Part shown: positions 1 to 64,000 of the stretch, in pieces
Layout: every line of letters starts with the position of its first letter
Position numbering within the stretch: the first letter of the stretch is position 1
Source: Chrysaora quinquecirrha
Lineage: Eukaryota; Cnidaria; Scyphozoa; Semaeostomeae; Pelagiidae
NCBI GenBank assembly: GCA_014526335.1
Contig: JACTAT010000108.1
Span: forward strand, 46,164 to 110,163
Reading direction: 5' to 3'
Length of the DNA stretch: 64,000 nucleotides
Notes under the pieces: model-generated
What the model was told of the DNA's origin: nothing
Seen by the model: the letters and a program-made list of their open reading frames with translations, nothing else
Database searches by the model: none
Made by a program: the position numbers and the translations under genes

Positions 1-480
1 ATACTAGACGTGCCGCCCAAATCGGTAACTTTTTCAGCGCCAATTTCCCTACATATGGGTTGGTTTTCCGCACAGAATCTCCACTTATGGGTGGTAAAGT
101 ATATAAAAAAATTTAGACATGCACTGTCTTGAAAAGCCTGATAAAAAGTGCGTTTTAGTTTTCAGCGCAAAGGCCTTTTCGACGCATTTAGAGTTGCCTC
201 AGGCGTTAAATTGGGTTCAAACATTTGAGATATTGGTACAAATGGGTAAAAAATTTCGTTTTTCTTTCTATACATGGGTACCACGAGTGACAGGATTGAT
301 TGGTAGACATGGATGGGTTTGGAAAAAACTGGGCGGCACGTCAAGTCATTTGAACAATGAAGTACCGCCCCCCCCCCGGGTAAACACTGCCCTGTGCCCT
401 CTGATTGCTGCACCCATTTTCTGGGTGCAAAATGAAAAATTGTTGCCACTTTCAGCCAAGCATTTGAACTGATTTGAACT
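1..480. other. no recognisable gene
   Basis: The short open frames on both strands here overlap each other and show no domain or coding signature. A run of C at about 369-378 is the only simple-sequence feature. Recognisable LINE-derived sequence starts just after this stretch. Confidence 0.5.
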
Positions 481-481
481 A

Positions 482-2160
482 TAGAAAGAAAAGATAAGAA
501 TCGAACAAAACGACAAAATGGATAAAGAACTGAAAGAAATAGAAAAATACAAGGACGACTCAAATAAATGCTACCAGGCTCTCCGAAATGTTAAAAGCCA
601 CTTGCAATCTATGACGAAAATTTCAACCGTGTCATATCACCAGAAGATCAAATAACCATCATCGCCAATCACTTCCAATAACTCTTTTCATCATGTGAAA
701 AAGCTACCCCAGTACCTTCAGCTCAGATGAATCCACCATTTACTAAAGATGAAATCAGAAAAGCTGCCAAGAAATTGAAAAACAACAAAGCAACAGGCAG
801 AGATGGTGTTCATGCTGAACTTATAAAAAATGGTCCTGATGAAATCCACTCCTAAATCGCTTCTTAATTGCACAAGTAAAATTGGAGAATACCTAGAAGA
901 AATACAACGTGGAATCTTAAACCCTCTAGCAAAGCCACCAAAAAAGAGTGAAAGAGTTAATGTCAGACACATTATACTACTATCTGTGCTTCGAAAAACA
1001 ATAACAATCATCTTAATAGATCGATTTTGGGACAGAATGAAAAGGCATATACCACCTAGCCAAGCTGCTTGTCAACATGGACGTTCCACCACCGACCAAG
1101 TCTATGCAATTAAAGCACGCATAGAAAAAGCTATCACATCAGAAAACTATGACATCTTCATCCTCCTTCTTGACATGTCCAAAGCATTCGACACAGTTAG
1201 TCGTCCAAGACTCATGAATATCTTGAAAAACATCCTGACAGATTGTGAACTACATAAACGACGTAACCTTTAATGTTCGTGTTCGAATTGGAAGCAATAC
1301 AGGAGATGACATACAGACAGCGATTGGTATTTGCCAAGGAGACTGTTTTTCAGCACTCCTCTTCATTCTCTACCTAGCTTTTGCCCTCAAACCAATACCA
1401 TCGCAAATTCAATCTGTTGACTACAACCATACTCTATGGTCAGCTCTCGACTGGCTCATTGACAGAGACATCCACAAAATCTCAATCGATCTTAAATATG
1501 CTGACAATATAACATACATACGATCAGACAAATCCAAAATCAATCAAGTAGAGCGAATAGTCCCAGAAATGCTCAAAGAAGAAGGAAGGATTGCACATAA
1601 ATGAAAGCAAAACAGAACACTTCCATGTCAGTAGAACTAGTGAAACATCTTGGAAGAAGTGTAAATACCTCGGTTCTCTCCTAGAAACGGATTAGGAAGA
1701 TCTTAGCTCAAAATAGCTTCAATACTCTTGACAATATACTGAGCAGTAAACACCTGAGTGAACAAACGCGTCTAAGAATTTTTAAGGCCTACATCGAAAG
1801 TATCTTCCTATACGATAGTGGACTATGGACCCTTAACAAAAGTCTAGACAGCGTTATCAACTCTTTCCAACGAAAACTTCTTCGTAAAAGTAATTTACAT
1901 CAGATGGCCTAAGACTATATCAAACGATGATTTATTTGAACGTACTTCAACACAGCCCTGGAGTCTAACCATCAACAGAAGGCGCCTGTCTTGGTTTGGC
2001 CACCTTTTGCGATTACCACCTGAAACACCAGCCAAAAAATCGCTAGAAAGTTTCCTAAAACCCACTAAAAGACCAACTGGAAGACCAAAAACCACCTGGT
2101 TCAGTACTATAATTAAAGACCTGAAAGATCATACAGATATTAATACTAAAGCTGAACAGG
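482..2160 (+). pseudogene. decayed LINE (non-LTR retrotransposon) reverse transcriptase
   Basis: This is a degenerate copy of a non-LTR retrotransposon ORF2, which would encode reverse transcriptase for target-primed retrotransposition. Pieces lie in order in shifting frames. At 727-850 is the N-terminal RT block (LKNNKATGRDGVHAELIKNG). At 830-1265 is the palm with SQAACQHGRSTTDQVYAIKA and the LLLDMSKAFDTV motif. At 1268-1604 come GICQGDCFSALLF and the active-site strand, which reads YADN instead of YADD. At 1700-2160 is the C-terminal part, with RRRLSWFGHLLRLPPETPAK and a GRPKTTW motif. Frameshifts occur near 830-850 and 1240-1270, and in-frame stops lie between 1600 and 1760. No endonuclease domain or poly(A) tail was found. 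The clade is not assigned. Not functional. Confidence 0.88.
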
Positions 2161-2164
2161 GCAT

Positions 2165-4434
2165 TTTTTAAGTGGGTTTTTTGGGGCAATTGCCCCAGTA
2201 GGCCCCTCTACGTACCCCAGTAGTGAAGAAAAAAACAGCTTTTTTGTCCAAAAACATGGGCCCCTGTTTTGACTGAAATGATCTCAAACACCAAAGAATA
2301 ATTCTTTGTGGACCATGTGTTCAATGGGCATTGAATATGTGCTGAAAATTTTGCTTGCTTGTTGCTTGGTCGCTTAACTAACTCTACATGGAGAATACGA
2401 AGTATTTATGAAGTATAAGACACAATTGATTTCGATGCCACAGATCGAAGTTATACAATCAAAATTTTCGGAAATATGGGAATATGCCATATTTTCTCCA
2501 TTTTCTGACAAGGTCTGACGTTTCTCCAGCCGCTATGCTCAAAAGAAACAAATCATGAGATCTGTTCATTGAATGCAATGCAGTATCAATTAGGCTTTTT
2601 AGCAAGCAATAACGTTAGTCACTCTTTTGGATTCGTAAAGAATGTAGATGTTCGAAGATGTTTGGCTCTTTATTACAACTTTGAATTTTGTACTACTCAA
2701 AGACCATAAGAATTCTGTACAAACTCCACAATTAAGTTCCAAGAAAACAGCATTATAAGAATTCGGAGAGGGCCAATATAGCGATTCCAGCTTCAGTGTT
2801 CTTCAAAATTTTTTGGGGAGCATGGCATGCCCCCGGACCCCCCAATAGGGTGCACATGCGGCGCACGCTCTACTGCAGTGCCCACTTTTTTACTCGTGCC
2901 CATCACAATTTAAATACCCTCCTACGCCCATTTGATGGATCAGAAAGATGTTTTTACTTTGACTTTGTTTAGTCGACAAATTGAGACGGTCAGCCCCCCC
3001 CCCCTTGAAAACTTCTGTACTCCTGAGAGCTGTACAAGAAACAGGACTTTCTTATAAAATATTTTCGATGCAAACTTGATATGCCTGTACTATAATAACA
3101 ACAAACAATGTTATATAATTACAGACCTATTTGTATTGTTGTTCAGAATCTATGCATTCTTTAAACCATTCTTTTGAATACCGGAATTTTTGGGCCCCTT
3201 TTCACGAGTTTGCCCCACTAGTTAACAATCCTTAAAATATGCCCTGAAGCTGAAGGATTTCTTGACAGACTTGTAACACAGTGTTCCGAGCGAAAAACTT
3301 GGAGTCAAATTGTTTGCAGCATTATGTCTAATAAATCGACGAATATGCAATGATGATGATGATTTGAACTGTCGGTCCCTCACTGAATGGAACAACAACA
3401 ACATCAATTCAATTCAGTGTACTTTAAGGGACTTGGGACAAGTGTCTCACTTGGTCACTCCCTCTCCATCATTAACTCGGATTGCTTTCTTTGTGTCGTC
3501 AATTTATTAGTGTAACGGTGACTGATTGATCGAAATCAAATGGGAGAGAAGCAATGTTATCTGCAGCTGAAAGGGAGTCTGTTTTGAAGTAAACAGAAAT
3601 GGTAGGTGGTATTACTGTATACCCTGTGCCAATTATTCAGTAGGGGCCTACACCTACTGTAGTCTGCTACCAATAGTCTAGTAAATATAAACTAGCTGCC
3701 CTAAAAGAACTCTTTTGGTTTTGTTTCTTTAACCATTTGTGAAGACAAGGCACTGCTTAATCAAGCTAAGAATTTAGGCCTACCGCAGAAATGCAAAAAC
3801 CCACAAGAAATTTAGGTTTACAGTACTGTATAGGCTTGTACAATGCACTGACAGGCCTAAGTACAATAAACATATGATGCACGTGATGTGAGGTAGACTA
3901 TGTCAAACACAAGCAAGGTGTCACACCCTTCTTCAGAGTTTGACACTTTTTGCTGAAGTCTTGGGTGCGCATAGACTGATGGACTTCAGTTGAGGTGTGC
4001 CAAAAAGTCTTGAAAATAATGCACTTTTCAAGTGGGCAAATTGCAATTTTTCTAGAATTTTCAGCCTTTTTCACATATTTGTGCCATTTGATAATTGAAA
4101 TTGAGACATTTTTGGAAAGATTTTTGCTTACAAGAAGCATATTGACTCACACCATATTTAGGCCTGAAATTTTTTATGCCAAGCAATTTTCGCAGGTTCC
4201 CTTGATGCTTTCTATTCAGGTGTGCCAAGTGCATCCTTGGATTTTGATAACAGGTGTGCTTCTGCCATACTCCACAGGCTGGGTGCCAAAGCTACTTCAA
4301 CCCCTGATTTAAATGTGGCTTAGAGATCTGGCAATGCTTTTATTGCTGTTTCCACTAGGTGTTCATTTTGATGGAATGATGTGAAATTGATAAAAACCTC
4401 ATAAAAATTTCATTCATCTCCAAGTCTGATCAAA
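2165..4434. other. intergenic, no gene recognised
   Basis: No domain or convincing exon was seen. There are homopolymer C/G runs (about 2995-3004), an ATG-rich microsatellite patch near 3345-3362 and scattered T-rich tracts. Short open frames at 3222-3510 and 3898-4312 overlap on opposite strands and look like chance. Confidence 0.4.
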
Positions 4435-4972
4435 CAGTGGCGTTCCCAGACTAAAAATACGGGTTTGGACAAAAATTCTTGGGGGTTTGGGGGTGTAGCG
4501 CCCTGGAAAAATTTTTGGGGCCATGCCCTTCAAACGCTCGGAAAAGGTGGCCAACGCCCTTTCTAAATCATCCTAAGATGAAATAAAAGCAAGCAAAGAT
4601 CAAATATTTACTAGTAACTTGCGATCCCACTGACAGATATAACAACGACGTAACAACGACGAAAAGTTTTTGAAATTTACTGCATTCAAAAATTTAAGAC
4701 CATGTTTTTGTGACAGTCTTTTTTATTGCTAACAGCACAAAATCATGCGATGTTTCACACGATGCCACTGTGACTGGTAAAGTTGCACTGATTTTCACCA
4801 ATGCATACAATGTCGGGAGAAGTGAGCTCATTCCACTTTTGCTGAAAATCTTGCGCCCTCCCCCCCCCCCCCCAGTGAATATTATTACAGATTTCGAAGA
4901 ATTGGAAAATCAATGTCTGAGAGAACTGGGGTGGACATCTCCACCCCAGTCCACCCCGTGGTGACGCCACTG
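4435..4972. mobile_element. hAT-type non-autonomous DNA transposon
   Basis: The element starts CAGTGGCGTTCCC and ends with GTGACGCCACTG, giving short terminal inverted repeats around CAGTGGCG. It is flanked on both sides by the exact 8-bp direct repeat TGATCAAA (4427-4434 and 4973-4980). CAGTGG-type ends with an 8-bp target duplication are typical of the hAT superfamily. The 538-bp interior holds G- and C-rich tracts and no transposase, so it is a MITE. Confidence 0.85.
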
Positions 4973-5274
4973 TGATCAAATCTTCTTTTGTCTGCTGCTT
5001 GCAAAAATCAGGGACCAGTTAGTTAAGGCTGAGGAAAGATTGCCTTAAAATGTAAATACTACAATACAGAGCCTATTCAATTACCAGATTGGATTTTTTG
5101 CAGAATGCATGGAGAAATGCATGGATAACAACAATAGAATTGTCTTGCCTTCCAAAAATTAAAAAAACATTCCAGTTTTGTTTTTGGGACATAAATTTTG
5201 GACATGGCAACAGGGTTAATAAAAAATTTTGAATGGCTCAATCCTGCGGAACAGATTTGTTCTGCGAATCTGCG

Positions 5275-6135
5275 AATATACGTTCCGCGTTATTGATTTT
5301 GCCTTTGTGCTGAAATAAAAAACGCGAAATAATTTCTTATATGTTTCTTAGTAATAATTTAATGGTTCTTAGAGCAAATTTCTTCCGTTTTGTTGCATTT
5401 TTCGTTTTGTTAATAAACACGGCTTTTCATTAGAAAAAAGCATCTTTAATTCAACTTTTGAGCCTACTACTTGGCTTTGCCCATTTTGCAACCGCACACA
5501 CTTAGCCAGAAAATTTCATTTTAGTCTTTTTATGCTTTGCTTTGTGCTTTGTGAAAACAGCTGTACCAAGAAGGAAACAAAATTTCCAGAAGCTTCATAT
5601 CAGTTTTCCCTTAGTAAAAACTTGTCTGGAGAAATTCCGAGGTTCCGCGTTTTTTATTTTCGCCTTATGGCAAAATCAATAACGCGGAATTCGATCTCGC
5701 GGAACTTTTGAAATTTTTAAGTCAAATAGAGTTGTCTTTGCAAAGACTTGTTTTCGTATTTGTGTCCATCATCCCTTGTCTAACATCGCCTGCAAGTACA
5801 CACAATGAAAACAAAAGTCAGCATATGGCTAGGTCCAGCTAGGTCTATATTGTAATTACCGTACACTTTGAACCTGTACATTTTGTTCCATTCGATTGTA
5901 TATTTTTACTTAAATTTTGTGAAAAGAGCTTTATTAAGACGAAAAGAGCATTTAAAGAAGCTATCTATGACTTTTAGCGGGGACCGACCTGTCTAGAGAG
6001 GTTCCGCGAAATGAGGTTCCGCATTTTTGACTCTCGCCGTATGGCTAAATCAATAATGCGGAATTCGATGTCGCGGAACTTTTCAAATTTGAAGTCAAAT
6101 AGAGTTTTCTTCGCAAAAACTTGTTTTAGCATTAG
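5275..6135. repeat. tandem hairpin repeat, about 360-bp spacing
   Basis: A palindromic module recurs near 5282, 5642 and 6001. One arm reads GTTCCGCGTTATTGATTTT, followed after a short loop by AAAATCAATAACGCGGAA. The best hairpin spans about 5640-5705. The downstream segment AAGTCAAATAGAGTT is repeated at about 5720 and 6091, so the second and third units are a diverged tandem duplication. No coding sequence was seen. Confidence 0.6.
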
Positions 6136-6218
6136 TGGTTCCAGATAATTAGTTGTTGCGGTATTTAAACGGCTTTGAAAAAGGGAAAAGGTCTATTTAA
6201 GTATTTTTCTTTATTAAG

Positions 6219-6530
6219 GTTTCCAAGCGCCATGGTGTAGAAGCACCTTTAGAAGACATGTCTCAAGCTGATCGAGATTCTACTTTTCGCCTATCTGACG
6301 ACCGTTTTCAGCAGCGAAAAAGGTTCCTTGAACTGCTTCAGTTGATAAAAGGAGAAGGAATTACATTGAAAATGCATCAAAACACAACGGTCTCTGCTCA
6401 TTTCGAGGCCGCAGATTGTAACTTCGAAGTAATTGCTGTTTCATCACTAAATACTCCAATTGGGATACAAAAAACTGCTTTAATACGAACCGGTGATGTT
6501 GTTTCTTTTTCTACGAGCTCTACGAGCTGA
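6219..6530 (+). CDS. GEMIN7: Gemin7 homologue (SMN complex subunit)
   Basis: Gemin7 is an Sm-fold subunit of the SMN complex, which assembles Sm rings on spliceosomal snRNAs; it pairs with Gemin6. The frame from ATG 6258 gives 90 residues. It contains RKRFLELLQLIKGEGITLKM, then SAHFEAADCNFEVIAVSSLN, TPIGIQKTALIRTGDVVSFS and a stop. This matches the family pattern in which a helix precedes an Sm fold with AHF..D.....VS.L.TPIGVQ..AL.R..D...Y. The same frame stays open upstream to a possible acceptor at 6217-6218 (TTTATTAAG), so 6219-6257 may be coding in a spliced form. With ATG 6258 the protein is complete and slightly shorter than the human one. Confidence 0.85.
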   Translation, partial: VSKRHGVEAPLEDMSQADRDSTFRLSDDRFQQRKRFLELLQLIKGEGITLKMHQNTTVSAHFEAADCNFEVIAVSSLNTPIGIQKTALIRTGDVVSFSTSSTS

Positions 6531-6692
6531 GTTTTCTATGCTTTATTGGGTATAAAATATCAAGTTAACTTTATGGTTAATTAGAATTGTTAATCTTGAT
6601 GTTGTTTTTCGGAACAAAGCAAAAAGATAACTTTTCAATCAAAGAAATTCATTGGAAGTCATCAATGTTGTGTTGTTACCAGACCACTTTTC

Positions 6693-7018
6693 TTAGAGCT
6701 CGTCTACATGAGACCCGAAATGCAAATCACGCCAGCCTGAAGTTTCAAACCGGTGTGAAATTTACAGCGATCTGCTAATTTGCGTTACGTTTACGTGAAG
6801 ATTTCAAACTGGTTTGAGGTAAAAGTGAAAAGCCAGAAAGCCTCGATACGCATGTGCTATTTGGTTTTGCAAAATGGTGCCACACTCAAGACAAAAGAAA
6901 GAATGTTTGTTATGTCTATGATTCAATTTCATATCGCCCCGGTTTGAAAAAATTCTGTTTACATGATAATTTAACGAAATTTCATGCCGGCTGAAAACGT
7001 AATTATGTAAACGGGCTC
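6693..7018. mobile_element. MITE with AGAGC(T/C)CGT(C/T)TACAT ends
   Basis: The left end reads AGAGCTCGTCTACATGAGA. The right end is the imperfect reverse complement, TATGTAAACGGGCTCT. The interior contains repeated GTTTCAAACCGGT / TTCAAACTGGTTTGA motifs and no credible ORF. The target duplication is unclear. It lies just downstream of Gemin7. Confidence 0.6.
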
Positions 7019-7089
7019 TGAATTTTTTAATCAAGCCAAAGTAACAGGAGCTATTTTCTATTACAATTTTCTTCGACAAGTTTACCTGC

Positions 7090-7235
7090 GCGTGTAGACT
7101 GACGAAAAATTATCTTTGACAATTTTTCCTTGACAAGTTTTGTTAATGGATAACAAGTTTCTTTGACAATTATGGTTCTTTAATCTAAGTATTAGAAAAA
7201 TTGTCAAAACCACTTGTCAAGTCATCTACAGAAGC
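7090..7235. repeat. inverted-repeat MITE-like segment
   Basis: GTAGACTGACGAAAAATT near 7094, followed by TTTGACAATTTTTCCTTGACAAG, is mirrored near 7190-7233 by AAAAATTGTCAAAACCACTTGTCAAGTCATCTAC. This suggests a short terminal-inverted-repeat element. No coding potential. Confidence 0.45.
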
Positions 7236-7494
7236 TATTCTCGCTTATCACAATTTTTCTTTGGCAATTGCATTTGTTGATGAAAATTGTCAATTGACCT
7301 CAAATTTCCCCCATCTACCCGAGCAAAATAAAATTTTCAATGAAGAATTGGCTTCAATGGCGTCAATGGCTTCATAGCTATTGATACTAGATATGTAGAA
7401 CATCTGGGATCTGGGGAAGGGCAAAATAAGATTAAGCTATTTGCTAAGAAATATTGTAAGGACTTAGATATCAAACTTATGTTTTCGTCTTTTA

Positions 7495-7836
7495 ACAGGT
7501 TAGGAACCTTGTAAAGATCCCATCCTCAGTAACTTCTGGTCACATGTTTACAAATTTTCTTGTGCAGGCTGCAACGCCTGTTACATCAATGAAACATGCC
7601 GACACCTTAAGGCACGTGTACAGAAGCACTTGCTGGGAGATAAGAACTCTCATATTTTTAAACAGCTTGAAAGCTCTTCTTCTTGTAAGAATTCCTCTTT
7701 TCGTGAAAACTTTTCTATCTTAGACTCGACTCCCACATCTAACCAACTTGAGATTAAGAAAACCATACATATGCGGTTGGAAAAGCCATCCCTAAACAGA
7801 CAATTTTGCCACTACAATCTTACATTTTCTTGTTAA
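7495..7836 (+). pseudogene. Penelope-like element GIY-YIG endonuclease fragment
   Basis: The frame ending in a stop at 7834-7836 gives YKFSCAGCNACYINETCRHL followed by KARVQKHLLGDKNSHIFKQL. It then continues through a cysteine-containing stretch to IKKTIHMRLEKPSLNRQ. This matches the C-terminal GIY-YIG endonuclease region typical of Penelope-like retroelements (C..C...YIG.T.R.L..R...H). The usual YIG reads YIN here. The reverse transcriptase part is absent, so it is a 5'-truncated relic. Confidence 0.65.
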
Positions 7837-8199
7837 TTTCCCTTTTTTTTGCTTTGTTTTTCTTGTTGTTGCAATGTGTTATTCTATTCTTCTTTTGTTT
7901 TTAACACCAACTGATTTGTAAGACTTTTAACTGATGATGATCACAGGATGATCGAATGTAGCCGTTCGTAGCAAAAGGATCTTCCTTCTTTTGTTTAAAC
8001 GTGCGCCCAGAGAACACATGGAGTCAGACGAACTCCGAGAGACGATTCTCTATATCTTGTCATTCAAGCTGACTTTGCACTGACTGACTTTACATCGACT
8101 GACTTACTGACTGACTTGCTGAACAGTAAGTTGAAGAGTTTCTTGTTATAGTAATTATAAGTCACATGATTTATTGCGCAGGTAAGAACTATACATGCA

Positions 8200-8410
8200 A
8201 CTACAGTTGAATCCCGCTATAACGAACCCCGTTTATGACGAACTTCACGCTATTACGAACTAAAGGTCTGATCCCTTGGATTCTGAGATGTAAATCCTAC
8301 TGTAAATACGTCCTGTATAACGAACCCCCTGTATAACGAATTCTCGTTATTACGAACCAAATTTTCGATCCCCTCATCACAAATACACTCGATATAATGA
8401 AATTTTGAGA
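8200..8410. mobile_element. pogo/Tigger-like terminal repeat relic
   Basis: ACAGTTGAATCCCGCTATAA at about 8202 is followed by repeated TATAACGAAC, ATTACGAAC and GTATAACGAA motifs. These are characteristic of pogo/Tigger-type Tc1-mariner ends. No matching opposite end or transposase was found, so it is likely a solo end or a degraded MITE. Confidence 0.45.
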
Positions 8411-8930
8411 AAACTAATCGGCACAGCAAGCCAACAGCTAAGTTTGAATGATCAATTTCAAGACATAGTCGATAAGAGAAGGAAATGAGGGTTTGATAAC
8501 AGCGGTGATGGCAGACAACTACACAGGGTACACACTTGATGGGCTGCTAACTTTTAACTTTTAAAACCTGCCAACTTACAGAGGAATAAATCATAGTCAA
8601 GCCTGTCGAGGTATCCAGTATGGATAAAGAAGTAAAGAAGAGCGTGAAATGATAGAGCAAGAAGTTGTTCGCCCGATTGTTTTCTATACGAGGATGAGTC
8701 AGAGGTTCAACTCCCTCGGGAGGGAATCTTTTTAGTATCCTCGTTTTTAATTTCTGTGATTTTCGCGTGGGTAATAACCTATTTTGAATTGGCTGAGGAG
8801 ACATCTCGTAACTTAATTAAATTTGATTTTGAAATAATTTAAATATTCGTTTGCTCTTATTTTTTTTAACTTTTTTCGTTTTTTTTTTTAATCCTGTAAC
8901 CAGTAGGAGATTATCTCTCAACGGGGAAGC

Positions 8931-9772
8931 CAGTGGCGTAGCCAGGGTCTTGGTATTTGGGGGGGGGGGCAAAGAAAGAAAATGGGGGTCCGGGGGTATT
9001 TTTGGGACCATGCCCTTCTACAAGTCGTAAACAGCCCTTTATAAATAAAGAGATTTGCTGGGATTTCAAAAGGAGAAAGCATGTTGGACAATTCTTGCTA
9101 TACATTCTTTACCTCTAGAATGTCATAGAATGCATAATTTTTTGCTTGCCGAGTGTGTTCCTACTGGGTATCCGAAAACATCTCACCTCACCTGTTTGTT
9201 GGAAACACTTGCTTTCTTGTTGATGTAGAACATTCCAGCCAATACCGAAGCGGTGAAAATTTTCATTCTACGTTTATCTAATAGAAGCATGTACTGTGTC
9301 GTGTGATCTTTCGTTTAAGTACTGATTTCCTCGTGTTTTGCCTTTTCGTTCTATTTTGTTTTATTTCAACAACGAGAGAAAGGAGATTAACGTTTTGACT
9401 TTTCACCAATTCAGTTTTGAATAAACTTTAAATCTGTCCGACGGGACCTTTAAAACACAAGAAAGGTCCGTACCTTTAGAACCCTTCACACATCGAGACC
9501 TATTGCAACAGGAGGGGCGTGTGGGTTGAATGAACAATATTAAACACGTGGCGTTAATTGCCGCATAAAAAATAGCAGTACAGTAGAACACTTTCCTGGA
9601 ACCGAGCAGGTTGGATCGGCTTGGATGATATCTCCGAAAAATATTGCCCAACGGTTGTTAGAATTTCTCTTACTCCCCCACCCCCACTGATTTTATTGAC
9701 TTTTTAAAACACGAAATTTTCAACTATTGGGCGGGTGACTGCCCCCCTTGCCCCCCCTTGGCTACGCCACTG
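8931..9772. mobile_element. hAT-type non-autonomous element, CAGTGGCGTAGCCA ends
   Basis: A 14-bp perfect terminal inverted repeat, CAGTGGCGTAGCCA, opens at 8931 and closes at 9759-9772. The flanks carry the direct repeat GGGAAGC (8924-8930 and 9773-9779). An 8-bp GGGGAAGC duplication that lost one G in the right-hand run would fit hAT. G- and C-runs adjoin each end. The 842-bp interior has only a short minus-strand open frame (9403-9651) with no recognised domain. Confidence 0.85.
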
Positions 9773-9780
9773 GGGAAGCA

Positions 9781-9850
9781 TGACTGGATAGCTGAGTGGT
9801 TAGAGTGCTCGTCTCCTACCCTGCATGGCCGGTGTTCAAGTGTAGCCTTC
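9781..9850 (+). repeat. tRNA-derived SINE-like fragment
   Basis: TAGCTGAGTGGTTAGAGTGC resembles an A-box region and GTGTTCAAGTGTAGCC a degraded B box about 35 bases later, as in a tRNA-derived SINE head. It directly abuts the right target duplication of the hAT-type element. No full cloverleaf with a paired acceptor stem was seen, so it is not called as a functional tRNA. Confidence 0.4.
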
Positions 9851-10099
9851 GGAAATTTTAATGGGCTTTTGTTTTCATGGTTTTAAATAGTCTAAAAGGT
9901 TTGATTGAATGTTTAAAAATTTCCATCAATCTCAAATGCTTTATCAATTTCAGGATGCAGTAAAGTAATATTAATAACTGTGATGGTCCTACAAGGCTAC
10001 AAAGACGGCAAATTGGGAACAACTAGCAAGAAATAGGCACTATAGAGAGATGATGGTAAACCGTGCCATGTTCTCTATGGATGTTAGGGCGTAGCTGAT

Positions 10100-10880
10100 G
10101 ACAAATGGTGATTCAATATTTTTCAATTTAAATTGTACAATTTAAATTTAAATCTAAACTTCACTTTCATTTGATGTTCATTTTCATTTCAATTTATAAT
10201 TTTGAATTTTAACTGTAATTGTAATTGTAATTTAAATTTTTATTTCAATTGTAATTGTAATTTCTTTTAAGTTTCATTTTAATTTTAATTTTGATTTCAA
10301 TTACATTTTAACTCTTAATTTTAATTTCAATTTTAATATTGATTAATTTTAAATAGTTTAAAATTAAATAATTTCAATTTTAATATAAAATTTTGTTGAA
10401 CTTAAGATTCCAATTCAAGATTTAGATTGAATGTTACAACTCAGAAAATATTGTTTTAAAGTATAAGATGCAGTTCCACTTTAAGTTTGAGACAAGATTA
10501 AGATTAATATAAATATTCAGATTCAGATTTAGATTCAGATTCAGATTCAGATTAGGATTAAGATTAGGAGTAAGATTAAGATTAAGATAAATACAAAAAA
10601 TAGGATTAAGATCGATAAGACATTAAGAGTAACAATAATATTCATTCTCAGTGTTGGTTAGAACTTCAATTAACAATGAAATTAACATTTAGATTAAGAT
10701 GAAGATTTAGATTAAGTTAACAATAACATCAATACGAAAACTAATACTAACATTGCATTGGATAAAAATAAGATATACATTAACATTAATATTAAGAGAC
10801 ACATTAAGATGAAGATGAAGATGAAGATTCAGATTAATTAAACGATTCAAATTCAGATAAGACTTAAGGTAAAGATTCAA
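10100..10880. repeat. low-complexity AT-rich tract
   Basis: Cryptically simple sequence dominates: AATTTAAATTT and AATTGTAATTGTAATTT blocks at 10120-10400, then GATTCAGATTCAGATTCAG (about 10515-10550) and AGATTAAGATGAAGATG variants up to 10880. No gene was recognised in this stretch or in its flanks up to about 11,870. Confidence 0.8.
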
Positions 10881-11876
10881 TTATGGTTAAGACTAACATT
10901 ATGCTTGAGGCTGAGGAAATAGCATTTGTGTTAGGCAGTTTTCATCATAGTCGAAAAAGTGACGCTAAAATTGTCACAAAAAGTCGAAAAACTGGCAGAA
11001 AAATTCTTTTGCTGCCTCTAGAAAATGGCATTTCATGTTGCTTGGCAATTTTACCTGCACTTCATTCACCACATCTTGACACCCTATAATACTTCTCTTG
11101 GTGGATATTCAAAAATTCATTAAAAATATGATTTCATGCCATAAAAGATTGAAAAGTAAAAAAACTGCTGGTTTGTAGAGAAATTGATAGAGAGTCCAAT
11201 GGTTATTTTTGCCGAAGTTGTGGAGCCATCTGTCGAATTCTATTCCTGGTAATGTGGACCCCCGTATGCTGACCTCAATCCTGAACCCAGAACCAGAATC
11301 AATGCAATCGTCGAATCGCACAATATGCTGCTATTAAAATCTTGGTCATGAAACCACTTCAGAAGCCTGTCCAATTAGAAAAACATCAATATGAATCAGC
11401 AAACTGTGAATCTGTGACAAAAAGTGGTGAGTTTACCAGTTAACGAGACTCCCGGCTGTAACCTGGTTACGACGGCCAGCGAGGGAAGCCTGGATGGATG
11501 GCTAGGCCGTTTGCTTCCATTTCTATAGGTAGGTATCATTCGTCCAGTATCTTTATTTAAGTATCTCCAAATAATTTTATAACAAATTTTTTCAAACAAG
11601 CAATAAATAAGCTTTTGAGTCAATTATTTGAAGTATTTTGGCTTTATGTTTAAGAAAGAATTTTTTTGTTTTTAAGTCTAACCCAGTTCTTTTCTCCTTT
11701 GCTTTTTTGCACGTTTCCACGTTTTTTGCACATTTCAAAGTATATTTGTACGTCATTTAAACTTTAAATAAGCCCCCAGCTCATGTTATCTGCAAAATAT
11801 GGCAATTTTGATGGTCATTATGCGCATCCACATTCTTGTCAATTGACTACACTGCCATCTTGCTCATCAGCAAACC

Positions 11877-14286
11877 ATGACACTGCAAGTTAAGTTGATG
11901 CTGTCATCTGGACAACTTGTTGCATCTAAAAGGTGCACTCCACTAGGCTACCTAAGGTGGTGTACGTACTTGCCCGGGTCATACTTTCTGTGTGGTGACT
12001 TGAACCTTTTCAGCTTTTATCTTCATTCTGAATTTGCAGCAAAACCTAATGATAATCCTGTTCTTATTTGTAATTTAAAGGTTCTGCTGAAAGAAAATAT
12101 CAACAAGCAGTTTAAAATGGGAACACTTGGAAAAGTGGATGAGAATCTACAAAAACTTGATTCCAGCAGACTGGGTATCAAACCATGTGATCTGACATCA
12201 GATTTTTCAGTTTTTAATTGTGTAATACTTGATTTGTCCTGGAACAAAATTGATCATGTTCCTGAAGAATTTCTTTCTGTTTTGGAAAACATTAGAGAGC
12301 TAAATTTGAATGGAAATTCGATAAAAAAATTACCAGTAAACTTTGCAAAAAATCTAAAAGATCTTCAGATTTTGCACCTAAGTCATAACAACATAGGAGA
12401 ACTGCCTAATGATTTCTTTCAGGAATTATGGCAGTTGAAATCCCTATTCTTGAGCGCAAACTTGTTGACAAAATTCCCAACAAATGTACAGACACAATTA
12501 AAAGCACTTGACATAAGCTGCAACAAGCTAGATGTATGGAATATCAATTTTGGAGATGGTCTAAGAGAGCTTGAGTATCTAGACTTGAGCAGAAATGGAA
12601 TAGACAATCTGCCCTATCAGTTTGCTGAATGGTTTCCAAAATTGCAGTGGTTGAATTTAAGTAACAATATTATTGAATCATTGCCTGGAAATTTGGGAAC
12701 AGGTTTAAGGAATTTGGAATATTTGGATTTGAGGGGAAACAAAATTGGTGAACTACCACATGACTTTGCCAAATGGTCATTTGAACTCCAGACACTAAAT
12801 CTAAGTGGGAATAGAATAATTTCATTGCCAGGTCATTTGTTTGCAAATCTAACAAAACTGCAACATGTAGATTTAAGCTGCAATATGATAGCTGAGCTTC
12901 CAAGTGATGCTTGTGAAGGCCTGTCACATCTTCAGTTTTTGAACATGAGTAATAATTCATTAACATCACTACCTGAACATTTTGGACATGGTTTTAAAAA
13001 ATTAGAATATCTGAATTTAAGTCAAAATGAAATAAAAGAGCTACCAGATGGCACTGCTCATTGGCTGCAAGAGCTTCAGTGGTTGAATCTTAGTGGTAAT
13101 AAATTAAAATCATTGCCAGAACATTTTGGAGCCATGTTAGAAAAACTAAGATGTCTTGATGCCAGTGGAAACAGAATAGGTGAACTACCTGTGTGTTTTT
13201 CAAATTGGTTTCCAGAGCTTCAGCTATTGAATTTAAGTGGCAACAAGTTGAAATTCTTACCTGCAAATTTCTGTGCAAATTCTACCAATCTGGAAGACTT
13301 AGATTTAAGCAAAAATAGATTAGGTCAGCTACCAAGTCATTTTTTAAGTAACTTAACAGAGCTCCAGTCTTTGAATCTTAGTGTAAATGAGTTAAAGTGC
13401 TTGCCCGAACATTTTTGGGTAAATCTACCAAAGCTTGAATACCTTGACATGAGCAAAAATGGATTAGATATCCTACCAATCTCTTCATCAGACATATCAA
13501 CCAAGCTGAAATATTTAAACCTTTCCTGCAACCAGTTTAAGTGGCTACCTGAATGTTTTGGCAAACAGCTTACCAAACTGGAGCACTTTGATTTGAGGCA
13601 AAATAAACTAGCTGAACTGCCAAACCACTTTTCAAACTGGTTCCCAGAGCTTAAATGGCTGCACCTTGGTGACAATGAATTATGTTACTTGCCAAAGAAA
13701 TTTGGAATGGGATATGGGAAACTAGAATATCTCAATTTAAGCAGAAATAGTATTAAGAATCTTCCAATTGACAACCCAACATGGATGCTGAATTTGGAGA
13801 CTTTGGTTTTAAGTGGGAATGAGTTAGAAACTTTGCCTGATACTTATGTCACAGATTTGACAAAGCTGAAGAACCTCGATGTAAGCAAGAACAAAATCAG
13901 TGATTTGCCAGACTATTTTGCAGAGTGGCTACCACAGCTGCAGGTATTAGATATCAGCTGCAACAAATTAAAATCACTACCAGAAAGTTTTGGAACAGAT
14001 CTGATGAAGTTGGAATATTTAGACCTAAGCTTTAATGACATAAAATATCTGCCTGCCCATTTAGGAATGCATCTATCTAGACTTCAAACCTTGCATTTGG
14101 ATAACAATGAAATAACCCATTTGCCAAAAAGCATTGCTGAACTGAAATTGGATGCAAAAATAAGCATACTCAATAATCCTTTAGTAGAGCCACCATATGA
14201 AGTCTGTTTGCAAGGATTGCCTGCAATCAAATCATATTACAACGAAGAAAAGACTGATTCAGCTTCAAAACCAAAGAATAGAAATG
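11877..14286 (+). CDS. PIDD1-like gene, exon 1: N-terminus and ~27 leucine-rich repeats
   Basis: This is the first coding exon of a PIDD1-like LRR-ZU5 gene. PIDD1 in vertebrates is a cytosolic scaffold that cleaves itself and activates caspase-2 or NF-kB signalling. From ATG 11877 the frame gives about 803 residues before a donor at 14287 (AATG/GTATAT, phase 1). About 27 LRRs of 23-24 residues run from about residue 115 to 755, of the type LEYLDLSRNGIDNLP. A C-terminal cap, NNPLVEPPYEVCLQGLPAIK, follows, as in PIDD- and SHOC2-like LRR proteins. Neighbouring repeats alternate between two types (FAEWFPKLQWLNLS and FGTGLRNLEYLDLR), so the array looks built from about 47-residue pairs. The true start may be ATG 12117, after a possible acceptor at 12038-12039, because residues 1-80 match nothing recognised. 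Human PIDD1 has far fewer LRRs. Read past the donor, the frame continues to 14429, which is probably intron. Confidence 0.85.
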
Positions 14287-14897
14287 GTATATTTCTTAAA
14301 ATTTATTTCTGTGGAACAATTTCTTGCGATTTTTTCACTCCTTCATTAGGTTGTGCTTGGAGGCAAGTCAACTCATGCCTTTACCAGTCTGACGCCCTTC
14401 AGTTCTTGTATGTTGCTGCTTATTTTTAAATAGCTTATCAAATAATTCAAATGAACATTCGTTTGATCCACTGTGATCTTTTGTCCAGAAATCTCAAGAT
14501 GTGAACACTCCTCTTCTTTTGTCTTGCTCTTTCTTCTTCGTTGCTCTTGTGTTCTTTCTAGCTTACATTCGTCACTCTACAGTATATCCTCATTTCAAAA
14601 CTTTCCAGCCTTTACTTTTCACGACTTTTCAGCAGACTTGATAGAACTGATTATACGATACAATTTGGTAGTTTGAAACATGCTTGAAGAAAGGTTTTAG
14701 TGACAACAAGCCACCACCTGTTCCATTGTTAAGATACAAAACATGTCTTGAACCTTTTAACTAGCACAATTAGGACCCCCTTTTCTTCTGTACAGGCATA
14801 CACTTCATGATTATTTGCCATGCATCTAGTTTGCTCATAAAGAGGAGAAACCTTTTTGCCCAACGGTTTTAGGCATTTGTTCTATGTTGCATTTTAG

Positions 14898-14931
14898 ATC
14901 TTGTTTACGTGGATGCAAAATTTTACACCAA
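14898..14931 (+). CDS. PIDD1-like gene, 34-nt microexon
   Basis: An ATTTTAG acceptor (14891-14897) and a perfect GTAAGT donor (14932) bracket 34 bases. Exon 1 ends in phase 1 and the first ZU5 exon needs phase 2; these 34 bases convert one into the other exactly. They read DLVYVDAKFYTN and run on into VTKKVLDKNGENF. Supported only by splice signals and phase. Confidence 0.55.
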
Positions 14932-15498
14932 GTAAGTAAATAATATTGACTTCCTCTATTTCTTAGGTCTGTTTCTGTTTCCTATTTTGCTTATCTTTGC
15001 TTGCTCATCTCCGTCAATAGCTCTGTTTTGGACACTAGCTTCATGTACTTTAAAATGTTGTACAAGGTCCGCGGAATAGACGTGGCCGTACAAGAAGGTT
15101 CGATGATGGCGAATGCAATATAGGTATCATGTTTAAAGTTAACTGTATTCTGTAGAGCCTACACAACATCTTTTTCATATAGCATTGTGTCATTTAACGA
15201 GTGTGTATTTTAGAGGTGCAGGATACATTTTGTAATGCTAATGCACACAGACGAGTTTTGATGCAGGACTTGTATTACCAATCTATTAGCTAACCATATT
15301 GGGTATATGAATCGTTTTTAACCTGTCTATTCTTAAACTAAATTAAGTAAGTGGTTGAGTTCACGAATAGGTCAGGTCTTAAGTTGGCTTCGAAGGTATT
15401 TAGCTTAGGCTTTCGTTTTTAGATAGTTTCCTTTTTAGATTTTCATCCATATCAGTATCCGATTTTCTTCTAAGTCAGTGTTCACGATTTTACCACAG

Positions 15499-15938
15499 TG
15501 TGACAAAAAAGGTGTTGGATAAAAATGGAGAAAATTTCGTATTTGAAAACCTTGGTGTCTTGCTGAATCTACCTAAAGATGCTTTGGATTCGTCTCTCGA
15601 AATTGAGTTATCTCGAAAGTCATTTGCCGATATTCCTTTAGACCTGTCTTTTGGTGAATGTCTGCTGAGTGACGTCGTTGTACTTGGACCAGAAGACATT
15701 GCCTTGTTGAAGCCGTGCACATTGAATATTCCATACAATTTGCACGAAAAACCTGCTATGACAGAAGTTGTTGCGAAACATTATGTTTCATCTGAAGAAA
15801 AGTGGATCACTCTGCCAACAAGCGTAAAAACAACGTCACACGATGGTAAAAATTGCTCTACATTTAAATCTTTTTTCACTTTCGTCTTACTGGAAATGTT
15901 TGCGAAATGCCGAAACATTGAGGCTAATGTTCATTTTG
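15499..15938 (+). CDS. PIDD1-like gene, first ZU5 domain exon
   Basis: The exon follows the acceptor TTTTACCACAG and is read with GTG at 15500 in frame. It encodes a ZU5 fold: VTKKVLDKNGENFVFENLGV, LLNLPKDALDSSLEIEL, GECLLSDVVVLGPEDIALLK and a closing strand STFKSFFTFVLLEM. ZU5 domains occur in PIDD1, UNC5 and ankyrins, and in PIDD1 they carry the autoproteolytic HFS motif at the end. Here the equivalent position reads FFT, so this domain is probably not cleaved. A donor at 15939 (TTG/GTTTAA) is weak but gives phase 1, matching the next exon. Without splicing the frame runs to a stop at 15956-15958. Confidence 0.8.
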
Positions 15939-16247
15939 GTTTAAATCATCTCTCCTGAGCAGTAGATAAAATTTGTGATGGACAAAGTTTTCGTAAATCC
16001 CTGGATCTTTTTAGCTTTAGAAAACTTTACCAAATTGCTTTAAAAAGTAGTTAGCCCCACGTTACAAACCCTACAAAGTTTCAATTTTCCTCTCACAAAC
16101 GAGAAGTTCATTTGGAGATGGATGTAATTTCTGTTGCCAATCCAGCATTGTAGATAAACAATGTCACCGCGCCCATGTTCGGTATTCATTTGCGTTTCGT
16201 TAAAGACAATTTTGTTTCTGTAACAAAAGTGCTGATCATACTTGTAG

Positions 16248-16453
16248 ATGAAGAAAGTGTGCGCAAACTGGCTGAAGTGGAAATAACTAAGGCTGGAGTA
16301 TATACAATCTGCCTTCAGCTCCAACCAGTTTTGTTTCATGTTGACGTTGGTAGTAAAGCTGTTGAGTCGTATCCATTTGGAGAAGATACTGGAATCAAAC
16401 TTCGTTTTCAACCCGGAACCTTTGCAAAAAATCCTGCGAAGTGTATTACGAAG
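16248..16453 (+). CDS. PIDD1-like gene, start of second ZU5 domain
   Basis: The exon lies between CTTGTAG (ending 16247, phase 1) and the donor AAG/GTGAGA (16454, phase 0). It encodes EESVRKLAEVEITKAGVYTI followed by PFGEDTGIKLRFQPGTFAKN and PAKCITK. The GIKLRFQPGTF segment corresponds to the ZU5 core strand (usually .LRFP.GAL). The next exon completes the domain in phase 0. Confidence 0.78.
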
Positions 16454-16699
16454 GTGAGATCTGACAATGACAGATGCATCTATTGAATTCAAATCTAAAT
16501 AGATTGGAGCACTTTGCTGTAGCCATTTATGTTGCGAGCAACGAAAAGACGACGATTGTTTTTATATGGTTATTTCTCCAGCTGCTAATCTTTTTCCTTC
16601 ATCTCGTGTTTTGTTGACATGTTTCTTCACGATAATGTGCGGAATCAAAAAAGACTCAGGTCAACATTGCAAAATTCTAAATATAAAAGTAAAACTGAA

Positions 16700-17132
16700 A
16701 ATTGGCAAAAAGTTTAACATTTTACATATTATGAGGCTTGAAGTATAACATTTTATACATTCTGAGGCTAGAATTTGGCTAAAAGTATAACATTTTATAT
16801 ATTCTGAGGGTGAAACTTGACTGAAAGTATAACATTTTATAAATTCTGAGGCTAAAATTTGGCTAAAATTATAACATTTTATATATTCTGAGGGTGAAAC
16901 TTGACTGAAAGTATAAAATTTTATACATTCTGAGGCTAAAAGTATAACATTTTATATATTCTGAGGCTAAAATTCGGCTGAAAGTGTGACATTTTATATA
17001 TTCTGTGGCTAAAACTTGGCTACAAGTATGACATTTATATATTCTGAGGCTTAAACTTGGCTAAAAGGGTGACATTTTGTATATTCTGAGGCTAAAACTT
17101 TGCTGAAAGTATAAAGTTTTATATATTCAGAG
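16700..17132. repeat. 42-bp minisatellite, about 11 units, intronic
   Basis: Units of the form GTATAACATTTTATATATTC, TGAGGCTAAAACTTGGCTGA and AA repeat head to tail about 11 times, with occasional 31-bp deletion units (for example near 16912-16942). The array sits in the intron between the two halves of the second ZU5 domain (16454-17404). Confidence 0.9.
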
Positions 17133-17404
17133 TTTTTCACACAATTTTTCTCCTGTCCACTGCTAATTCAAAACAAGTGTGACATTCATGTTTAATAATA
17201 ATGTTCTGTTAGTAAAGAGCGGAATTTTAATAAATTTTGTTATGTAAGGATATATTTAGGCTCTAAATGTATGAAAATTGTTAAAAATCGAGGTTCAGCA
17301 AAATTTTAAAGGTATTCTGATAAAAACGTTGCGTAGAACCAGATTAGGATTATCATCCATGCTACACCGATCCTTCACTACTTTTTGCTGAATTATTTTA
17401 TCAG

Positions 17405-17664
17405 GTGAACATGTTCACAGACGAGGCTACGATTGCTCTGAGAAAAATGGGAATAATAACAAGTCCCGTTCTACATATGGATATGTCTGAGGTGCCTAAA
17501 AGAGCTATTACGATTGAGCTCCCGTTTGAGCAAAGAGAATCTGCTGAAGGAAAGTTTATGATACTTCAAGGAAATGAAAATGGCGATTTTGGTGATGTCA
17601 CTAATGATTCAAAATATGAATTGAACGAAAACCGAGTTATCTTTCAAGTTAACCATTTCAGCCT
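17405..17664 (+). CDS. PIDD1-like gene, second ZU5 domain with HFS motif
   Basis: The exon lies between TTTTATCAG (ending 17404, phase 0) and the donor CCT/GTGAGT (17665, phase 2). It reads VNMFTDEATIALRKMGIITS, then SEVPKRAITIELPFE and ends RVIFQVNHFSL. The final HFS matches the conserved autoproteolysis triad of PIDD1 ZU5 domains, where the chain is cut between F and S. This is the strongest evidence that the gene is PIDD-like rather than a generic LRR protein. A cut here would release a fragment beginning with the UPA region. Confidence 0.82.
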
Positions 17665-17836
17665 GTGAGTTCTGTTGTTTTTTTACATCTTACGTATTTC
17701 TTTCGGTCGAAATTCTAGCAGAGTTATAGTAAGAAGCGAAAACGTCGAGGCCGGAATTTCTGATCATAACTACAGACAACTGCCTTGGACAGACAATGTC
17801 TTCTTGCATTTGGAAAATCAAGGAAAAATGTTTTAG

Positions 17837-17918
17837 CATGTGTTTTACTGCTGCCAGCCCCCGGTTAGTTCTTCGGGTTCGGAAATTTGTAGGATTACCA
17901 ATATACTTCAAAGAAGAG
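17837..17918 (+). CDS. PIDD1-like gene, UPA N-terminal exon (donor uncertain)
   Basis: After acceptor ATGTTTTAG (17828-17836), phase 2 continues HFSL into MCFTAASPRLVLRVRKFVGL and PIYFKEE. The RVRKFVGL segment parallels the start of the UPA domain in PIDD1 (RVNFIGL), which also follows HFS directly. The end is uncertain: GAG/GTTATT at 17919 gives phase 0, fitting the exon at 18701, while the frame stays open to EFSC before a stop at 17942, with another GT at 17936. Confidence 0.55.
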
Positions 17919-18611
17919 GTTATTTACGAATTCTCGTGCTAGTTTTATGCCAGGCAGTTACGTAGGTCGCATTTCTCAGAGATAAGGAGATAGGATCATA
18001 CAGCATATTCCTCATGATATATCGTGAGCCCAATTTTTGGCGAAGAAAGCAAAACACACTGCGGGTCTAAACAACTTCACCCTATATACTTTTTTCATAC
18101 TAGCATTTTCCAGGGGGGGGGGTGTTTTCTTCCCTCTCCTCTGTAAATTGTTTCTCCGTGTAAAATGCCTCTAAGATGAACCAGAGCTTTGAAAATTTTC
18201 ATAATGGTGGAATATTGCCAAAAAGCAACAAACAGATTTTGGTGGTTCCCTCTTCTATTCTGACGTAACAATGATGCCATCAAGTACAAAGTCAGGTATA
18301 TTGCAAAATTGGACCATTTTCGCACCAATAATTGCCTATTTTGTCTCAGAAAAAAGGTTATAAAGGTCAATCCCCTCGTATGTAGCCGATTATGCTTACA
18401 TAATACAATACGTTTGTGTGTTTTTCTTGATATATGCTTGAAAATTGAAAACGGAAGGTAAATTTTGCACATGTTTCACGAGATCTATTCCTGCAAGGTA
18501 TTTTCTAAACCCTCAACTTTGGTTTAAATATGCAAGTGAAGGAACATTTCAAAGACTCTGATGTATGGAGAATTGATATATTGACGTTTTATAGTTTTTC
18601 TGAATTTAAGC

Positions 18612-18680
18612 CAAGAATGAGGTCATGATGACGTCATGATGACGTGACGTTATGATGACCATTCTATGCGGACGTCATCA
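18612..18680. promoter_or_regulatory. cluster of CRE/ATF-like TGACGTCA motifs (intronic)
   Basis: The stretch contains GATGACGTCATGATGACGTG followed by ACGTTATGATGACC and GGACGTCATCA, giving several full or half cAMP-response-element motifs within about 65 bases. It lies just before the exon at 18701. It may be a short tandem of ATGATGACGTC rather than an enhancer. Confidence 0.3.
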
Positions 18681-18700
18681 AATCTAATTATTGATTGCAG

Positions 18701-18865
18701 ATCCAGAATGGGGATGTCAAACTTGATATGTTGCATGAATATCATGGATTTCCATTCATGTTATCCTTATTTTCGGAACGAGAAGCCATCAGTTTGCCGA
18801 CTAAGTCCAATAAATGTTGTGTCGTGATTCTCTACCTAGATACTGCGGAGACGCTTTCGAAAAAT
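18701..18865 (+). CDS. PIDD1-like gene, UPA-like exon
   Basis: After acceptor TTGATTGCAG the frame reads IQNGDVKLDMLHEYHGFPFM, then LSLFSEREAISLPTK and NKCCVVILYLDTAETLSKN. It could end at a donor at 18866 (AAT/GTAGGA, phase 0). It lies downstream of the HFS-bearing exon on the same strand. It fits the acidic stretch followed by a hydrophobic strand seen in the second half of UPA domains, though the resemblance is loose. A diverged copy of the same exon lies on the minus strand at 23539-23698, which supports it being a real, phase-0 exon. Confidence 0.6.
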
Positions 18866-18964
18866 GTAGGATCATACATACTTAATAGAACGTCAAGCTA
18901 AAAAGTTTATGAGAAATAAACGTCAACCTTCATACGAATTGGGTTAAACATGATTCTCACACAG

Positions 18965-19160
18965 GATTGGATTGTCATGATAAGCCACAGTGCAGAAAAT
19001 CAATGCAAGAATCGTCTTTGTTTCAAGTTTTGGAATCGGTCCGCATCAAAACCAAAAAGCCGGTTTTTAATAAAGGGCAAGAGATCATTTTCTCACTTGG
19101 ACTCTTCAATTTATACTATTGGTCTTCCTGCTGTATACCGCAAGCTGGTTGGTTTTGACG
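18965..19160 (+). CDS. possible further PIDD1-like exon
   Basis: Acceptor CTCACACAG (ending 18964) precedes a stretch that is open in two frames. One reads CHDKPQCRKSMQESSLFQVL followed by ESVRIKTKKPVFNKGQEIIF; the other reads DWIVMISHSAENQCKNRLCF. No domain is recognised in either. The donor and frame could not be settled, so this is only a candidate link between the UPA-like exon and the RHIM-like exons. Confidence 0.3.
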
Positions 19161-20568
19161 CACAATGCCGATTCATCTGACGGATGCGTTCAAACTTGTA
19201 TCTGGAAAAAACTCCAGGTCTTTCAGTTGTTTCGATATTTTCTTACATTTATTCTCTAACATCGATACTCTATACTCTGAAGATAATTAGAATTCTTCAA
19301 GCTTCTACCCGATCGCCATTTCAGCTATGTACTGCAATTCTTCTTTGAGAGATACAACTGTCAAAATAAGGTTGCCTGCTAATCAACAGCCTGGTAATAA
19401 GAGTAGAAATGAGAATATATTTTGATAACTTGAATACCTACAAGAGTTATCGTTCATTCAATAAATCATCTTCTAATATTTGTCTATAGATTGCTGGCTG
19501 TACGAAGCAAACTTTCAGAATTCCTTGAAGTTTTGAAAATATACGTGTCCGGAGCACGTGCCACTCATTCGGGCCCTTAGGACGGTGTCTGGTTTGTGAT
19601 TCTCGGGGGTTGGGTTGTGGCTCTGTGTCCTCGTGCATCATTGGTTTGCAGGGTCTTCCCATATGAATAGCTTAAGCGACCGAACAATCAGTGACCTAAT
19701 GTGTTGTTTTGTGTTTTTTGTCCGTTTTTGTTGTTGTTAAATGTATTTTTTTTCTACTTCTGAGATTGCTAAAGAAATTGTTAAGTGCGGTCCATAGCCA
19801 GAACCAGATGACGTCATGTCTATTTCTGCTATGGGCGGCACAGAATATTGTATTATATTCTTCTGTTTTCAAATTTCATTGATAAGAAACTTTCAAAGTG
19901 TCCAAAATGATAGAGTGGTGCCATCAGCTAATAAAAAAACGGCCCTGTTCCTTCCTTCTAAGCAAATTAAATTAAAGGGTCAACAAAATGGTTCACACAC
20001 ATATACGGTAGTGCACTTAACTTCTTTGTGTTATTGACCACTAGTTTGAGAGGTATATGCCTATTGAGGGTTTACGTTAGACCGGATGAGATGCGTAGTT
20101 AAAAAGTTTTAACTCAACCACCGTTATTTATATTTTATCATCAACATTGATTTCTTCATCTTTGTTAACATTTCTAGAATGGCTTATTCTCTCCCATTCT
20201 GCAGACCTATTTCTTATTCCTTGTATCCCAATCATTTAGAAACTGGCTTGGTCAACCGTATGCCCTTATTATGGGGAATCGACAAGGTTAAAGCTGGTAC
20301 GTGCCAAGTCCTCTCAGATACCATAAATGAACTATTGTAATGGACAATAAATTGACTCTATTGTGCAGTGCAGAGAATCATTGCCGTGATTAACTTGCTT
20401 TCAAATTCAAAGTGATTGAATAGGCCATTTTTAAAATGCACTGTCTTACCCTTGTCGATTCCAGATAAGCATTTTCTGGTGTAATGTTGCGCTTATTCGG
20501 ATGGTTGAGGCCTGCCTTCACGAATAAATCTGTTTTTAACACAACATATTTTCTTCTTTTTTCATCAG

Positions 20569-20709
20569 GTTCTAATCAAGCAGTTATTTACAACCTTAAT
20601 GTACATAGACATGAACATAAGCATGAAAATGTTTTCAATACAAATGTCCTTGATAGATCTACTGCAATCATTGGTGAAACGAATACAGTTAAGATGGAAG
20701 ACACAAAAG
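20569..20709 (+). CDS. exon with RHIM-like motif 1 (likely same gene)
   Basis: Bounded by TTTTTCATCAG and the donor AAAG/GTATCA, this 141-nt exon is phase 1 at both ends. It reads NQAVIYNLNVHRHEHKHENV followed by FNTNVLDRSTAIIGETNTVK and MED. The AIIGETNTV segment fits the G-x-x-N core of RHIM-type amyloid motifs ([IV]-Q-[IVL]-G-x-x-N-x-[ML]) but lacks the Gln. RHIMs mediate amyloid assembly of RIPK1, RIPK3, TRIF and ZBP1 in cell-death signalling. Membership in the PIDD1-like gene is inferred from strand, order and the absence of an intervening terminal exon. Confidence 0.5.
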
Positions 20710-21092
20710 GTATCACTGATTCAAAACAAGGAACATTTTAGCCATTCTCCGACTGACTATTCTCCGACGGTACATGCTACTGTGTATAATGAGATAACTC
20801 TATTTATATGAGAAGTAAGTGAAAATTGAACGGCTGAGGGAAAAATGCCCCTATCATATATTTCATGTTTATAAAAGATGAAACGCACATGCAAGAAATA
20901 TATGACAGGGCACGTTTGTCTTATGCAAGTAAGTATTGAAAATCATGGACAGCAGATTCTCCCTGTCGTCAGAGATCAGAAGATGGCCAAAATATTTGTA
21001 ATCGGTAAAATAACATTCTGCATACACATGCTTGTAAACAAATTTTAAAACAGAGTAGTTTTGGTTTTTACAGTTTTCTATTTTATTCCTAG

Positions 21093-21220
21093 TTTTGCAA
21101 ATTGCTTATCATGCCGGCCAAGGAAGACCACTACAAATAGGAAACAACGAGTTATTGGAAATAGAGCACAAAAGTGCAACAGCCATCTCTCAAGAAGACA
21201 TCAAAGTTTCTGATCTTTAA
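21093..21220 (+). CDS. terminal exon with RHIM-like motif 2 and stop
   Basis: Acceptor TTATTCCTAG (ending 21092) opens a phase-1 exon that joins the previous one exactly. It reads VLQIAYHAGQGRPLQIGNNE, then LLEIEHKSATAISQEDIKVS, DL and TAA at 21218-21220. RPLQIGNNELLEI closely resembles a RHIM (Q-I-G core with hydrophobic flanks), though the usual Asn three places after Gly is Glu. It would be the C-terminus of the PIDD1-like protein, where vertebrate PIDD1 has a death domain. No death-domain exon was found between 18.9 and 21.2 kb. Confidence 0.55.
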
Positions 21221-22090
21221 AGGCAACTGTGCACACATATAAAAGCCGTGTTGCTGACAGCTCAAGCATAATGTGTCGTTTCAGGTGAAATTTTGTATTG
21301 AAAGTTTGAAAAGCAGAGCAGCTTTATGATTGGTTGATTTTAAAGTTTCATTTGATGGATTCCGAGGCAAATTTAAATTTACCAACTATCAAACAGCATT
21401 TAGATCGATAAGCTGAATGCTAGGGTATACGCAGCCTTACCTTGAACTCTGGTTGGTTGGAAATTGACATTAAAGGTTGTTGGTCCTTGACTAGTCTTCA
21501 CCAGGTGCTGCCTTTCTTTGATAAGTTGTCAAGGCACTCTAAATTTCGCTTTTTTAAAAATCCCTTATTTTCTTAAAGGTTTTTTGCGAAATACAATGCA
21601 AGTCAACGCCCCTTGAATTTCATGACTACATAATGTTAGAAACCCTGCAACGCGCCGATCTACTAGTCATTTATCATTGCAAGATTGAATAAATTAACTT
21701 GTTTTCATTATTTTCCGCACCCGTGTCGCACGTTCTAAATGGGAGTAGCCCTTCATTCTAAAATTTAGAATGTGGAATGTGCTTACGTCAAAGTGCTATT
21801 TTCATTTCTGATTCATTAGTGGGCATAGCTTTCGTATGTATCTTGAATAATTCCTTTAAAACTATAACATGTAAGATCCTGATTGGTCGGTATTTTGCTT
21901 TCAATTGATTGTCATCGATTGTCATTGGTTGCTATTTCTGTGGTATTTCGTAATTCCTTGTTGAGAAATGACTAAGAAATCGTGTGCATTAGAATTCTGC
22001 AACGCAAAGATTGTCAGTTGCTTTTAGTTGCTACTACGAAAGCCAGACAATGTAAATTCGTTTCACCAGTTTTAATTCTCTTTGGCTATC

Positions 22091-22358
22091 ATGGAGAAAA
22101 AGCGCGAATTGACCGTCGATGAGTCAGATCAGGTGATGGAGTCAGATGATGAGAAGATGCAAACCGAAATCCCAGAAACGAACAAAGAGGTCAAATGCGG
22201 GGAGAAGGTAGAGAAGACTTGAGTCGAGTTGTTGGAGGATGATTTCGCTATGATGAGAGCGATAGAGACATACAAGCGGGCTGGAAAATATCCACCTGGT
22301 TTATCGCGAACAAGAAAATGCATGTTAAGGAAACTTGCCGACAAATGTATTATCCGTG
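22091..22358 (+). pseudogene. integrase-type gene, 5' exon with in-frame stop
   Basis: ATG 22091 opens MEKKRELTVDESDQVMESDD and continues acidic/lysine-rich. It is then broken by TGA at 22217-22219 and resumes in the same frame as LEDDFAMMRAIETYKRAGKY, PPGLSRTRKCMLRKLADKCI and IRG, up to a donor at 22359 (G/GTAAGC). The second half resembles the segment before the HHCC zinc site in gypsy-like integrase genes (MRAIETYK..G.YPP......R.....K..LK.G). The stop indicates decay, unless translation starts downstream. Confidence 0.6.
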
Positions 22359-22859
22359 GTAAGCCTTTCAACTCTTATTGCATTGACTCTATCTGTAAAG
22401 TGGTAGGGGCATTTTTCTGCCTTCTAGATATTTTAAAAAGTACAAACATAAGTCATGAGGAACGAAACTTGGCACACAGCATCTCCTGATTATTGACATT
22501 CCATGTATGTTTAGATGTATGCTTAGATACTATCAAACCTTCCTGCCACCTCAAATTTAGGTTTGAAAATTTCAACTTTGTTTTAGCATGTTCCATTGGT
22601 TCTCTTCAGTTCCGTTGATTCCCTATAATTCCAAGTGTTCCCAGCTTTACTATGTGTTCCAGATTTTAGCGCATTCGGGATAATGGCTTCCTAATAAGTT
22701 TGTTGTTCAAAATCATGCCCAATTTCGTAGATTTAGAACAACCTCTTCGTTTGTTTTGATTATATGCATTTGAATTGCATTAAAGTAAATGACTCAACTC
22801 ATTGATTGTTTAGATTGTGGGCATATAGAATCGAAATTCCTATCTTTTATTACAACATT

Positions 22860-22932
22860 CCTGATTCCTTTCTATCTATCTGCCCACCTATCTATCTGCC
22901 CATCTATCTTTTTATCTATCTAGGTAGGTATA
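22860..22932 (+). repeat. CTAT microsatellite
   Basis: An imperfect (CTAT)n tract interrupted by CTGCCCAC and CTGCCCAT, ending TCTATCTAGGTAGG. It lies within the first intron of the integrase-type gene. Confidence 0.8.
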
Positions 22933-23538
22933 TTTCTTCCGGTTTGCCGAAAACCCCTAAATCATGTTTTCATTCTTCAAACATAAAAACGTAGTTCCGT
23001 TTTAATGATTACTGAACGTTTAATAATACCAATGATAGAAAGTTTAACGTAATAGCACAGTTGCAATTGAACAACAATTTTACTTCGATTTTTGAACAAC
23101 TCATGAAGGTACACAATTCTCTATAATCTCGTTTTAATAGTACCAACTTAGAAGAAATCTGAATACAGGGATACTAGAATCAACAAAGAACTACATAACA
23201 TGAAGAATCTGTCTTAAGAATAGTCGCTAATTTTCCTTCCTAATTTTCCCTCTTTTTCACAAACCTTCCTACACGACCCGGGGTCGCAAGGTCGCGTGGT
23301 TTTCTTGGCTCTGGCCATATCAACGTTGAATAATATATAACTACATCTCAAATCAGACTTATTTCCTTCATAAAATTTCCAAAGTTCCAAAGAAAAAACC
23401 AAAAGCTACTAACACCTATAATAAAGCAGAATAATATTCAGGCTGTTTCAAGGGCAGGAATATTTAACCCTAATCCATAGGGGGTGTTTCCTACCCCCTC
23501 GAGGTTTATTGCTTATCACATTTCACGTATTACCCAAC

Positions 23539-23698
23539 CTTTAACAGAAACGTTTTGGTAACAATAGGTACATGACATGACTTTATTTGGACTGCAGTCA
23601 GGTAATTGGACACTTTTTCTTGTAAAAACTAAGGTTAATGAAAAGGGAAATGACTGATATTCACATATCTTATCAAGTTCGATATTCTCTTTCAAAGT
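23539..23698 (-). pseudogene. minus-strand copy of the UPA-like exon
   Basis: On the minus strand an acceptor TATATTGCAG is followed by TLKENIELDKICEYQSFPFS, then LTLVFTRKSVQLPDCSPNKV and MSCTYCYQNVSVK, with a possible donor G/GTTGGG. It aligns with the plus-strand exon at 18701 (KLDMLHEYHGFPFMLSLFSEREAISLP), both starting directly after TTGCAG in phase 0. No other PIDD-like exon was recognised beside it on the minus strand. It is either an isolated inverted duplicate or part of a gene whose other exons were missed. Confidence 0.5.
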
Positions 23699-24169
23699 CT
23701 GCAATATATTTTTAATATTAATTACGTCAGCATCTAATGATTGTCTAATGGTCTAATGGCATCTATGTTTTTAATTTTTGCATTCTTCACACTTCAGAGT
23801 CCTCAAAACATGACTTGCTTGTGATACTTATCTGCTTGGAATACTTATTACTTTGAAGAACACCATGCTTTAAAGACGTAATATCGATATTCTTGAAAAA
23901 CACTTGGAAAAACCTTATTGGGCGATGTAATAAAGGTGAAATAGAAATATCTGATAGGAATTTATGTCGGCCGCTATGCACAAGAAAAGCCTTTCCAGTT
24001 ATTCGCATGTTATGATTGTTAGTTTAAAGCAACTAGGGTATACTTAGAGCAAGTAAGAAACTATGATCTCAATTAATATTATTATTATCCGCAACCTATT
24101 TTTCATCATTATAACCAATATTTTTAGAATTTATTAATTCAGAATTTATTATTAATTTAGAATTTATAA

Positions 24170-24262
24170 AGGCTCTGCTTTTCTTGGGCCGTGTAGAGTA
24201 CATTTTACCATTGTAAATTGTATTTCTACAAATAAAAATGAATTGAATTGAATTGAATTGAG
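24170..24262 (+). mobile_element. LINE 3' end with (GAATT)n tail
   Basis: GGCTCTGCTTTTCTTGGGCC leads into GTAAATTGTATTTCTACAAA, TAAAAATG and then four AATTG pentamers. A short conserved 3' sequence followed by a pentameric tail is typical of CR1/L2-like LINE insertions. No coding portion remains. It sits in an intron of the integrase-type gene. Confidence 0.5.
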
Positions 24263-24459
24263 TTTTCGAGGTATTTCACGCCAAATGATTGAGGCAGAAC
24301 ACAGGGACCCAACATGCTCAACCTCACACGTACATCGTCTACCAACTCCACCCGGCCTGTCACGTACAGTCCGTCAAAGCTGAAATTCAAAGATCTGCTT
24401 TATTTGATGCTCACTGGTCAAAGATTGGAAGCTACTATTAATGTCTTTTTTCGACCCAG

Positions 24460-24693
24460 TTGTCTCGCCCACGGGAAATACTCGGGATTGATTTGAGCAG
24501 TAAACTGCCAACGACACCTAGAAGATTTCAATACATGTTTACATGCACAGACTACTTCACAAAATGGATAGAGGCATTTCCAATCAAGACAAAAGAGGCA
24601 AGTGAGGTTGCTCAGTGTTTGCGACGCATGTTTTACCGACACGGTGCCCCAGAAACGGTTATTATTGGCAATGGAAAAGAATTTGTGAACGAG
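24460..24693 (+). pseudogene. integrase-type gene, catalytic core exon
   Basis: Between TTCGACCCAG (ending 24459) and the donor GAG/GTGAGG (24694, phase 0) the exon reads REILGIDLSSKLPTTPRRFQ, YMFTCTDYFTKWIEAFPIKT and EASEVAQCLRRMFYRHGAPE. It then reads TVIIGNGKEFVNE. This is the RNase-H-fold core of a gypsy/Ginger-type integrase. The first catalytic Asp (CTDYFTKW) is kept. The second site, normally (S/T)D(Q/N)G.EF, reads GNGKEF: the Asp is lost and one residue is missing, so strand transfer is unlikely. Confidence 0.82.
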
Positions 24694-24782
24694 GTGAGGC
24701 CTCTTTCTTATTTGCAATTTAAAGTTTCTTCAACTTCTGTAACAGAAACCTGAGTGATATCTGCTGTATCTAAAACTTCTAG

Positions 24783-24889
24783 CTTAATAAAGAATTTTAC
24801 AAGCAACCTGGTGTTAAGCATAAAACCACTACTCCCTGTCACCCCAAAACAAATGAACTTGATGAAAAGACGAATCACACAATCAAGCG
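24783..24889 (+). pseudogene. integrase-type gene, DDE glutamate exon
   Basis: An 89-bp intron (24694-24782) ends AACTTCTAG. The exon, phase 0 to phase 2, reads LNKEFYKQPGVKHKTTTPCH, PKTNELDEKTNHTIKR, with donor CG/GTACGT. It carries the H.TTTPCHPKTN signature and the conserved Glu of LDE, the third catalytic residue. Exact phase continuity on both sides confirms real splicing in the ancestral gene. Confidence 0.8.
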
Positions 24890-25285
24890 GTACGTTGCCT
24901 TGTTTACCTTTACTGTACAGTAACCTTAGAGTGAATGAAACGCAGTTTTTACTGCTGAATTACACGAAGCTTTATGGCCAATCAAGAACAATCCAGTTTT
25001 CCTAGGAAATGTTTTAAAGGAAAAATGAAGACTTGAAACTTTTTATTCGTAAAATTTTCCGAAATTTTTTCCGCCACAGTTTCTCTCTAAATTGTAGCCC
25101 TGTTATGTACCGCAAATAAAGTATCAGTCGAGGAAATGGAGCAAATTCCTTAGCAAAGCGGACAGCCTTACAAATAGAACGTTGCAGCCCAGGCCATTTT
25201 TCACAAGAAATGTGAAGCTCTGGCTCTTCTTTGTAACAATTTTCTTTACTGGAATGTTTAAGTAATGTTGAAAGTACCTTTTCAG

Positions 25286-25430
25286 GGCCCTGGCAAAACG
25301 TGTTAGCGACCATAAAGATGACTGGGATATATACTTGGATCCAGTACTATTCTCCCTTCGAGCAAGTGAGCAGAACGCAACAAAGCACTCGCTATTAATA
25401 ACAGCGAGGCACGCCATCCAGCTCAGTTGA
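25286..25430 (+). pseudogene. integrase-type gene, post-core exon with frameshift
   Basis: After CTTTTCAG (ending 25285) phase 2 continues ALAKRVSDHKDDWDIYLDPV, LFSLRASEQNATKHSLL and then a stop. Another frame continues NNSEARHPAQLTEHSDGWTG up to GTAAGT at 25458. Integrases usually have SPFFLMY.REARHP here, so about 10-13 nucleotides seem deleted near 25388-25396, breaking the frame. Confidence 0.65.
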
Positions 25431-25629
25431 CCGAACACTCAGATGGCTGGACTGGGGTAAGTAAACCCATTTTATTTAGCAAATTTGTCGATGAAGATAT
25501 AAATCTACTTAGAGAAAGCACACATAACATTGCATCTAATTCTCAAATGATAGATGGAAATGTTGTTACCAGATCCATCGACTTACTTGTAATATGTAGG
25601 GCAAGTTGCCACAATACAAGTCAACACTA

Positions 25630-26046
25630 AAGTGATGTCCAGCATCGAGAAAGCCCATGAGAAACAGAAACAGGCGTACAGGAAACGCAATTCTGGAAAG
25701 GGGGACAGTTTCGTTCGAGGAAAGGCAGCTTGTTCTACTTTACTATGTGAGAAAACGAGGCCAGAAAGGAAAATCATTGGAGAAGAAATTGTTACTTCCA
25801 CCAAGCAAAATGATAAAATTAGATGAAAAAACGGCTTTGCTTGAAGGTATGACAGGAATGGTCAATGTGCAAACTCTGAAACTCGTTCCTGAAGAGCTTG
25901 AAAAGAAGGACTTCGAGATGGAGACCAAAACTTCAACCATGGAGAAAGAAGAGGTAATGCAAGATGAATCAAGCTATACCATACACGCTTTTTTTATAAG
26001 GAACCACTTTATAAGGAACCTACATGTAGAAGGCCCGAAAATTTAA
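25630..26046 (+). pseudogene. integrase-type gene, degraded 3' portion
   Basis: SSIEKAHEKQKQAYRKRNSG at about 25638 matches the helix after the integrase core (KAQEKQK..YD.RH). The following basic segment VRKRGQKGKSLEKKLLLPPS is in another frame, ending with an acidic tail EELEKKDFEMETKTSTMEKE. The frame change near 25680-25700 shows further decay. Termination is at 26044-26046. Confidence 0.5.
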
Positions 26047-26360
26047 AGAACTTATACTACTAAAGAGAAAATCATTAAGGAACTTTTGAATGTTGAATAC
26101 TTTTATCACTGCAAATAATCAAGAATTAAAAAGCCGGTTCCATTCATTTGCAGTCGAAAATCACATAAATTGTACGTTAAGCATGTATCCAATGTTTCTT
26201 TGAGTAGTCTCGAGCTTTGCTCACATGCAAATGTCTCTATTTTATTGTTAAGACCACTGTATGTGCAGTTAAAATTAAGGAACTATTAAGGAACTTTTGG
26301 AACTACAATTGCCTCAAAAGAGGTCCAAAAATAAGGAACTTTAAGAACTAGGCCTTGAGG
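25980..26360. repeat. MITE remnant, TACACG...TATAAGGAACC type
   Basis: Starts ATACACGCTTTTTTTATAAG, with repeated TATAAGGAACC and AAGGAACTT motifs to about 26350. It resembles the TA-flanked MITE family found intact at 52739-53112, but a clean right end is missing. The rest of the interval to about 27,160 holds no recognised gene. Confidence 0.4.
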
Positions 26361-27284
26361 TAGATTCGACGTCGACCAGACGTCTAAGTTTACTAATACT
26401 GCCTTCGCTAATGCTGCATTCTGTTTTTTTATGTGCATTCTGTAATTTTTACATAAAGTTAATCTAAAAAACTATCATACTTTGGCCAATACCGGCAAAT
26501 TTTCATAATTTGACTGCTAAGAACACGATAGGCTACTCCACATTAAAACCCTTATATTCGAAATTTCGATTAGTAAGTTAAGAAACTCTGAAAAAAAACT
26601 ATTACTATACCAATTATGCTAGAAGTTTAGAAACCCTGCCACCATTGTGCTGCTTCATAGCTCCATGATAGCTCAGAGCATAGTTTCTTATAAAGAGTCT
26701 ATTGCGAATTCGTTACTATTCATTAAATTCGTACATAAATTCTTGTATCACATGATATTTTTATAATTAGCTGTTTTACGGTAATATTGTTATCTAGCTA
26801 TATTGAAGTAACCTTAAAAAACCGCACATTGTAGTTGACTGCTTGTTGCTTGAATGAAATTGGATTGAATTGGATTGGCTTGCCATTGCTTTTAGTTTTA
26901 ACCGTGTCACGTGTCTGGATACAACTTTACTTTGTGGTTTTCACTGCTGCCTGCTCATGTTAAAAAAATTCTCAGAATTCTACCATTGTTCAAGGGTCTT
27001 CCCCATCTGTATAATCCTAGTTCCTAGTTCCAAGATAAAATAAGAGAGACATAGTCTAATCAGACTTGTCACTGTAGCCCACTTTGTTTCATGCTTCTTG
27101 AGTGTTTCGCGGGCATATTGAAACAAAACAACTTCATAATTTCGTCGTCATCGGCACTTTGCATAGGGATAAACTACGCACAAGTTAGACTATCTTAGTT
27201 CTCTTATTTTATCTTGCTAGTCCCTTCTCGAAAACTTTAAAACAGATAAGACACATGTTTATCAAAAATATTGGCTGGAGGCGA

Positions 27285-27975
27285 TACTCTTAGGTGCCTG
27301 ATGGCTGAGGGGCTCGGAATAAACGGGGGGGGGGGTTGGACTTTGTTTGACAAAATTTGTCTGGAAGCTGCTGAAGCACAAAGCAAGAGCCCTATTGTGC
27401 CTATACACTCTTTTTTTTATAAGAAGCTAAGAATGTTCTTCCGTACTCAAAGTTTCTTAGTTTTTGGACAATTTTGGTACTGAAAGTTTCTTAGCACTTT
27501 CTTAGAGATCAAATTTTATTAGTGCCAAAACAGGAAATTGACACTTAAATTTGACAATTAGAAGAAGCAATACAATTCACGTATACATCAGCCGTTTTTT
27601 TGTAAAAATAGACACTTATGGTGTAACAGAAGTTCGTTTTTCGATGCTATATTTCTAATTCTAAAGACCCTTGAGATCTGCGAGTTTCTTATCATTTTGG
27701 GTGGAGTACTGAAAGTTTCTCAACCAATATTGATCTCAGTACTGAGTTTCTTATAGACGGGTTTCTTATAAAAAAAAGAGTGTAGGCTAAGAAAATTCAT
27801 AGATCTAACAAATTACAATTTGAGTGAACAGGTGAAATTCCAAACCAAGAACGTCAAAGTAAGTTTTGTAAAAAGCATCAATATTCTAAATAAGGAGGGG
27901 TCTTAATAAGAGTTGGGGTTGGAAATTTTCAAAATATTAATTAGTGGGGGGACGGCAATTAGGCACCCAAGAGTA
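27285..27975. mobile_element. MITE with TACTCTTaGGTGCCT ends, carrying a nested MITE
   Basis: The left end TACTCTTAGGTGCCTGATGG is mirrored by GGCAATTAGGCACCCAAGAG and TA at the right. The same family occurs at 47175-47487 without the nested insertion, and truncated at 29643-29930. It recurs in units B, C and D. Confidence 0.75.
27406..27782. mobile_element. nested TA-flanked MITE
   Basis: CACTCTTTTTTTTATAAGAA on the left is matched by TTTCTTATAAAAAAAAGAGTG on the right, with TA on both sides (27404-27405 and 27783-27784). The related MITE copies near 29760 and 47280 read GTGCTATTAGGCTAAGG straight through, an empty-site equivalent. TA duplications point to Tc1/mariner-type mobilisation. Confidence 0.8.
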
Positions 27976-28680
27976 ATAACCAAGCCGGATAAATAACGAA
28001 GCATTATATGTTGAAACTAGTTGTGTTTTTATGTAATGAAACCGTTTCGACGAAAGGCCGCGAAGAATGAAATTGTTCAAAATTTCAAGATATCATATTC
28101 GCTAAGATCAAATAAAGCTTCCAAACTAGAAATGCCTAGAAACGCTTGCTAGACGTACCTGGAAAAATAGCCAGGGATTGATAATTTGGTAATTTCTCAC
28201 TTCAAGTATAAATGGTTAATGGAGCCTTTTGGGGAAGAATGATGGGAAATATATTGTACTTCTGTTCCTTTTCGTATTAACCCTCTTGTTCTTTAAAAAG
28301 GAGTTTCTTCCTTTTCATCCGAGCCTCGACAGTTCCTTAAAGTTCCTTAATTTTTTGGGAATTTTCAGCCTCTAGTTCCTTATAAAGGTGTTCCTTATTA
28401 AAAAACTTGTAAAAACTCTTATTTTGGTTCTTTTCTTGCTTTTCAATGTAATTGGCAAAACAAGTTTGCTAAGAATCTTGAACATACTAAGATATTCTTT
28501 ATATGGAAAGTCATCTTTTGCAAAATGTTTAGCCAAATTTACCATTTATTGACCTGTCAATAAAAAACCAGAAATTGCTTTACATTATGTTACTGGTAAC
28601 TATTTTTTATTACCTTGAAAAGAATCAGTCAATTCTGATAAGATTTACTGGTAAAAATAAGAATCTATATGGGGATTTGG

Positions 28681-29491
28681 CAGGGCCGTCACTAGGACTC
28701 AACAACCAGGGTGGTGTAACTTGGCATTTTGCCGACAAAATGGGCGTGGCTTTTTAGAGATGGGTGTGACTTGGCTGTTGCTCTTTCCTTGGCTAATTTC
28801 TTTTTGTTTTCCATGCTTTGCACACAACCGTCAGCCAGGAATATTATGCTTGAATCATAGAACATCATATAGAAATGGGGGACACACATGCAAGAGGGGT
28901 CCGGGGGAAAAATTTGAAAATTTGAACTGTAAAGGGACTCTAAAATCGCCGTGAAACACAACCTTTTCAGCTGTTGAACAACAGCATTGTAATCATTTGC
29001 GCGTTTGATTCTTGTATACACTGTATAATTTGAGACTACTTTGATAATGCACTCTAGAGCGCTTTACAGCTTGAAATAGGCTAAACCTCTAATTTTAGAC
29101 ATAGGCAATCTTGCCGACCCCGTCTATTGTATCTCCATCCTGTTTGCTGCTGTGTGATTGTATCTGTTATGGCTGGCAAACTGGCATATACAGATACGAT
29201 TAGCTGGTAAGAAAACACTTTCTCTCGGCATTTGCTCGCAGGTAGCAACCCCATGACTGTTATTGATAACTTACATGTCGGCAGCTGTGGAAAGTGGATG
29301 CTAGCATTCGTCGGCAAGCTATGTGCTGAACGCTTTCCCGACATTTGCCGACACGTTTATTTTGTTTCTTTTGATTTGCAACATTTCTCGCCCTTAGTTA
29401 CTGTTGCCGAAAAATTCCGTTCTTCTCAAATTTGCCGACAGAAGACTTGCCTGGGGGGCGTCACAACCCCCACACCCCCCCATAGCGACGG
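28681..29491. mobile_element. non-autonomous element, CAGGGCCGTC left end, TTTGG duplication
   Basis: Inserted into GGGATTTGG/AATAATTATTCG: TTTGG lies on both sides (28676-28680 and 29492-29496). The left end reads CAGGGCCGTCACTAGG and the right end complements CCGTCGCTATGG. A related sequence at 47020-47050 lacks the insertion and reads GGGATTTGGAATAATTATTC, a pre-insertion site. Repeated in units B and C. Confidence 0.75.
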
Positions 29492-30029
29492 TTTGGAATA
29501 ATTATTCGAAATCTTCGCACTCAGACTTTCTTGCGACTTTCTTATATTAACTATAAGTTTTTATATAAGGATCACCTTTATAAGGATCTCTGAGGCTGAA
29601 AATTCCCAATTAAAATTCAGTCAGCTGTTCAAATTAAAATTACTCTTAGGTGCCTAATTGCTGGGGAGGGGTGGGGTTGGAATAAACGGGGGTCAGTCTT
29701 TGTTTGACAAACTTTGTCTGGAAACTGTTGAAACGCAGAGCGAAGGGTACTGTAGTGCTATTAGGCTAAGGAAATCCATAGTTCTAACCAACAAGTTGTG
29801 TGTATAAGTGAAATTTCACATCAAAAAGGTCAAAGTAAGTTTATTGAAAAATATCAACATCAATATTAATGCGAACTCAATTAGCGGGGGGGGGTCTTAA
29901 TAAGAGCAGGGGGGTTCGGGGATTCTCTTTATATTATCTTCTTTTGCTTTACATATGCTGCATAGCCCGCATATCTACATAATTTGCAAAGCTGCAAACC
30001 AATTTTATACAAATGCATTGGCTGAGCTT

Positions 30030-30930
30030 GGGCAAATCAACCCCAAGTCTAAAAATAGAATTTATGGGCAATATGTGAATAAGGTCTATATAACATCGTT
30101 TTGACGCATCAAACTGCTCCTGATTGTGAATTACGACTTCCTATGACCTGTCGTTCTTCCTCTAAACCCAATGGTACAATTAGGGTCTGGACCAGATTAT
30201 CCCAGTCTAAAAATAGAACTTAGGGGCAATATATGATTTGGGTCTACATCACATATTTTTTCAGCGTATTAAACTGCGTTTATGTGGTGAATTGTGACTT
30301 TCTATGTCCTGGCGTTCTCAGTTTATGGCCAATTGTACGATTGGGGTCTGGACCAGATTACCCCAGTCTAAAAATAGAACTTAGGGGCAAGATATGACTT
30401 GGGTCTATATCACATCTTTTTCAGCGTATTAAACTGCGTTTATATTGTGAATTGTGACTTTCTATGACCTGGCGTTCTCAGTTTATGGCCAATTGTACGA
30501 TTGGGGTCTGGACCAGATTACCGCAGTCTAAAAAGAGAACTTAGGGGGAGGCAATATATGACTTGGGTCTATATCATATCTTTTTCAGCGTATTAAACTG
30601 CGTTTATGTGGTGAATTGTGACTTTCTATGTCCTTGCATTCTCAGTTTATGAACAGTTGTACGATTGGGGGTCTGGACCAGTGTACCCTAGTCTAAAAAT
30701 AGAACTATGAGGCAATATATGATTTGGGTCTACATCACATATTTTTTCAGCGTATTAAACTGCCTTTATGTTGTGAATTGTGACATTCTATGGCCTGGCC
30801 TTTTCTGTTAATGGCAAATGGTACGATTGGGGTCTGGACCAGATTACCCCAGTCTAAAAATAGAACTTAGGGGCAAGATATGACTTGGGTCTATATCGCA
30901 TCTTTCTTAGCGTATCAAACTTAGTATTTT
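30030..30930. repeat. 160-bp tandem repeats inside the unit
   Basis: About six copies with landmarks TCTGGACCAGATTACCCCAG, TCTAAAAATAGAACTTAGGG and CAGCGTATTAAACTGCG. The last landmark recurs near 30262, 30422, 30586, 30748 and 30908, a period of 160-164 bp. The same array recurs in units B and C. Confidence 0.9.
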
Positions 30931-33900
30931 CTGAAATTTTGGTGCTTGTGTCACAATTTGCACAATTCTTCTGCTTATCACCCTCACTACATAGGGATAA
31001 ACTACGCACAAGTTAGAGTATCTTAGTTTTCTTATTTTATCTTGCTAGTCCCACGTCCCCTTCTCGAAAACTTTAAAACAGATAAGAAACATCAAAAAAT
31101 ATTGGCTGGAGGCGATACTCTTAGGTGCCTAATTGCTGAGGGGGTAGGAATAAACGGGGGTTGGACTTTGTTTGACAAAATTTGTCTGGAAGCTGCTGAA
31201 GCACAAAGCAAGAGCCCTATTGTGCCTATACACTCTTTTTTTTTTATAAGAAGCTAAGAATTTTCTTCCGTACTCAAAGTTTCTTAGTTTTGGACAATTT
31301 TGGTACTGAAAGTTTCTTAGCACTTTCTTAGAGATCAAATTTTATTAGTGCCAAAACAGGAAATTGACACTTAAATTTGACAATTAGAAGAAGCAATACA
31401 ATTCACGTATACATCAGCCGTTTTTTTGTAAAAATAGACACTTATGGTGTAACAGAAGTTCGTTTTTCGATGCTATATTTCTAATTCTAAAGACCCTTGA
31501 GATCTGCGAGTTTCTTATCATTTTGGGTGGAGTACTGAAAGTTTCTCAACCAATATTGATCTCAGTACTGAGTTTCTTATAGACGGGTTTCTTATAAAAA
31601 AAAGAGTGTAGGCTAAGAAAATTCATAGATCTAACAAATTACAATTTGAGTGAACAGGTGAAATTCCAAACCAAGAACGTCAAAGTAAGTTTTGTAAAAA
31701 GCATCAATATTCTAAATAAGGGAGGGGGTCTTAATAAGAGTTGGGGGTTGGAAATTTTCAAAATATTAATTAGTGGGGGGACGGCAATTAGGCACCCAAG
31801 AGTAATAACCAAGCCGGATAAATAACGAAGCATTATATGTTGAAACTAGTTGTGTTTTTATGTAATGAAACCGTTTCGACGAAAGGCCGCGAAGAATGAA
31901 ATTGTTCAAAATTTCAAGATATCATATTCGCTAAGATCAAATAAAGCTTCCAAACTAGAAATGCCTAGAAACGCTTGCTAGACGTACCTGGAAAAATAGC
32001 CAGGGATTGATAATTTGGTAATTTCTCACTTCAAGTATAAATGGTTAATGGAGCCTTTTGGGGAAGAATGATGGGAAATATATTGTACTTCTGTTCCTTT
32101 TCGTATTAACCCTCTTGTTCTTTAAAAAGGAGTTTCTTCCTTTTCATCCGAGCCTCGACAGTTCCTTAAAGTTCCTTAATTTTTTGGGAATTTTCAGCCT
32201 CTAGTTCCTTATAAAGGTGTTCCTTATTAAAAAAAACTTGTAAAAACTCTTATTTTGGTTCTTTTCTTGCTTTTCAATGTAATTGGCAAAACAAGTTTGC
32301 TAAGAATCTTGAACATACTAAGATATTCTTTATATGGAAAGTCATCTTTTGCAAAATGTTTAGCCAAATTTACCATTTATTGACCTGTCAATAAAAAACC
32401 AGAAATTGCTTTACATTATGTTACTGGTAACTATTTTTTATTACCTTGAAAAGAATCAGTCAATTCTGATAAGATTTACTGGTAAAAATAAGAATCTATA
32501 TGGGGATTTGGCAGGGCCGTCACTAGGACTCAACAACCAGGGTGGTGTAACTTGGCATTTTGCCGACAAAATGGGCGTGGCTTTTTAGAGATGGGTGTGA
32601 CTTGGCTGTTGCTCTTTCCTTGGCTAATTTCTTTTTGTTTTCCATGCTTTGCACACAACCGTCAGCCAGGAATATTATGCTTGAATCATAGAACATCATA
32701 TAGAAATGGGGGACACACATGCAAGAGGGGTCCGGGGGAAAAATTTGAAAATTTGAACTGTAAAGGGACTCTAAAATCGCCGTGAAACACAACCTTTTCA
32801 GCTGTTGAACAACAGCATTGTAATCATTTGCGCGTTTGATTCTTGTATACACTGTATAATTTGAGACTACTTTGATAATGCACTCTAGAGCGCTTTACAG
32901 CTTGAAATAGGCTAAACCTCTAATTTTAGACATAGGCAATCTTGCCGACCCCGTCTATTGTATCTCCATCCTGTTTGTTGTTGTGTGATTGTATCTGTTA
33001 TGGCTGGCAAACTGGCATATACAGATACGATTAGCTGGTAAGAAAACACTTTCTCTCGGCATTTGCTCGCAGGTAGCAACCCCATGACTGTTATTGATAA
33101 CTTACATGTCGGCAGCTGTGGAAAGTGGATGCTAGCATTCGTCGGCAAGCTATGTGCTGAACGCTTTCCCGACATTTGCCGACACGTTTATTTTGTTTCT
33201 TTTGATTTGCAACATTTCTCGCCCTTAGTTACTGTTGCCGAAAATTCCGTTCTTCTCAAATTTGCCGACAGAAGACTTGCCTGGGGGGCGTCACAACCCC
33301 CACACCCCCCCATAGCGACGGTTTGGAATAATTATTCGAAATCTTCGCACTCAGACTTTCTTGCGACTTTCTTATATTAACTATAAGTTTTTATATAAGG
33401 ATCACCTTTATAAGGATCTCTGAGGCTGAAAATTCCCAATTAAAATTCAGTCAGCTGTTCAAATTAAAATTACTCTTAGGTGCCTAATTGCTGGGGAGGG
33501 GGTGGGGGTTGGAATAAACGGGGGGGTCAGTCTTTGTTTGACAAACTTTGTCTGGAAACTGTTGAAACGCAGAGCGAAGGGTACTGTAGTGCTATTAGGC
33601 TAAGGAAATCCATAGTTCTAACCAACAAGTTGTGTGTATAAGTGAAATTTCACATCAAAAAGGTCAAAGTAAGTTTATTGAAAAATATCAACATCAATAT
33701 TAATGCGAACTCAATTAGCGGGGGGGGGTCTTAATAAGAGCAGGGGGGTTCGGGGATTCTCTTTATATTATCTTCTTTTGCTTTACATATGCTGCATAGC
33801 CCGCATATCTACATAATTTGCAAAGCTGCAAACCAATTTTATACAAATGCATTGGCTGAGCTTGGGCAAATCAACCCCAAGTCTAAAAATAGAATTTATG

Positions 33901-34420
33901 GGCAATATGTGAATAAGGTCTATATAACATCGTTTTGACGCATCAAACTGCTCCTGATTGTGAATTACGACTTCCTATGACCTGTCGTTCTTCCTCTAAA
34001 CCCAATGGTACAATTAGGGGTCTGGACCAGATTATCCCAGTCTAAAAATAGAACTTAGGGGCAATATATGATTTGGGTCTACATCACATATTTTTTCAGC
34101 GTATTAAACTGCGTTTATGTGGTGAATTGTGACTTTCTATGTCCTGGCGTTCTCAGTTTATGGCCAATTGTACGATTGGGGTCTGGACCAGATTACCCCA
34201 GTCTAAAAATAGAACTTAGGGGCAAGATATGACTTGGGTCTATATCACATCTTTTTCAGCGTATTAAACTGCGTTTATATTGTGAATTGTGACTTTCTAT
34301 GACCTGGCGTTCTCAGTTTATGGCCAATTGTACGATTGGGGTCTGGACCAGATTACCGCAGTCTAAAAAGAGAACTTAGGGGGAGGCAATATATGACTTG
34401 GGTCTATATCATATCTTTTT

Positions 34421-37400
34421 AGTGCAATCGCTTAGGAGTCAAATTGTGCACTTTATGATACAAGCATGAAATTTGGCACAAGTACAGAGTTTGATGCGCC
34501 AAACAAAATGAGAAACAGACCCAACTCAGAAAATGGCCCCGAAAGCTATTTTTAGACTGGGGTACTTGACCCCAATCCCCAAAAACTTTGTCTTCTATAA
34601 CTCAAAAACTATTAACGATACAGAACTGAAAATGAGTACAGTTACATACTTTAATATGCTTAATACAACGAACAACAGATCCATTAAAAAAATTCCCCCT
34701 AAAGCTATTTTTAGACTGGGGTACTTGACCCCAATCCCCAAAAACTTTTTTTCTATAACTCGGAAACTATTAACGATACAGAACTGAAAATGAGTACAGT
34801 TACATATTCTAATATGCTTAATACAACGAAAAACAGATCCATTCAAAAAAATTCCCCCGAAAGCTATTTTTAGACTGGGGTACTTGATCCCAGCCCCAAA
34901 AGTATTTTTTCCTATAACTTGCAAACTATTTCCGATACGCAACTGAGGATGAGTAAAGTTACATATTTGGTATGCTTAATACAACGAACAACAGATCCAT
35001 TCAAAAAAATTCCCCCGAAAGCTATTTTTAGATTGGGGTACTTGACCCCAGCCCCAAAACATTTTTCCTCTATAACTCGGAAACTATTTACAATACAGCA
35101 CTGAAAATTAGCAAAGTTACATATTTGGTATGCTTAATACAACGAACAACAGATCCATTCAACGAAATTCCCCCAAAGTTATTTTTAGACATGGTTACTC
35201 GGGTGTAGCCCTCTATAGGGTTTCCAACTCAGAAGTTATTACGATTCGAAATTCGTGTGACGTCATCAAAACGTAAAACTGATATCTTGAGTCTTAACCG
35301 TTTCGTGCATAAATCTTTCTTTTGATGTGTTCAGCGTTACTTTTAGGATAAAAGCATCAAGTTCTCGGTCATGTACGCTAATTTTTGTCATTTCAAACCT
35401 TAAATTACGAAGAATGCTCGTAATTTCAATTGCGATGCAGCTAGGGTTCCGAACTACTATGAATGTTGAAAAAGATGCAAAAGATAAAACATTTTCTGCT
35501 TACTTTCTCTGAGAATGGTAATATGATTGAGCTAGATAGATCTAAGCACTAAAAAGTGGATCTCAAGGTAATCATATACCAAAAATAGGGGCACTGCTTA
35601 CAAAAGTTGAACAGGCGCAGTTTGATACGTGGTCACTTGGTTAGGAAGAATGCTCAAAGAAGGAGGGGAACTGCCATTGAGGGTTGATTTTCATTGCATA
35701 GACGAAACTCCATATCATCAATAGGTATGTCCATTTCAGTCGACAAGATTGGCGAAAGACAAGAAGAATTTGCGCAGCCACTTGCCAGCTACTTGCGATT
35801 GCTGAAATGAACTGGAGCGAATCTTAGCGAAACCAATCGACCGATTCAGTTTTAGTTCAATATTTCGGCAACAAAATTTGTGCCAGAATAGGAGCCACAA
35901 GCCAGATAATATCTGAATCTGCGAACTTACCCTATAAATCCTATTTAGCCTTTTTCTTACGTTTTTTTATTATTATCATTCAGTGCTCGTCTCTGATATT
36001 ATTGGAGAACTCATCCCACAAAGTAATGTTGGACTGACAATGTTGAATGTTGGACTGACAATGTTTGATCGTTAGGCCGGCTACAACAATGCCTTCATCA
36101 ACACATACACCTGTTCCTATGCCTTTGCCTATGCCTTTGCCTTCGTCTACACCTGTGCCTATGCCTTCGCCTACACCAATGCCTACATCTACACCACACC
36201 TGTGCCTATGGCTTTGCCTATGCCTTTGCCTTCGTCTACACCTGTAGCGATTCCTTCGCCTACACCTATGCCTTCATCTACACCTACACCTGTGCCTATG
36301 CCTTCGCCTATTTCTTTGCTACATCTACACCTACGCCGGTGCCTGTGCCTATGCCTTCGCCGATGCCTACACCTATACCTATGCCTTCACCTACACATAC
36401 ACCTGTTCCTGTGCCTTCGCCTATGCCTTTGCCTTTGTCTACACCTGTGCCTATGCCTTCGCCTGCACCAATGCCTAAATCTAGATCTACACCTGTGCCT
36501 ATGCCTATGCCTTCGCCTATGTCTTTGCCTATACCTATACCTCTGCCTTAACCTACACCTGTGGCTTCATCTACACCTACACTTGTTCCTATGCCTTCGC
36601 CTATGCCTTTGTCTACAACTTATCGACATAGGTGTCTGCCGTCTTCTCGAACATTTACGGCTACATAATTCAAATTAAAGACCGTGGTCATAAAAAAGTA
36701 ATTCGCTCTATCTGGCTCAATCATATTACCATTCTCAGAGAAAGTAAGCAGAAAATGTTTTATCTTTTGCATCTTTTTCAACATTCATGATAGTTCGGAG
36801 CCCTAGCTGTATCGCAATTGAAATTACGAGCATTCTTCGTAATTTAAGGTTTAAAATGCAAAAATTAGCGTACGTGACCAAGAACATGATGCTTTTATCC
36901 TAAAAGTAACGCTGAACACATCAAAAGAAAGATTTATGCACGAAACGGTTAAGACTCAAAATATCAGTTTTGCGTTTTGATGACGTCACACAAATTTCGA
37001 ATCGTAATAACTTCTGAGTATTAAGCCAAATCGAATTGGTGTTTTATAATTTTTTGCTCCATTTGAGATGTTCTTTCTGACCATATCTTAAAAACACAAA
37101 ATTCAAAAGTCAGATTTTCACTGACCGTAACTTTTCTACGTCATCGATGACGTCACAACCATTGATTTGCCAGAATGTTCCCAAGTCTTAAAATGACCAC
37201 CAAGCACCAAAGAGTCCAAAACTACTTTAAAATTTCCGGTTACCCAGTGTGCTAGAATGTTGCCAAAAAATGCCCTGTCTAAAATGTTTTGGGGGCTGGG
37301 GTCAAGTACCCCAGTCTAAAAATAGCTTTCAGGGGAATTTTTGAATGGATTTGTTATTCCTTGTATTAAGCATATTAAAATATGTAACTGCACTAACTTT

Positions 37401-37618
37401 CAGCTGCGCATCGCAAATAGTTTCCAAGTTATAGAAGGAAACTCTGTGGGGGCTGGGCCCAAGTACCCCAGTCTAAAAATAGCTTTCGGGGCCATTTTCT
37501 GAGTTGGGTCTGTTTCTCATTTTGTTTGGCGCATCAAACTCTGTACTTGTGCCAAATTTCATGCTTGTATCATAAAATGCACAATTCATACCGATTTTGG
37601 TGTTAAGCGAACCCACTA
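34421..37618. mobile_element. 3.2-kb foldback-type element inserted in unit B
   Basis: The ends are AGTG...CACT in a T-rich site. Units A and C read ATATCTTTTTCAGCGTATTA uninterrupted, giving the empty site; a TTTT duplication is likely but is blurred by the T run. Long inverted arms match: 34421-34580 pairs with about 37460-37618, and 35220-35545 pairs with about 36700-37020. The left arm also holds four 160-bp tandem units (AAAGCTATTTTTAGACTGGG at about 34542, 34701, 34861 and 35018). The loop holds a hexamer-rich tract. No transposase was seen. The structure resembles Drosophila FB elements, which also have repeat-built arms. Confidence 0.8.
36075..36640 (+). repeat. hexamer-type CCTATG/CCTTCG/ACACCT minisatellite
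   Basis: Hexanucleotide variants CCTATGCCTTTGCCTTCGTC and TACACCTGTGCC run for about 560 bases in the loop of the foldback element. As codons they give Pro-rich repeats (PMPSPTPMPSSTPTPVPMPS) in one frame and Leu/Cys-rich repeats in another. The open frames (36065-36247, 36202-36678) have frame breaks and no independent coding evidence, so this is treated as simple sequence. Confidence 0.8.
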
Positions 37619-38026
37619 TTTTCAGCGTATTAAACTGCGTTTATGTGGTGAATTGTGACTTTCTATGTCCTTGCATTCTCAGTTTATGAACAGTTGTACG
37701 ATTGGGGGTCTGGACCAGTGTACCCTAGTCTAAAAATAGAACTATGAGGCAATATATGATTTGGGTCTACATCACATATTTTTTCAGCGTATTAAACTGC
37801 CTTTATGTTGTGAATTGTGACATTCTATGGCCTGGCCTTTTCTGTTAATGGCAAATGGTACGATTGGGGTCTGGACCAGATTACCCCAGTCTAAAAATAG
37901 AACTTAGGGGCAAGATATGACTTGGGTCTATATCGCATCTTTCTTAGCGTATCAAACTTAGTATTTTCTGAAATTTTGGTGCTTGTGTCACAATTTGCAC
38001 AATTCTTCTGCTTATCACCCTCACTA

Positions 38027-41000
38027 CATAGGGATAAACTACGCACAAGTTAGAGTATCTTAGTTTTCTTATTTTATCTTGCTAGTCCCACGTCCCCTTC
38101 TCGAAAACTTTAAAACAGATAAGAAACATCAAAAAATATTGGCTGGAGGCGATACTCTTAGGTGCCTAATTGCTGAGGGGGTAGGAATAAACGGGGGGGG
38201 GTTGGACTTTGTTTGACAAAATTTGTCTGGAAGCTGCTGAAGCACAAAGCAAGAGCCCTATTGTGCCTATACACTCTTTTTTTTTTATAAGAAGCTAAGA
38301 ATTTTCTTCCGTACTCAAAGTTTCTTAGTTTTTGGACAATTTTGGTACTGAAAGTTTCTTAGCACTTTCTTAGAGATCAAATTTTATTAGTGCCAAAACA
38401 GGAAATTGACACTTAAATTTGACAATTAGAAGAAGCAATACAATTCACGTATACATCAGCCGTTTTTTTGTAAAAATAGACACTTATGGTGTAACAGAAG
38501 TTCGTTTTTCGATGCTATATTTCTAATTCTAAAGACCCTTGAGATCTGCGAGTTTCTTATCATTTTGGGTGGAGTACTGAAAGTTTCTCAACCAATATTG
38601 ATCTCAGTACTGAGTTTCTTATAGACGGGTTTCTTATAAAAAAAAGAGTGTAGGCTAAGAAAATTCATAGATCTAACAAATTACAATTTGAGTGAACAGG
38701 TGAAATTCCAAACCAAGAACGTCAAAGTAAGTTTTGTAAAAAGCATCAATATTCTAAATAAGGAGGGGTCTTAATAAGAGTTGGGGGTTGGAAATTTTCA
38801 AAATATTAATTAGTGGGGGGACGGCAATTAGGCACCCAAGAGTAATAACCAAGCCGGATAAATAACGAAGCATTATATGTTGAAACTAGTTGTGTTTTTA
38901 TGTAATGAAACCGTTTCGACGAAAGGCCGCGAAGAATGAAATTGTTCAAAATTTCAAGATATCATATTCGCTAAGATCAAATAAAGCTTCCAAACTAGAA
39001 ATGCCTAGAAACGCTTGCTAGACGTACCTGGAAAAATAGCCAGGGATTGATAATTTGGTAATTTCTCACTTCAAGTATAAATGGTTAATGGAGCCTTTTG
39101 GGGAAGAATGATGGGAAATATATTGTACTTCTGTTCCTTTTCGTATTAACCCTCTTGTTCTTTAAAAAGGAGTTTCTTCCTTTTCATCCGAGCCTCGACA
39201 GTTCCTTAAAGTTCCTTAATTTTTTGGGAATTTTCAGCCTCTAGTTCCTTATAAAGGTGTTCCTTATTAAAAAAACTTGTAAAACTCTTATTTTGGTTCT
39301 TTTCTTGCTTTTCAATGTAATTGGCAAAACAAGTTTGCTAAGAATCTTGAACATACTAAGATATTCTTTATATGGAAAGTCATCTTTTGCAAAATGTTAA
39401 GCCAAATTTACCATTTATTGACCTGTCAATAAAAAACCAGAAATTGCTTTACATTATGTTACTGGTAACTATTTTTTATTACCTTGAAAAGAATCAGTCA
39501 ATTCTGATAAGATTTACTGGTAAAAATAAGAATCTATATGGGGATTTGGCAGGGCCGTCACTAGGACTCAACAACCAGGGTGGTGTAACTTGGCATTTTG
39601 CCGACAAAATGGGCGTGGCTTTTTAGAGATGGGTGTGACTTGGCTGTTGCTCTTTCCTTGGCTAATTTCTTTTTGTTTTCCATGCTTTGCACACAACCGT
39701 CAGCCAGGAATATTATGCTTGAATCATAGAACATCATATAGAAATGGGGGACACACATGCAAGAGGGGTCCGGGGGAAAAATTTGAAAATTTGAACTGTA
39801 AAGGGACTCTAAAATCGCCGTGAAACACAACCTTTTCAGCTGTTGAACAACAGCATTGTAATCATTTGCGCGTTTGATTCTTGTATACACTGTATAATTT
39901 GAGACTACTTTGATAATGCACTCTAGAGCGCTTTACAGCTTGAAATAGGCTAAACCTCTAATTTTAGACATAGGCAATCTTGCCGACCCCGTCTATTGTA
40001 TCTCCATCCTGTTTGCTGCTGTGTGATTGTATCTGTTATGGCTGGCAAACTGGCATATACAGATACGATTAGCTGGTAAGAAAACACTTTCTCTCGGCAT
40101 TTGCTCGCAGGTAGCAACCCCATGACTGTTATTGATAACTTACATGTCGGCAGCTGTGGAAAGTGGATGCTAGCATTCGTCGGCAAGCTATGTGCTGAAC
40201 GCTTTCCCGACATTTGCCGACACGTTTATTTTGTTTCTTTTGATTTGCAACATTTCTCGCCCTTAGTTACTGTTGCCGAAAAATTCCGTTCTTCTCAAAT
40301 TTGCCGACAGAAGACTTGCCTGGGGGGCGTCACAACCCCCACACCCCCCCATAGCGACGGTTTGGAATAATTATTCGAAATCTTCGCACTCAGACTTTCT
40401 TGCGACTTTCTTATATTAACTATAAGTTTTTTATATAAGGATCACCTTTATAAGGATCTCTGAGGCTGAAAATTCCCAATTAAAATTCAGTCAGCTGTTC
40501 AAATTAAAATTACTCTTAGGTGCCTAATTGCTGGGGAGGGGGTGGGGGTTGGAATAAACGGGGGGGTCAGTCTTTGTTTGACAAACTTTGTCTGGAAACT
40601 GTTGAAACGCAGAGCGAAGGGTACTGTAGTGCTATTAGGCTAAGGAAATCCATAGTTCTAACCAACAAGTTGTGTGTATAAGTGAAATTTCACATCAAAA
40701 AGGTCAAAGTAAGTTTATTGAAAAATATCAACATCAATATTAATGCGAACTCAATTAGCGGGGGGGGGTCTTAATAAGAGCAGGGGGGTTCGGGGATTCT
40801 CTTTATATTATCTTCTTTTGCTTTACATATGCTGCATAGCCCGCATATCTACATAATTTGCAAAGCTGCAAACCAATTTTATACAAATGCATTGGCTGAG
40901 CTTGGGCAAATCAACCCCAAGTCTAAAAATAGAATTTATGGGCAATATGTGAATAAGGTCTATATAACATCGTTTTGACGCATCAAACTGCTCCTGATTG

Positions 41001-41863
41001 TGAATTACGACTTCCTATGACCTGTCGTTCTTCCTCTAAACCCAATGGTACAATTAGGGTCTGGACCAGATTATCCCAGTCTAAAAATAGAACTTAGGGG
41101 CAATATATGATTTGGGTCTACATCACATATTTTTTCAGCGTATTAAACTGCGTTTATGTGGTGAATTGTGACTTTCTATGTCCTGGCGTTCTCAGTTTAT
41201 GGCCAATTGTACGATTGGGGTCTGGACCAGATTACCCCAGTCTAAAAATAGAACTTAGGGGCAAGATATGACTTGGGTCTATATCACATCTTTTTCAGCG
41301 TATTAAACTGCGTTTATATTGTGAATTGTGACTTTCTATGACCTGGCGTTCTCAGTTTATGGCCAATTGTACGATTGGGGTCTGGACCAGATTACCGCAG
41401 TCTAAAAAGAGAACTTAGGGGGAGGCAATATATGACTTGGGTCTATATCATATCTTTTTCAGCGTATTAAACTGCGTTTATGTGGTGAATTGTGACTTTC
41501 TATGTCCTTGCATTCTCAGTTTATGAACAGTTGTACGATTGGGGGTCTGGACCAGTGTACCCTAGTCTAAAAATAGAACTATGAGGCAATATATGATTTG
41601 GGTCTACATCACATATTTTTTCAGCGTATTAAACTGCCTTTATGTTGTGAATTGTGACATTCTATGGCCTGGCCTTTTCTGTTAATGGCAAATGGTACGA
41701 TTGGGGTCTGGACCAGATTACCCCAGTCTAAAAATAGAACTTAGGGGCAAGATATGACTTGGGTCTATATCGCATCTTTCTTAGCGTATCAAACTTAGTA
41801 TTTTCTGAAATTTTGGTGCTTGTGTCACAATTTGCACAATTCTTCTGCTTATCACCCTCACTA
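38027..41863. repeat. 3.8-kb tandem repeat unit C
   Basis: Third full copy, uninterrupted, with the same internal order as unit A. It carries the nested MITE (about 38279-38650), the CAGGGCCGTC element and the 160-bp array including the empty site of the foldback insertion near 41459. Confidence 0.92.
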
Positions 41864-42903
41864 CATAGGGATAAACTACGCACAAGTTAGAGTATCTTAG
41901 TTTTCTTATTTTATCTTGCTAGTCCCACGTCCCTTCTCGAAAACTTTAAAACAGATAAGAAACATCAAAAATATTGGCTGGAGGCGATACTCTTAGGTGC
42001 CTAATTGCTGAGGGGTAGGAATAAACGGGGGTTGGACTTTGTTTGACAAAATTTGTCTGGAAGCTGCTGAAGCACAAAGCAAGAGCCCTATTGTGCCTAT
42101 ACACTCTTTTTTTTTTATAAGAAGCTAAGAATTTTCTTCCGTACTCAAAGTTTCTTAGTTTTGGACAATTTTGGTACTGAAAGTTTCTTAGCACTTTCTT
42201 AGAGATCAAATTTTATTAGTGCCAAAACAGGAAATTGACACTTAAATTTGACAATTAGAAGAAGCAATACAATTCACGTATACATCAGCCGTTTTTTTGT
42301 AAAAATAGACACTTATGGTGTAACAGAAGTTCGTTTTTCGATGCTATATTTCTAATTCTAAAGACCCTTGAGATCTGCGAGTTTCTTATCATTTTGGGTG
42401 GAGTACTGAAAGTTTCTCAACCAATATTGATCTCAGTACTGAGTTTCTTATAGACGGGTTTCTTATAAAAAAAGAGTGTAGGCTAAGAAAATTCATAGAT
42501 CTAACAAATTACAATTTGAGTGAACAGGTGAAATTCCAAACCAAGAACGTCAAAGTAAGTTTTGTAAAAAGTTACCAGCATCAATATTCTAAATAAGGGA
42601 GGGGGTCTTAATAAGAGTTGGGGGTTGGAAATTTTCAAAATATTAATTAGTGGGGGGACGGCAATTAGGCACCCAAGAGTAATAACCAAGCCGGATAAAT
42701 AACGAAGCATTATATGTTGAAACTAGTTGTGTTTTTATGTAATGAAACCGTTTCGACGAAAGGCCGCGAAGAATAAAATTTTTCAAAATCTCAAGATATC
42801 ATATTCGCTAAGATCAAATAAAGCTTCTAAACTAGAAATGCCTAGAAACGCTTGCTAGACGTGCCTGGAAAAATAGCCAGGGATTGATAATTTGGTAATT
42901 TCT
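41864..42903. repeat. partial tandem unit D
   Basis: The fourth copy covers only the first 1.04 kb of the unit and stops after GATAATTTGGTAATTTCTCA. That point is also where the MITE half begins in units A-C. This marks the right edge of the array. Confidence 0.9.
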
Positions 42904-43990
42904 CATATTAAATGACTTGAAATGAAACGCTTGTATTATCATTTCCATGAGGGTGCAAAGCTCCCAAACTCCTTATGGCTTTGACCGTGAAAAGTTGCTT
43001 TGGGTGAAGGGTGAAACTGACTGGTCTGGGCCCTTAAAAAATCGTTGTAAGTGTATTTATAAGTGTTATTTTAACACTTATAAAATCAATAATACAAGCA
43101 GTAAGACACTTAAATTTTGCATCTTTCCTGCCACTGCCAAAACGAAAATGAATCAAAAGCATTTGCATTGATAAAGGAGGGGAGTTACAAGATTATTTCC
43201 GTTTTCGATCGTTTTCCTGGAAACTGGAGTGGATGACAATATTGGGGAATACCCCCTGTTGAATTTGGATCAATGTCAACACATTATTTCACTTTCGATT
43301 TCGAACAATGTTTTTTGGGCTCTTTCCCTGCGTGTCCAATTGCTATAGATCTGAATCTGAACAGTTACATTTTACGTTTAGGTTCAAGAACACGACATTT
43401 CAGCTCAGAGCAGTACTTCAACATGCATCTAACAAAGATTTGAAGCCGTGTCTTGATCAGATTTGGCAGACGACTTGCTATCACACCCCTGTACAGTATC
43501 ACATCTGTTGAAGATCATAAGAAACAGAAAGCTCAGTTAAAGGTACGTGTGTACTTGATATGCTATATCAACAACGAACGAGTTTTCACTTTTTTAATCC
43601 TTCAAAGTAGTTGCACGATTCATAAAATGTTTTTTAATATTAATATCAAAAATCAAACATTTATGAGAGGTTCAGCTGCGACTTTTGTCTGTGGTAACTA
43701 GGGTGGAAAAATTCCAGCCTGAAAATCTTTCGGAAGCACAAAAGTTTATATGCAAGAAATTTGACCGTAAATACCTAATATCTTTAAGATATTTACAGTA
43801 CGGTCAAATTTCTTCAAATCGCCTACTGTATAAGTTTTCGAATTATATTGAACAGGATTTGGGAAACTTTGCTTTTGGAAAGCAAAAAAAGAAATACATT
43901 TTTTTAATAAGCAACTGGAATTTTATGTCAAGCCCTCGAAGTTGCTTAAAATATCTGGTATTTTCAGCCGTCACAGAATGACTGGTACCA
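42904..43990. other. intergenic, nothing recognised
   Basis: Short plus-strand open frames at 42947-43171, 43308-43511, 43453-43701 and 43685-43981 overlap in different frames. They show no recognised motif or clear splice structure. An inverted pair AAATTTGACCGTAAATACC / ACGGTCAAATTTC lies near 43758-43812. Confidence 0.4.
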
Positions 43991-44158
43991 CATACACGTT
44001 TTTTTTATAAGGAACCTTTGTCTGAGTTGAGGCTGGAGTTCCTTAATTTTTCAACAAAATGAGGCTGAAAGTTTCTTATACTGTTCCTTGTCGTGGGATA
44101 TGTATACATACTAATTTTTACAGCAAATCCATATAAACTATTCTTCATTTCTAATTAA

Positions 44159-45187
44159 CCCTTTCATGCATGAATTTTTATTACTGGAGGGAAAAAATAT
44201 TTTTGGCTTGATTTATATTCAGTTTAGGACTAATTCATCTATCAAACAAAAAAATTTGAAAAAATTTTACATTTTGACACATTTTGAATTTGTTGTTGTA
44301 CAACAACACTGCGCGCGACAGGAAAGATAGTGATAAACCAAAAGTTAGACTTTGCATACTTTTAATGCTCAAAAATCTCATATCAGACAAAAGTAAGTTG
44401 ATTGCAACCTGACTAAGAAAAAAAATTTACAAAGAGTCAACTCAAGGGGGCATAACACATGGCCGACGCCCACTTTTTTGATACATATCTGCCAAAATAT
44501 CATATAAAATTAAACTCAGATACAAAATTATGTATCCATGCAAGGAAAGTTATTCATTAATCTCCATTAGGATGCTGGTAATGTTCTTGCCCCATCAAAT
44601 GTCAATTCTTCATTGACCTAGAAAAAATTTAAAAATTAAAAAAAAAATAAAAAAGGTGAAATTCACAATTAAAGCTAATAACTGGTTTACTATTGCCATT
44701 TGTTGCTTTTAGGGGCCAAATAGCACTTTATTGATGCATATTTTGCAAAATACTAAGGGAAACGTTTATGGCCTAGGCACGGCCTAAGTTTCCATTCATG
44801 CATGTTGTTGTTGTACAACAACAAATTAGCAACTCGTCCCTGAAGTAGCAGCCGTTGCTGCAAGTAAGAAATAATGTTATGTATTGATTAAACAACATTA
44901 GTAGGTTATGATAAAATTTTAATTTGAATGAAATACGTACCTGTTGAATTGTGGCGGAATACGGAAGTTGCCCACAGCAAAAAAAATGGCGTCGACCACT
45001 TAGGCCCAACTTTGATCCACTGTAATACTTTATGTATCGTACATAAGATGTAACCAAGCAACAGAATAGCATTGGTGACGTATGTTTAACAAACTTAAGG
45101 ACACAAAAGGAAAATATCTGCTCCTGCGCAGAGGCTGCGCAGCGGACATGAATTTGTTGTTGTGGGACCACACCATGCATGAAAGGG
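44159..45187. mobile_element. piggyBac-like non-autonomous element
   Basis: TTAA (44155-44158) then CCCTTTCATGCATGAA on the left; CATGCATGAAAGGG then TTAA (45188-45191) on the right. TTAA duplications with CCCTTT-type ends are the hallmark of piggyBac. The 1029-bp interior contains an internal palindrome (TTGTTGTTGTACAACAACAA near 44801) and a minus-strand open frame (44773-45249) that overruns the element end, so it is not a transposase. Confidence 0.85.
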
Positions 45188-45203
45188 TTAAAAGGAGTTT
45201 CTT

Positions 45204-46678
45204 GATGTTCAGTACCGTGGGGGATATCCTGAGTACAGTGGGGAGGCATCTCTGAGTACCGTGGGGTTGCTCAGTACCGTGGGGAGGCATCATGAGTACC
45301 GTGGGGGATGTTCAGTACCGTGGGGAGGCATCTCTGAGTACCGTGGCGGATGTTCAGTACGGTGGGGTTGATCAACTGTAATCAATCTTCGAATCACTTT
45401 TTCCGTTGTTATTTTTATAACTTATCGCGCGGGATTAGTACATCGTTTCTTAGTCAACACAACGGAAAACCGGACTACTATGAATGTCAAGTTCACAAGA
45501 GTCGTTTGCGTGAGATAATCTGATGTATTTCAAAACACATTGAAGTTCAGGGAAAACTTTTGCCCTTTTCACGCAAGATCATATCACATGTTCATCCTGT
45601 CATTTGAAAGGCCCCAATAGGGTATTCGTAGCTTATTTGGTATACAGCATTTCGATAAAAAGATTAAAGGGACATGGATAATAATAGAAAAAATAAAGGG
45701 AAGATACTGTATATTAAAAACATAGCGGGATAAGCTTGTTATTTCTTAGTGAATCGAAATCGTCGAAATCGTCAACTGTTAGGCCTACAACACCACTTTT
45801 GGGAGACAGTAAGTGGAAAAACGTTAGCTACAGAACTTCAACATGCAAAACATAAGAACAAACAATTTCCGAATAACAAGAGAAAGTGCATAAGCTTGAT
45901 TGTTTGACATGTTTTTAATATACAGTATTCAACTTATTTTGAAATACATCAGATTATCTCACGCAAACGACTCTTGTGAACTTGACATTCATAGTAGTCC
46001 GGTTTTCCGTTCTGTTGACTAAGAAACGATGTACTAATCCCGCGCGATAAGTTATAAAATAACAACGGAAAAAGTGATTCGAAGATTGATTACAGTTGAT
46101 CAACCCCACCGTACTGAACATCCGCCACGGTACTCAGAGATGCCTCCCCACGGTACTGAACATCCCCCACGGTACTCATGATGCCTCCCCACGGTACTGA
46201 GCAACCCCCACGGTACTCAGAGATGCCTCCCCACTGTACTCAGGATATCCCCCCACGGTACTGAACATCCCCCACGGTACTCATGATGCCTCCCCACAGA
46301 CATCATGATATCCTCCACGGTACTCAAGATGCCTCCCCACGGTACTGAACATCCCCCACGGTACTCAAGGTATCCCCCCACGGTACTGAATATCCGCCAC
46401 GGTACTCACGGATGCCTCCCCACAGGCATCATGATATCCCCCCACTGTACTCAAGATGCCTCCCCACGGTACTGAACATCCCCCACGGTACTCAGGATGC
46501 CTCCCCACAGAAATCATGGTATCCCCCCACGGTACTCAAGATGTCGCCCCACGGTACTCAGGATGCCTCCCCACGGTACTGAACATCCCCCACGGTACTC
46601 AGGGATGCCCCCCCACATGTACTGAACATCCCCACGGTACTGCATCCCCACGGTACTGCACACACGTTACACGGGGTG
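45204..46678. mobile_element. foldback element with GTACCGTGGGG repeat arms
   Basis: The left arm (45204-45535) is built of GTACCGTGGGGGATGTTCA and GTACCGTGGGGAGGCATC units followed by unique sequence. The same sequence returns inverted from about 45936, so the arms pair over about 330 bp around a loop of about 400 bp. The right arm continues with additional CCCCACGGTACTGAACATCC units to 46678. The flanking MITE reads GGAGTTTCTT before and CGACAGTTCC after the element, as in the uninterrupted copies. No coding sequence. Confidence 0.82.
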
Positions 46679-47174
46679 TCGACAGTTCCTTAAAGTTCCT
46701 AAATTTTTTGGGAATTTTCAGCCTCTAGTTCCTTATAAAGGTGTTCCTTATTAAAAAAAACTTGTAAAAACTTTTTTGGTTCTTTTCTTGCTTTTCAATG
46801 TAATTGGCAAAACAGGTTTGCTAAGAATCTTGGACATACTAAGATATTCTTTATATGGAAAGTCATCTTTACAAAATGTTTAGCAAAATTTACCTTTATT
46901 GACCTGTCAACAAAAATCCAGAAATTGCTTTACATTATGTTACTGGTAACTATTTTTATTACCTTGAAAAGAATCAGTCAATTCTGATAAGATTTACTTG
47001 TAAAAATAAGAATCTATATGGGGATTTGGAATAATTATTCGAAATCTTCGCACTCAGACTTTCTTGCGACTTTCTTATATTAACTATAAGTTTTTTATAT
47101 AAGGAACACCTTTATAAGGATCTCTGAGGCTGATAATTCCCAATTAAGATTCAGTCAGCTGTTCAAATTAAAAT

Positions 47175-47487
47175 TACTCTTAGGTGCCTAATTGCTGGGG
47201 AGGGTGGTGGGGGTTGGAATAAACGGGGGTCAGTCTTTGTCTGGAAACTGCTGAAACGCAGAACGAAGGGCACTATAGTGCTATTAGGCTAAGGAAATCC
47301 ATAGTTCTAACCAACAAATTGTGTGTATAAGTGAAATTTCACATCAAAAGCGTCAAAGTAAGTTTATTGAAAATATCAGCATCAATATTAATGCGAACTC
47401 CATTAGCGGGGGGTCTTAATAAGAGCAGGGGGTTCGAAATTTTAAAAAATGATTATCGTGGGGACGGAAATATGGCACCTAAGAGTG
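47175..47487. mobile_element. TACTCTTAGGTGCC MITE without nested insert
   Basis: TACTCTTAGGTGCCTAATTG at the left and GGCACCTAAGAGT at the right. It gives the uninterrupted form of the MITE at 27285-27975. Confidence 0.7.
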
Positions 47488-47642
47488 AGGAACTGTCGAG
47501 GCTGTGGGATAAAAAACGAAGAGCTACTTTTTCAAGAACAAGACGGTTCATACAAATAAAAAACAGAATAACAATATATTTCCCATCCTTCTTTCCCAAA
47601 AGACTATATTTACATCTAAAGTTAGAAATGAAGTAAGTTCAC

Positions 47643-48064
47643 CGTTAAAGCTCTATTTAGCCCCTGGGGGGACTTATTTCATTTTGGAAGTTTTTGAGGA
47701 TACTTTTGTCAGAGAAAATGGGCTTTTTAGATAGTAGGGCTTAATCAATTATTTAGCATATTTTGTTCTTTATTTGTCAAGACAAATGCTACAGACGTTA
47801 CAAAATGAAGTAAAAAGTTTTAAAGTCAGATCACATGGCATTCGTAGGAAGTAAATAGTTATTAGTTATTGCATGACACAGCTTTTGGATATCAAACACG
47901 TTACAGATCAATTTCATTTAATCTGTGCACTTACTACTGAACTTTCGGCTAAAATAAGAGGGGGTTAATAGAGAGGAGGGCTTATTTCAAATTTTCACTT
48001 GAAAAGGGCGGCTTAATAGAGAGGGGGCTAAAAGTTAGAAGGGACTTAATAGAGCTTTTACTGT
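47643..48064. mobile_element. MITE with (C)GTAAAAGCTCTATTAAG ends
   Basis: CGTTAAAGCTCTATTTAGCC at the left and GGGACTTAATAGAGCTTTTA, CTGTA at the right form imperfect terminal inverted repeats. TA follows the right end. Several GGGGGCTTAATAGAGAGGGG sub-repeats lie inside near 47960-48040. Confidence 0.6.
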
Positions 48065-48409
48065 ATATGAATTTGCTGTAGAAATTAGTATTCAAGCATA
48101 TATCACGACAAAGAGCAATACAAGGAACCTCAGCCTTTTGGTTGAAAAATTAAGGATTTCCAGCCTCAACTCAGACAAAAGGTTCCATATAAAAAACTTG
48201 TAAGTTGTTACACCCCTAGTAACGACCCCGCTGAAACGCTTCCTCGCTAAGGTAAAATGATGGCCCGCCAAGAAAATATCTTTCCCCGCCAGGTTTGACC
48301 TAAAAAATCTTTCCCGCTTTGTTTCTTTGGTTTTTCCCGTCGAATGTTTAATTTAATTCCTCGCTTATGTAAGTCTTTCATTCAACGCCGAATATATTTG
48401 AAGGTGCTG

Positions 48410-48600
48410 TGGCGTCGTGGTGTAATCCAGCTGACTCGTGGTGTCAGAAGCTCAGTGTGGTTAGGGTTCGAGCCCAGCCACGGTAGCGTCACAGCCAGGG
48501 TCGAGGTCTCGATTAGTTAACCTACTACTGAGATCCTAGCGACTGGCGCTAAAACACCATTTCACCTTCACCTATTACAAACTCCAGTTTAGGAGATACA
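48410..48600 (+). repeat. tRNA-derived SINE
   Basis: GTGGCGTCGTGGTGTAATCC resembles a degraded A-box region and GGGTTCGAGCCC at about 48466 a clean B box. They are followed by a non-tRNA body ending near CTTCACCTATTACAAACTCC. A gene tRNA is unlikely because the 5' half does not fold cleanly. Confidence 0.5.
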
Positions 48601-49033
48601 TTATCTTGTTTCTTATCTTTCTTTTTGTGATCCCCGTCGAAAATTTATGATTTTGGAATTTTCCCCGCCGTATTTCCATTGACCAGAGGGTTAGGGGGTG
48701 TGTTATTAGTTTTGTTTAAAAAGAAGTTGGGAAAGGCAAAGATGTAGGAGGAGTTTACATAACTGGAAGCATTTTTGCTAATCAGTTGTCAAATACTTTC
48801 CTAGTTGAACAACCCACTACTGAACGTTTTAACTTTTTAAAGAGCGGAGTAGCTTTCTTATAAGCCACTTTCTTATAAAACGTGTAGCTCCTTATACAAA
48901 GTTTCCTGAAATAGAAAGAGAGTGACGTCGTTCAACCATAGTGGTGATTTTTATACGAAAGAACTTGAAAAGTCTGTCTCAGAACTTTCAGCGTAAGTAA
49001 TTTGATTTGTATTTAAATCAATTTTTAGCAAAC

Positions 49034-49489
49034 ATGGAGCATTTGGAGGGGTCTTTGACTGCCATAAACATAGGGTGCCCTGTTGGAAAGAAGGTTGTTG
49101 ACAAATTAAAGAGTAAAACTTGGAAGAAAAGGATGAGATTTCTGAAACTGACGTTAAAGAAATTGTTCAACAGCTGACTGAATTTCCTAAACTCAAGGAA
49201 GAATTCCTAAACAAGATGCCTAATTGGAAGAGAAATAGAGAAGAGACTATTCCTGAGCTTTATAGAATAGCCAACGAATGCAACAAATTGCACAAAGACT
49301 GTAACATTTCAAATGTTACTGGGTCAAGTGTCGGAGCAGTAGGAGGACTCATGGAGTTACTTGGTATTGCACTAGCACCAGTTACTTTTGGAGCATCTTT
49401 GGGTCTAACAATTGCCGGAGTTGCTACAGGATTTGCAGGAGGTGCCACCAATATCATTACATCGATTGTGGAATCATCAAAAATGAAAG
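49034..49489 (+). CDS. apolipoprotein-L-like gene, exon 1 (possible frameshift)
   Basis: ApoL proteins are amphipathic, membrane-interacting proteins of innate defence and intracellular membrane traffic. From about 49117 the frame reads EEKDEISETDVKEIVQQLTE and continues to the hydrophobic core VTGSSVGAVGGLMELLGIAL, APVTFGASLGLTIAGVATGF, AGGATNIITSIVESS. This glycine-rich hairpin is the family signature. The exon ends at AAAG/GTTTGT (49490, phase 1). ATG 49034 starts MEHLEGSLTAINIGCPVGKK but is in another frame, which ends at a stop near 49173, so reaching the ApoL frame needs a single-base change near 49117-49130. Otherwise translation starts elsewhere (next in-frame Met 49216). A CAGC/GTAAGT donor at 48993 may close a 5' exon. 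Confidence 0.75.
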
Positions 49490-50074
49490 GTTTGTAGCTA
49501 ACCTACTTCTATTGTTACTATAAAAATACAATTTGCCCTTACCCGCAACAGGCATTCATCCAATGAATTATACAAATAAGTCACTCAATAAAAGGATATT
49601 TAGGACATTAAGGTCATTATTTATCATGTTGCATGTTTAGTTTTTAGGAAGTTTCGTGGTAAAGATAAGCCTTAACTGAATCACAGTCTTATGTATAATA
49701 GGTAGTCATTAGAAAAGCTAGAAAGCTAGTAACCCTTCCAGCTTGATCTTCGTGACCACAACGGTTTAAATTGCATTTATTTGGTTTTCCTTATGTTCCC
49801 TTGAAGTTTAAGGGTTTAAAGTCTGGATCTGGATCTGGGTCTGTGGGTACAAATCCCGGTGTCTTTAGAATTATGAAATAAAACCGACAGTCAACTCAGC
49901 CGTCCATTCTTCCGAGGCCGGTTAATGAATATACCCAGGGCATCCGTTCTAGAAAACCAGACTTAACCCGCGCGTGGACATCATCTACACAACTGCAAAG
50001 ATCCCTGATAAATGAAGATTGCCATTTTGCCACGGGGGTTTCTTCCATAGTAAAGGTACCTGGGGATGTGCCGC

Positions 50075-50395
50075 GCTAGAGGGTATATTTTTTCGGGGCC
50101 AAGGGTATAGTTGTTGGCAATTTTGGTCTAGCAAAGGGTATCATATTTTGGTAATGGAGCGGCCATGCTTTTTTCTTTAGTAGCCTTGGAAAGTAGAAAT
50201 TTCATCGTAAACATTTTAAAAAGGAAATGATAAAAGGAATAAGTTGAACTTTGAATTTTCCGACTTAAGACCAACAATTTCGAGCATATTTGTCTAGCCA
50301 AGGGTATAATTTTGGTAGAAATTGGTCTAACCAAGGGTACCATTTTCTCGTAGAAATTAGTCTAGCCAACGGTACCATTTTGAATATGCCGGTGG
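50075..50395. repeat. intronic repeat, GTCTAGCCAAGGGTACCATTTT
   Basis: Four imperfect units (near 50128, 50292, 50328 and 50363) of the form GTCTAGCCAAGGGTAYCATT followed by TTGGTAGAAATT lie in the ApoL-like intron. The rest of the intron (49490-50756) shows no gene. Confidence 0.55.
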
Positions 50396-50756
50396 CAGAC
50401 CCCTACCAAAAATTTAGCCAAGAATCGCCACCCTTGCATTTTGCTTGCTTTCGACGCGAATTAAACCCTAGTTAAATCCTAACTTAACCAAACCTTAAAC
50501 CTGGTTCCAAGGCCTTAGCCGTAGAGAGATCAGAGATACTGAGAATGCTATTCATCTCCTTCCCATATTCTTCACTCTCTCCTGCTCCAAGTCTACGGCC
50601 CTGACACCCAGGGGAAGCCAAACCTCTGATGCCAGATTATCAAGAATCAATGTATTTGTTTTGATCAGTCTCAGTTCTTGCATGCCTTGCGTATTGAGTC
50701 TTCTCGAATTTGATTTTTTATTTTATTCATTGAGAAATGATGCATTTCATTTTTAG

Positions 50757-51277
50757 ATAAATGCAAAGCTGCCCAGAACTGTCTCGATAAGGACAGACGG
50801 GAAACAGAAGCTATGAATGCAATTGTGGAGAAATTGATGGGCTTCATCAAAAATTTAGATGCTCTGCAAAAGAAGTTGGATAAAATTGGAAATTTAGAGA
50901 CAGCATCAATTGTGCTTAATGCAACTCTTCTTGCTTCCAGCTCCGTGACATCTGCCTATGGAATTGCCAAGAGTGCACAAGCCGTAAAACTCATCCGTTC
51001 TTTCACTGCCGCTGAGATATCTGTACTTAAAGAATGCCCGAAGATGATGAAAAATCTTAAAGCATTGAAAGGTACAGCATTGGTTGCTGGCAAACTTACT
51101 ACCTGTTTGGCAGTTGCAAGCTTGGGAATATCAATTTACGAGATAGTAACCACTTCAATGGATATTCACAATGGCTCTGAAACAAAAGCAGCAGCTAAGT
51201 TAAGGGAAAACGCAAAAACTTTGCAAGAACAAAAAGATACATTGTGTGCAATAGAGCGTACACTGAGAGGACAGTAA
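50757..51277 (+). CDS. apolipoprotein-L-like gene, exon 2
   Basis: Acceptor CATTTTTAG (ending 50756) joins exon 1 in phase 1. It encodes DKCKAAQNCLDKDRRETEAM, an amphipathic helix MGFIKNLDALQKKLDKIG, a second hydrophobic region (TASIVLNATLLASSSVTSAY, and GTALVAGKLTTCLAVASLGI) and the C-terminal IHNGSETKAAAKLRENAKTL, ending in RTLRGQ and TAA at 51275-51277. The final segment parallels the conserved C-terminal LEDGARTETAEELR.LAK.LE of vertebrate ApoL proteins. Combined length is about 297 residues, near the family norm. Confidence 0.85.
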
Positions 51278-51299
51278 ATGACGAGGGCAACCAAGAACG

Positions 51300-51662
51300 A
51301 TACACGTATTTTACTAAAAAATTGATCCAGTACTGAAAGTTTCTTAAAATTTTCAAATTTTGAGTACTGAAAGTTTCTTAACAGTTTCTTGAATATCCAT
51401 ATTGGCAACATAGTTATTCTATGTCAATGATGTTCCAAAACCATTTATCGATCGTATTTGAATGCATATGTGTTTCCTGTTTGTCTGCTTGTCACAGAAA
51501 TCCATTATTTCAAACGAAGCATGGAAAGTAAAAGAAAACTTTTCGCTGTTTGAGGTGAAAAGTTTCTTAGGCAAAACATTTTTAGTACTAGAGATTTTTT
51601 AAATTTTTGGCCATTCGAGAGTCTTTGTTTCTTATAAAGGGTTTTTTATAAAAAATACATGT
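51300..51662. mobile_element. TA-flanked MITE
   Basis: TA/CACGTATTTTACTAAAAAA at the left and TTTTTTATAAAAAATACATG/TA at the right. The interior repeats ACTGAAAGTTTCTTA, as in the nested MITE of the 3.8-kb unit. It lies just after the ApoL-like stop codon. Confidence 0.7.
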
Positions 51663-52164
51663 AAATGCTTGTCTATAATGTTTGACAAGAAATAACTGAT
51701 GTTAGCGTACCCTTTGACATGTGATTTAGTATGGTGCGTAGTAAAGCTACATTTAAATTCAGAAATTGGTTTCTTTCCAGAGTTGTCATCCATGCAAACG
51801 TAACCTCAGATCATTTGAACGGACAAATTTCCTGCATCAAAGCAAATATATTTCCCAGTATTTTCCAAAATTTTATGCAGTTGCATGTTTGTTTAAATGT
51901 ATGTCCATAAGTTACAAGAACAAAGTGCTTAAGTGTTGCTGTCTGAAAGAGTTGACAACATGATCTGATGTTACAATAAAAACTTGGTAACTCCTTGTTC
52001 CTTCTCACTTGTAAACTTACGTATACGTAACAAACTTCCTGTCAGATGCTCGTACTCACAGAAGTGTTGTTATACTATTCTCTACGGCTACCATTCTAAC
52101 ATGTCCATTTGCCAGAATCATATCAAGCAACATTACTAGAGGGCCTCCAACAGCGACAATAAAA

Positions 52165-52270
52165 GGGACACTTTGATAATAATAATAATAATAATATAGG
52201 CATTTTTATAGCGCCATATATCCCCAGGGCTCATAGGCGCTTAACAACATAACTACTTAACATAAAAAAT
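52165..52270. repeat. (AAT)n microsatellite with conserved adjoining sequence
   Basis: AATAATAATAATAATAATAT is followed by AGGCATTTTTATAGCGCCAT and a GGCGCTTAACA segment. A trinucleotide tract attached to an ATAGCGCC...GGCGCTT inverted motif is typical of a dispersed short repeat. The surrounding 51,663-52,738 otherwise shows no gene. Confidence 0.6.
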
Positions 52271-52738
52271 TAGAGTCCAGAATATGATTTACATGGGATT
52301 ATGCAAGGAATTTACTTAAAATTGCTAACCTATTCAATAAAGAATTCGATCGTAAAATCAAATTAATTAATATACTTTTTAAAAACTTCGTTGAGACCTA
52401 ATTGTTCCTATATTTTCTGAAATCCGATAGTTGCATCTAAAAGTCACTACATTTTATATCTAGAGTAATCTCATCTCATCTAATAGTAATACGACCCAAA
52501 TAGGTATGTCTTTAGTGATTGGGTGCTGCATGACTGAATGAACGATCTCCTGCTGTTTTCAAACTTGTCCAGTTGTGTTTCAATAGGTAACCATCACAAG
52601 CTGATCTTGTCTTTCGAATGACAATATCATGCAAAAGTGTCCCCCAGGACATAATGATAATGTCTTGGCTCTTAGGTATGACTATGATGTTTTCATTGCT
52701 GATAATTTTTGGCAGAGCTCGATGTTCTTATTTTCTAA

Positions 52739-53112
52739 TACACGTTTTTTTGTTATAAGAACACTGAAATTGAAGAAAACCATGCAATATTCTTAATTTT
52801 TCCGATTTGAAGGCTCAAAATGTTCTTAACATGTTCTTAATTTTCTTGCTTTTTAAAAAGCTTTTCTTCTTCAAATTAGTTGGTAATTGCTTAAAAAAGG
52901 GACGCGTATGTAAAAATATCACATATATTCACAATGATTGATAGTTCACCTGTTTTCTAGAGTTGAGAACAGGACAGCGCAACAAGAAAGTAAATTCTAA
53001 TTTGTTTCTAGCTTCACAAAGACTTGTAATGTTCTTAGCATGTTCTTAACTTTTTAGCCTCTGAAGCCTTATGTTCTTATATACTTTGTTCTTATAAAAA
53101 TAAACGTGTATG
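52739..53112. mobile_element. TA-flanked MITE, CACGTTT ends
   Basis: TA/CACGTTTTTTTGTTATAAGA on the left and TTGTTCTTATAAAAATAAACGTG/TA on the right. The interior is rich in ATGTTCTTAA motifs. This is the best-preserved intact member of the MITE family here. Confidence 0.8.
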
Positions 53113-53391
53113 ATTTGAGGCACTTGTGTTGTAAAAATGGTGTTTTAAATATTTCAACGTTGATTTTTCTATATAGCTACACACAATAAATGGCAAAGAA
53201 ATGATATAAATAATGTACTTGGCTATCTTTCTTCTTTCTAGTCTACTTGTATTAAGCAATTGCATTGTTCTTTATCTTTGGAACATGAGATGAAAAAAAT
53301 TCTTAAAACATATGTTAATTTTTCTATTTTTCATCTGAGAAGCTACCCTGGTGGGGCTGGGTAATCTAAGGAAAGTAAAGTTCTTATAAGC

Positions 53392-53572
53392 CCCGGCCAA
53401 ACGTAGCCAGCATTTCAACCAACATTCACCAGCATTCATTTTGGCGAAATGTTGACAGCGTTTGCCCACTTTGTTGGATGAGCCAACGTCATGTTTGATG
53501 GTGTTGGCTGAAGTTTGATCAGGGTCAAAAATTCGCCCAACAATTCAGAATGTTGGCTTCGTTTGGCCACTA
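53392..53572. mobile_element. short MITE, GGCCAAACG ends
   Basis: GGCCAAACGTAGCCAGCATT at the left is mirrored by GAATGTTGGCTTCGTTTGGCC at the right. The interior repeats CCAACATTC-type motifs. About 180 bp, with no coding potential. Confidence 0.65.
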
Positions 53573-53990
53573 ACCTGCTAAGCAACTTAAAATTTTCTGC
53601 ATAGAAAATACTTGGAAACGAAGCCAAATGAGAAAGTAGCGTTAACAAAGTTATGCGAGTTATGCGGTATGTTCCGCATGCGGACATTTGGTGTTAGTGC
53701 GGTCAGGTCAGCCAAACAGGACACTGACAAGACAATCGACGCACACACAATTGCAAGAAAAGAACGCTGAAAAAAGGACAGGAAAAACGTGCTTTTTGTC
53801 ATCAAATCCTCATATATCAAGAATTGAAGACATTTAGGACTTCTAGTATACAAAGTTCTATGTTTTACTCCGAAATATCTTCTTATGAACTGCTTCCAAG
53901 CTCGAAATTCACCGGGTAGATAGATGGGCCTATAGGCCTAAGCCAATAAAACACTTGACTGAGTTGGACAAGGATAAGAGAACAGAAAAA

Positions 53991-54080
53991 ATGGACGACA
54001 ATCTTGTGAACACAAGTATAATCGACGAATCAGCACTACTCCATAGAATCAAAGAACGCCATCGTGAAGGAAAAAATTAT
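53991..54080 (+). CDS. myosin exon 1
   Basis: ATG 53991 opens MDDNLVNTSIIDESALLHRI KERHREGKNY before the donor TAT/GTGAGA (54081), phase 0. This is the family's (D/N)E..LL..L..R...G..Y segment. The frame is also open upstream to 53889 without a Met, so a coding exon extending further 5' is possible. Confidence 0.7.
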
Positions 54081-56409
54081 GTGAGAATTTACCTTTTTCG
54101 TTATTTTCGTCGTTCAAAAAACTATAGTAGATACTTTCTATCTACCTCTGGCTCTACCTCCTACCATATAATTAGACTCGTCTGGTCTGTTATAATAATT
54201 TGTACTTACTATACCGCGGATCACCCAAAAGACCCAAAACCACTTAAAACTACCCAAAACAACCCAAAAGCCACCCATAACGGCAACAGGATCAACACCA
54301 ACCAAGAAAACTACCCAAAAATTGTCATTTTCACTTCATGAGGGGTAGGAAGCCCCAAAAGCCCCTCAAATTTTGTAATTTTCTTTAAAACATCATATCC
54401 TCCCTCCATTGTTAGGTGTATTTATAGAAAAAGCGTGCGATGAGGTTTAATCTTTAGCAAAGTTCACGCTTGACGCTTAGCTACAATAATGCTGTTTTTA
54501 AATGTAAAAGCTTTTTATTACAACCAGAAGTCCAAAGATAAAAGAATATTGTTGAGAGACAATGATGATATTTCAAAGCTTATGATGTTGGATTTGTAGG
54601 ATTTTCCACTCTCAAATCAAGGATTTTATAGTAAATTGAACTTTTTGGGTGGTTTTGGGTGGTTCTGCATTTTAGTAAGTGTGGTTATAATTCTAATTTC
54701 ATTGGTTCGGTTGATTCTTTGTTGTTGATATCTTCTCCAAGCACCTAAAATTTTAGCCTGGGTGCGAGAAATCCTGAACTGCAACAAAAATTGTGCAGCA
54801 GAAGTTCTGCCACAATAAACTTTCCCAATACAAATAATGGGTCCTACTAATTACTATAAAATAATGAAATGTGTTGCGTACCCAATAAAAAAACCAATTA
54901 CATGCTAAAACATAATTGGTGAAAAGCCAAATTATGTCACGAAAAGTTGAACCAAACCTATGTTCTGAATTCGTGTTTCCTCAAATCCCAGAAAATTTTG
55001 TTCAAAAATCTTCGCCTGGCTATAGATCATTTCGGTATGACCTCAGACAGCATTAACATTTTTGAAAATCACATTATATTGAGTTTTTGATATGGAAATC
55101 TTATAAAGCAGCCAAAACTTAGTCTAGGTACCAAGTTTCACTGTCCTGGCACTTGTGTTCTTAATTTTATGAGCATTCAAAGTTCCCGATTTCATAAAGG
55201 TTTGACCAAAAAAATGAACTTGGTGAAACTTATTATCCCACACGGTCAATGCCCTTATAAAATCATAAACTTTGGATGCTCGTAGAATCGATAATACACA
55301 CGCTGAGATAGTAAAACTTTGCACCTAGACTAATTTTTGGGTACTTTATACAATTTTGCATCGAAAGATTGATATCTTGCGATTTCGAAAAATTTACATT
55401 TCTTCCAAAATGATCTATATGTGTGACTTTTAGTTTTTACAGTGATAGGGACATTACTTTCAGTCACACATTTTACATAGCACCCACTTCAGTCCCAGGT
55501 ATCAGGAACTTCAACACGCATAAATTAATACTATCAGCACTATGACAGTGAAACTTTGCACCTAAACTAAGTTTTGGGTGCTTGATACTATGTTAGCATC
55601 GAGGACTCTTTTTCTTGAGACTTTGGAAATACTTGATTGTACTAATGCAACAGTTTATAAACCATTAATCCATGCACCAGCCCTTGTCATTGTTTCATTA
55701 GGCTGCCAGCAAAAAATGAGGCCATCCATACCATTAAATGACACAAAGTAAGATCTTAATAAGTAAGCTGTGATTCGATTTTAGCCATGAATTAGACTTA
55801 ATTTATGAGTTATCCTTTGATATGAAGCAAGCACTTATTACATGGAAGAAACACTGGGCAGGGATTGATAGTGCATACAACAACAGTATTGCCAGTGCAA
55901 GGGGTGCACAAGCAAACATTTTTCTTTCATGCACAAGATCTTGTTGAACCAATGTTACAACTAATGTTACATTTCAAAAAGGTAGATAACCTGACCGGAT
56001 TAGATCATGGTCTAAATAAATTCTGCTTTGAAAACACTCTATTAGGATTACACCTTGCCTTTCTTCTTGGCTATTATTATATGTAAATTAGCTTGCAGAG
56101 CTATTTCCAAAAACACGCCAGGCTCCACAATTCTTCTATGGGAATCATGCAGTATGCATATATTATCCAAATGCAGTGAACACATTTCCTGCTTGTTGTT
56201 CTGTTAATTCATCAAGTAGCTGCTATGTTAACTATGTAATAAGGCTACTTGATTGAGAATAAAATCTGAAATCAGATGTCTGTGTAATCAGAATTGGAAT
56301 TCCTATATCACAATCTTCATCTTGGCCTCAGTTTGAATAACAATAATGCCATTTCAATTAAGCCATATTGCTTGACAAAAGATATTGTTACAATGTTGTT
56401 TTCATTTAG
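54081..56409. other. myosin intron 1 with dispersed repeat
   Basis: A 2.3-kb intron. It holds an ACCCAAAA-rich stretch (54225-54315) and two copies of a repeat marked AAACTTTGCACCTAGACTAA (about 55316 and 55555) that returns near 61093 in another intron. No exon was recognised. Confidence 0.5.
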
Positions 56410-56475
56410 ACCTTCCTTGGAGATGTACTTGTTGCAGTTAATTCCTTTCAAGGAGCAGAAACTGGTAGCCCTCCT
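56410..56475 (+). CDS. myosin exon 2
   Basis: TTTTCATTTAG acceptor and CCT/GTAAGT donor bracket 66 bases, phase 0 at both ends, encoding TFLGDVLVAVNSFQGAETGS PP. It matches the Y(T)(Y/F).G..L(I/V)(A/S)VNP(F/Y) strand of myosin motors; the usual Pro after Asn is Ser. Confidence 0.85.
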
Positions 56476-57269
56476 GTAAGTTCATATGTTTCTAATATTG
56501 ATTCTAGGTTTAGTGCCACCCTCTCGCAAATAAATTGCACTTTATAAGCAACCTCTTCGGATAACCATTTTGTAACATTATTCCCATTTTTTAGGGTATT
56601 TAATCGAATAACTTGAAAAAATACAAGGGGCCCTCGTGCAAATTTGGCTGTTGATTTTGGAATGTTAATGTGACTTTTTTAATGGAAGAAACCTTTGTGG
56701 GAAGAAACTTTCGCGTTTTCTGCATTTTAGGTCAAAATTCACGAAAGTTTTTTTGCGTGAAACTTTCCAAAATTCAAAATTATCTAAAGTTAATTCAGCG
56801 AAAGTTTCTTTAACAATATATTTACAATAGTTTATCCCGGAAAAAAATAATTTCCAAAACCTTTGCTCAGTTTATGGTTTTATGAAAGGATTTTGAGTCT
56901 AATATTCATGGAGTTTTATACATAAATTATCCTGTTGGAAATCCCATTAAAAAGTCAAACTCATTTGGCTTTATTCCCAAAAACACAACTGATTGTTCTT
57001 GAGGTGCCAAAGATTCTTCCTGCCAAACTTCCCCTTTTCTTGGTTTGCCATATTTCCAAACATTTTGCGTTGCTCTGAGTTGCAAAAGTATCTTCATGCA
57101 AAAATTTTTTTCCTTAAAGGAAATTAATTGTGTGAAAGGGAACATGGGGGTTCCTATTATTGTAACCCTATTCTTATGAAAAACACATCCACAAGAAGAT
57201 TTATTTCTGTAATTTCATGTTTGGCATATACAACTCACAATAAAGACTGACCTTTTTTTCTTCATTCAG

Positions 57270-57482
57270 GAAAGAATTGCACATCAGACTGCTAACATAC
57301 CACACCCAATGACTATTGCCACATCAATGTACAAGGCTATATGCCAGGATAAAGAAAGTCAGTGCTGTGTAATTGCAGGAGAAACATGCTCTGGAAAAAC
57401 TGAAATTGGAAAAATTGTATTGAATGGTTTGCTGAAGAAAATGACTTGTGAGGATACAGAACTGCCTCATAAAATACTAATG
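57270..57482 (+). CDS. myosin exon 3 with P-loop
   Basis: CTTCATTCAG acceptor and ATG/GTAATG donor, 71 codons, phase 0. It reads PHPMTIATSMYKAICQDKES then QCCVIAGETCSGKTEIGKIV. The nucleotide-binding P-loop, normally GES(G/A).GKTE, is GETCSGKTE; the Lys and Thr that contact ATP and Mg are kept. It ends ELPHKILM, leading into the next exon. Confidence 0.9.
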
Positions 57483-58598
57483 GTAATGTTCATTTCTACA
57501 TTTGTATTTTTAAAATTTTGTGCAAATTATGTTTTCGGATACCTTATAAGAATAAAAACATCTTTTGCCTTCCTTTTTTGTCTGATATTCCTCAGATACT
57601 AAATGTCAGAAACAGACTGAAACAATTGAAACGACAAAATTTATACCCAAACATACCCAAAAAGTGAGAAGCTGAATTCAGATTGTGTTTTGATACAAAT
57701 AAAATTGAGGATACAGAGAGAAGACCATTATACAGTATATATAAGATTCTAATATAGAAAAGAACTCCAAAGACTTTTCAGCTCTTTTTCATTATCTTGA
57801 ACTTTACAACAACTCAGAAGCTTTTAATTAGTTAAACAATCTATATTCTGAATTCTGAATTTGTGCTAATTGTACCTTTAAATGCTGTGCTCCCCTGACA
57901 TGCTCTGTTATCTTTGTTTGTCTGGGTCTCCAAAAACATGCAGCAAGCTCCAAAATATGAAACGCTCATAAACCTAGAGGGGCAGAGCATTTCATCAAGA
58001 AAGGTCCATGCTTTGTCTTGATGGTAAAGGACCTAAAACAAAAGCAAGAAACCTTTGCCTTTGGAAATGTTTTTCTACTGGTGTATTTAAATTTTATTAC
58101 TTATTTGTAGAAGCCCCTTTCTCTCTCTGATGACAATAAATCAGTGATGCAATAAAACTTTTCCAAATATGCAGCATATATATAGCATAGGGTCTTGAAA
58201 ATATTTTCTTTAGTTCCAACTTAAAAAGAAGCATTGTAATTTATTTGTACAGGAAAACTGAGTTTTAACACAGCCCACTCATAGCCTTATTTGTCATTTC
58301 ATGTTGAAGTAAAAAATACCCAAGACAAAATTTACATGCCAAAATGTGCTATGCATGATACGTGCCAGAATGTCAGCATGACTGTACATGTAATAGATTT
58401 ACGCATGGTTATTCTTATGATGAGAAAGCAGCCGTTTGTTTTGCATGTTGCACATAAGTTTTGCAAGAAAATGATTTCTTGGTGAGCTAGATGTCGCACT
58501 GTTAAACCTTTCACATCCCCAAACACATTTCTGTGTTTTGATTTGAATTGTAATCCCCTTCTATGATGTAATATAAATGTATTAATAAATATTTCAAG

Positions 58599-58713
58599 GC
58601 CAATATCATACTGGATGCATTTGGACATGCCAAAACACCATTGAGCAAAAATGCCACAAGATTTGGTAAATTTCTGCAGTTATATTTCTCTGCTGACGGC
58701 AAAACAATTTCGG
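58599..58713 (+). CDS. myosin exon 4 with switch I
   Basis: ATATTTCAAG acceptor and CGG/GTGAGT donor, phase 0 to 1. It encodes ANIILDAFGHAKTPLSKNAT RFGKFLQLYF and SADGKTISG. It corresponds to N..LEAFGNAKT..N.NSSRFGK; switch I reads KNATRFGKF. Confidence 0.9.
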
Positions 58714-59039
58714 GTGAGTAAAAATGTAGTTATGTGTGTCATATAATTAGTAACATGACTGGACCTTTCACCATGCAATATGTTTATATTTTTACCCACA
58801 ATATGATTAAATCAAATCAGATTGAAAGAAACGTCATTGATTGTTGTTGGTATGGTCGTATGGTAGTTTGAAGTCTATGGTTGCCATAAGGTTACCCTAG
58901 AAGTCACGATACAGTGTGTTGAATCAATAAAATGGACCTTTTGAATATTAGCCTGTCTTCCTCTATAGGACTCAACTAATTATTTGAAGAAACATAGCAG
59001 TCTATGTTTTGAAACTCATTCTAATTTATGGCTCTAATA

Positions 59040-59191
59040 GACGATTCCGCAAAAGATGGTGTCCGGGGCAGCATTTGACCATGATGCATTGCGTTCTATA
59101 ACGAAATTGACATTGATTCCATTGGAATTTGGCATGTAAATGCAATGCATTATGGTCAAATGCCCCCGTCACCATCTTTCGTGGTGTCGTC
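59040..59191. mobile_element. 152-bp palindromic MITE in myosin intron
   Basis: TA/GACGATTCCGCAAAAGATG on the left pairs with CATCTTTCGTGGTGTCGTC/TA on the right. Inner arms also pair, GGGGCAGCATTTGACCATGA with TATGGTCAAATGCCCCC, leaving a small loop. TA is duplicated at both ends. Confidence 0.85.
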
Positions 59192-59279
59192 TATTCAGGT
59201 TTTTGAATTTATTGCTTTAACACAGAAGTAAATTAAGTTTGTAATTTTTAAGAAGTAACTCTTTTCCTCTTTATCATAG

Positions 59280-59332
59280 CATCATTTGCAGAGTATCTTC
59301 TTGAGAAGACAAGAGTCATACGTCAGAGGAAG
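59280..59332 (+). CDS. myosin exon 5
   Basis: TTTATCATAG acceptor and AAG/GTTAGT donor; 53 bases, phase 1 to 0, encoding ASFAEYLLEKTRVIRQRK. It matches the YLLEKSRVV.Q strand-loop near the nucleotide pocket. Confidence 0.88.
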
Positions 59333-59996
59333 GTTAGTAAAATTATAGTCAACTATGTTCTCCGTTGCCGCTTACGTTATCTTGTTGACTGTTGTTTTTT
59401 TTTACGTTGAGCACACCTTAGGGTTTTCTTGTTATATTATTTACAATTCCTTCAGTATTACCTACAATATCACTTGTCAGTTCCACTCACAGCAACATTT
59501 AATCCAAAACCTAATGCGCAATGGAGATCTTCATGAAAACTAGTTTCATTTAAAAAAATTGCATGTCCTATAATAACTTATAGAAAAATTAATATAGAAA
59601 AGACCAGATAATCAAAGGTTGCTTTCATAGCCATAAATTTTCATTGGGTAGTCTCGTTCACCATTTATCAAAATCCTTTGTATTTCTTTGCTTACACCAA
59701 GCAAATCATTGATGGCAAATAGTCATATGCTTTTCATGGCGAATGAATTTACTATTTTGCTAAAATTTCTTCTTTCTGATAAAAATCTACATCTATACAG
59801 GCAATTACAATTACGTTAATAGTCATCTTCCTTGAAGTATAAGACCCCATTACTTGTGTTAATTAATGGTAATAGAGTAAAGGCTTTTTGATGGCTTGGT
59901 GTATATGATAAGGTGTGTGTAGGGTTAATTTCATTGGGTGTATGTGGGCACAAATGTTTTATCTTTGCTTCAGTATTTGCCTCGTTTATCTTACAG

Positions 59997-60091
59997 GAAG
60001 GGAGAAATTTCCATATGTTTTACTACTTATTCAGTGGCATGTCTCAAGAAGAACTAGATCAGTCTTACCTCGGCACAATGGATAACCACAG
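59997..60091 (+). CDS. myosin exon 6
   Basis: ATCTTACAG acceptor and CACAG/GTAATT donor; phase 0 to 2. It encodes EGRNFHMFYYLFSGMSQEEL DQSYLGTMDNH. It matches the highly conserved GE.NFHIFY.L..G segment. Confidence 0.9.
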
Positions 60092-61589
60092 GTAATTTAG
60101 GTCATTATCTTATTCCTAAAGTTATTTTTGATTTGGCTAGTGTTAAATGGAGGTCAGATTTTGCATGTCCATCGCCGCAGGTCACAATAAGGGCTAACAC
60201 CAAACAAAAGACGTCTTTTGTGTTGAGGATGCAGATGCAGGAGGGTCCTACTGTATTAGGGTGTCACTTATAATGTAATGTGTATTTGGCTCGGAATAGC
60301 AAATCACCCGGCAAAATTTAACGTATTAACTCAGCTATTATTTGATTATTCCAAAAATTATCCCATAAATACGAGAGACTGCAGAGGGAGAATAACCAGA
60401 AGTTAGAAGTTTGGTATCATCTTTTTTGTATTATCTATTTCAACGTTACTTCTCAGTAAAAATTTTTTATCATTAATGCAACATTGATCAATTTGAAAGT
60501 TAATATTACATGATAAGAACAGTATAATAGAAATTTTCTTCAGATATTTATTTGCGATATATTGCTTAAAGTAAAGGCTCTGCCAGTGATGCGCATTAGC
60601 CAAGGAAAGGCAGAAAATGTACTGCTAATTCATAAGAAGACCTCATTTTATATGCTGAAATATGAGGTAATTCTGTGTCTCTCCTTGCCGAAGTGAACAT
60701 GTTCGTTTGTGTATGTCTTTTCAACCCTTTTTCAAATCTCAGTGTTAAAGGATATCATTTTAAGTAACCAACTGGAAATACTACGGCAAGTTTGTGTTGT
60801 ATAGACCTTTTCGACAAACAGCCGTGATTATGGAAATTTTGAAATTTTCTAGGTAGAGGTTTTGATACCAAATTCGTATCAAGCAGCCCAAATTTAGTGT
60901 TGTTGTAAAGTTTTGGTTTTGTCTTAGCGCTTCTTTCGTTTATTTTACGAGCATTCAAAGCTTGCGGTTTTGTAAGGGCTCAGATCAGTTGGGGTGAGAG
61001 TTTCACACCAAGCCATTTTTCACGGTCAAAGCCATTATAGAATTGGAAATTTTGAACGCGCATAAAATCAATATTACAAGTACTAGTACAATGAAACTTT
61101 GCACCTAGACTAAGTTATTGATATTTTATATGATTGTAGCATTGAAATCCCAGTATCTTTAAGTTTTTGGTGGCAGTCTTTCGTTGAGAAGCTCTATTGA
61201 TCTACTTTTTAAATGTGTAACGCAATTTGAAAAGAATGTCTCTGTAGCCACAAAACATAATCAGATAAGTGGATCATTGCTCAAGTTGCTACAGTCATTG
61301 CGATAATGGTTGGATTCTATTTGGTAATTCTGAAAATCAACCAGTTTAGTGGTAGGAATGAGTAGGAAAGTTCTTATGAGAAACTATGATGTGGCTACTA
61401 AGAAAAGATTATGCTGACCTGATCAAGTTAGACCAATATTTGCTTTTAGCTATTTGCTTTGTGAGTAGAAATACACGTCGTTAATCCCTAAAATGAGAGA
61501 AAAATTGCTACTTATAAGTAAGAAATAAAGTTTTCGCGAAAAAGTCAAGTAAAGTTAAAGTTGCCGTTTTTTAGTACACTTTACCCCTG

Positions 61590-61815
61590 GTCTAAATACA
61601 TATGGCATATAGCAGGATGCAGCCACACACAGCGCTCATAACTACTGAGCAGGTACCCATTTATATTCCTTGGTAGAGAGAGGTACATTTGTGTTAACAA
61701 CTTGCCCAAGGTTGCTATCACTTCCTGCAATCACAAGTGGAAAGACCGTGGCTCGAACCCACCACATATTCGTTATTTGTCCAGCATGCTAACCACTGAG
61801 CCACAGAGACCACTC
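61590..61815 (-). repeat. tRNA-derived SINE (minus strand)
   Basis: Read on the minus strand: TGGCTCAGTGGTTAGCATGC is a strong A box and GGTGGGTTCGAGCCACGG a B box. The body follows with CCTTGGGCAAGTTGTTAACA and ATAAATGGGTACCTG, a conserved central motif found in several tRNA SINE families. It sits in a myosin intron in opposite orientation to the gene. Confidence 0.65.
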
Positions 61816-61907
61816 GATCTGCAAAACGATAAGGTCAGATGAATATCACCTTTGAAACTAAATTTCATCTATATAAATTCATGCATTATGTCCTGTTATT
61901 TACACAG

Positions 61908-62019
61908 GTATCTTAACTTTGGGACACCGCTGGCGGAATCACAATTAGAGAATGAACGACTTAAAAGGGCATACTTGAATGTTTGCAAATCAATGAAAAA
62001 CATCGGATTTAGTATTGAG
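61908..62019 (+). CDS. myosin exon 7
   Basis: TTTACACAG acceptor and GAG/GTTTGA donor; phase 2 to 0. It encodes YLNFGTPLAESQLENERLKR AYLNVCKSMKNIGFSIE, the family's YLN.G......D...F......M..IGF...E stretch. Confidence 0.88.
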
Positions 62020-63134
62020 GTTTGACTCATTGCTATCTTGTTTGTGTTTATTTCGAAGAAAGCAACTTGTAACCAAAGTCGTTAATTTATTTTCATTTTT
62101 CACTTGTCTAGACTCGTGTTCGCTTACTTTTAAATAAACAGATAATTACTGCTATTCAAAAACCACCCAACCAGGTTCTTCACCATTCTTTTTGCATTAA
62201 AGTTGCTCGGCAGTTATAAGTTATAACAACCAAGGCTTCCCCAATCGAGAGATTGATTGACAGGTGCATTCAAAGGCTATGCTTGGAGATTCAACCCCAG
62301 TCCTTCCTCTAAATATGACCTCACCTCGTGATTGCTTTTGCCTTGAGCCTAGAATTACAAAGTGCTGCTGACTCTTCTACTCTTTCCTTGTGATTTTTGT
62401 CTTCCTGGGAATGGAATCTTCAATCTTATATTACGATTGAGACTCGCTGACCACTTGACCATTCTAAACATAATGCTGATTAATGCACATGCTGATTTTC
62501 TTTTGATCAGACTCCAAGGAGATTCTATACTATCTAGCTTACCCTTTACTTATCACTACATTACATATTGTTAAGAAGAATATTTTCTGTCGATTTTCTT
62601 TACTGCAGTGTAGCTCATTTTGTTTTGTCGTGTTTTTGAACATTCCCGACGGCTGTACGTCTACCACTGCTAAACAAAACTACGCTTTGGCATTGAATCA
62701 CCAGAAAAATGCGTGAGACAAAATATCGTATTTTTAAAGGGAATCGACAGATATAAAAGTGGCTTAAGCCACCCATCAGTCAAAATTGAATAAGAAAAGA
62801 ATAGCAGAATTGTGTAGGAATTTAAAAGAGCTGCCTTGTCTTAATGCAACTGACCTCTTATGCACGCCTTTCGCCATTAATATCTCTTTCAGATTCGGAA
62901 GATCTGTTTTCTTTTCACAAACGATTTTCAGTAAAACCTCTTGTTCTTTCCCAAGAATCCCAAAACCTCTTATATTTTATAGTGATGAGATCCCCCTTAG
63001 GAAAATGTCTTACTTTAAGGATTTTTGGACGAGTACGTTTGCAATACAAAATTGCTTTGCTTCTCATCGAAATAATGAAATTCTGTCCGTCTTTTATTGC
63101 AATAGTAAGATTTTGCCCTACTGTTTTATTTTAG

Positions 63135-63252
63135 GAGATAGCAGACTCCTTTCAAGTTCTCTCTGGTATATTAAACGTTGGGAATGTCAAATTTACTAAT
63201 AAGGACGACAGCTCAGATTTGGTTGTTAATACAGTGGAAAGCATCGAAAATG
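63135..63252 (+). CDS. myosin exon 8
   Basis: TTATTTTAG acceptor and ATG/GTAATT donor; phase 0 to 1. It encodes EIADSFQVLSGILNVGNVKF TNKDDSSDLVVNTVESIEN, matching the I...L..ILHLGN..F strand of the motor upper 50-kDa domain. Confidence 0.9.
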
Positions 63253-63828
63253 GTAATTTATGCATCAAGCAAAATATTTATCACATCACTGTCACTAGTA
63301 CTTTAAAACGAAGTGGTAGGCTTTTGCTGGTTCCTTAAGAAATGGGATCGTTCCAATGAAGTTAAAAATGTGGGAATTTGGATAAAACTAATGAAAAATG
63401 CATGCCACTGTTCAACAATATTTTTTTGTTAGTCCCTAACGAACTATTAGTCCTAAAAATTGCAAAGTCCTTAGAGATATTCAGAATTTCAGGAACTGAA
63501 TTCTTATAGGTGACTTAGGCCTGATCCTTCAGCTCTCTTCAATCTTTCTTTCACAGTCATTGATAATACTCTATATATACAGCTCCTGCCAAATCTTAGT
63601 CGTACACATTTAGGGCTTGTAATTTTCCAGTCCCATTTCATTCAGCATAGTCTTGAGGACAGGTGTTTTTGCTTGATAGTATAAGCCCTGTAATATGATA
63701 TGATATGATAATGCATCTAAAGTTAAGACTAGCTTTAATGTAACTGTAATATCTATGATGCTCTACCGACAGCTGTACTACATTCAGATCCTTCCCTTAG
63801 ATCATTCAGTTCGTTTTTCTCCATCTAG

Positions 63829-63900
63829 CTGCTTCGTTGCTGGGTGTGAGAAAGGATGATCTTGAAAAAGCATTGACGTCTATCACTGCAACTGTGGATG
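63829..63900 (+). CDS. myosin exon 9
   Basis: TCCATCTAG acceptor and GATG/GTATGA donor; phase 1 to 1. It encodes AASLLGVRKDDLEKALTSIT ATVD, matching the AA.LLGV....L..AL segment. Later motor exons lie beyond the window. Confidence 0.88.
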
Positions 63901-64000
63901 GTATGATATACTTGTTAATTCTGTTCTACATTTATATAAAGCCTAAGAAGTATTAACCGAACCCCAAGTGACACTTTTACTTACATCTGGGTATATGCTG

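Follow-up and report, generated by a model that had tools for sequence, protein, structure and literature searches.

A PIDD1-like gene family is expanded in the genome of Chrysaora quinquecirrha, and the DNA analyzed here (64,000 nucleotides, C89:46164-110163 of the 328-Mb assembly in which all genome-wide searches were performed, hereafter the window) holds a damaged member of it. The reading that we favor, with moderate confidence, is that these genes encode LRR-FIIND sensors in which a new two-exon tail has replaced the death domain and probably serves as the output piece after self-cleavage. The order and phases of the exons in sister loci, the constraint on the tail, the HF/S motif and the absence of a C-terminal death domain speak for this reading. 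Counting against it are a UPA-position domain that lacks a profile match, the six of 12 ZU5 loci at which neither tail exon A nor tail exon B turned up, the uneven constraint on exon B, and the exon expected between the first two exons, which was not found either. The features in the window are the following:

12117..14286, plus strand: E1, leucine-rich repeat (LRR) exon with about 26 repeats (Pfam, repeat spacing)
15499..15845, plus strand: E2, first ZU5 domain (Pfam ZU5, E 9.1e-11; splice sites common to the paralogues)
16248..16453, plus strand: E3, end of the first ZU5 domain, without HFS, and start of the second (counterparts in paralogues)
17405..17664, plus strand: E4, second ZU5 domain, ending in the HF/S motif (VNHFS) (counterparts in paralogues, PIDD1 alignment)
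19490..19560, plus strand: U1 remnant, first part of a UPA-position exon (matches U1 of the paralogues and of the inverted copy)
19561..19882, no strand: 322 bases without similarity to the inverted copy, in which 665 different bases occupy this place and include the rest of U1
20569..20709, plus strand: tail exon A (HEHKHEN ... TAIIGE), with phase 1 at both ends (11 places genome-wide; dN/dS 0.08-0.35)
21093..21220, plus strand: tail exon B (VLQIA ... LQIGNNELLEIE), including the stop codon (inverted copy and nine further places)

A genome-wide search with the ZU5 exon returned 13 matches, a list that is a lower bound. They correspond to the window, an inverted copy of it (two matches) and ten further loci, P1-P10, at 40-61% identity. 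When about 20 kb around each of P1-P10 was compared, counterparts of E3 were found in nine of the ten loci (absent from P7) and counterparts of E4 in eight (absent from P5 and P7). The inverted copy lies 480 kb away on the same contig, at about 547-560 kb of C89, and differs from the window by about 4%, introns included. ApoL DNA of the flank downstream is found again in inverted orientation at 99-100%, and in the stretch compared nothing matched upstream of 11.3 kb. The pair may have arisen by duplication or may represent another haplotype. In the inverted copy, seven exons with GT-AG sites form an open chain of 515 residues, with two ZU5 domains, a UPA-position domain and the tail, and with one terminal stop. 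The models of P4 and P10 are likewise open up to a single terminal stop.

The N-terminal LRR array is of the PIDD1 type. E1 is a single LRR exon of 723 codons counted from 12117; its frame is open from 11847, and the likely start codon at 12117 was inferred from the point where the alignment with the paralogues begins. Pfam LRR_8 matched this exon with an E-value of 1.6e-100. There were 25 LRR matches spaced 21-24 residues apart and one gap of 48 residues, giving about 26 repeats, in good agreement with the array of some 27 that had been claimed in the earlier note. The two ZU5 domains claimed there were also recovered, albeit by different routes. A Pfam search of the predicted protein detected the first ZU5 and gave no match for the second (16,248-16,453 plus 17,405-17,664). 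The second was aligned, up to HFS, when a profile of five family members was compared with human PIDD1 (probability 81.6, E 1.1e-5, with a human sequence whose death-domain part alone was confirmed). VNHFS follows the second ZU5 in the window; the first is followed by KAGVYTI in the window and KAGIYTI in the inverted copy, with no HFS. Among the ten loci with E4, HFS occurs in eight (P1, P2, P3, P4, P6, P10, the window and its copy), while P8 and P9 have RNFN.

In both the window and the inverted copy the E1 donor has phase 1 and the E2 acceptor phase 2, so that a short joining exon is expected; a search between E1 and E2 found none. The best-scoring E1 donors of P5, P7, P8 and P9 also have phase 1, and those of P3, P4 and P10 are ambiguous. 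The E2 donor of P3 and P4 has an equally scoring alternative six bases further on.

In the PDB, ZO-1 was the sole match of the ZU5 domains of the window. The P4 sequence retrieved ZO-1 and a chance match to a kinesin adaptor, and the family profile retrieved ZO-1, the ZU5 of ankyrin and, by chance, a capsid. With the full-length query, none of 2732 candidates in the protein database was for the ZU5 region; one ZU5 relative was found in that database (155 residues, 59%). The PDB search, the protein-database search and one Pfam search used an early model of the window in which E3 started about 31 residues too early, inside the intron.

Comparison of the paralogues revealed two exons, U1 and U2, downstream of HFS. 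U1 is present in P1, P2, P3, P4, P6, P8, P9, P10 and the inverted copy, and U2 in P3, P4, P6, P8, P10 and the inverted copy. In one family alignment, the end of U2 of P6 was set by hand, and the row of the inverted copy contains one residue from the window. Their position and their length of about 155 residues suggest that together they encode a UPA domain. No profile match of this UPA-position domain to known UPA was obtained; PIDD1 itself likewise has no UPA annotated by Pfam. A profile search with a piece of the inverted copy and the tail from contig C146 was run with query pieces that both had wrong first residues. In the window, the UPA-position exon of the family starts at 19,490 and not at 18.7-19.1 kb, where UPA-like exons had been placed before. 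Exons at the latter position have no in-place counterpart in the ten paralogous loci searched, and the first of them (18,702-18,868) would enter in phase 0, whereas E4 leaves in phase 2. The PIDD1-like order claimed in the earlier note stands; its UPA exons were misplaced. One of the candidates discarded here, 18,950-19,110, looks like a repeat, since similarities to it were found solely in P3 and P8, where they lie upstream of the ZU5 exons and contain stops. The other, at 18.7 kb, had a codon usage above that of 65.8% of noncoding stretches in what is a weak test with a small training set.

Exon A was found at 11 places genome-wide, at ten of them with an E-value below 0.003, and at each of these ten confident places exon B lies downstream. 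Eight of these exons B were detected with one query (the two on C146 with an E-value of only 0.16), and those of the window and the inverted copy with another. Contig C36 begins with a lone exon B (E 0.05). In the window, its copy, P3, P4, P6 and P10, exon A has phase 1 on both sides. Exon B terminates the protein in eight loci, namely P3, P4, P6, P10, two more loci on contig C257, the window and its copy; in the one exon B that was read on C146 there is no stop within 131 bases. The phase-1 compatibility of the two terminal exons, pointed out in the earlier note, was confirmed, and the pair stands in order behind ZU5 exons in sister loci. Their linkage to the ZU5 gene, which the same note had proposed, is supported by the inverted copy and the paralogues rather than by the window copy itself. 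Because A and B follow the ZU5 exons in order, the chain of the inverted copy is open, and exon A is constrained, we conclude from the sequences that both terminal exons encode protein and are linked to ZU5 genes.

The selection on the two exons differs. For exon A, dN/dS was 0.08-0.35 in seven of nine pairs; of the remaining two, the window and its copy showed no synonymous and three nonsynonymous changes, and one pair was saturated. For exon B, values of 0.11-1.29 were obtained in seven of nine pairs on about 20 synonymous sites, pointing to uneven constraint. Every one of the nine exon-A sequences compared has TAI[IV]G. The codon usage of tail exon B was above that of 98.7% of noncoding stretches, with E4 at 98.1% and tail exon A at 85.3%, again in a weak test with a small training set. 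Exon A is rich in His, Glu and Lys and shows a beta-like alternation. Against the PDB the tail gave two chance matches alone, one of them on a His tag, and none of 939 candidates in the protein database matched the exon-A alignment. As judged by these comparisons, A and B form a new conserved tail, about 90-100 residues long and present at ten loci or more.

The distribution of the tail is not the same as that of the ZU5 domains. Neither exon was found at six of the 12 ZU5 loci (P1, P2, P5, P7, P8 and P9), locally or by genome search, and the genes at these loci may end differently. Conversely, the ZU5 matches do not include four places that carry A and B, of which two are on C257 and two on C146. 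The tail could also be a structural or targeting extension, such as a beta-rich cap or a piece for multimerization, with the output located elsewhere in the protein. The composition and beta-like alternation of exon A, the fast evolution of exon B in close pairs, and the lack of a detectable A/B tail at half of the ZU5 loci would be in line with such an extension. We nevertheless consider it rather unlikely, if a serious alternative, because the tail sits exactly where a death domain would be, ends the protein in the eight loci read, and has strong constraint on exon A.

The earlier note had found no C-terminal death domain, and neither did we. Three frames of the region from 17.6 to 22.1 kb gave no Pfam match, and none of the 20 genome-wide Death matches lies on C89, the contig of the window; as described above, exon B closes the protein in eight loci. 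Five of the 20 matches adjoin family loci and resemble one another. Three of these precede the LRR exons of P4, P5 and P7 by about 10-12 kb on the same strand, and the other two follow exon A on C146 at a distance of about 4-5.5 kb. Both C146 matches have a TIR match beside them, and none is near the other three. A death-domain exon with an adjoining TIR exon is the MyD88 layout. The death fold might still be used by the family, if the neighboring MyD88-type exons belonged to the same genes as 5' exons or to co-duplicated adaptor genes. The vicinity of five mutually similar matches to family loci fits this possibility, as does the distribution of TIR, present beside both C146 exons and missing near those of P4, P5 and P7. 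It is an improbable explanation all the same, given that the contig of the window has no Death match and that no conserved exon joins a death-domain exon to an LRR exon in the stretches compared.

Exons A and B had been proposed to carry RHIM-like motifs, and this proposal was not sustained. Pfam RHIM gave no match in the A and B exons of the window, the inverted copy, P4, P10 and C146, while human RIPK3, included as a control, was found at 6.5e-11. Genome-wide nothing exceeded the cut-off, and the one place with an E-value of 8.3 lies outside the PIDD1-like family. In a six-frame reading of the window, the tetrad [VIL]Q[VIL]G was counted ten times, against 9.8 occurrences expected from 30 first-order Markov simulations. 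Among the ten loci read at the exon-B site, LQIG is present solely in the window and its copy; the other eight have LEID (2), LEMK (2), LEIR (3) or LELK (1). Moreover, the window and the copy read PLQIG, with P and not G before the tetrad, and the G-[IV]-Q-[IV]-G core given for RHIMs in a passage of PMC7885112 is absent. Since no profile finds the tail and LQIG is limited to two of ten loci, the tail is not a recognized RHIM. That A and B are RHIMs through which the sensor signals by amyloid templating appears quite improbable to us. What favors it is that LQIG occurs naturally as the RIPK3 tetrad in amphibians and fish and still activates NF-kB, according to a passage of PMC12119088, together with the constant TAI[IV]G of exon A. 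It is contradicted by the silence of the RHIM profile, the chance frequency of the tetrad, its replacement in eight loci and the preceding P. The tail is possibly a divergent signaling amyloid.

The window copy itself is probably a pseudogene, as U1 is broken by 322 foreign bases, the next exon is missing, and a stop is reached at 19,580. The foreign bases had no match in the loci compared, apart from the window itself. At the position of U2 the window has 25 bases (19,933-19,957) where the inverted copy has 519. If E4 is spliced to the U1 remnant, the stop at 19,580 is met 30 residues after HFS; if it is spliced to tail exon A, a stop follows after two residues. There is just one in-phase GT before the 19,580 stop, with a score of -4.9. 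At best, the product of the window copy would thus probably end 30 residues downstream of HFS. We also considered that it is still functional, with splicing that bypasses the lost UPA-position exons. The window has intact exons E1-E4, A and B, and for E1 a dN of 0.028 versus a dS of 0.081 against the inverted copy is compatible with a working gene. This is very unlikely, however, in view of the stops in both joins of E4, the poor score of the sole in-phase GT, and the changes in E2-E4 relative to the inverted copy, which are about neutral (4 synonymous, 13 nonsynonymous).

In PIDD1, NLRP1 and CARD8, a self-cut ZU5-UPA fragment passes to a death-fold output domain. If the members of the new family are LRR-FIIND sensors with an exchanged tail, as we favor, the LRRs would have a sensing role and the protein would cleave itself at HF/S as PIDD1 does. 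By analogy with PIDD1 and NLRP1, this cut would separate an LRR-ZU5 piece from an output piece containing the UPA. The released piece would then assemble through its UPA-position domain, and the tail would provide its output. If this is true, ZU5-UPA sensors are able to take on an output of a kind other than the death fold, and the tail is a defined piece of a size suited to testing. A bolder version, to which we give little credence, is that the death domain was swapped at no fewer than ten loci for a self-assembling, possibly amyloid-like tail, with the nearby MyD88-type death-domain genes as partners. This would amount to a PIDDosome built on another assembly principle.

Searches of open-licence literature retrieved no description of an LRR-ZU5-UPA protein with such a C-terminal end. 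PIDD1 is among the closest known systems and, according to a passage of PMC3210808, cleaves itself at an HF/S site behind each of its ZU5 domains. The family resembles it in having LRRs followed by two ZU5 domains, HF/S after the second ZU5 and, in sister loci, a UPA-position domain. It differs in the number of LRRs, about 26 versus the 7 listed for human PIDD1 in part of PMC9573974, in the lack of HFS after the first ZU5, and in the tail that replaces the death domain; the window copy in addition lacks the UPA-position exons. With RIPK1, RIPK3, ZBP1 and TRIF the likeness is confined to one LQIG tetrad and the N residues that follow it in exon B of the window and its copy. There is no profile match, the tetrad is not conserved, and the G before it and the N at +3 after it are absent. 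In NLRP1 and CARD8, the FIIND is a self-cleaving ZU5-UPA unit followed by a CARD, as stated in a passage of PMC3210808. The family shares with these proteins the self-cleavage motif between ZU5 and the UPA-position domain and a C-terminal output piece, whereas no NACHT was found in it, its LRRs are N-terminal, and its output piece is outside the death fold. The amphioxus protein LOC118406448, an LRR-ZU5-kinase protein by the account in part of PMC9573974, has a kinase as output where the cnidarian family has a short tail without a known domain. In both cases, as far as that account goes, an LRR-ZU5 sensor appears with its C-terminal output exchanged.

Two segments of the window (11.3-24.4 kb and 49.0-51.3 kb) match the minus strand of the same contig, C89, at 514-560 kb. 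The repeat in inverted orientation comprises the PIDD1-like gene, the retroelement region downstream of it and the ApoL DNA, and the identity between the window and the inverted stretch was 99-100% for the ApoL DNA and ~96% for the PIDD1-like gene. The inverted stretch may be an extensive duplication in reverse orientation, or may belong to the other haplotype, attached end to end to this one. Within the window, the following features were located:

16741-17132: tandem repeat of a 42-base unit (9.6 copies), lying within the intron 5' of the second-ZU5 exon (E4)
24442-24750, plus strand: integrase-like retroelement ORF (Pfam rve)
28661, 32492 and 39530, plus strand: element with a 97-residue ORF, three copies
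49117-51274, plus strand: ApoL-like gene with two or more exons (Pfam ApoL, E 2.7e-31 and 2.5e-6)
57213-57599, plus strand: exon resembling the P-loop region of the myosin head (E 5.1e-8, narrowly missing the curated cut-off)

Numerous cross-matches connect the tandem repeat with the inverted copy of the gene. The 97-residue ORFs are identical among the three copies of their element. Between the ApoL-like exons lies a ~390-base repeat, with copies in at least dozens of places among the matches listed.

Genome-wide, 5 of the 20 Death matches are MyD88-like death-domain exons adjoining loci of the PIDD1-like family:

C146:4251430 (L002)
C146:4482720 (L003)
C257:10420005 (L004)
C257:10216582 (L006)
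C468:261202 (L007)

At the paralogous ZU5 loci P4, P5 and P7 a death-domain exon is present ~10-12 kb upstream of the LRR exon on the identical strand, and no TIR match was found near these upstream exons. At both death-domain exons of contig C146 the tail exons, which in the PIDD1-like family occupy the place of the PIDD1 death domain, are followed by the death-domain exon and then by a TIR exon.
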